Of a stretch of DNA of 64,000 bases, positions 1 to 64,000 are shown one piece after another. A program made the position numbers and the translations under genes. The notes beneath the pieces are model-generated. The model was not told where the DNA came from, did no database searches, and saw nothing but the letters and a program-made list of their open reading frames with translations. Origin of the DNA: Chloroflexota bacterium (GTDB lineage Bacteria > Chloroflexota > Limnocylindria > P2-11E); contig JACQAT010000019.1 in NCBI GenBank assembly GCA_016194865.1, positions 1 to 64,000 on the forward strand, given 5' to 3'. Numbering within the stretch: the stretch's first letter is position 1; every line of letters begins with the position of its first letter.

Positions 1-194
1 ACCTGGCCGACGAGCGTGATGTTCGCCTTGTTCTGCGAGGACGTCGACGCGCCCGTGACGTTGACCGTCACGATGGTGGCGAGCACCCCGATGATCGTCG
101 TCGTGACGAGGAGCTCCACGAGGGTGAAGCCCTTCTCGCGCCTGAGCGCTTGGAAACGTTTCCTCATGTTGGTTGCGATCTCTCCCTCAAACAT
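1..194 (-). CDS. Type IV prepilin-like protein, N-terminal part (runs off left edge)
   Basis: Minus-strand translation MFEGEIATNMRKRFQALRREKGFTLVELLVTT.IGVLATIVTVNVTGAS: class III signal GFTLVELL; ATG follows directly on the TAA of the preceding frame. Confidence 0.8.
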   Translation of the reverse strand, partial: MFEGEIATNMRKRFQALRREKGFTLVELLVTTTIIGVLATIVTVNVTGASTSSQNKANITLVGQ

Positions 195-1050
195 TTAATT
201 GCGACATGCCTTGAGCGCGAACGTGATGGCCGAGCCGACGACGCACTTGAACGTCGCGGCCGTGTTGTTGAGCCGGAAGTTGTCGCTGAACGAATTCGTG
301 GTGGAGGCGAAGTCGATGATCAGGTCGCTCGCGTTGACGAGGACGCCGCCGGCCGTGCCGCTGACGCCGAAGTAGTTCGTCGAGTCCGCCGAGCCGACCG
401 TCCCCGTGGTGGGCACACCGGTGGCTAAATGTCGTAGCGGTAGCAACTACGCATTTGAACGTGCCGGAGCTGTTGTTCAGGCGGAAATTGCTGCTGAACG
501 AGAGCGAGGAGGACGTGAAGTCGATCAGGAAGTCGCTGGTGGTCACGAACGGACCGATCGCCCATGAGCTTGGCCCATGGGCCTTCGTGAACGTGGCGGT
601 AAACGTGGTAGACGTGACCGCCGTGACCGTGACGGTCTCCTGGGCCGTGCTGGTGTCGACAAGCAGGTTCGTGCCGACGGCGATGCCGGTCATGCTGGCG
701 GGCGTCACCACAACCGAGCCGGGCGCGACCGTCGTGGTCGATGTCGTGCTGGCAGCGATGCCGCCGTTGCCGTTCGCGGCGAAGTACGCGGCGTCCACGA
801 CCGCGTTGCCGCTGGTCGGCGCGCCGGTCGCCGATGGGTTCTGCGCGGAGAAGGAGTCGAGGCCCGCCTGTACGGAGTTGAAGAGCGCCTGGTTCGACTT
901 GGTCTGCGCGGTCGTCGACGCTCCGCTCACGCCCACCGTGACGACGGCGGACAGCACGCCGATGATCGTCGTGGTGACGAGGAGCTCGACGAGCGTGAAG
1001 CCCGCCTCGCCCCCGAGGCGCTGAACGCGCTTGAACATTCGCTTGAACAC
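187..1050 (-). CDS. Type IV prepilin, apparently frameshifted: native frame to about 430, then continues in the frame of ORF 195..446
   Basis: GGEAGFTLVELLVTTTIIGVLSAV N-terminus; after ..NNSSGTFKCVVATATTF this frame becomes Arg/His-rich nonsense while the +1 frame reads ATGVPTTGTVGS...FRLNNTAATFKCVVGSAITFALKACRN*. Confidence 0.75.
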   Translation of the reverse strand: MFKRMFKRVQRLGGEAGFTLVELLVTTTIIGVLSAVVTVGVSGASTTAQTKSNQALFNSVQAGLDSFSAQNPSATGAPTSGNAVVDAAYFAANGNGGIAASTTSTTTVAPGSVVVTPASMTGIAVGTNLLVDTSTAQETVTVTAVTSTTFTATFTKAHGPSSWAIGPFVTTSDFLIDFTSSSLSFSSNFRLNNSSGTFKCVVATATTFSHRCAHHGDGRLGGLDELLRRQRHGRRRPRQRERPDHRLRLHHEFVQRQLPAQQHGRDVQVRRRLGHHVRAQGMSQLNV

Positions 1051-1160
1051 TCTGTCCTTCTTCGACCTCCTGGGCGCTATTTGGCTCGCGGGCGGTGACT
1101 GGATCTCGTGGTCATGTCTTTGTCTTTGGCGCAGCTCTATGCGATCACCCCCTGCCCACG

Positions 1161-2357
1161 TCAGCGGATCGCGCCCGTGAGCGCGTAGATCGCGGAGACG
1201 AGCGAGATCGTCACGAAGCCGATGACGCCGCCGACGCTGAGAAGGAGCGCGGGCTCCAGCAGCTGCACGGCGCCTTGGAGCTTGAACTCCAGCTCGTTCT
1301 CGTAGAAGGCGGCGGCTTCGCCGAGGAATCGCTCGAGCGCGCCGGTCTCCTCGCCCACCCTGATCATCTGGATCACGGTCGGCGGGAACACGCCCGTGTC
1401 GCCGAGCGGCCCCGCGAAGCCTTCGCCGGCGAGCATCCGAGCCTTCACCGGCCGCAGGCGGCGCGCGGTGACGCGGTTCGCCACCGAGCCGAGGACGACG
1501 TCGAGCGAGCGATTGATGGGAACACCGGACTCGATCATGGTGCTGAGCGTCCGGCAGAAGCGCGCCACCGCCGCGTAGCGCGACAGCGTTCCGATCACGG
1601 GGAGCTTGAGCACCATCGTGTCGCGCGCGTAGCGTCCGCGCTCGAAGCGCTGGGACACGACCACGAGCAGGATGAGCGCGCCGAGCCCGGCGAGCAGCTG
1701 CACCTGATTGGCGGTCGTGAACTGCGCGAAGCTCAGGAGGAGCCTCGTCGTGAACGGCAGCTCGGCGTGGAACTCGGCGAACAGGACCGAGAAGCGCGGC
1801 AGGACGAATCCGATGAGCACCCCGACGCTCACGGCGGCCATCAGAAGGACGAGCACCGGGTACATGAGCGCCGAGCTGAACTGGCGCCGCGTCTTGTCCT
1901 CGCGGCTGAGCTGGATGTCGAGGCGCCGAAGGACCACGTCGAGGGTCCCCGTCAGCTCCGCCGCGCGCACGAGGTTCAGATAGAGGGGCGAGAAGACCGC
2001 CCCATGCCGCGCCATGGCCTCCGAGACGCTCGAGCCCTTGCGGAGCTGATCCTGGAGATCCGCGAGGACCGCGCGCATCTTTCGCGACCGCGCCTCCTCG
2101 TACAGCACGGCGATCGCCTGCGTCAGCGGCACGCCGGCGCCAACGAACGTCGCGAGCTGCCGGGAGAAGACGGCGAGATCCTGCTTCTTGACGCCGAAGA
2201 ACATCGGCAGGAGGTCATAGAGCTGGATCGCACGCAGCTGCGCGAGCGCGCGAGCCGGCAACGAGGGCCGGTCGAGGCGTTCTCCCGTGCCAGGATGTGG
2301 GAGGACAGCGACGTCGGCCAGCGGCAGGATGAAGCGGGAGGGTGCCCGGCGCGCCAT
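1161..2357 (-). CDS. pilC: Type II secretion/type IV pilus inner-membrane platform protein (PilC/GspF family)
   Basis: Two GspF repeats (FSRQLATFVGAGVPLTQAI...; FCRTLSTMIESGVPINRSLDV...) with TM segments. Confidence 0.93.
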   Translation of the reverse strand: MARRAPSRFILPLADVAVLPHPGTGERLDRPSLPARALAQLRAIQLYDLLPMFFGVKKQDLAVFSRQLATFVGAGVPLTQAIAVLYEEARSRKMRAVLADLQDQLRKGSSVSEAMARHGAVFSPLYLNLVRAAELTGTLDVVLRRLDIQLSREDKTRRQFSSALMYPVLVLLMAAVSVGVLIGFVLPRFSVLFAEFHAELPFTTRLLLSFAQFTTANQVQLLAGLGALILLVVVSQRFERGRYARDTMVLKLPVIGTLSRYAAVARFCRTLSTMIESGVPINRSLDVVLGSVANRVTARRLRPVKARMLAGEGFAGPLGDTGVFPPTVIQMIRVGEETGALERFLGEAAAFYENELEFKLQGAVQLLEPALLLSVGGVIGFVTISLVSAIYALTGAIR

Positions 2358-2514
2358 CTACGCGGCCCGGCCCGCGCTACGGGGTCGTTGCGATCTCTTT
2401 TCCAAGGTGTCGCAACTGTCGTGGCGAGCGGTCAGCCGAAGAATACGGTCGCAGAACGAAATCCCCTACGGAACTCGGACTAACCCGGTCGGGTCAGCCC
2501 AGGCGTGCCGAGCG

Positions 2515-4206
2515 CTAACCCGCTCCCTGCAGGATCGCGAGCACGTCGGCGGGGCTCGTGAGGCCCTCGACCACTTTTTGGAGAGCCGCATCGCGGAGGG
2601 TCACCAGACCGGCACGGAGCGCCTTCGTGCGAAGCTCCTGCGCCGAACCGCCCTCGTTGACGGCTGCTCGGATCTCGTCACCGAAGATGAGCAGCTCGAA
2701 CACTCCGACGCGTCCGAGATAGCCCGTATTCGAGCAATAGTTGCAGCCCCCTGGCCCGAAGACGGTATCCGCCGACAGCTTGGCCTGACGAAGCAGCGCC
2801 GCCTCGACGATCTGGGGCCTCCGCTCGACCTTGCATCGCTCGCACAGCCTTCGGACGAGCCGCTGAGCGATGATCGCGACCGTGCTCGAGGTGATCATGA
2901 ATCGAGGTACGCCGAGGTCGACGAGACGGAACACGGAGCCGACGGTGTCGATGGAGTGCAGCGAGCTCAGGACGAGGTGACCTGTGAGGGCCGAGTTCAT
3001 GGCGATCTCGACGGTCTCCTGGTCGCGGATCTCCCCCACCAGGATGACGTCGGGGTCCTGGCGCAGCAGCGATCGGAGGCCGCTCGCGAACGTTCGCCCG
3101 GCCGTGGGGTTGATCGGCACCTGACTCGTGCCCTCGATGATGTATTCGACAGGGTCCTCGATCGTCATGATGTTGCGGCTCACCCGGTCGAGCTCGTTGA
3201 CCGACGCGTACAGCGTCGTGGTCTTGCCCGAGCCGGTCGGCCCGACGACGAGGACCATGCCGAAGGGCGCTTTCAGCAGCTCCTGGTAGCGCTCCAGGAC
3301 ACCGCTTTCCATTCCGAGCTCTTCGACGTTGATGAGCGCGCGGGACTTGTCGAGCATGCGCATGACGGCCTTTTCGCCCCAGATCGTCTCGATGGTGGAG
3401 ACCCGCACATCTGCCTCGCGCCCGTCCATCGTCAGCTGGATCTGGCCATCCTGGCTACGACGCTTCTCGACGATGTTCAGGTTGGCCATCACCTTGAGGC
3501 GCGAGACGATCGCGGGTCCCACGTCCTTCGGGAGCCGCGTCGCCTCGTGGAGGGTCCCGTCGATACGGAAGCGGATGGAGACATCGCGCTCCTGTGGCTC
3601 GACGTGCACGTCGGACGCCCGGTCGCGCAGCGCCTGGGTGAAGATCAGGTTCACGATCTGGACGACCGGAGCGTTCTCGTCGACCCCCACGAGCAGCGGG
3701 GCGACGAATTGCGGCGATGGCTTGTGCTCGACCTCGTACCGCTCCACGGCGGTGACCACGTCTCCGATGACGCGGTAGCGCTGCGTGATGAGCTGGTCGA
3801 TGTCCTCGCGCGGCGCGAGGAACGGACGGATACCGAGGTTGGTGCGCTTCTGGAGCTCGAGGATGGTCCTCTTGTCATCCGGGAACGCCATCGCCACGAC
3901 GACCATCGCTCCCTGGATGCGAAGCGGCAGGAGGTGGTGCTCGCGGGCGAATGACTCCGGCACGAGGCGCAGGGCAGCCTCTTGCGTCTCCTCCAGCCCG
4001 AGATCGATGAGCGGCGTGTCGAACTGCAGCGAAAGCGCGGCAGCGACGTCGTCCCGGCTGATGAGGCCCTCGGCCTGAAGGATCTGTCCGAGAGGCTGCC
4101 GGCTCACCTGCTGGCGCTTCAACGCCTCTTCGAGCGCGCCCGCGTCGACGAAACCCGCGTCGACGAGGATCTGGCCCAGCCGCTTGCGCGCCGTCTCGAC
4201 AGCCAT
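2515..4206 (-). CDS. pilB: Type IV pilus assembly ATPase PilB/GspE with N-terminal MshEN motifs
   Basis: Walker A GPTGSGKTTTLYA, Asp/His boxes, C..C Zn motif (CERCK..CNYCSNTGY), N-terminal RLGQILVDAGFVDAGALEEALKRQ. Confidence 0.95.
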   Translation of the reverse strand: MAVETARKRLGQILVDAGFVDAGALEEALKRQQVSRQPLGQILQAEGLISRDDVAAALSLQFDTPLIDLGLEETQEAALRLVPESFAREHHLLPLRIQGAMVVVAMAFPDDKRTILELQKRTNLGIRPFLAPREDIDQLITQRYRVIGDVVTAVERYEVEHKPSPQFVAPLLVGVDENAPVVQIVNLIFTQALRDRASDVHVEPQERDVSIRFRIDGTLHEATRLPKDVGPAIVSRLKVMANLNIVEKRRSQDGQIQLTMDGREADVRVSTIETIWGEKAVMRMLDKSRALINVEELGMESGVLERYQELLKAPFGMVLVVGPTGSGKTTTLYASVNELDRVSRNIMTIEDPVEYIIEGTSQVPINPTAGRTFASGLRSLLRQDPDVILVGEIRDQETVEIAMNSALTGHLVLSSLHSIDTVGSVFRLVDLGVPRFMITSSTVAIIAQRLVRRLCERCKVERRPQIVEAALLRQAKLSADTVFGPGGCNYCSNTGYLGRVGVFELLIFGDEIRAAVNEGGSAQELRTKALRAGLVTLRDAALQKVVEGLTSPADVLAILQGAG

Positions 4207-4332
4207 CAGGCGCGCGCGTTCCCCGGAAGATCCATCTCCACAGCCGAAAGAGTGCTCGGTCGGCCCATCGCGCTGCCATACGACCGGAAGAGGATTCGCG
4301 CTACTGCGGAATGAGTAGAGGCATCCGCTCGA

Positions 4333-4953
4333 TCAGCCGAGGAGGCCCCGATCCTTCGCGACCGTGACCGCCTCGAGCTTCGAATGCGCGCCGAGCTTGC
4401 TGAAGATGTTCTGGAGATGCGTGCGCACGGTATTCGCGCTGATCGTGAGCACGTCCGCGATCGCGAGCGTGTCGCGCCCGCGGGACAGAAGCTTCAGGAT
4501 CTCGATCTCGCGCTGGGTCAGCGTCTCACCCGGCTCGAGCTGGCCCCTTCGGGCGATCTCGAGCTGCTCGGGGCTGAGAACGACGGCTCCCGCGGCCACG
4601 TCATCCAGGGCGCGAATGACGTCGTCCAGCGCCCGATCCTTGGTCAGGTATCCCAGGGCGCCCGACTGGATCCCCTTCACCATGCTCGCCTCGGTCTGAT
4701 CGCTCGTGAGGATGACGATCTTCGCGTTGTGGGCGACGGAGTGGAGGCGCGGGCCCAGCACGTCGGCCGAATAGCCGGGCAGGTGGAAATCGAGCAGGAT
4801 GATCTCGGGCTGCTTCTCCTGCGCCATCGAGATCGCCTGAGAGCCGGTCACGGCGATCCCCACGAGGTCGTAGGCGGGGATCTCGCGGATCACGCTCCCC
4901 AACGCTTCCGCGAAGAGGAAATGGTCATCGACGATCTGGACCCTCGTGGGCAT
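4333..4953 (-). CDS. NarL/LuxR-family response regulator
   Basis: REC domain (IILLDFHLPG) + LuxR HTH (LTQREIEILKLLSRGRDTLAIADVLTISANTVRTHLQNIFSKL). Confidence 0.93.
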   Translation of the reverse strand: MPTRVQIVDDHFLFAEALGSVIREIPAYDLVGIAVTGSQAISMAQEKQPEIILLDFHLPGYSADVLGPRLHSVAHNAKIVILTSDQTEASMVKGIQSGALGYLTKDRALDDVIRALDDVAAGAVVLSPEQLEIARRGQLEPGETLTQREIEILKLLSRGRDTLAIADVLTISANTVRTHLQNIFSKLGAHSKLEAVTVAKDRGLLG

Positions 4954-4962
4954 GCGATGAGG

Positions 4963-6249
4963 CTAGCGCAGGCCGCCCTCAGCATCCTCCCCGATCAGGG
5001 GAATACCGAAGCTGAAGACCGTGCCGCCGCCGGCGGGCCAGTCGGCCCACATCTCGCCCTGATGGTCGTTCACGATGCCGCGCGAAATGTAGAGTCCCAG
5101 CCCGGATCCCCGGGTCGCTCCCGCCGTCGAGAGGCGCGCGAACTTCTGGAACAGCCGCTCGCGCTCGGCGGGAGGGATCCCCGGACCGTGGTCGCGCACC
5201 CGTACGATCGCGCTCGCGCGATCCGGTGATACCCCCAGGCTGATCTCGATCTCGCTCCCCTCGGGCGAATACTTCGCGGCGTTACCGACGAGGTTGCGGA
5301 TGACCTGGCCGATGCGCGCGTCGTCCGCCATCACGCGCACCGGAAAGTCGCTCCCGTGCAGCACGACGCGATGTGCCTCCACGTGCAGCCGTCGCACGCT
5401 CTCCGCGAGCAGCTGCGCCAGATCGGTCGGTCGGAGCACGATGCTGATCCGTCCCGACTCGAGGCTCGCCACGTCCGTGAGACCGTCGAGAAGCTCCAGC
5501 GCCGCGTGCGCCTCGGTCGCGATCCCCAGCGCCATCTCCTCGGACTGGCGCCCGACGACATCCTTGGCCACCGCTCGGGCCGCCGCGCGGATACCGAGCA
5601 AGGGGTTCCGCAGCTCGTGCGCGACGAGCGAGAGATACTCGTGACGCGCATCGATCACGCGCTGGACCTCCGCGCTCGTCTCGCGCTCGTCGGCGCCGTG
5701 ACCCGTGCGCGCGGCGGCAAGGAGCTGACGGACCCGCTCCATCGTCCAGGGCAATACGATCGCGCCGCCGGCCAGGACGCCGCCGAGGAGCTCCAGGCGC
5801 ACGCGATCGTCCGTGGCGGCGCCGGGAGACAGCAGCGGGGCCACCGCCGCCGCGGCCACGACCAGCCCGAGCGCGGTACCCGCCGCCCGCGGCGTGCTGA
5901 GCGCGACCGCCGCGAGCGCGATGAACCACAGGGGCGCGAGCGGCGACGCCGATCCGCCGGTCAGCTCCGTCACCCAGGCGATCCATGCCGCGATCGCGAC
6001 ACCCACCGCACCGAACGCCTGCCGAGGCAGGAGGTGCCAGGGGACCGCGGCCGCGGCGAGGACGGCCACGAGGGCGGCGGCGATCGGCCAGACGAGATGG
6101 TCGTCGCGCGACGCGAGCAGGTAGACGACGGCCGCGACGGTCGTGAAGCCGATGAGCAGCACGAGGATCACGCGACGGATCGTCCCATCGAGATCGAGGA
6201 CCGTCCCTGGAAAGAGCCCGGGGAGAAGTGGGGGCGTTCCGCGCATCAC
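4963..6249 (-). CDS. Membrane sensor histidine kinase (HisKA/HATPase)
   Basis: N-terminal TM helices, H-box VAHELRNPLLGIR, N/G boxes (NLVGNAAKYSPEG, GSGLGLYISRGIV). Confidence 0.93.
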   Translation of the reverse strand: MMRGTPPLLPGLFPGTVLDLDGTIRRVILVLLIGFTTVAAVVYLLASRDDHLVWPIAAALVAVLAAAAVPWHLLPRQAFGAVGVAIAAWIAWVTELTGGSASPLAPLWFIALAAVALSTPRAAGTALGLVVAAAAVAPLLSPGAATDDRVRLELLGGVLAGGAIVLPWTMERVRQLLAAARTGHGADERETSAEVQRVIDARHEYLSLVAHELRNPLLGIRAAARAVAKDVVGRQSEEMALGIATEAHAALELLDGLTDVASLESGRISIVLRPTDLAQLLAESVRRLHVEAHRVVLHGSDFPVRVMADDARIGQVIRNLVGNAAKYSPEGSEIEISLGVSPDRASAIVRVRDHGPGIPPAERERLFQKFARLSTAGATRGSGLGLYISRGIVNDHQGEMWADWPAGGGTVFSFGIPLIGEDAEGGLR

Positions 6250-6276
6250 CGTGCGACACGATACTGGTCGGACACG

Positions 6277-6777
6277 TCAGCGCCAGAGCACGGCGAAGGG
6301 CGAGTACGCGCCGACGAGCTCGGGCGTGAGCGCCGCGGCGGTGCCCGCGAGGGCGAGGAACGGGCCGAAGGGAAGGGCGGTGCGCGGGCCCGCGCGCCGC
6401 GCGGCGATCAGGATCACGCCCGAAACCGCCCCACCGGCGAACGCGAGCCAGAGCGCCGCGATGGCGACCGGCGGTGGCTCGGCGAGCGCGATCAGCACGG
6501 CAAGCTTCACGTCGCCCATCCCCATCCAGCCACGGAACGAGAAGAAGAAGAAGAGGGCGGCGACCGCGGACGCGGTCAGGACCTGGTCGAGGGGAACGAG
6601 GCCGAGCGAGCCCGGCCGAGCGACCGGCACGATCGCGAGGAGGGGATACGTGAAGACATTGGGGATCCGTCGCGAGCGGAGGTCGATCACGAAGATCGCT
6701 GCGTACGCGGCGACGTAGACGGCACGCACGATCGTCAGGGCGTCCACCGCCATGCCGATAGAGTAGCCAGCGAACAT
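6277..6777 (-). CDS. A24-family prepilin peptidase core (no N-methylase domain)
   Basis: FVIDLRSRRIPN ... GMGDVKLA: the two catalytic Asp motifs; TM-rich. Confidence 0.85.
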   Translation of the reverse strand: MFAGYSIGMAVDALTIVRAVYVAAYAAIFVIDLRSRRIPNVFTYPLLAIVPVARPGSLGLVPLDQVLTASAVAALFFFFSFRGWMGMGDVKLAVLIALAEPPPVAIAALWLAFAGGAVSGVILIAARRAGPRTALPFGPFLALAGTAAALTPELVGAYSPFAVLWR

Positions 6778-6867
6778 GATCAAGGGCGATCGCGCGTAGC
6801 AGCTCAGCCGATCGCGTACGCGCACGCCGCCGATGACTTCGACCGCTCGCTGCTGCGCCGTGCCGGC

Positions 6868-8847
6868 GTGTGGCTCGTGGCGCTCAAGATCGCCGGGATC
6901 ATCGTGGTCTTCCATCCCCTCGCGCTGAGCGCCTTCGACCTGCCCAAGTCGCTCTTCAGCCGGGGACTCGAATGGTGGATCGGCGGTGTGCTCGTCGCGA
7001 GCCTGTTGCGCTTCGGCCCCTCGATCGTGCCGCGCACCCGTCTGCATCTCGCGGTCGGCACGCTGGTCGCCGTCAACCTGCTCTCGACGGCCTTCGCAGA
7101 GGATCGCTACACCGCGCTCTACGGCGAGTTCGGCCGCTACCTCGGACTGACCTTCCTGCTCGACATGGTCGTGCTCTACCTGGCGATCTCGATCTGCGTT
7201 CGCCGGCGGGCCGATTGGCTCGTGCTCGGAGCGGCCATCGGCCTCGCCGCGATCGCCGCGGCCGGCTACGCGGTCGTGCAGGCGATGGGTCTCGACCCGA
7301 TCCCCTGGGGCGCGAACGCTCGCTCGCGTCCCTTCGGAACGCTGGGGAACCCGAACATGCTGGCCCATGTCATGGTGGCCGTCGCCGCGGCGGCGGCGGC
7401 GGTCGCGGCGTTCGCGACCCGGCCGAGCGTGCGCGTCGGCGCGGCGCTGCTGGTCGGCGCGCCGCTGATGGCCGCGGTGCTCTCCGGCACGCGCACCGGC
7501 GCCGTCGGGGTCGGCGCGGCGATCGTCGCGCTGGCCGCGCTGCGCGTGCGCCTCGGGCGCCTGCCGCTGCGCCAGGCGCTCCTCGCCGCGCTGGTCATCG
7601 CCGCCGTCGCGATGCTCGTGCTGGTCGCGACGCCCTTCGGCGCGCGGTTCGACGCCCTCTCGTACAGCGTGCGGGAGCGGCTGACGCTCTGGGACGGCGC
7701 GCTCCAGGCGGCGCGCGACCGGCCGCTGCTGGGCTGGGGACCGGACAGCTTCGGCGTCGCCTTCGCGCAGTACCGCGCGCCGACGGGAGACCTCGAGCTC
7801 CTCTCAAGCCCGTACAACCAGGCGCACGACTGGGTCCTCGAGACCGCGGCGACCACCGGCCTCGCCGGGGTGCTCGCGCTGGTCGTGCTGAACATCGCGG
7901 GCGCCCGCGCGCTGCTGCGCCGCTTCGACGAGGGCCGTGGCGCCGAGCGTGCCCCCTTCGCCGCCGCGCTGGCGGCGCTGGCGGCGTACTGGGCCAGCGG
8001 ACTCATCCTGGTCTCCTCGGTCGAGGCCGATTGGATCCCCTGGGCCTGCCTCGGCGCCGCGGCGACCCAGCAGGGCGCACGAGCGACGCTCGCCGCGCGA
8101 CCGCTCGTGCGGCGATCGCTCCAGCTTGCCGTGCTCGGCGTCGCGCTGGTCGGGCCGACCACCGGGATCGGCGCGCTCCGCGCGGCGCTGGAGGCCAACA
8201 CCGCGATCAACCTGAGCGTCGTCAAGCCGCTCGAAGCCTTCAGTGCCGGCACCGCGGCGACCGACCAGGATCCGGGCCGGGCGTACTACTGGTGGATCCG
8301 CGGCAAGATCGTGCAGCGCATCGGCCTGTTCCGTCTCGCCGGCGACGACTACCTTCTGGCCGCCGAACGCTACCCGTCCCGCTCTGAATATTGGACGTCC
8401 GTGGCGCTCGCGCGCACCTATCAGGCGGTCGCCGGCGACAACTCGTCGGGCGGGCCGGAGGCGGCGATCGCGGCCGCGCGCCGAGCGATCGTCGCCAATC
8501 CCTACTACAGCGATCCGCACGACGCGTTGGCGGAGGTCCTCTCCACGTTCGGTGAGTTCCCCGAGGCATTGCGTGAGATCGTGCGCGCGATCGAGCTCTA
8601 TCAGAGAGATGGTCGCTACGACCGCGTCGCGGAGGAGATCGCCGACGCCGATCCCGACAAGGTCGAGGCCGGAGCGCTGCTGGACCGAGCGCTGCGCGTC
8701 AAGGACACCCTGCCGCTGCGCCGCGCCGCCGCGAAGGCCGCGCTCGCCCGCGGGGACCGCGACGCGGCGCGCGCGCATGCCGCGCGCGCCGTGGAGCTCG
8801 ACCCCGCGGACCAGGACGCCAGGCGCATCTTCAGCGAGACGCGATAG
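6868..8847 (+). CDS. O-antigen ligase-like (Wzy/WaaL) membrane protein with C-terminal TPR region; start uncertain
   Basis: Many TMs, GTLGNPNMLAHVM, SGTRTGAVG, PLLGWGPDSFGVAF motifs; TPR-like C-terminus. Confidence 0.85.
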   Translation: MWLVALKIAGIIVVFHPLALSAFDLPKSLFSRGLEWWIGGVLVASLLRFGPSIVPRTRLHLAVGTLVAVNLLSTAFAEDRYTALYGEFGRYLGLTFLLDMVVLYLAISICVRRRADWLVLGAAIGLAAIAAAGYAVVQAMGLDPIPWGANARSRPFGTLGNPNMLAHVMVAVAAAAAAVAAFATRPSVRVGAALLVGAPLMAAVLSGTRTGAVGVGAAIVALAALRVRLGRLPLRQALLAALVIAAVAMLVLVATPFGARFDALSYSVRERLTLWDGALQAARDRPLLGWGPDSFGVAFAQYRAPTGDLELLSSPYNQAHDWVLETAATTGLAGVLALVVLNIAGARALLRRFDEGRGAERAPFAAALAALAAYWASGLILVSSVEADWIPWACLGAAATQQGARATLAARPLVRRSLQLAVLGVALVGPTTGIGALRAALEANTAINLSVVKPLEAFSAGTAATDQDPGRAYYWWIRGKIVQRIGLFRLAGDDYLLAAERYPSRSEYWTSVALARTYQAVAGDNSSGGPEAAIAAARRAIVANPYYSDPHDALAEVLSTFGEFPEALREIVRAIELYQRDGRYDRVAEEIADADPDKVEAGALLDRALRVKDTLPLRRAAAKAALARGDRDAARAHAARAVELDPADQDARRIFSETR

Positions 8848-8938
8848 CGGACGGGCGCGAGCGCCGCGCTCGTACCCGCCGCTCACCCACCCTCGCCGAG
8901 CGGCCGCAGCCTGGTGACGGGCGGCCTACCATCGAGCC

Positions 8939-9577
8939 GTGGGCACGCGCGTCATGGTGGTCGACGACCACGACCTCGCCCGGCAGGGCCTTGTGTCGAT
9001 CCTCGGCGGCGCGGAGGATGTCCAGGTCGTCGCCGAAGCGAAGACCGGGCGGGAGGCGATCGAGCTCGCACGCAGGTCTCTTCCCGACGTCGTCCTCATG
9101 GACGTGCGCATGCCGGATATGGACGGCCTCGAGGCGACGCGGCGCATCAAGGAAGAGCGGCCGCGGACCGCGGTGATCATCGTGACGATGCACGAGAGCC
9201 CCACATACCTTCGGCAGGCGGTCGACGCGGGCGCCGCCGGGTATCTCCTGAAGGACGTCAGCAAAGAGCGCCTCGTCGAAGCGGTGCGCGAGGTCGCGAG
9301 CGGTGGGTCGTTCATCGAGACACAGAAGCTCCGGGGCGTGCTGAGCCAGGTCCGCGCTGACGGCTCGGCGCCGCAGAACCTCACGAGGCGCGAGCGCGAG
9401 ATCCTCTCCCACCTCGCGGAGGGGCTGTCGAATCGCGAGATCGCCGAGAAGCTCGTGCTGTCCTCGGAGACCGTGAAGAGCCACGTCGCGGCGATCCTCA
9501 GCAAGCTCGACCTCTCCGATCGCACGCAGGCGGCCGTGTACGCGGTCCGCAACGGGCTCGCGCAGCCGATGCTCTAG
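8939..9577 (+). CDS. NarL/LuxR-family response regulator (orphan)
   Basis: VMVVDDHDLARQGL, VVLMDVRMPDMDG, LTRREREILSHLAEGLSNREIAEKLVLSSETVKSHVAAIL. Confidence 0.95.
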   Translation: MGTRVMVVDDHDLARQGLVSILGGAEDVQVVAEAKTGREAIELARRSLPDVVLMDVRMPDMDGLEATRRIKEERPRTAVIIVTMHESPTYLRQAVDAGAAGYLLKDVSKERLVEAVREVASGGSFIETQKLRGVLSQVRADGSAPQNLTRREREILSHLAEGLSNREIAEKLVLSSETVKSHVAAILSKLDLSDRTQAAVYAVRNGLAQPML

Positions 9578-9765
9578 CCGGTCCCCTCCGAGCGCGGCTC
9601 CTCGGCCTGATCCAGCAGCATGACCGGGATGTCGTCACGGACCGGGTAGCGTCGGCCGCAGCTGAGGCATTCGAGACGATCGCCGTCGACGCGTAGCTCT
9701 CCGTGATCCTCCGCGGGGCAGCGCAGCAGCCCCAGTAGCTCCTCATCCAGCGGCATCTCGCGCAC
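9574..9765 (-). CDS. Trm112 family protein
   Basis: LDEELLGLLRCPAEDHGELRVDGDRLECLSCGRRYPVRDDIPVMLLDQA. Confidence 0.9.
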   Translation of the reverse strand: MREMPLDEELLGLLRCPAEDHGELRVDGDRLECLSCGRRYPVRDDIPVMLLDQAEEPRSEGTG

Positions 9766-11452
9766 CTCCAGTCAGCTGATCAGAGCGTAGCCCGTCGCTC
9801 TCGCTCGTGACCATGAGCTCGCTGTCGGCCATCATCGAGAAGGTCGCGACGAACGCGAAGTAGTTCTGCAGCGAGCGCCAGGCGAACCACAGCGGCACGA
9901 GCGGGAACGCGAGCGAGCCCGTCGCGAGACGCTGCCAGCGCCGCCACAGGAGCAGGAGCAGCGAGGCGAGGATCCCGATCGACAGCGCGGCGTAGGCGCC
10001 GCGGTGCAGCAGGGGGATGACGCCATTGATGGCCAGGCGCACGAGACCGACGCCGTACGGCTCGAGGTCGCCGACGATCGGCGTGAGGATGCCCGAGACG
10101 AACGCCCCCGGGTCCATGAGCAGGTATGGCAGGTCCGGCACCGCGAACGTCGAGAAGACGATGACCGCGCGGCGACCGGCCTCCGCTCGCCCATCGCGCT
10201 TCCAGACGGCGAGCAGATAGAAGGGCACGAAGAACCAGGCGGGCTGCCGCGCGGCGCAGGCCAGCCCCAGCGCGACCGGCGATAGCCAGCGGGTCGGGAT
10301 GTACAGGTACGCCACGGCGACGAACGCCGCCCAGAGCGGATCGACGCCGGCGAGGACGAACTGTCGCGTGATGACCACGTTGCCGACGATGGTCGCGGCG
10401 ATGAGCGGCCGCCAGGGCACGCGGGCACGACGCAGCAGGAGCAGCGTCAACAGGACGATCTCAGTGAGATAGAGCACGCGGACGTCGCGTAGACCGGCGG
10501 CGATGAAGGGCGCCGGGACGAGGAACGACAGCGCGGGATAGTTGAGCGAGCGGAGCGCCTCACCGTTCTCGAGATGCGTCGCGAGCGTGGGATCGAGGCC
10601 GAACTCCGCCAGCGCTTCGCTGACATCGAGCGCGACGTAGGGATCCTTGCCCTGCAGCGCGAGCTCGGCGGAGCGATGGACGATCGCCACCACGTCGACG
10701 TGGTACGGCTTGCCAAGGATGAGCGCGGCAGCGACGAGCACGTAGGTCGCGAGCACCAGGCCGATCGCCAGCGCGTCGCGCAGGCTCGCGCGGAAGCGCA
10801 CGGATGCCAGGATCGGCAACGCCACGACGATCACGAGCGCCATCAGGTCATCGGGGGCCGCGACCAGCGACGCGACGACGGTGTGGCGCTCGATCACGGT
10901 CGAGACGCACGCGACACCCAGGAGCCCGTAGCCGATGGACCGCATTCGGTCTGCGCCATCGGGTTGGACGACGATGAGGGTCGCGACCAGGAAGACAAGC
11001 GAGCCGACGCCCGCGATCGCCAGGAACGGCGGGAACCCGACGCCGAACGGATCCTGATCGAAGAAGCGCAGCGCCGGGGTCCACAGGGCGAACCCAGCGA
11101 CCGCCAGGGGGCGGAAGGGCGCCCGAGTGACCACGAACGCGAGCGCCATCGCGCCGACGTAGAGCACGAGCCCGACCGCGTTCTCGCCCGGGTCGAAGGC
11201 CGCGCTCAGATACATGGCCGCCACGACGAGGAACGCGACGACGTCGGCGTGCCGGATGCGCGTCCGCGGCACGGCCAGCGCCATCAGGCCCAGGTACGCC
11301 GCGAACCCGATCGCGAGCGCGGCATCGGGCTGGGCGTCGAACGTGTGCAGCACGCTCGCGGCCGAGACGACGCCGACGCCCGTGAGGATGATGCCGGCGC
11401 GGAAGAGCGCGCCGGACCGTGGGTCCGAGCGGCGCTCTTCGCCGAGGATCAC
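9743..11452 (-). CDS. Polytopic membrane protein (GT87-like)
   Basis: Real part of ORF 9743..12271; GTG start overlaps flippase stop (GTGA); multi-TM. Confidence 0.75.
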   Translation of the reverse strand: MILGEERRSDPRSGALFRAGIILTGVGVVSAASVLHTFDAQPDAALAIGFAAYLGLMALAVPRTRIRHADVVAFLVVAAMYLSAAFDPGENAVGLVLYVGAMALAFVVTRAPFRPLAVAGFALWTPALRFFDQDPFGVGFPPFLAIAGVGSLVFLVATLIVVQPDGADRMRSIGYGLLGVACVSTVIERHTVVASLVAAPDDLMALVIVVALPILASVRFRASLRDALAIGLVLATYVLVAAALILGKPYHVDVVAIVHRSAELALQGKDPYVALDVSEALAEFGLDPTLATHLENGEALRSLNYPALSFLVPAPFIAAGLRDVRVLYLTEIVLLTLLLLRRARVPWRPLIAATIVGNVVITRQFVLAGVDPLWAAFVAVAYLYIPTRWLSPVALGLACAARQPAWFFVPFYLLAVWKRDGRAEAGRRAVIVFSTFAVPDLPYLLMDPGAFVSGILTPIVGDLEPYGVGLVRLAINGVIPLLHRGAYAALSIGILASLLLLLWRRWQRLATGSLAFPLVPLWFAWRSLQNYFAFVATFSMMADSELMVTSESDGLRSDQLTGGARDAAG

Positions 11453-12711
11453 GCGCGCAAGGGTATCGTCGGCCGGCGCGCGGGCCGGTCGATCGCGAAG
11501 GTGGCGACGGCGCAGAGCTGCGTGGCGAATGCGACGCCGGTCACCACGAGCGTCGCGGTGAGCGCGTCGTGCGCGTAGGTCGAGAGCAGCGCGACCTCGA
11601 CGATCAGCGCGAGGCCGAGGAGCAGGCCGATGCGCATGCGCCCGCGGCCGATGAAGTAGGCGTTCCAGATGCTCAGCAGCGCGTTGCAGAGCGCGGCGAG
11701 GCCGTAGACGGGGATCACCTCGGCGGCTCGCGGGTACTGCGGTCCGACGATGATCGCCGCGAACAACCCCGGCCGGATGATGTACGCGAGCGCCACGGCG
11801 CCGCTCGTGGCAAGCACGAAGCCGAGCGCGATCAGCAGCGGCCGGTCGGTGTCGTGACCGCGCTCGTGCGCGCGTGCCGTGCGCTCCAGCACGAGGTAGC
11901 CGACGGCGACGGGCGCGAAGAGGATGACCTTGGCCATCGTGATCGCGGCGCTGTAGTTGCCCGCGTCGTCGGCGCTCATGAGCGCGCGCGCCATGACCGC
12001 GTCGACGTTCGTGAGTCCGGCGTAGGCGAGCAGCACGAGCGCCGCGAGCAGGAAGAAGCGCGTCTCGTCGCGCGCGAGATGAGCGGCCGGTGTCGCCGCC
12101 CGCGCGCTCTTGAACAACGGACGCAGGGGGATGAGGCTGATCAACAGACCGACGAGCAGCGCGGCCGAGGCGCCCGCGAAGGCGCCATCCACCCCGGCGC
12201 CCGCGAGCACGAGCCCGGTGCCGAGCGCGAGACGCGCGCCCGCCTGGGCGACGAGATCGCCACCCAGCCATACGAAGCGGCCGAGACCCTGGAGCAGACC
12301 CATGGTGAAGGTCAGCACGATCGCCAGGAAGAGCGTGATGCCGAGCAGGACCACCGAGGCCGTTGACACCCTGATCGCCTGTGAGAGCGGCCCGGCGAAC
12401 AGCGCGAGCAGCAGCGCCGGCGGCGCGCCGAAGGTGACGATGCGCACGAGCCAGCGCCGGACGAAGACGTGGAGGGCCGCGTCGTCGTCGCGCGCTCGAT
12501 ACTGCGCAGCCAGCTTGGCCATCGCGGTCTGGATGACCTGCGTGCCGATCGACTCGACGAGGAGGATGCCGAAGAGCTGCGTGAGGATGGCGAACTCGCC
12601 CGGCCGCAGGAACCGTGGCATCACGAACTGGTAGCCGAACGCGAGCACGTTGGCGAAGCCGGTCAGGAGGTAGAGGAGGACCGGTCCCCGCGCGCCGCGC
12701 AGGCGATCCAC
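11449..12711 (-). CDS. Polysaccharide/oligosaccharide flippase (MATE-like, Wzx-type)
   Basis: LLYLLTGFANVLAFGYQFVMPRFLRPGEFAILTQLFG; about 12 TM. Confidence 0.85.
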   Translation of the reverse strand: MDRLRGARGPVLLYLLTGFANVLAFGYQFVMPRFLRPGEFAILTQLFGILLVESIGTQVIQTAMAKLAAQYRARDDDAALHVFVRRWLVRIVTFGAPPALLLALFAGPLSQAIRVSTASVVLLGITLFLAIVLTFTMGLLQGLGRFVWLGGDLVAQAGARLALGTGLVLAGAGVDGAFAGASAALLVGLLISLIPLRPLFKSARAATPAAHLARDETRFFLLAALVLLAYAGLTNVDAVMARALMSADDAGNYSAAITMAKVILFAPVAVGYLVLERTARAHERGHDTDRPLLIALGFVLATSGAVALAYIIRPGLFAAIIVGPQYPRAAEVIPVYGLAALCNALLSIWNAYFIGRGRMRIGLLLGLALIVEVALLSTYAHDALTATLVVTGVAFATQLCAVATFAIDRPARRPTIPLRA

Positions 12712-12717
12712 GCGGGG

Positions 12718-13785
12718 CTAGTGAGCGGCGGCGGGAACGAGCGCGGGCGCGACCGCGATGAAGTTCGCGACGAGCTCGTCGAACTCCGGCGAGGTGTAGT
12801 CCTCGATCATGCCGGTGTCCGCGAGGTGCGCGATCTCCGGATCGATCGGGATCTTCGCCAGGAGCGGCGCGTTCGAGGCGATCACGAGCTTGAGTCCCTG
12901 CGAGGGACCGAAGACCTCCATCCGACTGCCGTCGGGAGCGCTGACATAGGACATGTTCTCGACGATGCCGAGGATGTCACCGCCCAGCTGCTTCACGAGC
13001 CGCACGGCCTTCGTGACGACCATCGTGGCGAGCGCCTGCGGCGTCGTGACGAGCACCACGCCCGCGATCGGCAGCGCCTGCATCACGGTGAGCGGCGCGT
13101 CGCTCGTCCCCGGCGGAAGGTCGACGATGAGGTGGTCGAGCGTCCCCCACTCCACGTCGGAGTAGAACTGCCGGATCGCTCCGGACACCATGGGGCCGCG
13201 CCAGATGACGGCCTCCTCCTCGCCCGGGAGCAGCAGGTTCATGGACATGATCGGGATGCCGCCGCGCGACTTCGGCGGCATCAGCCGCTGCGCGCCCGCG
13301 ACCGCGGGCTTTTCGCGGACGCCGAACATGCGCGGGATGGACGGGCCGGTGATGTCCCCGTCGAGGATGCCCACGGACATGCCCCTGCGCTTCAGTCCGA
13401 CCGCAAGAAGCCCGGCGACGAGCGATTTCCCGACGCCGCCCTTGCCCGACATCACCGCGATGACGCTGCCGATCCCGGTCTGCGGCGCGGCCATGCCCTT
13501 CGGCGCCCCCATGCCCGCTCCGGCGCCGGCGGTCGCGTTCGCGGCCGGCAGGTTCGCGGGCAGCTTGCCGGTGTCGGCGAGCGTGTTGAGATCGCGCATC
13601 AGCTCGTTCATGTCGATGCGTCCACCGCCGTGCCCCGCGGCGCCGGCGGCGATCGTCTCGCTCTTGCTGATCGAGCACGAGGCGCAGCTGAGCCCGTAGC
13701 GCGCGAAGATCCGCGCCGCGTCGGGCCAGCGGTCGACGACCGACGCGATCGTCATGTCAACGGTGATCAATGTTGATTGCGCCAA
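12718..13785 (-). CDS. Mrp/NBP35-family Fe-S carrier ATPase with N-terminal DUF1858-like domain
   Basis: VMSGKGGVGKS deviant Walker A; N-term TIASVVDRWPDAARIFARYGLSCASCSIS. Confidence 0.92.
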   Translation of the reverse strand: MAQSTLITVDMTIASVVDRWPDAARIFARYGLSCASCSISKSETIAAGAAGHGGGRIDMNELMRDLNTLADTGKLPANLPAANATAGAGAGMGAPKGMAAPQTGIGSVIAVMSGKGGVGKSLVAGLLAVGLKRRGMSVGILDGDITGPSIPRMFGVREKPAVAGAQRLMPPKSRGGIPIMSMNLLLPGEEEAVIWRGPMVSGAIRQFYSDVEWGTLDHLIVDLPPGTSDAPLTVMQALPIAGVVLVTTPQALATMVVTKAVRLVKQLGGDILGIVENMSYVSAPDGSRMEVFGPSQGLKLVIASNAPLLAKIPIDPEIAHLADTGMIEDYTSPEFDELVANFIAVAPALVPAAAH

Positions 13786-13856
13786 CGAGACGTCCTCCAG
13801 AACGCGCGAGATGACATCAGTCTAGCGGGCCGCACGTGCAGGACCGATGGTGTCGT

Positions 13857-14576
13857 TCAGATCGAGACGAGCCGCGTGACGACGAAGATCAGCACCGCAC
13901 CGGCGATCGTCGCGATCATCACCAGGCTCGAGCGCTCCTTGCGATGCGCCTCGGGGAGCAGCTCGGCCGCACCGACGTAGAGGAAGAATCCGACGAACAG
14001 TCCGAGGATGGCGCCGAGCGCCGGGCCCTCGACGGTCACGGCGAACGCGACGACGGCGCCGATGACCGGCGCGAGCGCGTCGACGAACAGCCAGCGGTAC
14101 GCCGTCGACCGGCGCGCGTCGTTGGCCAGGAGGACCGCGACCGTCGCGATGCCATCGCCGAAGTCGTGCAGGATCACGACGACCGCGACGATGAGGCCGA
14201 GCTCGGCGCCCGCGTGGAACGCGGCGCCGATCGCGACGCCGTCGAGGAGGCTGTGGACCGACATCCCGCCGGCGCCGAGGATCCCCACGTGCTCGTGCTT
14301 GTCGAGCGCGGCGCCGGCTTCGTGTCCGACGTGCAGGAGCGTCAGCCGCTCCAGCAGGTAGAACGCGAGGAATCCGATACCGGCGAAGAGCATCGATGTC
14401 TGCACCGAGTCGAGCTCCTTCGCGGACTCGGGCGCCAGATCGAAGAACGCGGCGCCGATCCGCACGCCGGCGCCGAGCGCGATCAGCACGCCAAGGTGCT
14501 TCGTCGCGCGCAGGGCGGCGAGGCCGCCCAGCATCGTCGACAGGAACGTCGCCAGGGCGACGAGCGCGACCGTCAT
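13857..14576 (-). CDS. ZIP family metal transporter
   Basis: HSLLDGVAIGAAF, HDFGDGIATV motifs, 8-TM pattern. Confidence 0.9.
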   Translation of the reverse strand: MTVALVALATFLSTMLGGLAALRATKHLGVLIALGAGVRIGAAFFDLAPESAKELDSVQTSMLFAGIGFLAFYLLERLTLLHVGHEAGAALDKHEHVGILGAGGMSVHSLLDGVAIGAAFHAGAELGLIVAVVVILHDFGDGIATVAVLLANDARRSTAYRWLFVDALAPVIGAVVAFAVTVEGPALGAILGLFVGFFLYVGAAELLPEAHRKERSSLVMIATIAGAVLIFVVTRLVSI

Positions 14577-14586
14577 GAGCGCATCG

Positions 14587-15006
14587 TCAATGGCAGTCCT
14601 GGCAGAGTCCCTGGATCTCCACCGCGTGCGACAGCGCCCGAAATCCGTGACCGCGCGCGACCGAGTCGAGACGCGCGTCGAGACGGCGCGCGTCGATCTC
14701 CTCCACCTTGCCGCAGGCGCGGCAGACGAGGTGGTGATGGTGCTCGGGAGCGCAGCGCGTGTAGTGGAAGCAGCGCTCGCCGCCCTCAATGCCGTGAATG
14801 CGGGAGAGGACGCCCGCGCGGACCAGAAGGTCCAGCGTCCGAAAGACCGTCGCACGGCCGATCCCGCGGCGCGCGAGGCGCGCGACGAGCTCGCGCGCGG
14901 TGACCGGCTGGCTTCGGCTGAGCACGGCGGTGATCACCGCCCGGCGTGCTGAGGTCGACCGCAGGTCGAGACGGTCGAGGACAGCGCTGGCGCTGCGGAG
15001 CGACAT
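14587..15006 (-). CDS. Fur-family transcriptional regulator (Zur-like)
   Basis: GRATVFRTLDLLVRAGVL; HHHHLVCRACGKVEEID; terminal CQDCH. Confidence 0.92.
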   Translation of the reverse strand: MSLRSASAVLDRLDLRSTSARRAVITAVLSRSQPVTARELVARLARRGIGRATVFRTLDLLVRAGVLSRIHGIEGGERCFHYTRCAPEHHHHLVCRACGKVEEIDARRLDARLDSVARGHGFRALSHAVEIQGLCQDCH

Positions 15007-15007
15007 T

Positions 15008-15022
15008 TGAGACTGAGTATCA
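15008..15022. promoter_or_regulatory. Putative Fur/Zur box (7-1-7)
   Basis: TGAGACT-G-AGTATCA, imperfect inverted repeat 1 bp upstream of the ATG (15006) of the Fur-family gene. Confidence 0.6.
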
Positions 15023-15073
15023 GGAAGGGAGACGGTGCCGTCAACTTCGACCCCCGGCGCGTTGAGGGGAGCC

Positions 15074-16141
15074 TTACTCGCGGACCAAGCGGACGGCGAT
15101 CGCGGTCGTGACCGGAACGCAGCAGACCAGGCCGATGCTCGCGATGACGACGCTGAGGATCGACACCACGATCGTCTCGCTGTTGATGGTGACGAGCAAT
15201 GGCGAGTTGCCGAGCGACAGCAGGACGATGAGCGGAAGAGCTCCCCCGAAGTAGGCGAGCGCGAGCGTGTTCACGAGCGAGCCGATGTGGTCCCTTCCGA
15301 CGTTGAGCGCCGAGCCGTAGAGCGCCCGCCCGCGCAGATTCCCATCGACCGCCGCGAGCTCGAAGGTGGTCGACGCCTGCCCGACCGCCATGTCGACGAG
15401 CGCGCCGAGCGACCCGACGATGACGCCCGCCAGGACCAGGCGCGAGAGGTCGACCTTGTAGTCCGTGCCCACGGCCAGGAAGACCGCTTCCTCGCTCCCG
15501 AGGCCCGTGATGTGCCCCGCGCCGAGCGAGATCGCGGCGAGCAGCGCGACCACGGCGAGCGCGATCAGCGTGCCGGCGAGCGCCGCGGTGCTCTTGCGAT
15601 TGAAGCCGTGCACGAGATACACGGTGATCACCAGGATGATCGCGGTCCCGACCAGGGTCGCGACCAGCGGATCGTCGCCGCGCTGGAGCGCCGGCACGAT
15701 CGCGAGCAGGAACACCCCGACGCTCGCCGCGAGACCGCCGAGCGAGCTCAATCCCTTGAGCCGCGCGACCAGCAGCAGCGCGACAACGAGCATGGCGACG
15801 AAGGGAAGCAACGAGGGAAGCCGGACCACCTCTTCGATCGTGTAGATGCGCTCGTCCTTGTCGCCACGGCGCTGCGTCACGAGGACGCGGTCGCCCTCGC
15901 GCAGGAGGCCGTTCGCGTTGATCGGGCTGCGGCCGCCCCACCCCGTCTGCACGCGATCGCCTCGGTACAGCGACCCGTCGAGCTCGATCTCGAGCTGCTG
16001 CACGGGCCCCCCGCTCGGACCCGTCGTGCTCGTCGAGATGACCTTCGTGACGTGCGCGTCGAAGACCGTGCCGGCCCGTCCGACGCCGGGATCGGCGCAG
16101 GAGATGAGCAGGAGAGCGACGAGCGCGAGGAGGATGCGCAT
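15074..16141 (-). CDS. YibE/F-family membrane protein
   Basis: ALYGSALNVGRDHIGSLVNTLALAYFGGALPLIV; N-terminal OB-like segment. Confidence 0.9.
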   Translation of the reverse strand: MRILLALVALLLISCADPGVGRAGTVFDAHVTKVISTSTTGPSGGPVQQLEIELDGSLYRGDRVQTGWGGRSPINANGLLREGDRVLVTQRRGDKDERIYTIEEVVRLPSLLPFVAMLVVALLLVARLKGLSSLGGLAASVGVFLLAIVPALQRGDDPLVATLVGTAIILVITVYLVHGFNRKSTAALAGTLIALAVVALLAAISLGAGHITGLGSEEAVFLAVGTDYKVDLSRLVLAGVIVGSLGALVDMAVGQASTTFELAAVDGNLRGRALYGSALNVGRDHIGSLVNTLALAYFGGALPLIVLLSLGNSPLLVTINSETIVVSILSVVIASIGLVCCVPVTTAIAVRLVRE

Positions 16142-16170
16142 TCGGTCAGAGACTACGAGGGAGGCGGAGG

Positions 16171-17085
16171 TCAGTAGGCGGGCTCTGTCCCGAATAGGAG
16201 CTCTTGGAGATCCGGGAGGCTGGTGCCCGAGCCGGCGATGAAGAAGAACCCCACGATCAGGCTCGCGATCCCCGCAACGAGGCCGACGCCGACGTAGAGC
16301 GATCGCAGCCGCTGCGCGCCGATGAACCCGCTCGCGCTCACGACCGCGACCAGGGTGTTCGATGCGAGCAGCCCGAGCACGAACGCGGCCAGGATGACCA
16401 CACCCTGGCCGCCGGTGACGCCTGCGACGCCCGCGAGGAGCAGCGCCTGCGAGCCGGTCTCGGCGCCGATGCCGTGGATGACGCCGACGCCGAACGCGGT
16501 GCGCGGACCGTATTGGGTCGAGTGCGCCGTCGGACGGTGCTCGTGGCCGTGGATTCGCGCCTGCAACGCGCCCCACGCGTTCCGGGAGACGTCGAACACG
16601 AGCATCCAGCGGCTGCGCATGCGGAACTCACCCTTGCCGCGCATGTACTGGACGACCGAGTAGAGCACCCACACGCCGAGCAGCACGAGCGTCACGCCGA
16701 CGACGCGCTCGAGGATCGGGTCGACCCACCCGGGGAGGATCGCGCCGACCAGCAGCGCGAGCACGCCGAGCAGCGTCACCATCGAGGCGTGTCCGAGCGC
16801 GTACAGCGTCGCGAGCTCGATCGCGTGGCGCTGCTCGTGCGCGAACCGCGACTCGCTCAGCACGTGGAGCGGGGCCGCGGCCTGGTGCGAGTGCGCGTGA
16901 GTGGTGACGTGGTCGTGGCCTCGCGCCGCGACCGGTGCGCCGAGCGCCACGGTGCTCACGTCGGCATGGCTCGCGGTCGTCGTGCTCGTGATGTCGGTGA
17001 TGGCCGCGATGTGATCCCAATCGAAGCCGTGGCGAAAGCCGAGGGCCACCATGCCGAGAAGGACGGCGAGTGAGCCGAGGTCCAT
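16171..17085 (-). CDS. NicO/HoxN-like nickel/cobalt transporter
   Basis: RHGFDWDHIAAITD motif; His-rich loop HDHVTTHAHSHQ; HGIGAETGSQ. Confidence 0.88.
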   Translation of the reverse strand: MDLGSLAVLLGMVALGFRHGFDWDHIAAITDITSTTTASHADVSTVALGAPVAARGHDHVTTHAHSHQAAAPLHVLSESRFAHEQRHAIELATLYALGHASMVTLLGVLALLVGAILPGWVDPILERVVGVTLVLLGVWVLYSVVQYMRGKGEFRMRSRWMLVFDVSRNAWGALQARIHGHEHRPTAHSTQYGPRTAFGVGVIHGIGAETGSQALLLAGVAGVTGGQGVVILAAFVLGLLASNTLVAVVSASGFIGAQRLRSLYVGVGLVAGIASLIVGFFFIAGSGTSLPDLQELLFGTEPAY

Positions 17086-17124
17086 GGCTGGGAAGATATC
17101 GCAACTCCCTGCAATAGCGCCTAC

Positions 17125-17141
17125 TTGCGACCCGAGTGCAA
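17125..17141. promoter_or_regulatory. Putative Nur-type box (6-5-6)
   Basis: TTGCGA-CCCGA-GTGCAA between the divergent NicO and Fur-family genes; extra GCAA half-sites at 17101 and 17111. Confidence 0.55.
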
Positions 17142-17160
17142 CAGCGTCACGCTGGACCGA

Positions 17161-17583
17161 ATGAAGATCGAGGACGCGCTCCGACAGCGTGGCGGCCGGA
17201 TGACCATGCAGCGCAGGCTGATCCTCGACGCGCTCGCCCGGGCTCGACATCACACGACCGCCGACGACATCCAGCGCCAGCTGCGCGCGAAGGGTTTCGA
17301 GATCGACGCGTCCACGATCTACCGGAACCTCGAGGTGCTCGAGGGACTCGGTCACGTCACGCACACGCATCTCGACGATCGGGTGACGCGCTGGCACCGC
17401 GCGGACGAGGAACGGCACGGTCACCTGGTCTGCACGGTCTGCGGGGCGGAGACGGAGGTCCCGATGGCGGCATTGCGCCCGCTCGCGCGCCGCCTGATGG
17501 AGCGCTACGGCTTCGCCGCCGACCTCGCGCACGCGGCGGTGAGCGGCATCTGCGAGCAATGCCGGGTCGTACAGTCTTCGTGA
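17161..17583 (+). CDS. Fur-family transcriptional regulator (Nur-like by context)
   Basis: MTMQRRLILDALARARHHTTADDIQRQL..ASTIYRNLEVLEGLG; HGHLVCTVCG; CEQC. Confidence 0.92.
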   Translation: MKIEDALRQRGGRMTMQRRLILDALARARHHTTADDIQRQLRAKGFEIDASTIYRNLEVLEGLGHVTHTHLDDRVTRWHRADEERHGHLVCTVCGAETEVPMAALRPLARRLMERYGFAADLAHAAVSGICEQCRVVQSS

Positions 17584-17972
17584 TGGGACGGCTGCTCGCG
17601 GTCGCCGTCTTCGCGCTGGCGGCCGCCGGAACGACGCTCGCGGGCATGGGTCTGTTCGTCGCGCCGCACGTCGACCCTCCGGGAACGCCGCGCTACCACG
17701 ACCACGTCTTCGCGGCGTATCGGTACTCCATCTATCTCCTTCGCCTGGCGCGGCCGCTGACCGATGGCGCTCGCTTCGATGTCGTCGCGCCCGCCGCGGA
17801 GCTCGCGGGAGCGCTCACGCTCGCGCTGCTCGCGATCCTCGCTCCCCGACTCCCCCGCCCGACGCGGCGCGTCCTTGCGCGGCTCGCTCTGCCCTCGCTC
17901 GCGCTGCCGCAGTGGGACGCGACGCTCGCGCTCGGACCTCCTCGGACCACGACCCTCCGCTCTTTCGCGTAG
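17583..17972 (+). CDS. Hypothetical membrane protein translationally coupled to the Fur-family gene
   Basis: TGATG stop/start overlap; TM segments. Confidence 0.6.
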   Translation: MGRLLAVAVFALAAAGTTLAGMGLFVAPHVDPPGTPRYHDHVFAAYRYSIYLLRLARPLTDGARFDVVAPAAELAGALTLALLAILAPRLPRPTRRVLARLALPSLALPQWDATLALGPPRTTTLRSFA

Positions 17973-17999
17973 CCCGCAAAACCAACAAGGAGGGTCCTC

Positions 18000-18593
18000 A
18001 TGTCGCGCATCCTGTCCGCGCTGGCGGCGCTCGCCGTCGTCGTGGCTTCGCTTCTCGTCACGGGCACGCCCGCGGCGGCGCACGAGCGCCGCACCGTCGG
18101 CCCGTACCAGCTGGCCGTCGGCTTCCTTGATGAGCCCCCGTTCGAGGGCGTCAAGAACAGCGTCGACTTCCGCGTGACCGATACGCGCACGAGCAAGCCG
18201 GTCGAGGGCCTCGAGAAGACCGTGAAGGTCGACATCTTCTCCGGTGGCCTCACGACGCCGCTGTCGCTCGCGCTGGAGACGCGCTTCGGAAATCCGGGCG
18301 CGTATGCCGCGTACTTCGTGCCGACGAAGGCCGGAAGCTACCGATTCGTGTTCAAGGGCAAGATCGACACGACGGACCTGAATGAAACGTTCGAATCGGG
18401 CCCTGGCCGCTTCGATGATGTCGGATCGACCGTCGCGATCCAGTATCCCCAGAAGGTCCCCACGGGCGGCGACCTCTCGACGAAGCTCGCGGACGTCCAG
18501 TCCGCGGTCGATCAGGCGCGGATCCTCGCGATCGTGGCGCTCGCGCTGAGCGTCGTCGGGCTCGGCCTCGCGGTGAGGCGCCGCGGGAAGTGA
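18000..18593 (+). CDS. Secreted, C-terminally anchored YtkA/FixH-like protein
   Basis: Signal peptide ending GTPAAAHE; SD AAGGAGG; C-terminal TM + RRRGK. Confidence 0.75.
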   Translation: MSRILSALAALAVVVASLLVTGTPAAAHERRTVGPYQLAVGFLDEPPFEGVKNSVDFRVTDTRTSKPVEGLEKTVKVDIFSGGLTTPLSLALETRFGNPGAYAAYFVPTKAGSYRFVFKGKIDTTDLNETFESGPGRFDDVGSTVAIQYPQKVPTGGDLSTKLADVQSAVDQARILAIVALALSVVGLGLAVRRRGK

Positions 18594-20500
18594 TCCGGCG
18601 CGCCCTCGCGGTCCTGCTGCTCGCGCTCGCGGTCGCAGGCCTACGGGCCGGCGCCGCGGACGCGCACGCCAACTACATCCGCTCGAATCCGGCGGCGGAC
18701 GCGCGTCTGGTGCGCCCGCCGACCGAAGTCCGCATCTCGTTCAGCGAGTCTCCCGATGCCAAGGGCAGCGAGATCGCGGTCTTCGACGAGAGCGGCAAGC
18801 ACTACGAGACCGGCACGCTCCATCCGTCAGGAGACGAGAACGGACTGGCGATCGCTGTGGGGTCGCTCGGCGATGGCGGCTACACGGTCGCCTGGACGGC
18901 GTTGTCCGCCATCGACGGCCACACGACGAAGGGCAACTTCGTGTTCGCCGTCGGGAACGCGCCGCTGCCACGCATCCCCGACGTCGGCGACGGGTCGACC
19001 GCGCCCGCTCCGGCGGAGGTCATCGGACGGGCATTGTCGTTCGGCGGGATCGCGCTCGTGCTGGGCGTCGCCTCCTTCGGGGTGTTCATCACGCGACCGC
19101 GTGACGAACGCGCGCGAGCGGCGGAGAGACAGCTCCGCGTCGCGGGAGGCGTCGCCCTGCTCCTGGGCAGCGAGCTGATCTTCGCGGAGTCGGCGACGGT
19201 CCCGGCACGGCTGGGGGCGCTGCTCCTGCTGCGCGCGCTGTCCGGTGGCGTCGTCCTGGCCCTCCTGCGGGTACCCGAGCGGCTCCTCGGCGACGGGCCG
19301 AAGCGCGAGATCACGGTCGCCGCCGGGCTGCTCGCCGCGCTCAGCGCGACGCTGGTGTCGCACGCCGCCGCGAGCGGCGACGTGAAGCAGCTGGTGCTCG
19401 ACCTCGCGCACGTCCTCGCGATCTCCGTGTGGGCGGGCGGCATCGCCGCGCTGTTCTGGACCGTGGTGCGCGACGCGACGGTCCGCGACGCGCGCGAGTC
19501 GCGCGAGCTCGGCGGGATCGTGTGGCGCTTCTCCCTCACGGCGCTCGTCGCGGTCGCGGTCGTGGTGACGACGGGCACGCTGCAGTCGCTCGACCGGCTC
19601 GTGCTGATCCAGGATCTTGTCGAGACGCCGTACGGCGTCGCGCTGCTGGCCAAGATCGTGTTGCTCCTGCTCACCCTCGCGCTCGGCGCGCTGAACCTCG
19701 TCGTCTGGGGACCGCGGCTCCAGCGCGCGCTCGCGCCGGAGCGCGCAAGGAGGGCTCTGGCACGAAGCGTCATGGCGGAGGCCGCGCTGCTCTCGCTGGT
19801 GCTCGTCGCGAGCGGGGTGCTCACCGCGCTGTACCCGCCGGCGCAGGCGAACGCGGCGGCGTACGACTCGACGCAGCACGTCGAGGGCCTTCGCCTCGAG
19901 CTGCTGCTCGCGACGACGGCCCCCGGCCGCAACCGCTACGTCCTGCGCGTCCACGAGGGACTGCGTCCCGTCGTCGGCACGCAGAAGGTGGCGTTCCGCT
20001 TCACGATGATCGAGCACGACATGGGCGAGAACGAGCTGGTCGCCGAGGAGCGCGCGCCGGGCGAGTACGTGGCGCAGGGCAGCGCGACCGCGATGTACGG
20101 GACCTGGCGGATCCAGACGATCGTGCGGCTTGTTGGCCGCGACGACATCCGCGCTGTCTTTACGGTCCCGATCACCGCGCAGCAGGGCGCGAGCACGGCG
20201 AAGGCGATCGTCGCCGGGCCCTACACGCTCCTGCTCTTCCTCGATCCGAGTCAGCCGACCGCGGGCGCGCCGTTCACCATCAACCTCGTCCTCATCGACA
20301 GCAAGGGCGACCCCGTGCCGACGAAGTCCCCCCGCGTGACGCTGCAGGGCCCGGCCGCGGCGGCGCCGGTGGACGGCAGCGAGAGCACGCCTGGGCGGTA
20401 CACGTTCGCGGTCGCGGGACTCGATGCGGGTTCGTGGCAGGCGACGGTGAGCGTCGGTCCCGAGGCACAGGCGGTGTACGGTCTCGATGTTGCCCGCTGA
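18590..20500 (+). CDS. CopC-CopD fusion with C-terminal YtkA-like domain (copper handling)
   Basis: AHANYIRSNPAADARLVRPPTEVRISFSE (CopC), DGHTTKGNFVFAVG, CopD-type TM region. Confidence 0.92.
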   Translation: MIRRALAVLLLALAVAGLRAGAADAHANYIRSNPAADARLVRPPTEVRISFSESPDAKGSEIAVFDESGKHYETGTLHPSGDENGLAIAVGSLGDGGYTVAWTALSAIDGHTTKGNFVFAVGNAPLPRIPDVGDGSTAPAPAEVIGRALSFGGIALVLGVASFGVFITRPRDERARAAERQLRVAGGVALLLGSELIFAESATVPARLGALLLLRALSGGVVLALLRVPERLLGDGPKREITVAAGLLAALSATLVSHAAASGDVKQLVLDLAHVLAISVWAGGIAALFWTVVRDATVRDARESRELGGIVWRFSLTALVAVAVVVTTGTLQSLDRLVLIQDLVETPYGVALLAKIVLLLLTLALGALNLVVWGPRLQRALAPERARRALARSVMAEAALLSLVLVASGVLTALYPPAQANAAAYDSTQHVEGLRLELLLATTAPGRNRYVLRVHEGLRPVVGTQKVAFRFTMIEHDMGENELVAEERAPGEYVAQGSATAMYGTWRIQTIVRLVGRDDIRAVFTVPITAQQGASTAKAIVAGPYTLLLFLDPSQPTAGAPFTINLVLIDSKGDPVPTKSPRVTLQGPAAAAPVDGSESTPGRYTFAVAGLDAGSWQATVSVGPEAQAVYGLDVAR

Positions 20501-20657
20501 TCCGCCGCTGGTCCTCGCCCACGGCGTCACCGGCACGTGGCTCGACGAATTCGTCGAGCTCGGGCTGCCGCTGCTGATCTTCATCGGCCTCTACATCTGG
20601 TCGAACCGGAAGGAGAAGGCGAAGGAGAAGGCCCGGAAGGCGCAGGACCAGGAGTGA
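20487..20657 (+). CDS. Small membrane protein (56 aa), Lys-rich tail
   Basis: MLPADPPLVLAHGVTGTWLDEFVELGLPLLIFIGLYIWSNRKEKAKEKARKAQDQE; GTGA overlap with next gene. Confidence 0.65.
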   Translation: MLPADPPLVLAHGVTGTWLDEFVELGLPLLIFIGLYIWSNRKEKAKEKARKAQDQE

Positions 20658-21190
20658 CCTTCCCGGTCTCGCGGCAGGGCATGGAGCAGATCGCCCTGCT
20701 GCTGCTCGTGGGCGCGGCGTTCTTCGCGTTCATGAGCTGGAGGACGCGCCGCCGCGGGCTGCCCTGGCGGCGCAACGGCATCTCCGCCGGGATCCTCGGC
20801 AGTCTCGCCGCGGTGTCGCTCGTCCTCGGCTATACGGTCGCGCCGAACATCCCGACGCCGCCCGTGCCGTTGACCGCGCGCTTCGCGCAGAACCCCGTGC
20901 CGAACGACGCCGCCAACATCGACAGCGGTCGCGCGCTCTTCCAGAAGAACTGTGTCGTGTGCCACGGCGCGCGGGGCCTCGGTGACGGGCCGGCCGCGTT
21001 GAGCTTCAATCCGCGCCCTGTGAACCTCCAGCTGCACGTCCCGCAGCACGCGCCCGGCGAGGTCTTCTATTGGATCAGCGAGGGCGTTCCCGGGACGGCG
21101 ATGCCCGCGTGGAAGGATCAGCTGTCGGACACGGAGCGCTGGCAGCTCGTCCGCTACCTGCAGCAGCTCGCGGCGAGCGGGCAGCCGTAG
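20654..21190 (+). CDS. Membrane-anchored c-type cytochrome
   Basis: N-terminal TMs; GRALFQKNCVVCHGARGLGDGP; distal Met region. Confidence 0.92.
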   Translation: MTFPVSRQGMEQIALLLLVGAAFFAFMSWRTRRRGLPWRRNGISAGILGSLAAVSLVLGYTVAPNIPTPPVPLTARFAQNPVPNDAANIDSGRALFQKNCVVCHGARGLGDGPAALSFNPRPVNLQLHVPQHAPGEVFYWISEGVPGTAMPAWKDQLSDTERWQLVRYLQQLAASGQP

Positions 21191-21253
21191 GTGGTACGCC
21201 TCTGCTCCGCAGCGGCGTACCGTCCTGCTGCTGCGCCTGCGGCTTCGCAGTAG
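21188..21253 (+). repeat. Two-hairpin intergenic element, copy A
   Basis: TAGGTGGT + 8-bp stem GGTACGCC/GGCGTACC + GTCCTGCTGCTGCGCCTGCGGCTTCGCAGTAG. Confidence 0.7.
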
Positions 21254-21754
21254 ATGTTCGACCTGACCGTCTCGATCCCCGAGCTGATCGCGCGCGCCGC
21301 GCTCATCTACCTCGCGCTGCTCGTCGCCTTCCGCGCGTTCGGCAAGCGTGAGGTCGGGCAGTTCACCCTGTACGACCTCGTCTTCGTGCTCCTGGTCGCG
21401 AACGCGGTGCAGCCCGCCGTCACAGGACCGGACAATTCCGCCCTGGGCGGCGTCGTGGTCATCCTCACGCTCGCGGTCCTCAACTTCGCCGTCTCGCGGG
21501 TGCACTTCCTCCAACACCTTCTCGTGTCGCCGCCCACCGTGCTCGTCCGCGATGGCGCGTTCCAAGAGGAGGCGATGGAGAAGGAGGGCGTCGACCAGGA
21601 GGAGGTCGAGACCGCGATGCGCGAGCACGGCGTCGACGACATGAAGCACGTGAAGCTCGCGGTCCTCGAGCCCGATGGCGACATCTCGATCGTCGAGAAG
21701 GACGGCAGCGGCGGGCGGCGCAGGCGTCGCCGGCGCTACAAGAGAAGGAGCTGA
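21254..21754 (+). CDS. DUF421 (YetF-like) membrane protein
   Basis: RAFGKREVGQFTLYDLVFVLLVANAVQPAV. Confidence 0.9.
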   Translation: MFDLTVSIPELIARAALIYLALLVAFRAFGKREVGQFTLYDLVFVLLVANAVQPAVTGPDNSALGGVVVILTLAVLNFAVSRVHFLQHLLVSPPTVLVRDGAFQEEAMEKEGVDQEEVETAMREHGVDDMKHVKLAVLEPDGDISIVEKDGSGGRRRRRRRYKRRS

Positions 21755-21756
21755 CC

Positions 21757-21831
21757 GTGTCCGACTTCACCGAGGTCCTGGACGCGCTGGACGCCAGTCA
21801 TCGCGCGAAGGCGGACGCGATCGGCGCGTAG
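21757..21831 (+). CDS. Possible 24-aa small ORF
   Basis: GTG start, SD AAGGAG, VSDFTEVLDALDASHRAKADAIGA*. Confidence 0.35.
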   Translation: MSDFTEVLDALDASHRAKADAIGA

Positions 21832-21897
21832 GTGGTCACAGCACCGCCAAGCGGTGCCGCGACAGTCCTGCTACTTCGCCTGGCGGCTACGTAGTGG
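21829..21897 (+). repeat. Two-hairpin intergenic element, copy B
   Basis: TAGGTGGT + GCACCGC-caa-GCGGTGC + GTCCTGCTACTTCGCCTGGCGGCTACGTAGTGG. Confidence 0.7.
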
Positions 21898-23280
21898 CTA
21901 GGCGGGCGACGACCCCGTGATGGTCGCGCGCGAGACCTTCATCGCGGGCGCGAGGCACACGATCGAGCCCATGCCGTTCGTGCTCCACCAGTCGCGCACG
22001 AGGCGCTGCGGCCCGAGCAGATCGATGCCGCTGAACAGCTCGAGCGCGCTCATCGTGTAGCGCACGTTCGCGAGCGCTCCCACGATGCGCCCGTCCTCAA
22101 TGAGGAAGGTGCCGTCGCGCGTCGTGCCCGTCATGGTCGCGCGCTTCGGGTCCGGGGTGTTCGTGTAGTGGAAGCGCGTGATGAGGATGCCTCGCGTGAC
22201 GGCCCCGATCAGCTGTTCACGGGTCGCGGATCCGCCCGCCATCACCAGATTCCCGGCGTGGCCGCCGCGGGCGTAGCGGTCGGGGTCCGCGGCATGACCG
22301 GTCGACCGCGTTCCCATGAGCTTCGCGCCGGTGCGGTCGTGCACGGGCCCGCGGACCACGCCGTTCTCGACCAGCGTCACCCGCTCCTTCGGCGTCCCTT
22401 CGACGTCGAAGGGGATCGCGAGCTGGCGCGGATCGAGCGCGTCGTCGTGCAACGTGAAGCGCGCACCGGTGACCGCCTCGCCGATGCGGCCCGCCATGAA
22501 GGAGCGGCCTTCGCGCACCGCCTGCCCACCGCACCCGGTCAACGACACGAAGCGGAGAATCTCGGCGACGGCATCCTCCTCGAACACGGCCTCGTAGTCG
22601 CCCGGGGCGAGCCGCGCGCGATCGTGGTCAAGCTCGCACTTCTCGCGCGCGCGCCGCGCGATGCCCGCCGGGTCCAGGCCGCGATGGTCGCGGCTCAGGT
22701 CGTCCGCATAGCCCGCGCCGCCATGCTCTCCCTGCACGAGGGCGCGCAGGTACGCGACGGTCGCCGGTGCGTACGCCGCGACGCCGTGGGTGTTCGCGAT
22801 CGCGTCCTCGGTCACGTCCACCGAATGGGTGCCGGCCGCTCGCTGACCGGACGCGAGCGAGGCGCAGATCGCGGCGATGGCGCGCGCCTGGCCGGCCGGA
22901 TCGAGATCGGCGGTCGCGGCATCGAACGCGTGCGGCGCGCGGTACGGCGCTGGATCGGCGAACCCGGGCCACGTCGGATTCGCGGGCTGGAGCTTCGCGA
23001 GCGCGGCCGCACGAGAGATGAGGTCGCGCAGCGCGTCCGGCGCCAGCGACCCCCCTTCGGCGGTGCCCACCGCGCCGTCGACCGCGACCCGGGCGTGCAC
23101 GTCGAGCTCGTCCGATGCCGCGCTCTGATGGATGGAGGAATGCGAATAGCGCACGACGGAGGCGCGACGACGATGGACCCACAGCTCGGCCCCTTCGGCG
23201 CCCGCGCCCTTCAGCGCGCGCTGCAGGGGATCGAGCAGCGCGTCCACGCCGAGGAGCGTGGACGCCGCGGTCGTCGTCAC
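21898..23280 (-). CDS. tldE: TldE/PmbA-family metalloprotease subunit
   Basis: Paired with tldD, GTGA overlap; TldE-type C-terminal domain. Confidence 0.88.
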   Translation of the reverse strand: MTTTAASTLLGVDALLDPLQRALKGAGAEGAELWVHRRRASVVRYSHSSIHQSAASDELDVHARVAVDGAVGTAEGGSLAPDALRDLISRAAALAKLQPANPTWPGFADPAPYRAPHAFDAATADLDPAGQARAIAAICASLASGQRAAGTHSVDVTEDAIANTHGVAAYAPATVAYLRALVQGEHGGAGYADDLSRDHRGLDPAGIARRAREKCELDHDRARLAPGDYEAVFEEDAVAEILRFVSLTGCGGQAVREGRSFMAGRIGEAVTGARFTLHDDALDPRQLAIPFDVEGTPKERVTLVENGVVRGPVHDRTGAKLMGTRSTGHAADPDRYARGGHAGNLVMAGGSATREQLIGAVTRGILITRFHYTNTPDPKRATMTGTTRDGTFLIEDGRIVGALANVRYTMSALELFSGIDLLGPQRLVRDWWSTNGMGSIVCLAPAMKVSRATITGSSPA

Positions 23281-24713
23281 GCGCGGACCTCGATGGGCCG
23301 GTCGCGGAAGCGCGCGTGCGCCGCCCCGTGGCCGACGCGCATGCTCTGGAGCGGCTCCCCCTTCGCGCAGGTGAGGAAGCCGTGCAGCTCCCAATCGTCG
23401 GCGGCGACGCCGTCGCAGGAGCCCCACCAGTCCTTCGTCAGCGACTGAAAGCCGACGCCACGGACGTAGCCCCCGACCTCACCGTGGCGGATCACGCGCG
23501 CCACCTGGGCCGAGAAGTGGAAGTTCTCGCGCTTGTCGTCGAGGGAATAGGACGCGGGCGATTCCAGCAGCAGCCCGTCGTCGACCTCGCCAACGAGGTC
23601 CGCGTAGCTCCGATCGCCGGGCTCGAGGCTCACGTTGACCATGCGCACGAGCGGGGAGTGCTGCCAGCCCTCCGCGCGGCTGGACCCGCCGCTCGCGACC
23701 AGCCCGAGCGCCGCGGCGGTCTCGCGGGACGTGAGGTAGCCGGTGAAGATGCCGCGCTCGATCAGCGGCGTCCGCGTGGCGGGCACGCCGTCGTCGTCCC
23801 AGCCGAAGGTCCCCATGCCGCCCGGGACCCTCGCGTCGGCGGTGATGCTCACGTGCGTCGAGCCATAGCGGAGCGTCCCGCGGTCCTTGGGCCACATGAA
23901 CGACGTCCCCGCGAACGCGACCTCGTGCTCGAGGACACGATCCGACTCGGTGGGATGGCCGCAGGATTCGTGGACCATCAGCGCGAGGAAGCTCTGATCG
24001 AGGATCAGCGTGGTCGGCTTCGCGGCCGCGGCGGGCGCGTCGAGCGTGGCCTCGGCATCGTCTCGGTAGCGCGCCCCGAGCGAGACCAGATCGAGCTCCT
24101 CGACGAACTCCCACCCCGCCTGCCGCGCGCTGCGCATGTCGCCGCGGATCGCGGGGGGTACGCCGCCCTTGACCGCGACGATGTTGAGCCCGGCCGCCGA
24201 CTCGACGATCTCCTGCCGCACGTCGGTCCCCTCGCTGGTCACGAGACGCTTGCGCGTGCGGTACGCCGCGATCGAACCGCGCCGCGTCGTCACGCGCGGG
24301 CCGCGCATCGCGTCGTCCGCGGCGCGCAGCAGCTCGACGCGGCGCGGGATCGGGACCGCGAACGGATCCTGCTCCAGGGGCGTGCGGTATTCGCCGCGCT
24401 GCGGCGCCTGCGGCACGAGACGCGCCGCGCGCCGTTGCACGGTCCGCGCGGCGTCCGCGAGACGCGCGGCCTGATCGAGCAGCGCGCGCAGGCCGGCCTC
24501 GTCGGCGACGCGCGCCGATGCCGCGAATCCCCACGAGCCATCGCGCAGCACGCGCAGGCCGATACCGCGATCGCCCTTGCGCTCGATGGACTCGATCTCG
24601 CCATCCTGGAGGTCGACGAGCTCCGACTCGCGCTCGACGTCCCGCACGTCGCAGTAGCTCGCGCCGCGCGCGATGGCCGCGTCGACGATCGCGGGCAAAA
24701 GCCCATCGAGCAT
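23277..24713 (-). CDS. tldD: TldD-family metalloprotease
   Basis: HESCGHPTESD catalytic motif, GWDDDGVPATRT. Confidence 0.93.
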   Translation of the reverse strand: MLDGLLPAIVDAAIARGASYCDVRDVERESELVDLQDGEIESIERKGDRGIGLRVLRDGSWGFAASARVADEAGLRALLDQAARLADAARTVQRRAARLVPQAPQRGEYRTPLEQDPFAVPIPRRVELLRAADDAMRGPRVTTRRGSIAAYRTRKRLVTSEGTDVRQEIVESAAGLNIVAVKGGVPPAIRGDMRSARQAGWEFVEELDLVSLGARYRDDAEATLDAPAAAAKPTTLILDQSFLALMVHESCGHPTESDRVLEHEVAFAGTSFMWPKDRGTLRYGSTHVSITADARVPGGMGTFGWDDDGVPATRTPLIERGIFTGYLTSRETAAALGLVASGGSSRAEGWQHSPLVRMVNVSLEPGDRSYADLVGEVDDGLLLESPASYSLDDKRENFHFSAQVARVIRHGEVGGYVRGVGFQSLTKDWWGSCDGVAADDWELHGFLTCAKGEPLQSMRVGHGAAHARFRDRPIEVRA

Positions 24714-24881
24714 CGCGTCAGGCTAGACTGTGGCGAAACGGCGCGCGCTCCGGCTGGAGCGCTCAGAGGAAGGCTCGCGGACATGGCGTCCCAATGGGAC
24801 GCGATGGACGGGGAGACGGAACGAGCGGGTCCTCGAGCGAGTCGGGTGGATCGCGAAGCCCACATATGACGGAGAATCACC

Positions 24882-26588
24882 TTGCCCGACGTCGCCCTGC
24901 TCATTGACTGGGAGAACGTCTACTACACCATGCGGCAGCACACGGATGGCCCGCTGCCGTCGTCCCTCGCGATCCTGCAGGCCATCCTCAAGAAGGCCGC
25001 CGAGTTCGGCCCGGTCCGCGTGAAGCAGGCCATCTTCGGCCAGGAGGTCGCCTCGCAGGACGAGACGCTCCTCATGGCCCTCGAGTTCACCGGCATCGAG
25101 CCCATCGCGGTCGCGCAGCGCATGAGCGGGCGGCTCCTCAAGGGCCGCTCCGACGCCGTGCTCATCACGCGGACCATGAAGCTCCTCTACAAGGAGCGTC
25201 CGGAGATCCAGGTCTGGGTCATCGTGTCCGGCGACCGCGACCTGAACGCGCTCTGCAAAGCGCTGAAGGACGAGGACAAGAACGTGTATCTCGTCGCGGG
25301 CGACAAGTCGCTCGCGAACGAGCTGCGCGATTCGCCGTACCTCCGCGACGACGTGTTCCTCCTCGAGGACCTGATCCCCGAGGCGCGCTGGATCCGGAAC
25401 GGGATCCTGCGGACCGACGACACGCAGGCCGGCAAGGAGGACCGCGGCGCGCCGCTCAAGCGAGCACGCGGGGGCCGCGGGCGCGGCCCCACGCCGATGC
25501 GTCCGACCAGGGCGCCGGTCGTCCCCGCCGTCGTCCCGACCGCGTCGCCGGAGTCCGAGAAGGAGCAGCGTCGCCTGGCGGTGCTGCTCTTGGATCAACT
25601 GGTGGCACTCAGACAGGACTCGATGTCGCGCACCGACTTCGTCCGCTCGGTGGTCCCGCTCTCGGAGAGCGAGGCCTCGAGCGTGCTCGAGCAGCGGCTC
25701 GACGCCGCGATCGAGCAGGGCCACGTCATCGCGACGATGCCGGCCCGCATGCGCCTGAAGGCCCGGCAGATGCTGTCGCCGAACTTCAGCTCGCCGCTCG
25801 TCGCGGAGACGTATTTCCACCTGGTCCGCGTGCTGCGACGGATCGACTCGGTCACGAGCAGGGACACGCGCCGCATCCCGGCGGTGGAGGCCGTGCTCGA
25901 CCCGCTGTCCCGCGCCGACCAGCCGGGTGGCCTGGTGAAGGGCCGCACCCAGCGCCGCGTGCTCCTGGAGATGCTCTTCAACATCGCCGAGGAGCGCGGC
26001 GCGATCCAGACCGAGCAGGTCGCCCGCGACGAGCGCCAGATCACGATGTGCTGGCTGGCCGAAGGCCACCCGCTCGTGCGCTACGCGCGGCAGCCCTCCG
26101 CGGCGATCGTGCACCTGTTCAACTTCGTCGCGTCGAACCGCGCGGCGGGCGACGCGCCCGACTGGGTCAACAACGCGCTGTTCGCCGAGCTCCTCTCGCG
26201 TGTCGAGGGCGACGCGCTCGAGTCCGGCATGAAGCGCGCCGTGGAGCGCGGTGTCATGCGTCCGGAGGATCACGGCAAGAAGGCCGGCTACGTGCTGACC
26301 CGCTCCTCACGCGAGGTCCAGGCGCTCCTGGGCAAGTTCGGCGAGCTCAACGGCGTCGAAGCGCACGGTGAGCCCGCGGCGGCAGGTGACGACGCACCCG
26401 GAGCGCCGGTCGCGTCCCCCACCACGGCGCCCATACCGGCCACGGCCGACGCGGCGGCGGCCGGTGTCGTGCCGCGCAAGACGACGCGGCGCGGATCGCG
26501 CGGTGGACGAGGACGACGCGGTGGTCGTGGACGTCACCGTCCCGATGCGGCGGGCACGACGACGCCGAGCCCGGAGGCCGCGGACTGA
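24882..26588 (+). CDS. NYN-domain (PIN-like) putative ribonuclease with C-terminal basic RGG-like tail
   Basis: ALLIDWENVYY ... VWVIVSGDRDLNALCKALKDEDKNVYLVAG; tail RRGSRGGRGRRGGRGRHRP; TTG start. Confidence 0.85.
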   Translation: MPDVALLIDWENVYYTMRQHTDGPLPSSLAILQAILKKAAEFGPVRVKQAIFGQEVASQDETLLMALEFTGIEPIAVAQRMSGRLLKGRSDAVLITRTMKLLYKERPEIQVWVIVSGDRDLNALCKALKDEDKNVYLVAGDKSLANELRDSPYLRDDVFLLEDLIPEARWIRNGILRTDDTQAGKEDRGAPLKRARGGRGRGPTPMRPTRAPVVPAVVPTASPESEKEQRRLAVLLLDQLVALRQDSMSRTDFVRSVVPLSESEASSVLEQRLDAAIEQGHVIATMPARMRLKARQMLSPNFSSPLVAETYFHLVRVLRRIDSVTSRDTRRIPAVEAVLDPLSRADQPGGLVKGRTQRRVLLEMLFNIAEERGAIQTEQVARDERQITMCWLAEGHPLVRYARQPSAAIVHLFNFVASNRAAGDAPDWVNNALFAELLSRVEGDALESGMKRAVERGVMRPEDHGKKAGYVLTRSSREVQALLGKFGELNGVEAHGEPAAAGDDAPGAPVASPTTAPIPATADAAAAGVVPRKTTRRGSRGGRGRRGGRGRHRPDAAGTTTPSPEAAD

Positions 26589-26616
26589 GCGACGCTGAAG
26601 GCCGCCTGGAGATCGA

Positions 26617-27915
26617 CTAGAGCTGCAGCGCCTTCATGCGCTCGTTCGCCTCGGCCTCGAGGTCGGAACGGGCCGCGGCGCTGCTCGTCACGATGCGCTC
26701 GAAGCTCGCGCGATCCATCACCAGGACCTCGGTATCGGTCTTTGCCTTGACGGTCGCGCTCCTCGCGGTGCCCTTGAGGAGGCCGATCTCGCCGAAGTGG
26801 TCACCGTTCTCGAGCGTCGTCACGACCGTGCCATCGTCGCGCACCGCCACGGCCTCGCCGTGCAGCACGATGAAGAAACGATCCGAGACGTCGCCCTTCT
26901 TGATGATGGTCTCGCCCGGGACGTAGCGGATCGTCCGCACGCGCTCGGTCTCTTCGGCGAGCACGCGCGGCTCGGCCTTGGGAAAGGTCTTCTCCGCGTG
27001 CTTGAGCTCCTCGATGTAGCGCTCGGCATGGAGCACGGCGGTCGTCGCGTCGCCCACGGCGGTCGTGATCTGCTTCGCGAGCTGCGCCCGCGTGTCACCG
27101 GCGGCGTACACGCCCGGGATGTTCGTCCGCATGTACTGGTCGGTGATGAGGTAGCCGTTGTCGTCATGATCGATGTGCTCCTCGAACAGGTGGCGGCCGA
27201 CGGGCTTGAACCCGACGAAGATGAAGACGCCTTCCACGGGGATGCGCTCGACCTTGCCGTTACGCTCGATGTCGATCCATTTCACGTCGGCGTCGCCGCC
27301 GATCTCCTTCACGTGCGCCGGCGTGACGGTCTTGACCTTCTCCATCCCCAGCAGGCGGTCCTGCAGGATCGCCTGGGCGCGGTACTCGTTTCGCCGGTGG
27401 ACGACGTGCAGCTTCTTGGCGAAGCGCGTGAGGAACAGACCCTCCTGGAACGCGGAATCGCCGCCGCCGATGACGGCGAGGTCGAGTCCCTTGAAGAAGG
27501 CGCCGTCGCACACCGCGCAGTACGACACGCCGCGCCCGTGGAACTTCTCCTCGCCGGGGACGCCGAGCTTGATGGGCTCCCCGCCGACGGTCACGATCAC
27601 GGCGTAGGCGGTGTGCTCGGTCCCATCGGCCATCCGGATGATCTTCCGGTCGCCCTCGCTGCGGATCTTGTCGACGGCCTTGAGCTCGATCTTGAGGCCG
27701 AATCTCTCTGCATGCTCCGCCATCTTCTCCGCGAGCGCCCGGCCGGTGATGGACTGCTCGCCCGGCCAGTCCTCGATCAGGTCGGTGTTGAGGATCTCGC
27801 CGCCCACGCCCTTCGATTCGAAGAGGATGGCGTTCATGTTGGCGCGCGCCGCGTACAGGCCGGCGGTCAGGCCCGCCGGGCCTCCACCGATGATGACGAG
27901 GTCGAAATGTGCCAT
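26617..27915 (-). CDS. Thioredoxin reductase fused to C-terminal cyclic nucleotide-binding (CNB) domain
   Basis: VIIGGGPAGLTAGLYAARA, SYCAVCDGAFF, VIGGGDSAFQEG, then FGEIGLLKGTARSATV phosphate-binding cassette. Confidence 0.93.
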   Translation of the reverse strand: MAHFDLVIIGGGPAGLTAGLYAARANMNAILFESKGVGGEILNTDLIEDWPGEQSITGRALAEKMAEHAERFGLKIELKAVDKIRSEGDRKIIRMADGTEHTAYAVIVTVGGEPIKLGVPGEEKFHGRGVSYCAVCDGAFFKGLDLAVIGGGDSAFQEGLFLTRFAKKLHVVHRRNEYRAQAILQDRLLGMEKVKTVTPAHVKEIGGDADVKWIDIERNGKVERIPVEGVFIFVGFKPVGRHLFEEHIDHDDNGYLITDQYMRTNIPGVYAAGDTRAQLAKQITTAVGDATTAVLHAERYIEELKHAEKTFPKAEPRVLAEETERVRTIRYVPGETIIKKGDVSDRFFIVLHGEAVAVRDDGTVVTTLENGDHFGEIGLLKGTARSATVKAKTDTEVLVMDRASFERIVTSSAAARSDLEAEANERMKALQL

Positions 27916-27980
27916 GTTCAGACTCTAGAACAGCGCGGCGCGGCGTCGTATTCGCGCCTGCGCGAGGATGGGCAGCGAAT

Positions 27981-28586
27981 GTGACGGACGCGACGGTGGC
28001 GTACCTGGCGCTCGGCGACTCGTTCACGATCGGCACCGGAACGAGCCCGGACGTCGCGTTCCCGGCCGTGCTCGTCCGTCTGTGGCGCGATCAGGGTCGC
28101 AGCGTCGTGCTCACGAACCCGGCGATGAATGGCTACACGACGGACGACCTCATCGCGAAGGAGCTCCCGCTCGCGGCACGCGTGCGACCGGGCTTGGTGA
28201 CGCTGCTCGTCGGGGCCAACGACATCGTGCGCGGCCACGACGAAGGCCGCTATCGAGACCAGCTCCGCTCGATCCACGCCGGTCTGCGCTCCCAGGGGGT
28301 GCGCGCGCACGACGTCGTCGTGCTCCCCCAGCCCTACTGGTCCGCCTCGCCGAGCGCAGCGGGATTCGGCGATCCGCGCGCGCTGGAGGAGACGATCGAC
28401 CGCTTCAACCAGATCGCGCGCGACGAGGCCGAGCGCGCCGGGTCGCGCTACATCGACCTGTCGCCGCTGATGCGCACGCAGGCCGAGCAGCGGATGTTCG
28501 CGCCCGACGGCCTGCATCCGTCCGGTGAGGCACACGCGCAATGGGCGACCGCACTCGCCACGACGCTGCTCACGTCCGCGCCGTGA
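27981..28586 (+). CDS. SGNH/GDSL hydrolase
   Basis: ALGDSFTIGTG, VGANDIV, DGLHPSGEAHAQWA. Confidence 0.9.
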   Translation: MTDATVAYLALGDSFTIGTGTSPDVAFPAVLVRLWRDQGRSVVLTNPAMNGYTTDDLIAKELPLAARVRPGLVTLLVGANDIVRGHDEGRYRDQLRSIHAGLRSQGVRAHDVVVLPQPYWSASPSAAGFGDPRALEETIDRFNQIARDEAERAGSRYIDLSPLMRTQAEQRMFAPDGLHPSGEAHAQWATALATTLLTSAP

Positions 28587-29295
28587 CCGGTATCGCGGCG
28601 CCGGTGACGCCGCTGGCCTCATCCGAGCAGAGGAACAGGATCACCGACGACAGCTCGTCGGGCGTGACCCACGTCGCGGGATCCGCTTTCGGCATGTTCT
28701 TGCGGTTGGTCGGGTGGTCGATCGTCGACGGCAGCACCACATTCGCGGTGATGCCCCCAGCCTTGAGTTCCTGCGCGAGCGCCTCGGTCCAGCGCACCAG
28801 CGCGCCCTTCGCCATCGCGTAGCCCGCCACGTTGGCGCCGGCCTTCAGCGCGGACAGCGCGCCGACGCTCACGACGCGCCCGCGGCCGCGCGCGCGCATG
28901 GGCCGCAGGCAGGCCGCCGTCGCCACGATGGCGGGGCGCACGTTGGCACCCCAGAGCTCCTCGATCTTCGCCAGATCCGTCGCGGGACCGTTGCCGAACG
29001 TGCCCGCGAGGTTGACGATCGCGTCGACGCGTCCCCACGCGCGGAGCACTGTCTCGACGAACGCCTCCATCGCGCGCTGATCGTTCAGGTCAAGCTCGCG
29101 CACGAGCAGGCGCGGATCTGCCGCATCCACGGCGAGGCCGCCGAGCTCCGCACGCAGCGCCTCGCCCTTCGCGAGGTCGCGCACCGGGCACGCGACGTGC
29201 GCGCCGCTCTCGATGGCGCGCCGCACGAAGGTATGACCGAGGTTCCCGGTCGCCCCGGTGACGACGATCACGTGCCGTGAGAGATCGGGCATCAC
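28570..29295 (-). CDS. Short-chain dehydrogenase/reductase
   Basis: VVTGATGNLGHTFVRRA, NLAGTFG, YAMAKGALVRWTEAL. Confidence 0.9.
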   Translation of the reverse strand: MMPDLSRHVIVVTGATGNLGHTFVRRAIESGAHVACPVRDLAKGEALRAELGGLAVDAADPRLLVRELDLNDQRAMEAFVETVLRAWGRVDAIVNLAGTFGNGPATDLAKIEELWGANVRPAIVATAACLRPMRARGRGRVVSVGALSALKAGANVAGYAMAKGALVRWTEALAQELKAGGITANVVLPSTIDHPTNRKNMPKADPATWVTPDELSSVILFLCSDEASGVTGAAIPVTART

Positions 29296-29310
29296 ACCTA
29301 GTATTGGCCC

Positions 29311-31203
29311 ATGAGCGTGCTCGAGCGCATCGGGTCACCGAGCGACCTGCGCGGCCTCTCGCGCTACGAGCTGCTCGAGCTCTGCAGGGAGATCCGGGCG
29401 TTCACCGTCGATGCCGTGCAGAAGACCGGCGGGCACATCAGCTCGAGCCTCGGAGCGACGGAGCTGACGGTCGCCCTGCATCGCGTCTTCTCCTCGCCCA
29501 CGGACAAGCTGGTGTGGGACACCGGTCATCAGGGATACGTGCACAAGATCCTCACCGGCCGGCGCGAGCGCTTCGACAAGCTGCGGCAATTCGGCGGGAT
29601 CTCGGGGTTCCTGACGCGCACGGAATCCGAGCACGACCAATTCGGGGCCGGGCACGCGGGGACCTCGGTCTCCGCGGCGCAGGGCATGGCCGTCGCGCGC
29701 GACCTCAAGGGGGAGACGCACCACGTCGTCGCGATCATCGGCGACGGCGCGCTCACCGCCGGCATGGCCTGGGAGGCGCTCAACGCGATCGGTCACATGC
29801 GCACGAGGATGATCGTCGTGCTCAACGACAACGGCATGAGCATCTCGCCGAACGTCGGAGCGGTCTCGCGGATGCTGGAGACCGTCCGCGTCGCGGCGCC
29901 CTATCGCGAGATCAAGCAGCTCGCGCGCTCGGTCATCGATCACCTGCCCGCGTCGGATCTCGCCGAGGAGGCGCGCCGCCGGCTGTTCAACAGCCTGAAG
30001 GCGCTCTTCATCCCGAACATCCTGTTCGAGCAGTTCGGGTTCACGTACTTCGGACCCGTGAACGGCCACGACCTGTTCGCGGTCGAGAGCGTCCTGCACA
30101 AAGCGCGCGACTTCCCCGACGGTCCGGTCTTCGTGCACGTCCACACGCAGAAGGGACACGGCTACGCGCCGGCCGAAGAGGACAACCAGAAGTGGCACGG
30201 CGTATCCGCGACCGGCGCGACGGCGGCGACCGCGCCGCAGTACACCGCCGTTTTCGCGAACGCCGTCCGAGAGGCCATGAACGCGGACGAGCGCGTCGTC
30301 GCGATCACCGCCGCCATGCCCGGCGGCACCGGGCTCGCGCCGCTCTTCAAGGAGTTCCCTACCCGGGTCTTCGACGTCGGGATCTGCGAGCAGCACGCGG
30401 TGACGTTCGCCGCGGGCCTCGCGACGCAGGGGATCGTGCCGATCGCCGCGATCTACTCGACCTTCCTGCAGCGCGGCTACGACCAGGTGGTGCACGACGT
30501 CGCCATCCAGGAGCTGTCCGTCGTGCTCGCGATGGATCGGGCGGGCATCGTCGGCGACGACGGCCGGACCCACCAGGGCCTGTTCGACATCGCGTACCTG
30601 CGGCCGCTGCCGGGGATCGTGCTCATGGCGCCGAAGGACGAGGCGGAGCTGCGGCAGATGGTCTGGACGGCGACGCGTCACGCGGCGGCGGGCCGTGGCC
30701 CGATCGCGCTGCGCTATCCCCGCGGCACCGGGACCGGCGTCGCGCTCGACGCGCCGCTCGCCGAGCTCCCGATCGGCGTGTCCGAGACGCTGCGCGACGG
30801 GAGCGATGTCGTGATCATCGCCTATGGCACGCTCGCTGGCCCGGCCCTCGCCGCGGCGAACGCGCTCGCCGCGATGGGGATCGAGGCGACCGTCGTGAAC
30901 GCGCGCTTCGCGAAGCCGCTCGACGCGGAGCGCTTCCTGGCGCTGGCCGCGCGCATCCCCCGTGTCGTCACGATCGAGGAGCACGTCGCGAGCGGCGGGT
31001 TCGGCTCGGCCGTCGCCGAGCTGTTCGCGGAGCGTGGCGCCAGGGTCGACCTCGAGATCCTCGCGGTCCCCGACGAGTGGGTCGACCACGGCGCGCAGAA
31101 GATCTGGCGAACGCGCTTCGGCCTCGACGCGGAGGGCATCGCGGCGGCGGTGCGTCGCCGCTGGCCGCAGCTCGCGCGCGCGGCGCGGGAGTCCGCCGGC
31201 TAG
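29311..31203 (+). CDS. dxs: 1-deoxy-D-xylulose-5-phosphate synthase
   Basis: GGHISSSLGATELTVALHRVF, GDGALTAGMAWEALN, DRAGIVGDDGRTHQGLFDIAYLR. Confidence 0.97.
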   Translation: MSVLERIGSPSDLRGLSRYELLELCREIRAFTVDAVQKTGGHISSSLGATELTVALHRVFSSPTDKLVWDTGHQGYVHKILTGRRERFDKLRQFGGISGFLTRTESEHDQFGAGHAGTSVSAAQGMAVARDLKGETHHVVAIIGDGALTAGMAWEALNAIGHMRTRMIVVLNDNGMSISPNVGAVSRMLETVRVAAPYREIKQLARSVIDHLPASDLAEEARRRLFNSLKALFIPNILFEQFGFTYFGPVNGHDLFAVESVLHKARDFPDGPVFVHVHTQKGHGYAPAEEDNQKWHGVSATGATAATAPQYTAVFANAVREAMNADERVVAITAAMPGGTGLAPLFKEFPTRVFDVGICEQHAVTFAAGLATQGIVPIAAIYSTFLQRGYDQVVHDVAIQELSVVLAMDRAGIVGDDGRTHQGLFDIAYLRPLPGIVLMAPKDEAELRQMVWTATRHAAAGRGPIALRYPRGTGTGVALDAPLAELPIGVSETLRDGSDVVIIAYGTLAGPALAAANALAAMGIEATVVNARFAKPLDAERFLALAARIPRVVTIEEHVASGGFGSAVAELFAERGARVDLEILAVPDEWVDHGAQKIWRTRFGLDAEGIAAAVRRRWPQLARAARESAG

Positions 31204-31216
31204 GACTCCTGCCCGA

Positions 31217-31235
31217 TCTCTCGCTTCGCGAGAGA
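31217..31235. terminator. Hairpin between convergent dxs and cytochrome c genes
   Basis: TCTCTCGC-TTC-GCGAGAGA; second hairpin GCGGC-AAA-GCCGC at 31265-31277. Confidence 0.5.
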
Positions 31236-31290
31236 CCCGCTCAAGGCTGGTGGGCTCACTCCTCGCGGCAAAGCCGCTCGTCGTTCGCTC

Positions 31291-31650
31291 TCAACGCAGC
31301 GACGCCAGGTACGCGATCAGCGCGTCGAGATCGGCCGCCGACAGTCCGAGCTGAAGACCGTGGGGCATGGTGTCGGGATAGCCGCGGACCACGTAGGCGC
31401 TCGGCGACACGATCGACTGGCGCAGGTACTCCTCCGCGGTGACGCCCGGCACCCGCGCCGCGGCGACGGTCCCGATGTTGGTCAGCTCCGGGCCGAGGCG
31501 CGCACCCTCCCCCGCGATCTGATGGCAGCGCCCGCAGTCGAGCGCGCGATAGACCTGCCGGCCGCGCGCGACGGGCTCGCTGGCGGGGGCCTCGGTGCAC
31601 GAGAGCAGCAGCGCGGAAGCCATGCACGCGCCGATGAGGAGCCGCATCAT
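31291..31650 (-). CDS. Small c-type cytochrome lipoprotein
   Basis: Lipobox LLLSC; RALDCGRCHQIAGEGARLGPEL. Confidence 0.88.
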   Translation of the reverse strand: MMRLLIGACMASALLLSCTEAPASEPVARGRQVYRALDCGRCHQIAGEGARLGPELTNIGTVAAARVPGVTAEEYLRQSIVSPSAYVVRGYPDTMPHGLQLGLSAADLDALIAYLASLR

Positions 31651-32248
31651 GCCCGCGATGGAGGCTAGCGCACGTCTGGACGATGTCAGCGTCGTGCTCG
31701 ACGACCGCCCCGTGCTGCGCGGGGTCGATCTCGACGTGCGACCCGGGCTGACGGTCGTGCGCGGCGCGAACGGCTCGGGAAAGACCACGCTCCTGCGCGC
31801 GCTCGCGGGTCTGCTGCCGATCGCCTCTGGAACGAGGACGGTCTCTGGCGAGGTGCTGATCCTCGGTCACCGGCCGCAGCTGCTGCGCGGGCTCTCCGCG
31901 CGCGAGAATCTGTCCTTCTTCGCGCGCTTCCGCGGTGGCGATGCCGGCGGCGTCGGCGACGCGCTCGCGCGCTGGGGTCTCGCTGCCGACGCGGATCGGC
32001 CGGTCGAGCGCCTCTCGGCGGGCCAGCGGCGGCGCGCGGCGCTCGCGCGCATCGATCAGGAGCGCTGCGGCCTCGTGCTGTTGGACGAGCCGTTCGCCGA
32101 GCTCGACCGCGACGCGAGCGAGCTGCTCGAGAAGGCGCTCGCGCGGCTCGGCGACGACGGCCGGGCCGTCGTCGTGGCCACGCATGGACACGAATCGCTC
32201 GACGCCGCGGCCCACGTGCGGACGCTGGACGGCGGGACGCTGCGCTGA
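31649..32248 (+). CDS. ccmA: Heme exporter ABC ATPase
   Basis: GANGSGKTTLLRALAGL, ERLSAGQRRRAALAR, ccm context. Confidence 0.9.
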   Translation: MPAMEASARLDDVSVVLDDRPVLRGVDLDVRPGLTVVRGANGSGKTTLLRALAGLLPIASGTRTVSGEVLILGHRPQLLRGLSARENLSFFARFRGGDAGGVGDALARWGLAADADRPVERLSAGQRRRAALARIDQERCGLVLLDEPFAELDRDASELLEKALARLGDDGRAVVVATHGHESLDAAAHVRTLDGGTLR

Positions 32249-32913
32249 ACAGCGCGACGCGGGCGCGACTGGTCGCCGGTCGCGAGCTCCGCGCTGAGCG
32301 GCGTCAGCCCGACGGGATCGTGGCGGCGGTCAGCTTCACCGCGATCCTCGTCCTCCTCGAGAGCCTGGTGGTCGGCCCGAGCCTCGCGCGCCAGCCGCAG
32401 CTCGCGAGCGCGCTGCTCTGGATCGCGGTCCTCTTCGCGGCGCTCCTTGCGGCGACGCGCTCGTTCGACCGAGAGCTCGAGGACGACGCGCTCGACGCGG
32501 TCATCGCGCTGCCCGGCGGCAAGGACGCGTTGTTCGCGGGAAAGACGCTCGCGCTCGCGCTGCTCCTCGGGATCGTCGCATTGCTGGGCACGATCCTGTC
32601 GATCGGTCTGCTGGATCTTGCCGTCGCCCTGCCCGGACACCTTCTGCTCGTCGCGGTCCTCGGCGTTGCCGCCCTCGCGCCGGTCGTCGTGCTCGTCGTC
32701 GCGCTCACCGTGCGGCTGCGCGCGCGCGCCATCCTCGTCCCGGTGCTCGCCCTGCCCATGCTCGTGCCGCAGCTGGTCGCCTCGACGCAGGGGTCGAGCG
32801 CCGCGCTGGCAGGCGACGCGACGGGCTCGCTCGGCTGGTCCGGATTGCTCTTCGCGTTCGCATTGGTGTATGCGGTACTCGGCCTTACCATCGTCCCTGC
32901 CGCCATCGAATGA
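32245..32913 (+). CDS. ccmB: Heme exporter membrane subunit; apparent CTG start (first canonical start GTG at 32320)
   Basis: CcmB-like TM pattern and position between ccmA and ccmC; upstream codons VAGRELRAERRQPDG look native. Confidence 0.8.
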   Translation: MNSATRARLVAGRELRAERRQPDGIVAAVSFTAILVLLESLVVGPSLARQPQLASALLWIAVLFAALLAATRSFDRELEDDALDAVIALPGGKDALFAGKTLALALLLGIVALLGTILSIGLLDLAVALPGHLLLVAVLGVAALAPVVVLVVALTVRLRARAILVPVLALPMLVPQLVASTQGSSAALAGDATGSLGWSGLLFAFALVYAVLGLTIVPAAIE

Positions 32914-33614
32914 CCACAACGACGCTCACTCCCTCCCTCACGATGCGCGTCCGGCCCTGGCTCGCGGTCGCGAGCCTCGCCGCGGCCGGTATCGCCACGT
33001 TCATGGCGCTCGTCTGGGCGCCACCGGACGCCACGCAGGGCGACGTCTACCGCGTCATGTTCGTCCACGTGCCGAGCGCGTGGCTCGCCTACCTCGCGTT
33101 CGTGATCGTGTTCCTTGCGAGCGTCGGCTGGCTCTGGACGAAGAGCGCGTGGTTCGACAGCGTGGCCGTCGCGTCCGCCGAGATCGGCGTGATGTTCACC
33201 GGGCTCACGCTCGTCCTCGGCTCCATCTGGGCGAAGCCGACATGGGGCGTCTGGTGGACGTGGGAGCCGCGTCTGGTCACGACGGCGGTCATGTTCTCCA
33301 TGTACGTCGGCTACCTGCTGCTCCGCGGCCTGTCCAGCGACTTCGGGCGACGCGCGACGCGCGCCGCGGTCCTCGGCATCATCGCGGTCGTCAACGTGCC
33401 GATCGTCCACCTGTCGGTCCTCTGGATGAACGCGCTCCATCAGCTTCCCACGGTGCTTCGACCCAGCGGCGGACCGACGCTCGATGGGCGCATGCTCGCG
33501 ACGCTGCTTTCCGGCGTCGCCGCGTTCACGCTCATCTACCTGTACTGCATGGCGACGAGGGTCGAGATCGAGCAGGCCCGGCGTGCACGGGCGCTCGCGA
33601 GCGCGCGCCCGTGA
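32910..33614 (+). CDS. ccmC: Cytochrome c biogenesis protein CcmC
   Basis: WGVWWTWEPRLVT tryptophan-rich motif; FVHVPSAW. Confidence 0.95.
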   Translation: MTTTTLTPSLTMRVRPWLAVASLAAAGIATFMALVWAPPDATQGDVYRVMFVHVPSAWLAYLAFVIVFLASVGWLWTKSAWFDSVAVASAEIGVMFTGLTLVLGSIWAKPTWGVWWTWEPRLVTTAVMFSMYVGYLLLRGLSSDFGRRATRAAVLGIIAVVNVPIVHLSVLWMNALHQLPTVLRPSGGPTLDGRMLATLLSGVAAFTLIYLYCMATRVEIEQARRARALASARP

Positions 33615-33709
33615 TCGAGAACCTCGGCTTCATCGTCGCGGCGTTCGCCATCACCTGGGGGACCCTGTTCGCCTACCTCATCTCCCTGCGTGTCCGCAGC
33701 TCGCGCTAG
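33611..33709 (+). CDS. ccmD: CcmD-like small membrane protein (32 aa)
   Basis: VIENLGFIVAAFAITWGTLFAYLISLRVRSSR; GTGA overlap with ccmC. Confidence 0.65.
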   Translation: MIENLGFIVAAFAITWGTLFAYLISLRVRSSR

Positions 33710-34133
33710 CGTCCTCGGAGGCCGCCGGGTCCTCGCGATCTGCGCGCTCGCGGTCGCCGTGATCGTCGGCTTCGTCGCGGTGCAGGGGCTTCAGGGCGCG
33801 ACCGTCTACTACCTCACGCCGACCGAGGCGCTCTCGCGGCCGGTCACACCGGGCGCGACGGTCCGCCTGGGCGGCCAGGTGCTCACAGGCACGCTTCGCT
33901 ACACACCGGGCACGCGCGACCTTCGCTTCACGATCGGGGACGGCGTCACGCAGGTGCGGGTCGTCGGCGCGGGCGCTCCACCGGGTCTGCTGCGCGAGGG
34001 CGCGGGCGCCGTCGTCGAGGGCACCTTCGCGACCGACGGGACGTTCCACGCGACACAGGTCCTCGCGAAGCACGACGAGGTCTACCAGGCGCCCTCCCCC
34101 GGCGCGACGCCGCAGCACCGGAGCTCGCCATGA
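33690..34133 (+). CDS. ccmE: Heme chaperone CcmE
   Basis: VLAKHDEVY heme-binding His/Tyr motif; OB-fold region. Confidence 0.92.
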   Translation: MSAARASVLGGRRVLAICALAVAVIVGFVAVQGLQGATVYYLTPTEALSRPVTPGATVRLGGQVLTGTLRYTPGTRDLRFTIGDGVTQVRVVGAGAPPGLLREGAGAVVEGTFATDGTFHATQVLAKHDEVYQAPSPGATPQHRSSP

Positions 34134-36154
34134 CACCGCTGGCATGGGCCGGCGACGCCGGCGCGGGCGCCCTGCGCGCCGCATTGCCACTGGCGCTGGC
34201 CGGGCTGGTCGCGGCCGCATATGCGGCGCGCACGCGCGACGCGCGCCTGCTGTCGAGCGCGCGCTGGTGCGCGCTCGTCGCGTTCGCGCTCGTCGTCATC
34301 GCCGACCTCGCGATGGTGGCGGCGCTCGTCACGCACGACTTCTCGCTGCGCTACGTGGCCGACAACAACGCGCGCGAGACGCCGCTGTTCTACTCGGCCA
34401 TCTCGCTGTGGGCGGCGCTCGAGGGCTCGATCCTCCTATGGGCCGCGATCCTCTCGGGAGCGACCGCGTACGTGGCCTGGCGCGGGACGCGCGCGATGCC
34501 GCGGCTCGCGACGACGGCGCTCGCGGTGTGCTTCGCGATGCTCGCGTTCTTCCTCGCGCTCGTGGTGACGGCCGCCGATCCGTTCACCCGGCTCGCACAG
34601 AGCGAGATCCCGGACAACGGACGCGGCCCCAACGCGCTGCTGCAGAACCACCCGCTCATGGCCCTGCATCCGCCGCTTCTCTACCTCGGCTACGTCCTCG
34701 CGGCGGTCCCCTTCGCGTACGCGATGGCCTCGCTCATCCTGGGCGAGGCCGGCGATCGCTGGCTCGTCGCGACCCGTCGCTTCGCGCTGGTGTCCTGGGC
34801 GCTCCTCGGCGTCGGCATCGTCGCCGGCGCGTGGTGGTCGTACGCGGTGCTCGGCTGGGGCGGCTATTGGGCGTGGGACCCGGTCGAGAACGCGGCGATC
34901 ATGCCGTGGCTCACGGCGACCGCGTACCTCCACTCGGTCATGGTCGAGGAGAAGCGGCGCCTGCTGCGCATGTGGAACGTCTCGCTCGTGATCGCGACCT
35001 TCGCGCTCACGATCCTCGGCACGTTCCTCACCCGCAGCGGCGTGGTCAACTCGGTCCACGCGTTCACTCAATCGGCCATCGGCCCGCTGTTCCTCGCCTA
35101 CCTCACGGCGATCCTCGTCTTCGGCATCGGACTGCTGCTGTGGCGGGCGCGATCGCTGACGGACGCGGGGACGATCGGAGCGCCGCTGTCGCGCGAGGCC
35201 ATCTTCCTGTTCCAGAACGTGCTCTTCGTCGCCGCCACGCTCACGGTGCTGCTCGGGACGCTCTACCCGCTCATCGCGGAGGCGCTCACGGGCGCGCAGC
35301 TCTCGATCGGCGCGCCGTACTTCGACCGCGTCGAGGTCCCGCTCGTGCTCGCCCTGCTGTTCCTCATGGGGATCGGCCCGCAGCTGCCGTGGCACGGCGC
35401 GTCGCGCGCGACCCTGGAGCGCCAGCTCACGGTCCCGCTCGTGTGTGCCGCGCTGGGCGCGTTCGTCGCGCTGCTCGCCGGCCTCGACGGGGTCGCGCCG
35501 GTGTTGACCATCGCGCTCGCGTCGTTCGTCACGGCGACGATCGGCCAGGAGGTGGCGCGTGGCGTGCGCGCCAGGCGCGCGTTGCACGGTGAACAGACGG
35601 CGACCGCCTTCGCGAACCTCTTCCTGCGCAACGGCCGCCGCTACGGCGGCTACGTCGTGCATCTCGGGATCGTCCTCGTCGCCATCGCGGTCGCGGTGAG
35701 CCAGGCAAAGACCGTCGAAGCGGAGCGGACGCTGTCACCGGGCGGCTCGCTCGTCGCCGCCGGTTACACGATCACCCTCGACACGATCCGCGACGTGAAC
35801 GAGCCGCAGCGCTCGCTGACCGTCGCGGACCTCACGATCACCGGGAACGGCGCGAGCGAGCGATCGCGCCCCGCGCTGGTCCGCTACCCGAACACGCTGC
35901 AGGCGATCGGCTCGCCGGGGATCGCCGCCGGAATGCGGGACGACATCTACACGATCCTCGTCGCGTACGACGGGCGCGCGCAGACGTGGGCGACGGTCCG
36001 CGTCCGCGTGATCCCGCTCGTCTCATGGCTCTGGGTGGGCGGCGGAGTGGTCGGGCTCGGCGCGATCATCAGCGCGCTGCCGCCCGCGAAGCGACGCGCG
36101 CGGCGCGAGCTGGCGGTGCCCGTCCCTGCGGGAGCCGATCGATGGCCCGCGTGA
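34130..36154 (+). CDS. ccmF: Heme lyase CcmF
   Basis: WGGYWAWDPVENAAIMPWL WWD domain. Confidence 0.97.
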   Translation: MTPLAWAGDAGAGALRAALPLALAGLVAAAYAARTRDARLLSSARWCALVAFALVVIADLAMVAALVTHDFSLRYVADNNARETPLFYSAISLWAALEGSILLWAAILSGATAYVAWRGTRAMPRLATTALAVCFAMLAFFLALVVTAADPFTRLAQSEIPDNGRGPNALLQNHPLMALHPPLLYLGYVLAAVPFAYAMASLILGEAGDRWLVATRRFALVSWALLGVGIVAGAWWSYAVLGWGGYWAWDPVENAAIMPWLTATAYLHSVMVEEKRRLLRMWNVSLVIATFALTILGTFLTRSGVVNSVHAFTQSAIGPLFLAYLTAILVFGIGLLLWRARSLTDAGTIGAPLSREAIFLFQNVLFVAATLTVLLGTLYPLIAEALTGAQLSIGAPYFDRVEVPLVLALLFLMGIGPQLPWHGASRATLERQLTVPLVCAALGAFVALLAGLDGVAPVLTIALASFVTATIGQEVARGVRARRALHGEQTATAFANLFLRNGRRYGGYVVHLGIVLVAIAVAVSQAKTVEAERTLSPGGSLVAAGYTITLDTIRDVNEPQRSLTVADLTITGNGASERSRPALVRYPNTLQAIGSPGIAAGMRDDIYTILVAYDGRAQTWATVRVRVIPLVSWLWVGGGVVGLGAIISALPPAKRRARRELAVPVPAGADRWPA

Positions 36155-36681
36155 TCCGCTACGCGCCGCTCGTCCTGGTCGCCGGCGTGATCGTCGTGCT
36201 CGCCGTCGCGTTCCGGTACGACCCTCACGACGTGCGCAGCGCCGCGGTCGGCAAGCCCGCGCCCGCCTTCTCGCTGGAGGCCCTCGAGGGCGGCGGCCGC
36301 ATCGACCTCGCGTCGTACCGGGGCAAGGTCGTCGTCGTGAACTTCTTCGCGTCGTGGTGCGTGCCGTGCCGGCAGGAGCACGCCGCGCTGGCCAACGCGT
36401 GGACGCGCTACGGCGGCAGCGGCGTGGTGCTCATCGGCGTGCTCTATCAGGACGACCCGAGCAGCGGCCGCGAGTTCATGCGGCGGCTCGGTGGCGGCTG
36501 GCCGACCGCCATCGATGAGGACGGCCGCGTCGCGCTGTCGTTCGGGGTCTTCGGGATCCCCGAGACGTTCTTCATCGGACCAGACGGCATCATCGCGGGC
36601 CGTCACATCGGCCCCATCGACGAAGCCACGCTCGCGACGGGGATCGACGCGCTGCGGCGCGCGTCGTTGAGCCCGCCGTGA
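36142..36681 (+). CDS. TlpA/CcmG-like thiol-disulfide protein
   Basis: VVVNFFASWCVPCRQEHAAL; VFGIPETFFI. Confidence 0.92.
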   Translation: MARVIRYAPLVLVAGVIVVLAVAFRYDPHDVRSAAVGKPAPAFSLEALEGGGRIDLASYRGKVVVVNFFASWCVPCRQEHAALANAWTRYGGSGVVLIGVLYQDDPSSGREFMRRLGGGWPTAIDEDGRVALSFGVFGIPETFFIGPDGIIAGRHIGPIDEATLATGIDALRRASLSPP

Positions 36682-37139
36682 CGCGGACCCGGGTCGCGCT
36701 CCTCCTCGCCGTCATCGCGATCGCCTGCGCGCTGGCGCTCGCGGCCCGGGCGCCCGCGCCGACGAACGAAGCGCGCGCCGACCGGCTCGCCGAAGAGCTG
36801 CGCTGCCCGGTCTGCCAGGGACTTTCGGTGCGCGACTCGCCGTCTGAGACGGCGCGCCAGATGCGCGAGCTCGCGGCGCAGCGGGTCGCGGAGGGCCGCA
36901 ACGACGACCAGATCCGTGACGAGTTCCGCGCTTCGTACGGCGACTGGGTGCTCCTCGCGCCGCCGCTCCTCGCGTGGAGCGGCCTCGTCTGGGTCGTTCC
37001 GTTCGCGCTCGTGGTGCTGGGCTTCGTGCTCGCGGGCGGCCTGTTGCGACGCCGTCAGGTCTCCGAGGCGGCGCCGACGGCCGCCCAGCTCGCGACGCTT
37101 CGCGAGCGCGTCGCGAACGACCCGGGCGTGTACGAGTGA
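36678..37139 (+). CDS. ccmH: Cytochrome c biogenesis protein CcmH
   Basis: LRCPVCQGLSVRDSPSETARQMR. Confidence 0.93.
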   Translation: MTRTRVALLLAVIAIACALALAARAPAPTNEARADRLAEELRCPVCQGLSVRDSPSETARQMRELAAQRVAEGRNDDQIRDEFRASYGDWVLLAPPLLAWSGLVWVVPFALVVLGFVLAGGLLRRRQVSEAAPTAAQLATLRERVANDPGVYE

Positions 37140-37939
37140 CCACGCTCGTCGTGTTCGCCGTCGCGCTCGCGATCGGCGGCTTCCTCGCGTTCCGGCCGCT
37201 CCTGGGAACCGCGCGGCCGTGGCCCAGCGATCCCGCCGACCAGCGCGATGACATCGAGCGGGCGGTCTCGTCGCTTCGCGATCTCGAGTTCGCGCGCGCG
37301 GCCGGCACCATCGATCCGCGCGATGCGGTGCGGCTGCGCGCGATCCTCGAGCGCGGCGCGTTCGCGACGCGACCGACACCCGCCGCAGGCGGTGCGCCGG
37401 TGCGCACGCTGATCGTCGGCGCGCTGCTCGCGGCGATCGCGGCGGTCCTCGTCGCGGCGTACCTGCCGCGCGCCGCGGGCGATCGCGCGCCGGGCACCAC
37501 CATCACGGGCACGCTGCCACGTGGGGCGCCGACGACCGCCGAGCTCGAGGCGCGCGCGGCCGCGAGCCCGAACGACGTCCCGACGCTGCTCGCCCTGGCC
37601 GACGCGTATCGCGACGACCAGCGCGCGAGCGACGCAGCGAGCGTCTACCGCCGCGTGCTGGCCATCGATCGCGACAACGTCCCGGCGCTCTATGGCGTCG
37701 CGCTGATCCTCTTCCGCTCCGGTGAGCCAGAGGGCGCGCGCCTCGCGAACGACCGAGTGCTGGCGCTGCGGCCGCGCGATACCGACGCCCTGTTCCTGGG
37801 CGGTCTCATCCGCTACCAAAAGGCGGACTACAATGGAGCGGTGGAGCTGTGGAACATCTACCTCGACGTTGGTGAGTTCCACCCCGCGTTCCCGATGGTC
37901 AAGCAGCTGTACGACGACGCGAAGCGGAAGGGTAGCTGA
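37136..37939 (+). CDS. TPR protein (CcmI-like)
   Basis: GTGA overlap with ccmH; two TMs then TPR repeats. Confidence 0.8.
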   Translation: MTTLVVFAVALAIGGFLAFRPLLGTARPWPSDPADQRDDIERAVSSLRDLEFARAAGTIDPRDAVRLRAILERGAFATRPTPAAGGAPVRTLIVGALLAAIAAVLVAAYLPRAAGDRAPGTTITGTLPRGAPTTAELEARAAASPNDVPTLLALADAYRDDQRASDAASVYRRVLAIDRDNVPALYGVALILFRSGEPEGARLANDRVLALRPRDTDALFLGGLIRYQKADYNGAVELWNIYLDVGEFHPAFPMVKQLYDDAKRKGS

Positions 37940-37943
37940 GCGC

Positions 37944-38043
37944 TACGGGGCGGCCGTACGAAGTACGGGGCGGCCGTACGAAGTACGGGGCGGCCGTACG
38001 AAGTACGGGGCGGCCGTACGAAGTACGGGGCGGCCGTACGAAG
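37944..38043. repeat. Tandem repeat, 5 x 20 bp, each a hairpin (GTACGG-GGCGG-CCGTAC-GAA)
   Basis: Five perfect TACGGGGCGGCCGTACGAAG units, a sixth degenerate copy being the tRNA-His 3' end. Confidence 0.98.
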
Positions 38044-38048
38044 TACGG

Positions 38049-38120
38049 GGCGGCGTACGAGGATCGAACTCGTCTAACTGGATCCACAATCCAGGGCCTT
38101 GCCACTAGGCTAACGCCGCC
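38049..38120 (-). tRNA. tRNA-His(GTG)
   Basis: GGCGGCGTTAGCCTAGTGGCAAGGCCCTGGATTGTGGATCCAGTTAGACGAGTTCGATCCTCGTACGCCGCC; G-1:C73 pair; CCA not encoded. Confidence 0.95.
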
Positions 38121-38159
38121 GCGACGCGAACCCGATGTTCGCAGCGTCATTCTAGTGCG

Positions 38160-39863
38160 CTAGTCGCCGCGACCCTTCTGCACGCGATCCAGGATGCCGC
38201 GGATGCGATCACGGATGCGATCGTTGTTGTCGTCGGAGTCCTTGCCCTTGTCGGCGGCCTTTTCGTTGCCCTTGCCGTTCTGCGGCGCGTCCTTCTTTGG
38301 AGCGGCCTCCTTCACGGGCGCCGCCTCTTTCACGGGCGCCGCTTCCTTCGCAGGGGCCGCCTCCTTCGCGGGCGCCGCTTCCTTCGCGGGCGCCGCTTCC
38401 TTCGCGGGCGCCGCTTCCTTCGCGGGAGCGGGAGCCTCTTTCACGGCCGACCTTCCCGCATTGTCCTTTGATGCGTTCGGGACATTGAACTCGATCGGAT
38501 TCGGCAGGAACCCGCCCGCGCCGCGACCGGGGTCGCCGCCGCTGGGCGGTCGTCCCGGGCCGTTGTCCGACTTCTTCTCGCTCTGCTTCTGTTTGTCGCT
38601 CGCGGCACTCTCAGAGGCCTTCTTGGCGTCGTCGACCTTCTTCGCGGCATCGTCCGCGTCCGCGGAGATCTGCGCGGGGGTGCCGTTCGTCGTCGGCTCG
38701 GTCTTCGTCGTGTCGGCGGCCTTCTGCTCGTTCGACGTCGTCCGGCTGTTGGTATTCGCCTCCTGGTTCGAGCTGCCGGTCCTGGTGCTCGCGCTGGACG
38801 TCGTCCCGTCCTTTGTGGCGCTCGTGACCGGCGAAGCGACCTTCGCGTCCGGGAGCGCCTTCTTCTCGGAGTCGCTGACGGCGCGAAGGACCGCGGACGA
38901 TGATCCGTCGCCCTTCCTGACCTCGTTGACCTCGACGCCGCTCACGGCCTTCGCCGTGTCGGCGTTGATCTTCACGGACTCGGTGACCCTGACCGCGTCC
39001 TTGCCCTTCTCCCGCACGACGGTCACGACCTCGACGGTGTCGTCCGACTTGTTGTGTTTGTCGGACACCGTCGCGACCTTGCCATCGGGGAGATCGGGCA
39101 TCGTCACCACGATCTTCCCGTTCTCGGTGGAGACCTTGGCACCCGGCGTCTGGACGATGACCTTGCCATCCTTGACGCCGTTCGACCTGCCGAGCGGGTC
39201 GATCACGAGCGAGCTCGAGGAGTCGACCGTGACGGTGTGGGTGCGCTGTGGCGCGGGCGCGACCTTCGGAGGCTCCGGCGCGGTGTCCTTCCTGACCGTC
39301 GTCTGGAGGCCCTGGGTGACGAGCACCTCGGTCGTCTTCGCGCTGTCGGCGGTCGCGACGCGACCCTCCGTTGTCGTGACCGTGGTGGTCTGATCCTCGG
39401 CGACATCGATCTGGAACGCGGTGCCGCGCACCGACGCGGTGGAGACCGGGGTCTTCACGTCGTAGCGCGAGCCAGGCGTCAGCAGATGGGTGACGACATG
39501 CCACGTGCGGCCGAGGTTCTGTGTCATGAGGATGACGGTCGAGCCGTCCGGACGAGCCGAGGCATCGTCGATCGCCAGCTCGCTGGCGGGCTCGATCTCG
39601 ACGGTGGAGCCTTCGAAGTAGGTGATGACGGCACGGGCGTCCGGATCGGTGCGGACGGTGTCACCCGGTGCGATGAAGTCCCCGTCCTGTGCCTCGACGA
39701 ACTCGCCGCCCGCGTGTCTGATGAAGACGGTCCCGCCGACGATGGTGATCGTGGAGGAGGCGCCGAGCGCGACGTTCCCGCCGCGTGGGCCCAGGATGCC
39801 GGTGGCCGCAAGGACGAGCGAGAGGATGAAGGCCGTGGCGACGACGCCAACAGCCGGTCGCAT
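38160..39863 (-). CDS. FecR-domain protein with Pro/Ala/Lys-rich C-terminal repeats
   Basis: FecR-like (DGDFIAPGDTVRTDPDARAVITYFEGSTVEI, TPVSTASVRGTAFQI); (APAKEA)n. Confidence 0.85.
   Translation of the reverse strand: MRPAVGVVATAFILSLVLAATGILGPRGGNVALGASSTITIVGGTVFIRHAGGEFVEAQDGDFIAPGDTVRTDPDARAVITYFEGSTVEIEPASELAIDDASARPDGSTVILMTQNLGRTWHVVTHLLTPGSRYDVKTPVSTASVRGTAFQIDVAEDQTTTVTTTEGRVATADSAKTTEVLVTQGLQTTVRKDTAPEPPKVAPAPQRTHTVTVDSSSSLVIDPLGRSNGVKDGKVIVQTPGAKVSTENGKIVVTMPDLPDGKVATVSDKHNKSDDTVEVVTVVREKGKDAVRVTESVKINADTAKAVSGVEVNEVRKGDGSSSAVLRAVSDSEKKALPDAKVASPVTSATKDGTTSSASTRTGSSNQEANTNSRTTSNEQKAADTTKTEPTTNGTPAQISADADDAAKKVDDAKKASESAASDKQKQSEKKSDNGPGRPPSGGDPGRGAGGFLPNPIEFNVPNASKDNAGRSAVKEAPAPAKEAAPAKEAAPAKEAAPAKEAAPAKEAAPVKEAAPVKEAAPKKDAPQNGKGNEKAADKGKDSDDNNDRIRDRIRGILDRVQKGRGD
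38296..38440. repeat. 18-bp tandem repeat coding EAAPAK hexapeptides
   Basis: Seven or so units of ggcgccgcttccttcgcg in the FecR gene. Confidence 0.9.
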
Positions 39864-40026
39864 GCGAGATCCCTGCACTAGCCCTGAGCCCCCCACCAAA
39901 AGAGTCAACGCGAGTATCGGGTCGACGGTCCGGTCGGCGGGCGACTATGTGGTCTCAAACGGGTTGCATCAGGTCAATTTGCCGACACATGTGACGCGAG
40001 ACACAGGCGTTCGGACGCGTGCTCGC

Positions 40027-40491
40027 TCACTCCCGCGGGGGTGAGTACTCGGACAGCGCGACGAGGAACGGGCGGCTGCGGCCGGGCTGGATCGTCAGCG
40101 GCTCGCTCTGCCCTTCCCGTGCGAAGACGGGGACGCGCAGCCCATGCAACCGCTGGGTGCGTTTTTGCCACACGGACCCGTCCACCGGGCAGCGGAACGG
40201 GCCGTCGCCGAGCCGTTCCCCGTACGCGAGCAGCAGCTTCGCGCAGCAGCGCTCCACGTTGGGCTCGTGACCGTCGGCCGAGGCCAGATACGGGAACTCG
40301 GCCTCGGGCCCGCGCCGGCTGCGCAGCTGGAACTCGCGACCGTCGGCCCTGCGGTACGCGCCCTTCGCGGTCTTCGTCCACTCGGTCGCGTCCTCCGGAC
40401 ATGCGAACGCCTGGCCAACGGCGTAGAAGCCGCCCCAGTCGATGATCCAGTCCTCGCAGCAGTCGGCGAGGATCACGCGCTCTTCGCTCAT
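40027..40491 (-). CDS. Uncharacterised Cys-rich protein with two CC...CP..D modules
   Basis: CCEDWIIDWGGFYAVGQAFACPEDATEWTKT / CCAKLLLAYGERLGDGPFRCPVDGSVWQKR. Confidence 0.7.
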   Translation of the reverse strand: MSEERVILADCCEDWIIDWGGFYAVGQAFACPEDATEWTKTAKGAYRRADGREFQLRSRRGPEAEFPYLASADGHEPNVERCCAKLLLAYGERLGDGPFRCPVDGSVWQKRTQRLHGLRVPVFAREGQSEPLTIQPGRSRPFLVALSEYSPPRE

Positions 40492-40495
40492 GCGC

Positions 40496-41440
40496 TCATG
40501 CGACCTGACCACCAGCCGCGGGCGCTGCAAGGAGCCAGCACAGGAGTGCCTTCAGCACGTGCATCTTGTTCTCGGCCTGATCGAAGACCACGCTCCGCGG
40601 GCCATCGAGCACCTCGTCGGTGATCTCCTCGCCTCGATGGGCCGGCAGGTCGTGCATCACGACCGCGTCCGGCTTGGCCTTGGCCAAGAGCGCGGCGTTC
40701 AGCTGGAAGCCCTGGAACGCGCGACGGCGACGTTCGTACTCCTGCTCCTGACCCATGCTCGTCCACACATCGGTGTACACGACGTCCGCGTCGCGCACCG
40801 CCGCGGCCGGATCGTTGCCGATCTCGATCCGCGCCCCGCTCTCCCTGGCGGCCTGCTGCGCGAGCTCGCGGTAGCGCGCGAGCGGCTCGAAGCCGGCGGG
40901 CGACGCGATACGCAGCGTGAGGCCGGTCTTCGCCGCGCAAAGCATCAGCGAGTGCGCGACGTTGTTGCCGTCGCCGACGTACGCGGCCGTCACCTTCCTC
41001 AGATCGCCCTTGCGCTCGCGGATGGTGAAGATGTCGGCCAGCCCCTGACAGGGATGCGAGAGGTCGGAGAGCCCGTTGATCACCGGGATCGACGAGCTGC
41101 GCGCGAACTCCTCGATCGTCTCGTGCGCGTGCGTGCGCAGGACGACGACGTCGACGAGCCGGCTCACGACCCGCGCGACATCGGCGACGCTCTCCCGGCG
41201 CCCGAGGCCGACCTCCTGCGGCGAGAGGTACGAGCTGTGCCCGCCGAGCTCGACCATCGCCATATCGAAGGACAGGCGCGTGCGCAGGCTCGGCTTCTCG
41301 AAGATCTGCGCGAGCGACCGGCCGCGCAGCGGCGTCCCCGCCGACCGCCGGTCGCGTTTCATGGCCGCCGCGCGCTCGAGCAGCGCCGCGAGCTCGGCCG
41401 ACTGTAAATCTGCGATCGAGATGAAGCTGCGGACGCTCAT
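40496..41440 (-). CDS. argF: Ornithine carbamoyltransferase
   Basis: FEKPSLRTRLSFDMAMVELGGHSSYL; HPCQGLADIFT; MHDLPAHRGEEI. Confidence 0.95.
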   Translation of the reverse strand: MSVRSFISIADLQSAELAALLERAAAMKRDRRSAGTPLRGRSLAQIFEKPSLRTRLSFDMAMVELGGHSSYLSPQEVGLGRRESVADVARVVSRLVDVVVLRTHAHETIEEFARSSSIPVINGLSDLSHPCQGLADIFTIRERKGDLRKVTAAYVGDGNNVAHSLMLCAAKTGLTLRIASPAGFEPLARYRELAQQAARESGARIEIGNDPAAAVRDADVVYTDVWTSMGQEQEYERRRRAFQGFQLNAALLAKAKPDAVVMHDLPAHRGEEITDEVLDGPRSVVFDQAENKMHVLKALLCWLLAAPAAGGQVA

Positions 41441-42465
41441 GGGCCGACCGCGCGCAGCGCGGGCCGACGCTCCGGCCGGACCAGGCGCACCAGCGCCTCG
41501 GCGACCCGCTCGCTGTCGTGGCGGATCGTGTCCTGCTTGTTCCACAGCTCGCGCGGACCCGACCACTTGTCGATGACCGGCGCGAGCTCGGGGCGCACGC
41601 CGAGCGCCCGGATGCGCTCGAGCTCCTCGGTCGTCGGATCGAGGTAGTTCAGGCCCTGCTCCGCGTAGTGATCGCGGAGGTGGAGCGGCGGCGGATCGTC
41701 GTTGATCAGCGCGACGTCCAGTCCGGTGCCGCCGAGGTAGTCGAGCACCGCCGCGACGTGCTCCGAGAGGGTCATGCCATCGGTCTGGCCGGGCTGGCGC
41801 GTCGTGTTCGCGATGTAGACGACGAGCGCGTCGCTGTGCGCGATGGCGCGCGCGACGTCGGGCACGAGAAGGCACGCGCACACGGTCGTGTACAGGCTGC
41901 CGGGTCCGAGCGTGATGAGATCGGCGCCGCGGATCGCCTCGACCGCGCCGTCCGCCGCGGCCACGTCCGGATCGCGTAGGAAGATGCGCTCGATCGGCGC
42001 CTTGCCCAGCGCGCGGACGTTGACCTCTTCCTCGACGACGGTGCCGTCGCGGAGCTTCGCGCAGATGTGCGTGTTGTAGAGCGTCACCGGCAGGACGCGG
42101 CCGCGCAGCCGCAGGAGCCGCGACGCCTCCTCGACGGCCTTCAGGAACGAGCCCTGCTGCTGGGTGAGCGCGGCGAGGAAGAGATTCCCGAAGGCCATCC
42201 CGTCCAGCTCGTCGCTCTTGTCCGTGCGGAAGCGCTGATCGAAGAGCGCGCGCAGCACGGGATCGCCCTCGGAGAGCACGACCAGGGCGTTGCGGATGTC
42301 GCCCGGCGCTGGGACGTCGAGCGCGATGCGGACCTTGCCGGTCGAGCGACCCGAGTCGGTCACGGCGATGAGGCCGGTGATGTCGTCCGTCCGAGCGCGC
42401 AGCCCCGCCATGACGGTCGGCGCGCCGAGGCCGCCGCCCACACAGACGACGCGAAGGGGTTCCAT
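41437..42465 (-). CDS. yvcK: YvcK/CofD-family gluconeogenesis factor
   Basis: VCVGGGLGAPTVMAGLR, VTDSGRSTGKVR, GDIRNALVVLSE, GPGSLYTTV. Confidence 0.93.
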   Translation of the reverse strand: MEPLRVVCVGGGLGAPTVMAGLRARTDDITGLIAVTDSGRSTGKVRIALDVPAPGDIRNALVVLSEGDPVLRALFDQRFRTDKSDELDGMAFGNLFLAALTQQQGSFLKAVEEASRLLRLRGRVLPVTLYNTHICAKLRDGTVVEEEVNVRALGKAPIERIFLRDPDVAAADGAVEAIRGADLITLGPGSLYTTVCACLLVPDVARAIAHSDALVVYIANTTRQPGQTDGMTLSEHVAAVLDYLGGTGLDVALINDDPPPLHLRDHYAEQGLNYLDPTTEELERIRALGVRPELAPVIDKWSGPRELWNKQDTIRHDSERVAEALVRLVRPERRPALRAVGP

Positions 42466-42492
42466 GACGGAATGGTCGCAGAAACGGCCCCG

Positions 42493-43818
42493 CTAATAGC
42501 CTCCGGCCCAGACGAGGTAGCCGTACGACCGCCGCGCGACGCCGTGCGCCGGGTCGCCGCTGAATCCATTGGTGGCGGTCGCGTGCGACTCGGCGTCGGC
42601 GCGGATGCGCGCGATGACCGCGTTCGGCGCGAGCCCGGCACAGGGTCCACGCTGGCCGCCCGAGCCGAAGCAGAGCGCGACCGTGCCGCTCACGTGCGGC
42701 GCCGCCATGCTCGTCCCGGAGATCGTCTGGTAGGCGCCACCCGGCCACGTCGACGTCACGCACACGCCTGGCGCGCTGATCAGGTGCTTCTGCTCGCGCT
42801 CAGTGACCGCGAAGTTGGAGAACCGCGCGTACGAGTCGGGGCGTTCGACGGGACGGCAGCCCAGTGGCCCTTCGAGAGCGCGCGGCAGGCCATCGCCATC
42901 GGTCATGGCGCTGACCGTGAGCACCTCCGGGTAGGCCGCGGGCGTCGTCGTCGCGAGATCGGTCGCGCCGTTGCCGGCCGCGACCACGAGCGTGACGCCC
43001 GCGCTCGTCACGCTGCACACCGCCTTGCGCAGCGCGTCGGTCGTCGTCGCGCAGGTCGCGTCGTCGATGGTGCCCGGTCCGCCGACGCTCAGGCTCGCCA
43101 CTCGGATGCCGAGCGGCACGCCGTGCCGCGCGACCCACTCGAGACCGCAGATGAGCTGCGAGATCGTCCCCGCGCCCTGGGCGTTCAGCACCTTGACCGC
43201 GTAGACCCTCGTGCCCGGCGCGACGCCGACAACCCCCGCGCCGTCGTTCCGCGCGGCGATCGTGCCCGCGACGTGCGTGCCGTGACCGTGATCGTCGTTC
43301 GGCGGCGCGCCCCGCGCGACGCAGTTCGTGCCGGCCGCGGCGTCGAGGTCGCGATGGCCGAGGTCGATCCCGGTATCGATGACCGCGACGGCGACGTCCG
43401 CCGCCTCGTGCGCCTGCGTCGTGGTCGCCGCGCCGATCCGCCGCACGCCGCTCGGGGCGCGATCGCCGCGGGCCAGCGGGACCATGCCGCTCGCGACGAC
43501 GATGCGATCGGCGCCGTGGAAGGCGACGTCAGGATCGCCCGCGACCGCCGACAGCTGGGCCGCGCTGAGCTGCGCGCTGAATCCCGAGAGCGCGCTCACA
43601 TAGCGGTGGCCGGCGACGAAGCCGTGCCGCCCCTCGAGCCGCGCCGTGGCGGCCTCCGGGTCGACGCCGTCGCGGAAGACGACGACGTAGCCGGACGGCG
43701 GCAACGCGGCAGCGACCCGCTCCCGCAGTGGCCCGACCGCGATCAGGACGGCGACGAGGACGACGGCGAGCTGTGAGGCACGACGCACTTCCGTCCATAT
43801 CGGCCCCAACTTGCCCAA
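42493..43818 (-). CDS. Secreted subtilisin-like serine protease (S8)
   Basis: AVIDTGID, DHGHGTHVAGTIAA, SGTSMAAPHVSG; inhibitor I9-like propeptide. Confidence 0.95.
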   Translation of the reverse strand: MGKLGPIWTEVRRASQLAVVLVAVLIAVGPLRERVAAALPPSGYVVVFRDGVDPEAATARLEGRHGFVAGHRYVSALSGFSAQLSAAQLSAVAGDPDVAFHGADRIVVASGMVPLARGDRAPSGVRRIGAATTTQAHEAADVAVAVIDTGIDLGHRDLDAAAGTNCVARGAPPNDDHGHGTHVAGTIAARNDGAGVVGVAPGTRVYAVKVLNAQGAGTISQLICGLEWVARHGVPLGIRVASLSVGGPGTIDDATCATTTDALRKAVCSVTSAGVTLVVAAGNGATDLATTTPAAYPEVLTVSAMTDGDGLPRALEGPLGCRPVERPDSYARFSNFAVTEREQKHLISAPGVCVTSTWPGGAYQTISGTSMAAPHVSGTVALCFGSGGQRGPCAGLAPNAVIARIRADAESHATATNGFSGDPAHGVARRSYGYLVWAGGY

Positions 43819-43858
43819 AACTTCCGACTTGGTACGCCGCTTGCCCGCTCGGCTGGGT

Positions 43859-44296
43859 ATGAAACGAGCGCGCGGCTACGTCCCGGTGTGGGCCATCCAG
43901 GGCGTTGTCGGCCTCGCGATCCTCTTGGTCGCCATCGGGATCTTCGGCGCGACGGTCAGCGCGGTGGTCCGCGGGCCGACCGCCTTCTTCGACGGGATCG
44001 GGCAGACGATCGCGAAGGTCATCCCCCAGTCGCAGGCGGACCTACGCAGCGACGCGCAGGTCCGCGCCGTGATCACCGCGATGCCCGAGGGCAGGCTGCG
44101 GGTCGCGACGATCGTCGAGGATCAGGATCGGGTCGTCTTCACGATCACCGCTGACCGTGGCGCGGTCCGCGCGCTGGTGAAGCCGGGGGATGAGATCCGC
44201 ATCGGCCGGGACGGCAACGTCGAGGTGGTGCCCACCGGGATACCGGGAATCATCGATCGGCTCCAGGAGCAGCTCCGCAAATTGTTCGGGCGATAG
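43859..44296 (+). CDS. Hypothetical single-TM protein (ORF open from 43811)
   Basis: One TM helix; no confident family. Confidence 0.6.
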   Translation: MKRARGYVPVWAIQGVVGLAILLVAIGIFGATVSAVVRGPTAFFDGIGQTIAKVIPQSQADLRSDAQVRAVITAMPEGRLRVATIVEDQDRVVFTITADRGAVRALVKPGDEIRIGRDGNVEVVPTGIPGIIDRLQEQLRKLFGR

Positions 44297-44300
44297 TCGG

Positions 44301-44405
44301 CGAGGGAGGACTTCGCCCGACTGAGCGTTGGGCCCACATTCGCGCGGGGGCAGGGGCCCCCGGCGCGTAGCGCGGCGAAGCCAGCGCAGCGAATGGGGAT
44401 GGAAA
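44301..44405. repeat. 105-bp structured intergenic repeat, copy 1
   Basis: Shares TTCGCGCGGGGGCAGGGGCCCCCGGCGCGTAGCGCGGCG[A/C]AGCCAGCGCAGCGAAT[G/A]GGGAT with copy 2. Confidence 0.93.
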
Positions 44406-44455
44406 GGGCCGCCCTTACGGACGGCCCAGTTGACCGGGGTTCGGGAGCGCGCTCT

Positions 44456-44647
44456 CTAGCTGGCCTTGCGAACCGGCTGGAACGAGCGCGCCGCGACCGT
44501 CTGGCGGGCGACGAGCTCGGCGCGCCAGACCTTGCGGCCCTGCTGCGCCTCCTCGAAGCCACGGTTGTAGGCGTTGATGGCGAGGAAGCCGACGACCAGG
44601 ACTCCCAACGCGACGCCTGCGATCAACCCGAATGCGAAGAGGACCAT
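44456..44647 (-). CDS. Small membrane protein (63 aa)
   Basis: MVLFAFGLIAGVALGVLVVGFLAINAYNRGFEEAQQG; SD GGAGCG. Confidence 0.65.
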   Translation of the reverse strand: MVLFAFGLIAGVALGVLVVGFLAINAYNRGFEEAQQGRKVWRAELVARQTVAARSFQPVRKAS

Positions 44648-44774
44648 GTCGTTCGCTCCTTCATGTCCACCACCTGTTTCGCGTGGACGGTCGAGCCTCA
44701 CCTAAGCAACCGCCATGCCACATGAGAAAAGAGAGAGCGGCTGCGCCCGTTCAAAGACAACAGTTCCGTGACGC

Positions 44775-45665
44775 TCAGGCGCCGCGGAGCTCCGGGAGCG
44801 CGAAGAGCTCGTCCAGCGAGCGGATGACGTGGTCGGGTCGCGCCTCGCCCGTCGCCGCCGACTCGGCGCCCGGCTCGGTGAGGCCGGTGAGGATGAGCAC
44901 GCCGGTCGCGCCGACGCGGTGCGCGGCGACGATGTCGTAGTCGGGCGCGTCGCCGATGACCATGACCGGCCCGGACCGCGGGCCGGCGCGCTCGATCGCC
45001 TCCTGGAAGAGCCACGGCTCCGGCTTCCCGATGCAGACCGCCTCACGGCCGTTCGTCGCGATCTCGAGCGCGCGCACGATGCTGCCGGCGCCCGGCAGGA
45101 GCCGGCCCTCCACCGGATACGCGCGGTCCTTGTTCGACGCGATGAACCGGGCGCCGGCCAAGAGACAGCGCTGGGCCTCCGCGAGGGCGGCGTAGGTGAG
45201 GTGGAGGTCGAGGCCGACGACGACCGTGTCGGCGACGGGCGGCAGCTCCGCCTCCACGAGGTAGCGACGCATCGCGCCCGAGTCACCCGCGCCGTCCGCC
45301 GCGGCCTCGGGTGGGGGGTGCGAGCCCGGGATCGAGCCGCGGTCGCGCACCCTGATCCCGACCGCGCGGATCTCCTCGCGCAGGCCCTCGCCGCCGATCA
45401 CCAGCACGTCGGACGGACGGGGATCCAGGCGCGCCAGGTAGCGAGCGGTCGCGTACGCGCTCGTCACGACGTGCTCGACATCGCCGCCGAGCCGGAGGTC
45501 CACGAGCCGCCGGACATACTCGTCACGCGAGGCGCTCGAGTTGTTCGTGGCGAAGAACACCTGCCACCCGGCCCTGCGCAGGCGCTCCAGCGTCTCGCGC
45601 GCGTGCGGCAGCACCTGGCTTCCGCGATAGAGCACGCCGTCCATATCAAAGATCGCTACAGGCAT
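44775..45665 (-). CDS. HAD-IIA (NagD-like) phosphatase
   Basis: IFDMDGVLYRG, FATNNSSASRDEY, GKPEPWLF, MVIGDAPDYDI. Confidence 0.93.
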   Translation of the reverse strand: MPVAIFDMDGVLYRGSQVLPHARETLERLRRAGWQVFFATNNSSASRDEYVRRLVDLRLGGDVEHVVTSAYATARYLARLDPRPSDVLVIGGEGLREEIRAVGIRVRDRGSIPGSHPPPEAAADGAGDSGAMRRYLVEAELPPVADTVVVGLDLHLTYAALAEAQRCLLAGARFIASNKDRAYPVEGRLLPGAGSIVRALEIATNGREAVCIGKPEPWLFQEAIERAGPRSGPVMVIGDAPDYDIVAAHRVGATGVLILTGLTEPGAESAATGEARPDHVIRSLDELFALPELRGA

Positions 45666-45672
45666 GTTTGGC

Positions 45673-45777
45673 CGAGGGAGGGCTGAGCCCGACCGAGGCC
45701 CGGGCCCCCTTTCGCGCGGGGGCAGGGGCCCCCGGCGCGTAGCGCGGCGCAGCCAGCGCAGCGAATAGGGATCAAAA
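45673..45777. repeat. 105-bp structured intergenic repeat, copy 2
   Basis: Direct repeat of 44301-44405, equal length, near-identical over the 3' part. Confidence 0.93.
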
Positions 45778-45780
45778 GAG

Positions 45781-46917
45781 TCAAAGCGCAGTGCGGTAGA
45801 GCGCTTCGATGTCCCTCTGCTCGGTCGTGCGCGGGTTGACGAGGACGTTGCCCGAGAGCATCGCGTCCTTCGCCATGCTCGGGACCACGCCCTCGTCGAC
45901 GCCGAGCGGGCCCAGCCGCGGGGGGATGCCGATCTCGTCGTTGAGGTCGAAGATGCGCCGCACGGCCTTCGCGTCGTCGCGGCCCACGCCGAGCGCCTCG
46001 CCGACCGCGGCGTAGCGGTCGCGCGCGGCGGTGCGGTTGAACTCCATGACGTGCGGCAGCAGCACCGCGACCGCGGTGCCGTGGGCGACGTGGCACCAGC
46101 CACCGAGGGGCAGCGCCATGGCGTGGACGTTCCCGAGCCGCGTGTTGCTGAAGGCCAGGCTGGCGGTGACGACCGCGCGCATCATCCGCTCGCGCGCGTC
46201 GATGTCCTTCCCATCCTTCACCGCGGCGGGCAGCGCGCTCGCGGCGTCGCGGATCGCCTGGAGCGCGAGCGCCTCGGTCATGGGATAGGAGCTCTTCGAG
46301 CAGAACGACTCGATCGCGTGGACGAGGGTGTCCATCCCGGTGATCGCCGTGAGGAAGGGCGGCAGGCCGACCGTGAGCTCGGGGTCCTCGAGCGCGAACA
46401 GCGCCGTCGCGTTCGGGCTGATGATCACGAGCTTCTTGTGCTGCTCCGGGTCGGCGATGACGCTGTTGATCGTGATCTCGGCGCCCGTGCCCGCGGTGGT
46501 GGGGATCGCGACCACGGGCGCCGCCGGCTTCGGGACCTTGTCCAGGCCGACGTAATCGAGGACGGTGCCGCCGTTCGTGAGCAGCACGGCGGCCATCTTC
46601 GCGGTGTCGATCGACGAGCCGCCGCCCACCGCGACGAAGGCGTCGGCGCCGACCTCCCTGGCGCGCTCGTAGCAGCGCTGGACCTCGCCCATCCCGGGAT
46701 CGGGGACGACCTCGTCGTAGATCTCGTACGCGATCCGCGCGTCGCGCAGGCGCTCCTCGAGCGGCGCGACGAGGCCGGCCTTGCGCACGCCGGGATCGGT
46801 GACCAGGAGGACCTTCTTCGCGCCGAGCTGCCGGAGCGGCTCGGCGAGCGTGAGCGAGACGCCGCGGCCGAAGGAGATGCGCGTCGGGATACGGAAGACG
46901 TCGATGCGTTCGGGCAC
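45781..46917 (-). CDS. Iron-containing alcohol dehydrogenase
   Basis: VAVGGGSSIDTAKMAA, IPTTAGTGAEIT, MDTLVHAIESF, HGTAVAVLLPHVMEFN. Confidence 0.95.
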   Translation of the reverse strand: MPERIDVFRIPTRISFGRGVSLTLAEPLRQLGAKKVLLVTDPGVRKAGLVAPLEERLRDARIAYEIYDEVVPDPGMGEVQRCYERAREVGADAFVAVGGGSSIDTAKMAAVLLTNGGTVLDYVGLDKVPKPAAPVVAIPTTAGTGAEITINSVIADPEQHKKLVIISPNATALFALEDPELTVGLPPFLTAITGMDTLVHAIESFCSKSSYPMTEALALQAIRDAASALPAAVKDGKDIDARERMMRAVVTASLAFSNTRLGNVHAMALPLGGWCHVAHGTAVAVLLPHVMEFNRTAARDRYAAVGEALGVGRDDAKAVRRIFDLNDEIGIPPRLGPLGVDEGVVPSMAKDAMLSGNVLVNPRTTEQRDIEALYRTAL

Positions 46918-46942
46918 GGCGCGAGTTTAGGTCCGCGCGCCG

Positions 46943-47194
46943 CTACGCCTTCGGGCGGCCCTCGGTGTCGATGGCGCTGCCCGCGTCGGGCGGCGCGCCG
47001 CGCTTGACCTTCTTGCCGGTCTTGCTCGTCCGCGAGCGGTACGTGCGCCAGACCTTGCCCGCCGGCGAGTCGCCGTGCGTGCGATCCACGTAGTCGTCGA
47101 CGCGCGCGAGCAGGATCGCCAGCCCGGCCGCGACGAGCATCCGCCACAGGGCGAAGAACACCAACCGAAGGCATCCCGTCAGGCAACAACCCAT
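46943..47194 (-). CDS. Hypothetical small membrane-anchored basic protein
   Basis: N-terminal TM, basic tail; no family recognised. Confidence 0.45.
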   Translation of the reverse strand: MGCCLTGCLRLVFFALWRMLVAAGLAILLARVDDYVDRTHGDSPAGKVWRTYRSRTSKTGKKVKRGAPPDAGSAIDTEGRPKA

Positions 47195-47214
47195 GTCCCG
47201 ACCCTATGCGGAAG

Positions 47215-48573
47215 TCATGCCGGGGCGCCGGCCCGCACGATCGGCAGGGTATGGAGCGCGCGCGGCACGAGCAGCACCGAGGCGCGCGGCGGCCGGCCGA
47301 TGTGCTCGTAGGCGATGTCGAGCGCCTCCTCGACGTCCACCGCGGCGCGCAGCTTCGCGAGCCGGACGACCTCCGGCGCCTCCGAGGCCGCGACGATGAT
47401 CTGGCACCACTGCAGCGTCAGGGCGACCATGACCGCGCGCTGCTCCCCGCCGCTGAAGCTCCTGCGTGCGGCCTCGACCACGGCGGACGGTGACTCCGCC
47501 TGCTCGAGCGCGGCCAGGAAGCGCTGCTCGCCGAGACCCTCCCCCGCTCCCTCGCCCAGCTGCGCCGGGATGATGATCGCGCCGCCCTCGCGCACGACCG
47601 GCGTGGGCGCGAAGCGCAGGTACGTCGCGGCGCGCGACGCCTGGTACAGGTTCACGTCCTTCGGCGCGCCGACGCCCGCGATCGCGATGTCGTACTGCTT
47701 CTCGATGGGGCGCGTGTAGATCTCGGCCGCTCGCGCGGCGAGCTCGTCGAGCACGTGCGTGGGCTCTCCGGCGGCGACCGCGACGACGTGCTCGCGATCG
47801 TCGGTCACGACGTTCAGGCAGAACCGCAGGCCGGCGCGGCGCGCGATCTCGGTGACGGTCTGGTGGAAGGGATTCCCTTCGAGCTTGCCAAGCCGCACCC
47901 CGGGGTCCTCGAGGAAGCGCATGCCGTGCGTGGCGGTGATGACGGGCTCGCCGCAACATCCGATCGCGACGGTCTTGCGTCCACCCGAATAGCCCGCGTA
48001 CTGATGCGGCTCGACGATGCCCGTCGCGATGACCAGGTCGGCGTCCTTCACGATCTTCTGGGTCCACCCGGGCACGTCGTAGGGCGGGATCGGCCCGAGG
48101 TCCGCCCACTTCGCGGGGTCGAGGCCGTCGGAGTCGATGACCCGCACGCGGTCGACGACCGTGTCGCCGAGCTTCTCGCGCTTCTCCGCGTCGGTCGTGG
48201 CGCGATGCAGGCCCACGCCGATCATGACCGTGATCCGCTCGTTGGGGATGCCGCCGCGGTTCAGCTCGTCGAGCAGGGGCGGCACGAGCACGTCGTCGGG
48301 GCAGGCCCGCGTCAGGTCGGTGACGGCGATGACGGCGACCGCCTCTCGCGGACCCGCGTCCGAGACCGACTTGCGCGCGAGCTCGTTGACCGACGCCGAG
48401 CCCAGGGGACGCGCGAGCGCGCGGGCGATCGTCGCGGGCATGTCGGCGACGGGCGCGACCCGCGCGGACTCGACGACGTCCACGTCGAACCAGGGCTGGA
48501 TCATGAACTCGATCTCCTGGTGCCCGTACGGGACGCGTTGGAACGGCGCGCCCCCAGCCGGTGCGTTGCGCAT
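47215..48573 (-). CDS. LarA/DUF2088-family (nickel-dependent lactate racemase-like)
   Basis: VTDLTRACPDDVLVPPLLDEL; ATGIVEPHQYAGYSGGRKTVAIG. Confidence 0.88.
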   Translation of the reverse strand: MRNAPAGGAPFQRVPYGHQEIEFMIQPWFDVDVVESARVAPVADMPATIARALARPLGSASVNELARKSVSDAGPREAVAVIAVTDLTRACPDDVLVPPLLDELNRGGIPNERITVMIGVGLHRATTDAEKREKLGDTVVDRVRVIDSDGLDPAKWADLGPIPPYDVPGWTQKIVKDADLVIATGIVEPHQYAGYSGGRKTVAIGCCGEPVITATHGMRFLEDPGVRLGKLEGNPFHQTVTEIARRAGLRFCLNVVTDDREHVVAVAAGEPTHVLDELAARAAEIYTRPIEKQYDIAIAGVGAPKDVNLYQASRAATYLRFAPTPVVREGGAIIIPAQLGEGAGEGLGEQRFLAALEQAESPSAVVEAARRSFSGGEQRAVMVALTLQWCQIIVAASEAPEVVRLAKLRAAVDVEEALDIAYEHIGRPPRASVLLVPRALHTLPIVRAGAPA

Positions 48574-48616
48574 GGCCGAAACTGTATCGGCGCCGCGCCC
48601 TACGCGCGGCGCGTCG

Positions 48617-48805
48617 TCAGGACACGCCGAGGAGCCGCAGGATCACCAGGATCACGACGATGACCAGCAGCGTGTGGACCCAGCTGCCGCCCCACGGCGG
48701 CGCGTCGGCCACGGCAGGCCCGCGCGCATACAGGCGCCCGCGGCCGAAGTACCCGAACAGCCAGAGCAGGAGCAGGATCACGATGATCAGCTCGATGAGT
48801 CCCAT
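48617..48805 (-). CDS. Small membrane protein (62 aa)
   Basis: MGLIELIIVILLLLWLFGYFGRGRLYARG...VVILVILRLLGVS. Confidence 0.65.
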   Translation of the reverse strand: MGLIELIIVILLLLWLFGYFGRGRLYARGPAVADAPPWGGSWVHTLLVIVVILVILRLLGVS

Positions 48806-48808
48806 GCG

Positions 48809-50461
48809 ATGACCTCCTCGAGCGCCCCGGCGGGCGCCTTCAGCCAATGGGTGAGCACGGCCGATGCCGTGCGGGCGACGACCAAGAAGCTTGCCAAGCT
48901 CGAGACCCTCGGCGCTTACCTGCCCGGCCTCTCGGACGAGGATCTCGGCATCGCGGCGAGGCTGTTCGCGGGCACCCCCTTCTCGCGAACGGATGAGCGT
49001 GTGCTCTCCGTCGGCTGGCGTGCCCTGTCCGACGTGTTGCTCGAGCGGTCGGGCAGGACGGAGGAGGATCTCGCGCGCGCCTACCATACCCACGCCGACA
49101 TCGGCGACGGCGCCGCCGATCTCCTCGCGGGCAGCGTGCCGAGCGGACCGCCGCTCGCGCTGCGCGACGTGCGCGACGCGTTCTCCGCGATCGCCGCGGC
49201 TCGCGGCAACGCCGCGAAGCGCGAGCTGCTGCGCGCGCTGTTCGCGCGCGCCGACGCTGGCGCGGCGCGCTACCTCGCCAAGGTCATGTCGGGCGAGACC
49301 CGGATCGGCCTGCGCGAGGGGCTCCTGGAGGACGCGATCGCGCGCGCCTTCGGGCAGGACCGTGAGGCCGTCGGCCGCGCGCACATGCTCTCGGGCGACA
49401 TCGGCGAGACGGCCGTGCGCGCGCGGAACGGCGCGCTCGCGGATGCGGCGATCGCGCACTTCGCGCCGATCGGCATGATGCTCGCGACGCCGGTGCTCGA
49501 TCTCGGCGAGGTCGAGAAGCGCTTCCCGCCGCCGTACGTCGTCGAGGACAAGTACGACGGCGTGCGGACGCAGGTCCACAAGCATGGTGACGGCGTGGAG
49601 CTGTACTCGCGCACCTTCGATCGCGTGACCGATCGTTTCCCGGAGGTGCTCCCCGCGTTGCGCGCGATCCCCGGCGACTACGTGCTCGACGCCGAGGTGC
49701 TCGCGCTGCGCGACGGGCGTGCCATCCCGTTCAAGCGGTTCCAGCGTCGCCTCGGCCGCAAGGTCGTGAGCGACGAGCTGTCGGCCGAGCTGCCCGCGAG
49801 CCTGATCGTCTTCGACGTGATCGAACGCGACGGAGAGGTGCTGCTCGACCGACCGCTGTCGGGTCGGCTCGCAGTACTGAAGACGCTGCCGCTGACGCCG
49901 CCCCTGCTGCCCGCGCGCTCGCGCACGATCGAGCTCCGCGGCGACGAGCTCGTCCGCGCGCTCGATGAGGAGTTCGCGAGCGCGCGCGAGCGCGGCAACG
50001 AGGGCCTGATGGTGAAGGACCCCCGCTCGCCGTACCGGCCCGGGCGCCGCGGCATGGAGTGGCTGAAGGTGAAGCGCGCGCTGCGCACGCTCGACGTCGT
50101 CGTCACCGCCGTCGAATGGGGCCACGGGAAGCGGCGCGATGTGCTGTCCGACTACACCTTCGCGGTCCGCGACGGCGATCGGCACCTCAACATCGGCAAG
50201 GCCTACTCGGGTCTGACGGACCGCGAGATCGCGGAGATGACCGAGCACTTCAAGCGGCACACCGTCAAGGACTTCGGCCGGGCGCGGCTCGTGGAGCACG
50301 ACACCGTGATCGAGGTCGCCTTCGATGCGATCCACGAGAGCGCACGCCACACGTCCGGCTACGCGATGCGGTTCCCACGGATCGTGCGCCTGCGACCCGA
50401 CAAGCCGGTCTCGGACATCGACACGCTCGACACCGTGAGGTCCATCGCCGAAGGCTCCTAA
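48809..50461 (+). CDS. ATP-dependent DNA ligase
   Basis: EDKYDGVRTQVHK adenylation motif; LMVKDPRSPYRPGRRGMEWLKVK. Confidence 0.95.
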   Translation: MTSSSAPAGAFSQWVSTADAVRATTKKLAKLETLGAYLPGLSDEDLGIAARLFAGTPFSRTDERVLSVGWRALSDVLLERSGRTEEDLARAYHTHADIGDGAADLLAGSVPSGPPLALRDVRDAFSAIAAARGNAAKRELLRALFARADAGAARYLAKVMSGETRIGLREGLLEDAIARAFGQDREAVGRAHMLSGDIGETAVRARNGALADAAIAHFAPIGMMLATPVLDLGEVEKRFPPPYVVEDKYDGVRTQVHKHGDGVELYSRTFDRVTDRFPEVLPALRAIPGDYVLDAEVLALRDGRAIPFKRFQRRLGRKVVSDELSAELPASLIVFDVIERDGEVLLDRPLSGRLAVLKTLPLTPPLLPARSRTIELRGDELVRALDEEFASARERGNEGLMVKDPRSPYRPGRRGMEWLKVKRALRTLDVVVTAVEWGHGKRRDVLSDYTFAVRDGDRHLNIGKAYSGLTDREIAEMTEHFKRHTVKDFGRARLVEHDTVIEVAFDAIHESARHTSGYAMRFPRIVRLRPDKPVSDIDTLDTVRSIAEGS

Positions 50462-50471
50462 CATCGCGCTG

Positions 50472-51638
50472 GTGGAGCAGGCCGATCAGCTGAACGCGTT
50501 GCTCGAGCTGCAGCGCGAGCTCGCGCTCGAGGCCGACACCGACAAGGTCTTACAACGGATCACTGGTGCGGCCATTGATCTGCTCGGTGCGGAGCGCGCG
50601 ACCCTCTATCTCGTCGACGAGGCGAAGAACGAGGTCTGGTCGCGGACGTTCACCGAGAGCGAGCTGCGCGAGATCCGCCTCCCGCTCGACGGCCGGAGCC
50701 TGGCCGCGGAGACGGCGCGCGACGGCCGCATCCTGCGCATCGACGACCCGTACAACGACCCCCGCTTCGACCCGAGCGTGGACGCGCGGACCGGCTACCG
50801 GACGCGCTCGATCCTCGTGCTTCCGGTCGACGCGCGCGACCGGCGGCGCCTCGGCGTTCTGCAGATCGTGAATCACCGCGACGGCGGGTTCGGCGCCCAG
50901 GACGAACGGATCGGCGCGGCGCTCGCGGCCGCGGCGGGCGTGATCCTGGAGTACCTCCAGCTGCACCGGCAGCTCGCGGAAGAGCGCCTCCGGGTCGTGC
51001 AGGTCGCGCAGGAGACCCGCCATCGGCTGGCGCGCGACCTCCACGACGGCGTCGCGCAAACGCTCGCGAACGCGGCGGTCGGTATCGAGATCGCGCAGAA
51101 GCACCTCCCGAATGACGTGGATGGCGCGCTCCAGGAGCTGGGTGCGCTGCGCGAACGGCTCGTCGAATCGCAGAAGGGCCTGCGCGACATCCTGTTCGCG
51201 CTGCGGCCGGTCGCGCTCGAGGAGGCGGGGCTCGCGGCGGCTGCGCGGGCGCTCGCCGAACGGATGGACGGGCTCAACGCCTCGCGAGTCCTGGCGCGGC
51301 GGGTCGACAGCGTGATGCGGCTCGATCCGTCCGTCGAGGCCGGCGCGTTCACCGTGCTGCGCGAGGCGGCGAACAACGCCGTGAAGACCGGTCGCGCGGC
51401 CAACGTCGCCATCGACCTCTACGAGGATGATGGCTTCGTGCACGCGCTGGTCGAGGACGACGGCACAGGATTCGACGTGGCTTCGACGCTCGCCCGCTAC
51501 GCGGAGCGCGGCAGCCTCGGGCTGCTGCAGATGCGCGAGTCCGCGAGGCTGATCGGCGCGCGGCTGACGATCGATTCGAGCCCGGGTCACGGCACGCGCA
51601 TCCTGCTGCGCATCCCGGCGGTGCGCGCCGGTGGCTGA
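50472..51638 (+). CDS. GAF-domain sensor histidine kinase (HisKA_3, NarX type)
   Basis: ARDLHDGVAQTLANA H-box; GAF N-terminus. Confidence 0.93.
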   Translation: MEQADQLNALLELQRELALEADTDKVLQRITGAAIDLLGAERATLYLVDEAKNEVWSRTFTESELREIRLPLDGRSLAAETARDGRILRIDDPYNDPRFDPSVDARTGYRTRSILVLPVDARDRRRLGVLQIVNHRDGGFGAQDERIGAALAAAAGVILEYLQLHRQLAEERLRVVQVAQETRHRLARDLHDGVAQTLANAAVGIEIAQKHLPNDVDGALQELGALRERLVESQKGLRDILFALRPVALEEAGLAAAARALAERMDGLNASRVLARRVDSVMRLDPSVEAGAFTVLREAANNAVKTGRAANVAIDLYEDDGFVHALVEDDGTGFDVASTLARYAERGSLGLLQMRESARLIGARLTIDSSPGHGTRILLRIPAVRAGG

Positions 51639-52716
51639 CCGCCGCGCGATCCGCGGCCGCCGCGCGGAGGACGCGGTCGAACGCATCGCGTTCGAGGACG
51701 CCTTCATCGCGCTGACGGATGGCGTTGTCCTGAGTGATACGACCGGCGTGATCCGCAGCGCGAATCCGGCGGCGTTCCGCCTGCTCGGAGAGAACGACCT
51801 CGTGGGCCGCGCCTTCGAGGACCTGCTGCTCGTGAACGGGGCGACGAGCGTGCAGGACGCCTCCGGCCAGCGGGTCCGGCGCGCATGGTTCCCGCGCGAG
51901 GATCGGATGGGCGTGCTCGAGATCGTCACCACCCCCCTGAGCAGCCCGGGCCCGTCCGGTCTCATCCACACGATCCGTGACGTCACCGCGCAGGCCGAGC
52001 TGCTCCGGCTCAAGGAGGACTTCCTGCTGCAGGTCGCGCACGAGCTGCGCACGCCGATCGCCGCGATGTCCGCGTCGCTCGACCTGCTGCAGCAGGACGC
52101 GCTCAGCATGCCGCGGGACGAGCTCATGGTCATGATCGGCACGCTCCGGCGCAGCGCCTTCCGCCTGGAGCATCTCGTCGAGAACCTGCTCGACGCCGGC
52201 AGCATCGAGGCGGGCACGTTCCAGGTCCGCCTGATGCCGATGAGCATCCGGCGCGCGCTCGAGGAGTCGCTCCTCTTCGTGCAGCCCCTCGCGGAAGCCA
52301 AAGGCCAAAAAATAGTGCAGCAGCTCGCGCGCGGCGCGGACCGCGTCGTCGCGGACCCGCGGCGCACGCCGCAGGTGTTCTCGAACCTCATCGGCAACGC
52401 GAGCAAGTACGCGCCGGAGGACAGCCGGATCACCGTGTCCTCCGAGCGAAGCGACGGCTTCGTGCGCGTGACCATCCAAGACGACGGGCCCGGCATCGCG
52501 CTGGAGGAGCAGTCGCGCCTCTTCCAGCGGTTCTTCCGCGCGCGCGACGTGCGCGATGCGGCGGGCGGGCTGGGCCTCGGCCTGACGATCTGTCGCGCGA
52601 TCGTTCAGGCGATGGGCGGCGAGATCCATCTCGAGAGCGCGCCCGGGCAGGGCACGGCTGTACGCTTCACCATCCCTCGGGCCAGAGACCTCGCTGAGGA
52701 GGCAGGCCGGCCGTGA
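51631..52716 (+). CDS. PAS-domain sensor histidine kinase (HisKA)
   Basis: VAHELRTPIAAMSASLDLL; NLIGNASKYAPED; GGLGLGLTICRAIV. Confidence 0.94.
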   Translation: MADRRAIRGRRAEDAVERIAFEDAFIALTDGVVLSDTTGVIRSANPAAFRLLGENDLVGRAFEDLLLVNGATSVQDASGQRVRRAWFPREDRMGVLEIVTTPLSSPGPSGLIHTIRDVTAQAELLRLKEDFLLQVAHELRTPIAAMSASLDLLQQDALSMPRDELMVMIGTLRRSAFRLEHLVENLLDAGSIEAGTFQVRLMPMSIRRALEESLLFVQPLAEAKGQKIVQQLARGADRVVADPRRTPQVFSNLIGNASKYAPEDSRITVSSERSDGFVRVTIQDDGPGIALEEQSRLFQRFFRARDVRDAAGGLGLGLTICRAIVQAMGGEIHLESAPGQGTAVRFTIPRARDLAEEAGRP

Positions 52717-53438
52717 AGCTGCTGGTCGTCGATGATGACCGCGACCTTGTGGAGCTGCTGGACTACGCGCTGCGCCGAGAAGGCTACGAGACGTCACGGG
52801 CCTTCGACGGTGAGGCCGCGCTCGAGGCGATCGCGCGTGACCGCCCCGACCTCGTGATCCTCGACATCAACCTGCCGAAGCTCGCGGGCTTCGTCGTGCT
52901 CGAGCGTATCCGCCACATCGACGAGCACACCGCCGTGCTCCTGCTCTCGGCGCGCCAGGACGAGAGCGACGTCCTTCGCGGCCTGCAGCTCGGCGCCGAC
53001 GACTACCTCACCAAGCCGTTCCGTCCGAAGGAGCTGGTCGCGCGCGTCAAGGCGATCCTGCGGCGCGCCGCGAAGACCCGTGGACGTCCGGCGCCCGCCG
53101 TCTACAGGACGGGCGACGTCGTGCTGGACGAGGCGACGCATCAGGTGCGCGCGGCGGACGTCCCGATCCACCTGTCGCCGACCGAGTTCAAGCTGCTGCG
53201 TCACTTCATGGCCAACGCGGGACGGGTGCTGACGCAGGAGGAGATCCTCGAAGGCGTGTGGGGCTACGACGCCGACGTCGGCGGCGATCTCGTGAAGCTC
53301 AACGTCTCGCGGCTGCGGCGCAAGCTCGGCGCCGACGGGAACGCCCGCGACGTCATCCAGACCGTGCCCGGTGTCGGGTACCTGTTCCGTGGCACCGAGG
53401 GTGGCGTCACGCGTGAGGAGGCGGGCCCCTCGCGCTAG
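52713..53438 (+). CDS. OmpR-family response regulator
   Basis: LLVVDDDRDLVELL, VILDINLPKLAG, winged helix FKLLRHFMANAGRVLTQEEILEGVWG. Confidence 0.95.
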   Translation: MKLLVVDDDRDLVELLDYALRREGYETSRAFDGEAALEAIARDRPDLVILDINLPKLAGFVVLERIRHIDEHTAVLLLSARQDESDVLRGLQLGADDYLTKPFRPKELVARVKAILRRAAKTRGRPAPAVYRTGDVVLDEATHQVRAADVPIHLSPTEFKLLRHFMANAGRVLTQEEILEGVWGYDADVGGDLVKLNVSRLRRKLGADGNARDVIQTVPGVGYLFRGTEGGVTREEAGPSR

Positions 53439-54748
53439 TGCTGGACGGTGCTGAGCCGAAGCCTCGTCGCCTCGAGATCCAGCGCGTTGCTGTAGACGGG
53501 GTAGATCGCGAAACCTGACACCTTCGACAGCGCGTCCACGGCCGCGCTGTTCGGATGCGGCATCGCGACGGTGAGCACGTGCCCTTCCTTGCCGACGACC
53601 ACCGCGTTCCATTCCGACGCGAGCCCGCGCGGGATGTTCGTCTGGAGCTCGGCCGTGGCGAGGCGCGACGGGTCGGCCAGGTACGGCGCCGGTTGCATCG
53701 CTTCGCGCGTGGTCGCGCGGTTCGTGCCGCGCGGGCCATCGGCCAACGCGTGCTCCCACACGCGCAGGCCGCCGCCGGCGTACTTCGCGCGGTACATCGC
53801 CGTGTCGGCGGCCTCGACCAGCGCGGCCGCGTCCATCGACGGCCGTGGGAACGTCGCGATGCCGATCGAGAGCGACAGCACCTCGTTGTTCTTGGCGAGC
53901 TCCTCGGGCAGCGCGATCGAAGAGAGCTTCTCGAGGATGCGGCGGCCCACGCGCGACGCCGCCTCGGTGTCCGCCTCTGGCAGCAGGATCGCGAACTCGT
54001 CACCGCCGTAGCGCGTCGGGACGTCGTACAGGCGCACGGCCTGCTTCAACGCCGAGGCGACGGATCTGAGGACCTGGTCACCGACGCGGTGGCCGTGGCG
54101 ATCGTTGATCGCCTTGAAGCGGTCGACGTCGATCATGAGCAGCGCGAGCAGGTGCTCGGCACGCATCGCCCGGTTCGCCTCGGCCTCGAGGCGCTTGTCG
54201 AAGTGGCGACGGTTGAACAGCCAGGTCAGCGGATCGGTCTCCGCGAGGCGCTGCAGCGCCTCGTCCTGCTCCTTCTGCACGAGGCACGCGCCGATGTGGG
54301 CGGCGAGGACCTCCAGCGTCGAGAGGTCGGTCTCCTCGAACGGCAGACCGCCGATCGGATCCGCGACGTTGATGACCCCTCGCAGCACGTCGTCGATGAG
54401 GATGGGCACCGACATGAAGGACTCGGTCCGGTACTTGCGATCGTGCTCCGGGACCGGCCCGTCGGCGCGCTCGCGGACGAGGATCGAGCGCTTCGAGGCG
54501 GCGACGCGGCCGACGATGCCCTCGCCCTCGCGGACGCGGACCTTCCTGCGGACCGAGTCGGCGAGGCCGACGGCCCGCGCGATCACGAAGTCCGCCGAGG
54601 CGTCGTCGCGGAGCATCAACGACGTTCGCTCGCCGCGGACGAGCTCGGTCGCGACCTTGAAGATCGAATCGAGGAGATCCTCGGCTCGGATCCGCTCTAC
54701 GTGTTCGATGTCCCCTACCCCCGCGGGCAGTGTCAGGGGTGGTCGCAT
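53435..54748 (-). CDS. GAF-GGDEF diguanylate cyclase with C-terminal MshEN/T2SSE_N-like domain
   Basis: RYGGDEFAILLPE; GAF region; C-term NIPRGLASEWNAVVVGKEGHVLTVAMPHPNSAAVDALSKVSGFAIYPVYSN. Confidence 0.9.
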   Translation of the reverse strand: MRPPLTLPAGVGDIEHVERIRAEDLLDSIFKVATELVRGERTSLMLRDDASADFVIARAVGLADSVRRKVRVREGEGIVGRVAASKRSILVRERADGPVPEHDRKYRTESFMSVPILIDDVLRGVINVADPIGGLPFEETDLSTLEVLAAHIGACLVQKEQDEALQRLAETDPLTWLFNRRHFDKRLEAEANRAMRAEHLLALLMIDVDRFKAINDRHGHRVGDQVLRSVASALKQAVRLYDVPTRYGGDEFAILLPEADTEAASRVGRRILEKLSSIALPEELAKNNEVLSLSIGIATFPRPSMDAAALVEAADTAMYRAKYAGGGLRVWEHALADGPRGTNRATTREAMQPAPYLADPSRLATAELQTNIPRGLASEWNAVVVGKEGHVLTVAMPHPNSAAVDALSKVSGFAIYPVYSNALDLEATRLRLSTVQH

Positions 54749-54749
54749 T

Positions 54750-54772
54750 GATACCAAGTGCTAGGTGGTATC
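54750..54772. promoter_or_regulatory. Perfect inverted repeat upstream of diguanylate cyclase
   Basis: GATACCA-N9-TGGTATC one base before the ATG at 54748. Confidence 0.5.
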
Positions 54773-54916
54773 GGTCTCCGCTTGACGTCGCTCTATCAGC
54801 TCGGCCAAAAGGCCTCGCTGGGGCTCAGGGCTGATGGAGGTCGCGTCCCGGGATGAACCCGGGCCGCTCCTTTGCGCGCCTGGACGGCCCTAAACTGGGT
54901 CTAGAAGCTAACTGGT

Positions 54917-55609
54917 CTAGACGCGCCCGGCCAGCACCGGGCGGGTGGTCGGCTGGCTCGCCCCGCCGCTCCGCTCCAGGGTGACGGCGACCTGGTCGCC
55001 GGCCGCCGGGGCCTCGGTCAGCGCGACCGTGAGCACGCCGGCGCGGTCCTCGACCAGCCCCGCGGGGATGGCTCGGTCGCCCCGGACCACCCAGGCCTCC
55101 CAGGCGTGCCCCGCCGGCGCGCTCGGCAGCTCGAGGATCAGATAAGGCGCGCTCGCGCCAGGGTCGACCGGGACCACCAGCGTGCCGCGCGCGCCGGGCG
55201 CTTCACCGGTGTCGGAGAGCGCCACCAGGCGGGCGCCGACGACGGCCGCGACGGCCCGCGTGTAGGTATCCGCGTCGCGCCGGGCGCTCCCGAGACCGAC
55301 CAGGGCGACGATCAGCGCGAGCGCGAGCGCGAGGGGGATCGCGAGCGGCACCGGTGCGCGCAGGCCGCCGAAGAGCGCGCCGAGCCGGCCGCGCGGCGCG
55401 CGCTCTCGCGAGACGATGCGCTCGCGCAACCGCGCGGGCGCGGGCGCGGCCGCGGTCTCGGCCAGCGCCCACGCCGCCTCCTCGAGCGCGTCGAGCTCCT
55501 CGCGGCAGGTCGCGCACGAGTCGAGATGCGCCCCCACCATGCGCTGCTCGGCGGTATCCAGGGTGCCGAGCGCGTAGGCCGCGAGGTCATCGCGCGGGTG
55601 ATCGGTCAT
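54917..55609 (-). CDS. Anti-sigma factor (RskA-like, zinc-finger N-terminus)
   Basis: HLDSCATCREELDALEEAAWALAE; TM; C-terminal anti-sigma K domain; 4-bp overlap with sigma factor. Confidence 0.9.
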   Translation of the reverse strand: MTDHPRDDLAAYALGTLDTAEQRMVGAHLDSCATCREELDALEEAAWALAETAAAPAPARLRERIVSRERAPRGRLGALFGGLRAPVPLAIPLALALALIVALVGLGSARRDADTYTRAVAAVVGARLVALSDTGEAPGARGTLVVPVDPGASAPYLILELPSAPAGHAWEAWVVRGDRAIPAGLVEDRAGVLTVALTEAPAAGDQVAVTLERSGGASQPTTRPVLAGRV

Positions 55610-56202
55610 GCCTGCTCCGCCTCGCCCGCGAGCCGCTCCCTGAGCTTCGTCATGCCCAGGCGCACGCGGCTCTTCACCGTGCCGAGCGGGGTGCCGGTGC
55701 GCTCGGCGATCTCCGATTGCGACAGGCCGCCCCAGAAGGCCAGCGCCAGCACCTGGCGCTGCTCGACCGGCAACGTGCCGACGGCCGCGCGGATGCGCTC
55801 CGCGCGAAGGCTCGCGAGCACCCGATCCTCGACGCGAAGCTCCTCGAACAGCTCCGCGGCCTCGTCGATCACGGCTTCGCGCTCGGTGCGCTTGCCCCTC
55901 GTCCGGCGCCAATCGATCGCCGCGTTGCGGCCGATCGCGAGCAGCCAGGTCCGGACCGCCCCGCGCTCGGGCCGGTAGCTCCCCGCCTGCCGCCAGACCG
56001 AGTGGAACGCATCCTGGGTCACCTCCTCGGCGACCTCCGGACTGCCCAGCATCCGGTAGAGCACGCCGAACACGACCCGGCCGTACCGGTCATAGAGCTC
56101 GCCGAGCGCCTCGGCGTCGCCCGCGGCGATGCGCCCAATGAGCCCGACATCGACCAGACCTGCTGCTGCCTTGTCGCGGGATACGACATCGGGCGTGCTC
56201 AC
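55606..56202 (-). CDS. ECF RNA polymerase sigma factor
   Basis: YDRYGRVVFGVLYRMLGSPEVAEEVTQDAF; LPVEQRQVLALAFWGGLSQSEIAERTGTPLGTVKSRVRLG. Confidence 0.95.
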   Translation of the reverse strand: MSTPDVVSRDKAAAGLVDVGLIGRIAAGDAEALGELYDRYGRVVFGVLYRMLGSPEVAEEVTQDAFHSVWRQAGSYRPERGAVRTWLLAIGRNAAIDWRRTRGKRTEREAVIDEAAELFEELRVEDRVLASLRAERIRAAVGTLPVEQRQVLALAFWGGLSQSEIAERTGTPLGTVKSRVRLGMTKLRERLAGEAEQA

Positions 56203-56299
56203 GGATGCGTGCCGAGAGTAAATGTTCGGTCGCCGTCATCCAGGCGTCCGCCGCGACCGCCTAAATGGTGCTCGCGCCCTTAAGAGGAGATCGGCATCG

Positions 56300-56440
56300 A
56301 CCGCGCTCACGCCCGATGCGCTCATCGCGGCGACCGCGCTCGAGCGCGGACTGCAGCTGGTGACGCGGCGACGCGACTTCGACCGTGTCGCGGATCTGCG
56401 CCTACGGGATCCCGGCACCCTTCAGTCCATGAGCCGCTGA
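56300..56440 (+). pseudogene. C-terminal remnant of a PIN-domain (VapC-like) toxin
   Basis: LTPDALIAATALERGLQLVTRRRDFDRVADLRLRDP; no N-terminal PIN motifs. Confidence 0.6.
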
Positions 56441-56644
56441 AGGAACCACTCCCCACTGCGCCCATCGACGACACGTGCGCGCACGACCGCGCCTGGCCCG
56501 AGACGGGTGCGCAGGTGCAACAGGACGGAGCTGGGGAGCACCAGCTCAGATAGAACGGATGTTTTAGAACAGCGGGCCGGCTGGGGCTGTCAATGATGTC
56601 TTTGGCGTCATTTGTGCAACCTGCGAACGCCCAAGGGGAAACTC

Positions 56645-56812
56645 ATGAAGACGCGTAATTCCTCGCCCTCCGCGGCTCCCGGGACCTGCGCGAGCTGTGG
56701 CGACGACGCCTACATCAGGCTCAAGGACGACACGCTCGTCTGCGCCCAATGCTTCAGTGACGTCAAGACGCACGAAGCGCAAGCGAACCCGCAGGACGCC
56801 ACGCAGCGGTAG
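56645..56812 (+). CDS. Small zinc-ribbon protein (55 aa)
   Basis: CASCGDDAYIRLKDDTLVCAQCFSD. Confidence 0.7.
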   Translation: MKTRNSSPSAAPGTCASCGDDAYIRLKDDTLVCAQCFSDVKTHEAQANPQDATQR

Positions 56813-58177
56813 TCAGACGACCGCGCGGAGCTCCCGCAGCTGGGGCGCGCGGATCGCCACGTAGACGACGACGAGCATCAGCACCGCGCCGCCCGCGAGG
56901 ATCGCGACGTCGATGCCGACGATCGTCCCGACCGATCCGAGGATGAGCTGTCCGAGCGGCATGAGCCCGACCATCATCACCGTCTGCATGCTCATCACCC
57001 GCCCGCGGAGCTGATCTGGCGTCCCGGTCTGCAGCAGCGTGTTGAGCATCCCGAGGAAGATCATCATCGCGAACCCCACCAGCGCCAGCAGCGGGAGCGC
57101 GCTGAGCAGCGTGCGCTGCAACGAGAACAGCACCAGGAACAGCCCCATCAGGAACGCGCCGCCCAGCAAGAGCAGACCGCGGCGGCGCACGTTCCCGAGC
57201 GCCGCGGTCGCGATCGTGCCGAGCAGCGCGCCGACACCCGCGGCCGTGAGCATCCACGAGAGCTCGACCGCGCCGACCCGCAGCGTGTGCTCGGCGAAGG
57301 CGGGCAGCAGCTGGATGTAGCAGCGCGCGGCGAGGGCGCTGACGACCGCGACCGCGACCGTCCAGAACAGGATCACGTCGCGCCGGACGTACGCGAGGCC
57401 TTCGCGTATCGATTCGAGGACGCTCGCGTCCCGGGTCCGCACCGCGAGGGGCACCGGACGCATGAGCAGGAGGGCGACCACAACCGCGAGATATGAAAGG
57501 GAGTTGACGAGGAACAGGCTGCCGATGCCGGCCATCGTCGGCGACGTCGAGCTGCCTCCGACCGCGACCACGATGAGGCCACCGAGCACCGGCCCGATGA
57601 TCTGCGGGCCGTTGAACGCGGCGGAGTTGAGGCCGATCGCGCTCACGAGGTGACGCGGGCCGACGAGGCGCGGCACCATGGCGTGCCGCGTCGGCGCGTC
57701 GAACGAGAAGATCGTCGAGTTGAGCGCGGCGAGCAGCAGGATCTCGACGATCGTGACCTGACCGCTGATCGTCCGCCACGAGAGCACCGCCGCGGTGAAC
57801 AACGCGCAGAGCTGGGTGGCGAGGAGGAGCCGGCGGCGATCGGCGCGATCGGCGACCGCGCCACCGAAGAGCCCGAGCGCGAGCCCGGGCACCGCGCGCG
57901 CGAGGCCGACGAGCCCCAGGTAGAGGGCGCCGAGCTGCGGGGTGCCGTCGCGGATCGCGAGCTGCACCACGAGATAGCCCTGACCGAACATCTGCATCGT
58001 GGTGCCCGTGTTCGACACGAGCAGCCCGAACCAGAAGAGACGGAAATCGCGGTACGCGAAGGCCGCCAGGAGGCTTGTGCGGCCGGGCTCGATGACGGCC
58101 GCGTTATCGGTCTCGGGACCTTCGAGCTCCTCGGCGACCTCGAGGTCGGCCGCCTTGGCGAGCGCGGCGTCCGTCAC
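56813..58177 (-). CDS. MFS transporter (EntS-like)
   Basis: 12-TM pattern; FRLFWFGLLVSNTGTTMQMFGQGYLV; GLVGLARAVPGLALGLFGGAVADRADRRRLL. Confidence 0.93.
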   Translation of the reverse strand: MTDAALAKAADLEVAEELEGPETDNAAVIEPGRTSLLAAFAYRDFRLFWFGLLVSNTGTTMQMFGQGYLVVQLAIRDGTPQLGALYLGLVGLARAVPGLALGLFGGAVADRADRRRLLLATQLCALFTAAVLSWRTISGQVTIVEILLLAALNSTIFSFDAPTRHAMVPRLVGPRHLVSAIGLNSAAFNGPQIIGPVLGGLIVVAVGGSSTSPTMAGIGSLFLVNSLSYLAVVVALLLMRPVPLAVRTRDASVLESIREGLAYVRRDVILFWTVAVAVVSALAARCYIQLLPAFAEHTLRVGAVELSWMLTAAGVGALLGTIATAALGNVRRRGLLLLGGAFLMGLFLVLFSLQRTLLSALPLLALVGFAMMIFLGMLNTLLQTGTPDQLRGRVMSMQTVMMVGLMPLGQLILGSVGTIVGIDVAILAGGAVLMLVVVYVAIRAPQLRELRAVV

Positions 58178-58197
58178 ACGGTGCGTCGGGGTGAAGA

Positions 58198-58294
58198 TGG
58201 CGAGAGTGCATGGGAGTCGAACCCACCACGGAACGTTCTACGCCCCGTCAGCGGTTTTGAAGACCGAGGCCTGCACCGGCAGACGCGCACTCTC
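58198..58294 (-). tRNA. selC: tRNA-Sec(TCA)
   Basis: 8-bp acceptor GAGAGTGC/GCACTCTC, 6-bp D stem with CGGT loop, loop CTTCAAA (anticodon TCA), long variable arm, 5-bp T stem, GCCA encoded. Confidence 0.95.
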
Positions 58295-58541
58295 ATCGGC
58301 ACTTGCTGAGGAAACTGTAGCCGTCGTGGTCGCCACGTACCCGCCTGAGGTGCGGTCAGGCTGCGGTGCATTTCAAGAAATGAACCCGTCGCATCTGCCA
58401 TGCTCACCGCAGGAAAGCTCGAACCCGGAGAGCAATGGCAGTGGCATTCCTGAGGCCACCGCTGAGGCTGTCGGCCGCGTACGCGAACCACCGGCGTAGC
58501 GCTGATGGACGGCGCTCGGCGGCACCGATAGGCTGCGCGCC

Positions 58542-60032
58542 GTGCGCGAACAGGATCCTCTCGACGTCAGTGCTTTCGGCGCCGCGTTCAAGCGGTTCGT
58601 CGACAACATGAACGCGACCGCCGCGAGGGAGACGAACCCGCTCCTCGAGCGGCTGAAGCAGTACCTCGGCGATGAGCCGGACCACGTGCCGATCGTCGCG
58701 GAGGAATTCGAGTCGTACGAGCATCCAAACGCTCAGGTCGCGCTCGAGGCTGTGCTCGCCAAGCGAGACCGAAGGTACGAGCTCGTCGGCGTCGCGGCGC
58801 AGAACAAGCGATGGGGCGCTATCACCTTCTCCGACCTGCTCAGCGGGAGCGGACCGACCGGACGCATCTCCGAAGGATCGGTCGACTACGTCAACTTCCG
58901 CCTCGAGGACGACAACGTCCTCGCCTGCGTGCAGTTCGGGCTCTACCTGGTCACCGATGGCGATGAGCGGTTCGCGATCTGGGTCGGCGGTCCGCCGCAA
59001 GCCGAGATGGGGCCGCGGACGCGCATGCGCGTCGAGATCGCGTCCCCGCGGCGCGAGGCGGCGGCGGAGCTCCTGAAGGAGATCACCGCCGCGATGAGCG
59101 AGCGCAATGTCTACCGCGGCAAGGCGATCTCCCTCGCCCCGGGTCAGTACGGCGTGCAAGCCCTGATCAAGTTCCATCGCCTCCGGAACGTGGAGCGCGA
59201 CGATATCGTCTTCCCACCGGGTGTTCTCGACCGCATCGAGCGTCAGTCGGTCGAGTTCACCACGCACGCGGAGGCGCTCACCGCGGGCGGACGCTCGCTC
59301 AAACGCGGGATCCTGCTGTACGGACCACCCGGCACGGGTAAGACGCTGACGGTGATGTACCTCGCCTCGCGAATGCCGGGTCGCACGCACATCATCATGA
59401 CCGGTCACGGCCTCGGCGCCGTCGGCAACGTCGGCCATTTCGCGAAGATGCTCGCGCCGACGACGGTGATCATCGAGGACGTCGATCTCATCGCGCAGGA
59501 GCGCGGGTTCCCCGGGATGCAGACGCAGCCCCTGCTCTTCGAGCTGTTGAATCAGATGGACGGCATCGCCGACGATGCGGACATCCTCTACGTCCTCACG
59601 ACGAACCGTCCCGACATCCTCGAGCCCGCGCTGGCGGCGCGCCCAGGACGGATCGATCTCGCCGTGGAGCTTCCGATGCCCGACGCCGACGGGCGGCGGC
59701 GCCTGCTGCAGCTGTACGCGCGCGGCCTGCGGCTCAAAGGCGTCGATCTCGACCGCTACGTCGAGCGCACGGCCGGCGCGAGCCCCGCCTACATCAAAGA
59801 GATGCTTCGCCGCGCGGCGCTGCTCGCGGCGATCGCCGGAGCGCCGAACGTCGGCCATGAACACCTGGATTCCGCGATGACCGAGCTCGAGGCCGGTGGG
59901 GAGCTCGCGAAACGGATCGTCGGCTTTGGGACCGCGGCATATCTCCCGCCGTCACCATCGGTCGGCCCGATGCGACCCGCCGGCTTCCCCAGCGCGACCG
60001 TTGAGACGATTGAGGTCAAGCGACCCTCGTAA
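58542..60032 (+). CDS. AAA+ ATPase (Cdc48/FtsH-like module) with uncharacterised N-terminal domain
   Basis: LLYGPPGTGKTLTVMYLA; VIIEDVDLIA; LTTNRPDILEPALAARPGRID. Confidence 0.92.
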   Translation: MREQDPLDVSAFGAAFKRFVDNMNATAARETNPLLERLKQYLGDEPDHVPIVAEEFESYEHPNAQVALEAVLAKRDRRYELVGVAAQNKRWGAITFSDLLSGSGPTGRISEGSVDYVNFRLEDDNVLACVQFGLYLVTDGDERFAIWVGGPPQAEMGPRTRMRVEIASPRREAAAELLKEITAAMSERNVYRGKAISLAPGQYGVQALIKFHRLRNVERDDIVFPPGVLDRIERQSVEFTTHAEALTAGGRSLKRGILLYGPPGTGKTLTVMYLASRMPGRTHIIMTGHGLGAVGNVGHFAKMLAPTTVIIEDVDLIAQERGFPGMQTQPLLFELLNQMDGIADDADILYVLTTNRPDILEPALAARPGRIDLAVELPMPDADGRRRLLQLYARGLRLKGVDLDRYVERTAGASPAYIKEMLRRAALLAAIAGAPNVGHEHLDSAMTELEAGGELAKRIVGFGTAAYLPPSPSVGPMRPAGFPSATVETIEVKRPS

Positions 60033-60167
60033 GGCCATGCAGCTCGACGCGGCGCCGCGATGCTCGACTCTGCGTCAATAGCGCCATGAATAGCGCCAAC
60101 ACGTGCGGATATCACCAGATCAGGACCCGAGTGACGAGGACCCGCCGTCCATGGCGCGAGCGACACT

Positions 60168-61295
60168 GTGTGCGTGCGTATCCTCGAAGTGGCGCCGCTC
60201 GTCAGTCCGATCGACGAGACCGGCGAGCAGCTCGGTGGCGCGCAGGTGCTGGTCGCGGACCTCGCGCGCGGGCTCGCGGCGCGCGGCCACGAGGTCACGC
60301 TCGCCGCAGCGAACGGATCCCGCGTCAGCGGGGTCCGCATCGCGCCGCTCGACATCGACAGCGGCGAGCTGCGTCCGGCGGCGTTGGGTGTCACGGCGGC
60401 TGAGCGGCTCGACACGGCGCTACAGGCACGTGCCTTCGCGAGGGTGCAGGCGTGGCTCGAGACGCGGCGGGATGCCTTCGATGTCGCGCACGCGCACGCC
60501 TACGACGCGCCCGCGTTCGAGCTCCTCACCGCGCCTCAGCCCGTGATCCACACGCTCCACCTGCCGCCCTACGAGGCGGGCGTCGTCCGCGCCGCGCGCG
60601 CCGCGACGGCCGCGATCACGGTGACCGTGTCGGAGGCGAACGCTCGGGCCTGGCGCGAGGCGGGCGTACCGGTGCGACACGTGATCTACAACGGTGTCGA
60701 CGTCACGAGCATCCACGTCGGCGAGCGCAAAGGTCCGCACCTGTTGTGCGCGGGTCGCATCTCACCAGAAAAGGGCGTGCATCTCGCCATCGCGCTCGCC
60801 CGTCGCCTTGGGCGATCGCTGCTCATCGTCGGCGGGATCTACGACCAAGCGTATTTCGACGAGCTCGTGTCCCCGCATGCGCGCGCGATGCCAACGTGGC
60901 GGACCGGTGATGACGTCGACGGCATCGTGTGGATCGGCTCGCGACGGCGCGAAGAGGTGCATGCGCTGATGGGCGACGCGGCCGCGACGCTGATGCCGGT
61001 GCTCTGGGACGAGCCGTTCGGACTGGTCGCCGTCGAGTCGCTTGCCGCCGGGACACCGGTCGCGGGCTTCCGCCGCGGCGGTCTCGCCGAGATCGTCGAC
61101 GACAGCTGCGGCGCGCTGGCCGAGCCGGACGACGAGCGCGCGCTCGAGCGGGCAACATTCAAGGCCCTGGCATGCTCGCCCGGAGCGTGCCGCCGCCGAG
61201 CGGAGCGGTTCTCACTTGATGCGATGCTGAGCGGGTACGAAGAGCTCTTCGCCGAAGTGCGGAGTGACCGGAGGGGCACACATGGCGAAGGCTGA
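60168..61295 (+). CDS. Glycosyltransferase family 4
   Basis: GGAQVLVADLARGLAARGHEVTLAAA; AGRISPEKGVHLAI; EPFGLVAVESLAAGTPVAGFRRGGLAEIV. Confidence 0.94.
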   Translation: MCVRILEVAPLVSPIDETGEQLGGAQVLVADLARGLAARGHEVTLAAANGSRVSGVRIAPLDIDSGELRPAALGVTAAERLDTALQARAFARVQAWLETRRDAFDVAHAHAYDAPAFELLTAPQPVIHTLHLPPYEAGVVRAARAATAAITVTVSEANARAWREAGVPVRHVIYNGVDVTSIHVGERKGPHLLCAGRISPEKGVHLAIALARRLGRSLLIVGGIYDQAYFDELVSPHARAMPTWRTGDDVDGIVWIGSRRREEVHALMGDAAATLMPVLWDEPFGLVAVESLAAGTPVAGFRRGGLAEIVDDSCGALAEPDDERALERATFKALACSPGACRRRAERFSLDAMLSGYEELFAEVRSDRRGTHGEG

Positions 61296-61971
61296 TCGGG
61301 GCCACGGCGCGGTCGAGCACACGCACCTTCCGCCCGACGACGAGGAGGTCCGCGCACCCGAGCTGGTGCAGCACCGTGAGCTGTCGAGCGAGCAGTGGGA
61401 GCGATTCGAGGGCTACGCGAAGGAGATCTTCACCGCGTTCGGCCTCAACGTCGACACCCCCGGCACGCGCGACACGCCGCGCCGCTTCGTGCGCGCGCTG
61501 TACGACGCGACCGACGGGTACGAGGGCGACCCGAAGCTCCTCACCGCCTTCCCCACCGAGTGCAAGGGCGGCAAGGGCTGCGAGATCAACCAGATCGTCG
61601 AGGGGCCGATCCCCTTCTTCGCGCTCTGCGAGCACCATGCCTTGCCGTTCTTCGGGAGCGCCTACGTCGGCTACATCGCGCACGAGCAGATCATCGGCAT
61701 CTCGAAGCTGACGCGGCTCGTGCGCGTGTGGGCGCGGCGGTTCACCGTGCAGGAGCGCATGGGCGACCAGATCGCCGACACGCTCCAGAGCCTGGTCCAG
61801 GCGCATGGCGTCGCGGTGACGATCGAGGCGCATCACCTCTGCACGCAGATGCGTGGCGTGCGCGAGCTGCACCCACGCACGCGCACCGCGGTCTGGCGTG
61901 GCGAGTACGCGAACAACGGGGATCTCCGCAGCGAATTCTTCCACCTGAGCGGCTCCAAGAACGGTGCATAG
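61282..61971 (+). CDS. folE: GTP cyclohydrolase I
   Basis: TPRRFVRALY; FFALCEHHALPFFG; ISKLTRLVRVWARRFTVQERMGDQIA; HLCTQMRGV; SD GGAGGGG. Confidence 0.96.
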   Translation: MAKADRGHGAVEHTHLPPDDEEVRAPELVQHRELSSEQWERFEGYAKEIFTAFGLNVDTPGTRDTPRRFVRALYDATDGYEGDPKLLTAFPTECKGGKGCEINQIVEGPIPFFALCEHHALPFFGSAYVGYIAHEQIIGISKLTRLVRVWARRFTVQERMGDQIADTLQSLVQAHGVAVTIEAHHLCTQMRGVRELHPRTRTAVWRGEYANNGDLRSEFFHLSGSKNGA

Positions 61972-62796
61972 CTGAGCGCCTCGCTCGAGACGCTGCTCGA
62001 TGGGAGCGCGGGGGTCGCGCTCCCGCTCCTCGCGGACCTGACGGAGCGCTACGACGGCGAGCTGCGCTTCCCCGCTCCCGGAAAGGGTCCACACGTCTTC
62101 GCGAACTTCGTCAGCAGCATCGACGGGACGGTGTCGTACGCGCTACCAGGTCGCTCGCAGGCGAGCCTCATCAGCGGTGGCCATCCCGGCGATCGCTTCG
62201 TGCTCGCGCTGCTGCGCGCGGTCGCGGACGCCGTCATCGTCGGCGCGGGCACGCTGCGGAGCGAGCCCGGCGTCATCTGGTCATCAGAGTCGGTGTTCCC
62301 CGAAGCGGGCGACGCCTTCGCGCAGGTGCGCGCGCGGATGGGGCTGCCGGCGCGCGCGCTCACGGTGCTCGTGACGCGGTCGGGAAAGATCGACCTTCGC
62401 GCACCGGCATTGAGGGAGGGCGTGCCGGTCCTCATCCTCACGACAGCCGCCGGCGCGACGGCGCTCGGTGGGGTCCCGGGGCACGTCAGGGTGCGCACGA
62501 TGACGCAAGGGACGGGCGCCGAGATGATCAGGGTCGCGGCGGAGGAGTCGGGTGGCCGGCTGCTCCTCACCGAAGGCGGGCCGACGCTGTTCGGCCAACT
62601 CGTCCGCGAGCGCGTCGTCGACGAGCTGTTCCTCACCGTCGCGCCGCTGCTGACCGGCCGCGCGAAAGACGCGCCGCGGCTCTCTCTCGTCGCGGAGATG
62701 GCCTTCACGCCCGAGGACGCGCCGAAAGGCAGGCTCGTGTCGGCGAAGACCGCCGACGACTACCTGTTCCTGCGCTACGCGATGGCGGCGCCCTGA
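61972..62796 (+). CDS. RibD C-terminal-like pyrimidine reductase; apparent CTG start
   Basis: VFANFVSSIDGTVSYALPGRSQASLISGG; AVADAVIVGAGTLRSEPG; LLTEGGPTLFGQLV. Confidence 0.88.
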   Translation: MSASLETLLDGSAGVALPLLADLTERYDGELRFPAPGKGPHVFANFVSSIDGTVSYALPGRSQASLISGGHPGDRFVLALLRAVADAVIVGAGTLRSEPGVIWSSESVFPEAGDAFAQVRARMGLPARALTVLVTRSGKIDLRAPALREGVPVLILTTAAGATALGGVPGHVRVRTMTQGTGAEMIRVAAEESGGRLLLTEGGPTLFGQLVRERVVDELFLTVAPLLTGRAKDAPRLSLVAEMAFTPEDAPKGRLVSAKTADDYLFLRYAMAAP

Positions 62797-62850
62797 TCGA
62801 AGCGACGCGAGGGAACGCGACGTGCGGCCTCCGCCGAGCTCAGACCGTCC

Positions 62851-64000
62851 TCACTCCGTCAGGTACCAGTCGGCAGCGTTCCATGTCGCGATGTCCCAGC
62901 CATTCGCCAGGTAGCCGCGCACCTTCGAACGGAACGCGTCGAAGCGTCCGCGGTCGTACAGCCAGATCGCGATCGCGCGATCGTTCAGGATGCCGAGGAT
63001 CTCGCGGTATCGCGCTGCCCGCTGGTCGCGATCGAGCGTGCGCCCCGCGTCGTCGATGAGCTGATCGACGCGTGCGTCGCAGAACCGCTCGTAATTCGCG
63101 CCGGCACCGTCGTTCGCGGCTCGCGGGATCGCGTCGCAGCGGTGCCGCTGCGCGAGGTAGCTCTGCGGATCGGGGCTGTTGACACCGAGTCCGGCCTGCG
63201 CCAGCAGCAGATCGAAGTCGCCGCGCTTGCGGATGCCGCCCGATCGCCACGATCCCGTCAGCGTCGCGGATGGCACGTTCTGGATGCGCAGCTCGACGCC
63301 GATCGCGCGCCACTCGTCCACGATGACCTGCTCGATCTGCTCGCGGAGCCGGTTGCCTGTCGTGCTGACGACGCGCAGCGACAGCCGAACGCCGTCCTTC
63401 GCGCGAACGCCGTCCGCGCCGAGCGGCCAGCCCGCGTCCGCCAGCAGCCCCTCGGCCCTCGCCGGGTCGTAGACATCCTGCGCGGTCCCGGTCGCGGCCG
63501 CCCAGCCGATCGGGATCTCGCTCGTGCCCGGCCGCGTGCGGCCGAGCAGGAGGCGCTCGACGATCCGCGCTTTCGGCGTGGCCAGCATGAGCGCGCGCCT
63601 CACAGCGACATCTCCAAGCACCGGATGGGGCCCGCTCGCGCCCGGACGCTCCAGGTTGAACGCGATCGCCTCGACCAACGGTGACGGGACGCTGGTGATC
63701 TGTATCGCCGGATCACGCTCGAGCTCCGCGGCGTCGGCCTCGCCGAGGCTGGCCGCGGCGTCGACCTCGGCAGCGCGCAGCTGCGCTTTCGCGGCCTCGA
63801 CCGAGGAGACGAAGCGGAAGATCAGCCGGTCGAGCGATGGCCGGCCCGCGACGCGGTAGCGCTCGTTGCGCTCGGCGGTGACGTGATCGCCCGATACGTA
63901 TTCGGTGATGCGGAACGGGCCGGTACCCAGAGGTGCCCTCGCGTACGCCGCGACGGCGGCCTCGTCCGCGCCCTCGAGCAGATGCCGAGGCAGAAGGGCG
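62851..64000 (-). CDS. Peptide/nickel ABC transporter substrate-binding protein (family 5), N-terminus beyond window
   Basis: APLGTGPFRITEYVSGDHVTAERNERY; VRRALMLATPKARIVERLLLG; open to right edge. Confidence 0.92.
   Translation of the reverse strand, partial: ALLPRHLLEGADEAAVAAYARAPLGTGPFRITEYVSGDHVTAERNERYRVAGRPSLDRLIFRFVSSVEAAKAQLRAAEVDAAASLGEADAAELERDPAIQITSVPSPLVEAIAFNLERPGASGPHPVLGDVAVRRALMLATPKARIVERLLLGRTRPGTSEIPIGWAAATGTAQDVYDPARAEGLLADAGWPLGADGVRAKDGVRLSLRVVSTTGNRLREQIEQVIVDEWRAIGVELRIQNVPSATLTGSWRSGGIRKRGDFDLLLAQAGLGVNSPDPQSYLAQRHRCDAIPRAANDGAGANYERFCDARVDQLIDDAGRTLDRDQRAARYREILGILNDRAIAIWLYDRGRFDAFRSKVRGYLANGWDIATWNAADWYLTE

Follow-up and report, generated by a model that had tools for sequence, protein, structure and literature searches.

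A tandem array of 20-bp hairpin repeats adjoining a tRNA-His gene in a Chloroflexota genome, probably seeded by the 3' end of the tRNA

The window analyzed here, a 64-kb stretch of a Chloroflexota genome, contains a tRNA-His gene with the anticodon GTG (minus strand, 38049-38120; G-1 to C73), which is identified by ARAGORN (38047-38119), by Rfam (RF00005, 58.8 bits) and by its fold. It is convergent with a ccmI-like gene encoding a TPR domain (plus strand, 37136-37939), which closes a cluster of the order ccmF, a thioredoxin-like gene, ccmH and ccmI; this gene is recognized by its neighbors, CcmH and CcmF, and by Pfam matches of its product to TPR_19 (6.9e-7) and TPR_CcmH_CycH (2.3e-6, under the curated cut-off for that model). 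Upstream of the tRNA-His gene and on the same strand lies an open reading frame for a FecR-domain protein (minus strand, 38160-39908; Pfam PF04773, 2e-9). A promoter scan of the region upstream of tRNA-His gave no matches; a possible -10 element, TAGAAT (minus strand, 38149-38154), is weak and lacks a matching -35 element. The FecR-domain gene contains a coding tandem repeat of its own (38308-38426; 18 bp, 6.6 copies, 90% matches), located 250 bp from the array described below, which encodes AAPAKE repeats toward the C terminus of the protein. In most of the tRNA genes of this genome the discriminator base precedes only part of CCA (CA, C or CC, and then G); one, that for tRNA-Val, encodes the full CCA. 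ARAGORN also detects a tRNA-SeC gene at 58198-58294 of the window, and the organism may therefore use selenocysteine.

The space between the convergent ccmI and tRNA-His genes is occupied by a tandem array, which begins 4 bp after the ccmI stop codon and which Tandem Repeats Finder (TRF) delimits at 37944-38060, with a period of 20, 5.9 copies, 98% matches and a score of 227. Numbered from the tRNA outward, and read on the minus strand as the tRNA is, the repeat units are located at 38024-38043 (unit 1, which adjoins tRNA-His), 38004-38023 (unit 2), 37984-38003 (unit 3), 37964-37983 (unit 4) and 37944-37963 (unit 5). An imperfect sixth copy that lacks one G (minus strand, 38044-38060) is delineated by the TRF boundary and by in-phase alignment, and is composed of the trailer CCGTA and the last 12 nucleotides of tRNA-His, comprising the 3' strand of the T-stem, the 3' strand of the acceptor stem and C73. 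The number of perfect units depends on the register. On the plus strand, TACGGGGCGGCCGTACGAAG is present in five perfect 20-bp copies (37944-38043), but in the register read with the tRNA, TTCGTACGGCCGCCCCGTAC, only four units are perfect and unit 5 deviates in its final base. The initial annotation had described five perfect units in the tRNA-sense register; this count is exact in the plus-strand register only, because the farthest unit, nearest to ccmI, ends in G where the others have C, so that its outer stem base is altered (C, not G, at 37943).

The 20-nucleotide periodicity extends into the tRNA-His gene by 12-13 nucleotides, and it is the 3' end of the gene that forms the imperfect copy. 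In the sense of the tRNA, the gene ends in CTCGTACGCCGCC, followed by the trailer CCGTAC. Relative to this end the repeat unit has one inserted G (ACG-CCGCC to ACGGCCGCC) and a change of C to T at its start (CTCGT to TTCGT). Apart from the matter of register, the initial annotation located the repeats and described their structure correctly; its claim that 20-bp repeats copy the 3' end of tRNA-His and abut the gene is borne out by TRF, ARAGORN and the in-phase alignment. That five exact copies exceed chance is self-evident, and it is the link to the tRNA that calls for a statistical comparison. An unanchored match of similar quality, anywhere in tRNA-His, is equalled by about 1% of the 20-mers of the window, but only 10 of its 127,908 14-mers match the tRNA as well in phase and anchored at the end, and it is because of the rarity of the latter that, from sequence comparison, the array and the tRNA-His 3' end very probably share descent. 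No copy of the repeat unit was found elsewhere in the assembly, and a search that allowed up to three mismatches returned the array and a single site with three mismatches. A dispersed palindromic repeat of the REP or BIME type was considered and rejected, since copies at many genomic sites were not found.

Each unit can form the hairpin GTACGG-CCGCC-CCGTAC, with a 6-bp stem and a loop of 5, as originally reported. Its predicted energy is -6.4 kcal/mol as RNA and -4.5 kcal/mol as DNA; the tRNA version, without the extra G, has a predicted energy of -3.4 kcal/mol as compared with the -6.4 kcal/mol of the version that contains it. On either strand, the array as a whole is predicted to fold more stably than its dinucleotide-shuffled counterparts (z of -2.45 and -4.32). 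The predicted cloverleaf of tRNA-His is intact and is retained when the tRNA and the array are folded together, the acceptor pair probability being 0.97 with 0 to 7 units. It was also considered that the extra G shields tRNA folding from competition by exact copies, but this is unconvincing, as with hypothetical exact copies the predicted acceptor pairing is still 0.94-0.97, compared with 0.97. An Rfam cmscan of 36000-41000 gave the tRNA and a sub-threshold chance match, with no rtT RNA.

Comparison of the locus in relatives, which the initial annotation had proposed, was made in a family set of 28 genomes in which one genome represents the genus and a ccmI match is recognizable in 25. In the present genome the gap between ccmI and tRNA-His is 107 bp, and subtraction of five 20-bp units leaves 7 bp. 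Seven other genomes of the family have the same convergent order, with gaps of 9, 11, 11, 23, 27, 28 and 28 bp, and the array is absent from the junction in all seven; it is likewise absent in several further relatives in which tRNA-His follows ccmI on the same strand. The closest matches to CcmF in the named genome collection are from Chloroflexota metagenome-assembled genomes (MAGs) (70-81% identity), which in itself points only to the probable phylum; among these best matches the array is missing wherever the sequence extends over the junction (L027). A 26-nucleotide unit probe, with up to three mismatches, had no match in the 176 other genomes of the class among the 177 searched, and neither the exact probe nor the exact tRNA-His 3' end was found in viral contigs. 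None of the remaining tRNA genes of this genome has such an array. A series of near-identical short tandem units at a site whose orthologs in relatives are empty, as observed here, is the mark of a minisatellite (VNTR) generated by slippage.

On balance, the array is probably a young minisatellite that originated from the tRNA-His 3' end and grew by unequal recombination or replication slippage, and slippage amplification is the best fit among the four options offered in the initial annotation. From the observed end state and the empty sites observed in relatives, we infer a series of duplication stages. In the earliest of these, about 19 bp, consisting of the last 12-13 nucleotides of tRNA-His and the trailer CCGTA, would have been tandemly duplicated just outside the gene; examination of the endpoints of this duplication in the reconstructed ancestor gave no clear microhomology. 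The copy, released from the constraint on the tRNA, would then have acquired one G and the C-to-T change, lengthening the stem from 5 to 6 bp, whereas selection on the tRNA would have preserved the sequence of the copy within tRNA-His. The resulting 20-bp unit would have given rise to five identical copies through replication slippage or unequal recombination, and the self-complementarity of the hairpin repeats would help their expansion. The perfect identity of the units could instead be a product of selection or gene conversion. The array has the look of a recent error in the copying of DNA, not of a new system, and is probably neutral. As such, it represents a clean and apparently young case of tandem repeats seeded by a tRNA 3' end, in which the tRNA itself is the first copy and is held under constraint. 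The tandem-repeat background of the genome, as assessed over 452 kb that include the window, contains further arrays that are mostly short and imperfect. Two more perfect tandem repeats are present in it, one of 93 bp in 2.0 copies (G000:C7:10236-10419; L168) and one of 18 bp in 4.1 copies (G000:C9:42728-42801; L161).

Duplication of tRNA 3' ends was surveyed in 276 distinct tRNA genes of the fetched loci, mostly from this family, with neighboring tRNA genes masked and a second copy of the 3' end scored when it lay within 120 nucleotides downstream with an alignment score of 11 or more. Such copies follow five of the 276 genes as compared with an expectation of 0.4 when the downstream sequences were re-dealt (maximum of 3 in 200 trials), an excess that must be read cautiously because the sample is non-random and the genes are related. 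They comprise the tRNA-His gene described here, tRNA-Cys of genome G007, with a directly adjoining 16-nucleotide copy that also has one extra G (L255, 1480-1580), tRNA-Thr of the same genome (L257, 1501-1640), tRNA-Ala of G015, with an exact copy of 16 nucleotides at +20 (L405, 401-510), and tRNA-Arg of G015 (L404, 340-472). The survey therefore suggests that short duplication or displacement of tRNA 3' ends recurs modestly in the lineage; large amplification is seen only in tRNA-His. A more far-reaching proposal holds that short tandem duplication readily affects tRNA 3' ends in this lineage and that an added G, as in the tRNA-His units and similarly in the tRNA-Cys copy of G007, strengthens a hairpin in the copies, so that tail-derived RNAs or terminators arise de novo; it is in our view quite improbable. 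Copies of another type are associated with tRNA-Cys, whose 3' half (44-51 nucleotides) is found again at a distance of 7-22 kb, with contig and orientation the same, in several genomes of the family, with up to three copies per contig (G011:C83, 54000-64000, L345; G026:C132; G022:C19). In G011 a Phage_integrase gene adjoins tRNA-Cys. The tRNA-Cys gene is a hotspot for integration of the ordinary kind in this family, and some of the displaced 3' fragments may derive from such integration.

A functional reading is suggested by the location of the array between convergent genes and by its strong self-structure, with hairpins on both strands: that it is a selected, bidirectional, multi-hairpin terminator or roadblock that parts the ccm and tRNA-His transcripts. 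Inspection of the junction sequences of the seven relatives discloses short palindromes or hairpins in three (L122, L128 and L144), but no hairpin is conserved across the seven, and relatives with the same gene order manage with spacers of 9-28 bp and no array. The single stems are only 6 bp long, there is no T-tract at the array, and no terminator-like site was found there on either strand. We consider a selected terminator unlikely. RNA transcribed through the array from either side would form hairpins and may slow convergent polymerases, so that the suggestion of a multi-hairpin terminator survives in a reduced form, in which termination of convergent transcripts is a possible by-product of the array; no sign of selection for an effect on convergent transcription was found. 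For rtT RNA, which belongs to tyrT of E. coli, a regulatory role has been proposed. In a similar manner the present array, which would be part of the transcript beyond tRNA-His in an architecture that resembles tyrTV/rtT, could give a processed tRNA-tail RNA or a decoy for tRNA 3' processing enzymes. However, its units carry the acceptor/T helix as the 3' strand alone, so that a tRNA-like minihelix is not possible, the array does not enter into the predicted tRNA fold at any copy number modeled, the array is not conserved, and Rfam has no match at the locus besides the tRNA. The chance that the array acts as a processing decoy, one of the possibilities raised initially, appears to be very slight; if its RNA did have a role, the locus would show the beginnings of tRNA-tail RNAs.

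The occurrence of tRNA-integrating elements in the family, as seen at tRNA-Cys, and the enrichment of second 3'-end copies just downstream of tRNA genes (5 versus 0.4 expected) are compatible with an origin of the repeats from a mobile element that repeatedly integrated at the tRNA 3' end and was excised again, each unit being a scar that copies an attB-like site. Each excision leaves a single attB. Integration scars are disfavored because the present locus has five 20-bp copies that abut with nothing between them, unlike an excision product. There is also no integrase nearby, the sole PF00589 match of the assembly being on another contig (C10), ccmI directly adjoins the array, the exact sequence is missing from viral contigs, and the att-like tRNA-Cys repeats of the family are 44-51 nucleotides long and not 20. 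The earlier suggestion of integration or excision scars is thus unsupported and highly improbable; at most, a displaced tRNA fragment could have supplied the first copy. The assembly is a draft, 66% complete in 22 contigs and probably metagenomic, so that the array might be misassembled or its copy number in nature might be different. However, an array of about 117 bp fits within one ordinary read, the genes on either side of it are conserved and stand in the order expected, and misassembly would not generate the unit with the additional G; we regard an artefact as extremely improbable. Expansion of a minisatellite from the tRNA-His end is the reading that we prefer.

Among previously described systems, the attB and attL/attR repeats of tyrosine-recombinase elements resemble the array in being direct repeats of a tRNA 3' end, but they flank an element and are usually longer, as with the 44-51 nucleotides of the tRNA-Cys repeats of this family; the att repeat of Pseudomonas fluorescens PFGI-1 is 49 bp (PMC2647930). 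In the 16S-23S spacer of Clostridioides difficile that contains tRNA-Ala, slippage has been described at repeats beside the tRNA gene (PMC3090617). The two loci share short direct repeats that adjoin a tRNA gene and expansion without mobile-element machinery, but the C. difficile repeats are 9 bp long, are parted by spacers of 33 or 53 bp, and are not described as copies of the tRNA end (PMC3090617). A search of the literature for tandem arrays of tRNA ends in bacteria retrieved mostly mitochondrial cases.

The closest parallel is tyrTV/rtT (rttR) of E. coli, which also has direct tandem repeats immediately 3' of a tRNA gene, each holding a copy of the tRNA 3' end. Re-measured in E. coli K-12, the tyrTV repeat, which lies beyond tyrV, is 178 bp long and present in 3.1 copies, with exact 19-nucleotide tRNA-Tyr ends at +160, +338 and +516. 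The unit of the present array is 20 bp as opposed to 178 bp, and it contains 12 nucleotides of the tRNA with an inserted G in place of an exact 19-nucleotide copy. An annotated small RNA and the tpr reading frame are features of the E. coli locus, no sequence relation between the two was found, and the organisms belong to different phyla. Copy number can vary at loci of this type, as two genomes of Salmonella Paratyphi A differ by one rtT repeat (PMC2658671). The tRNA-His array is therefore of the same kind as tyrTV/rtT, although on a much smaller scale, and this kind was already known from E. coli. It provides a second architecture of the tyrTV/rtT kind, and its presence in a distant phylum suggests that arrays of this sort have independent origins in ordinary errors of replication.
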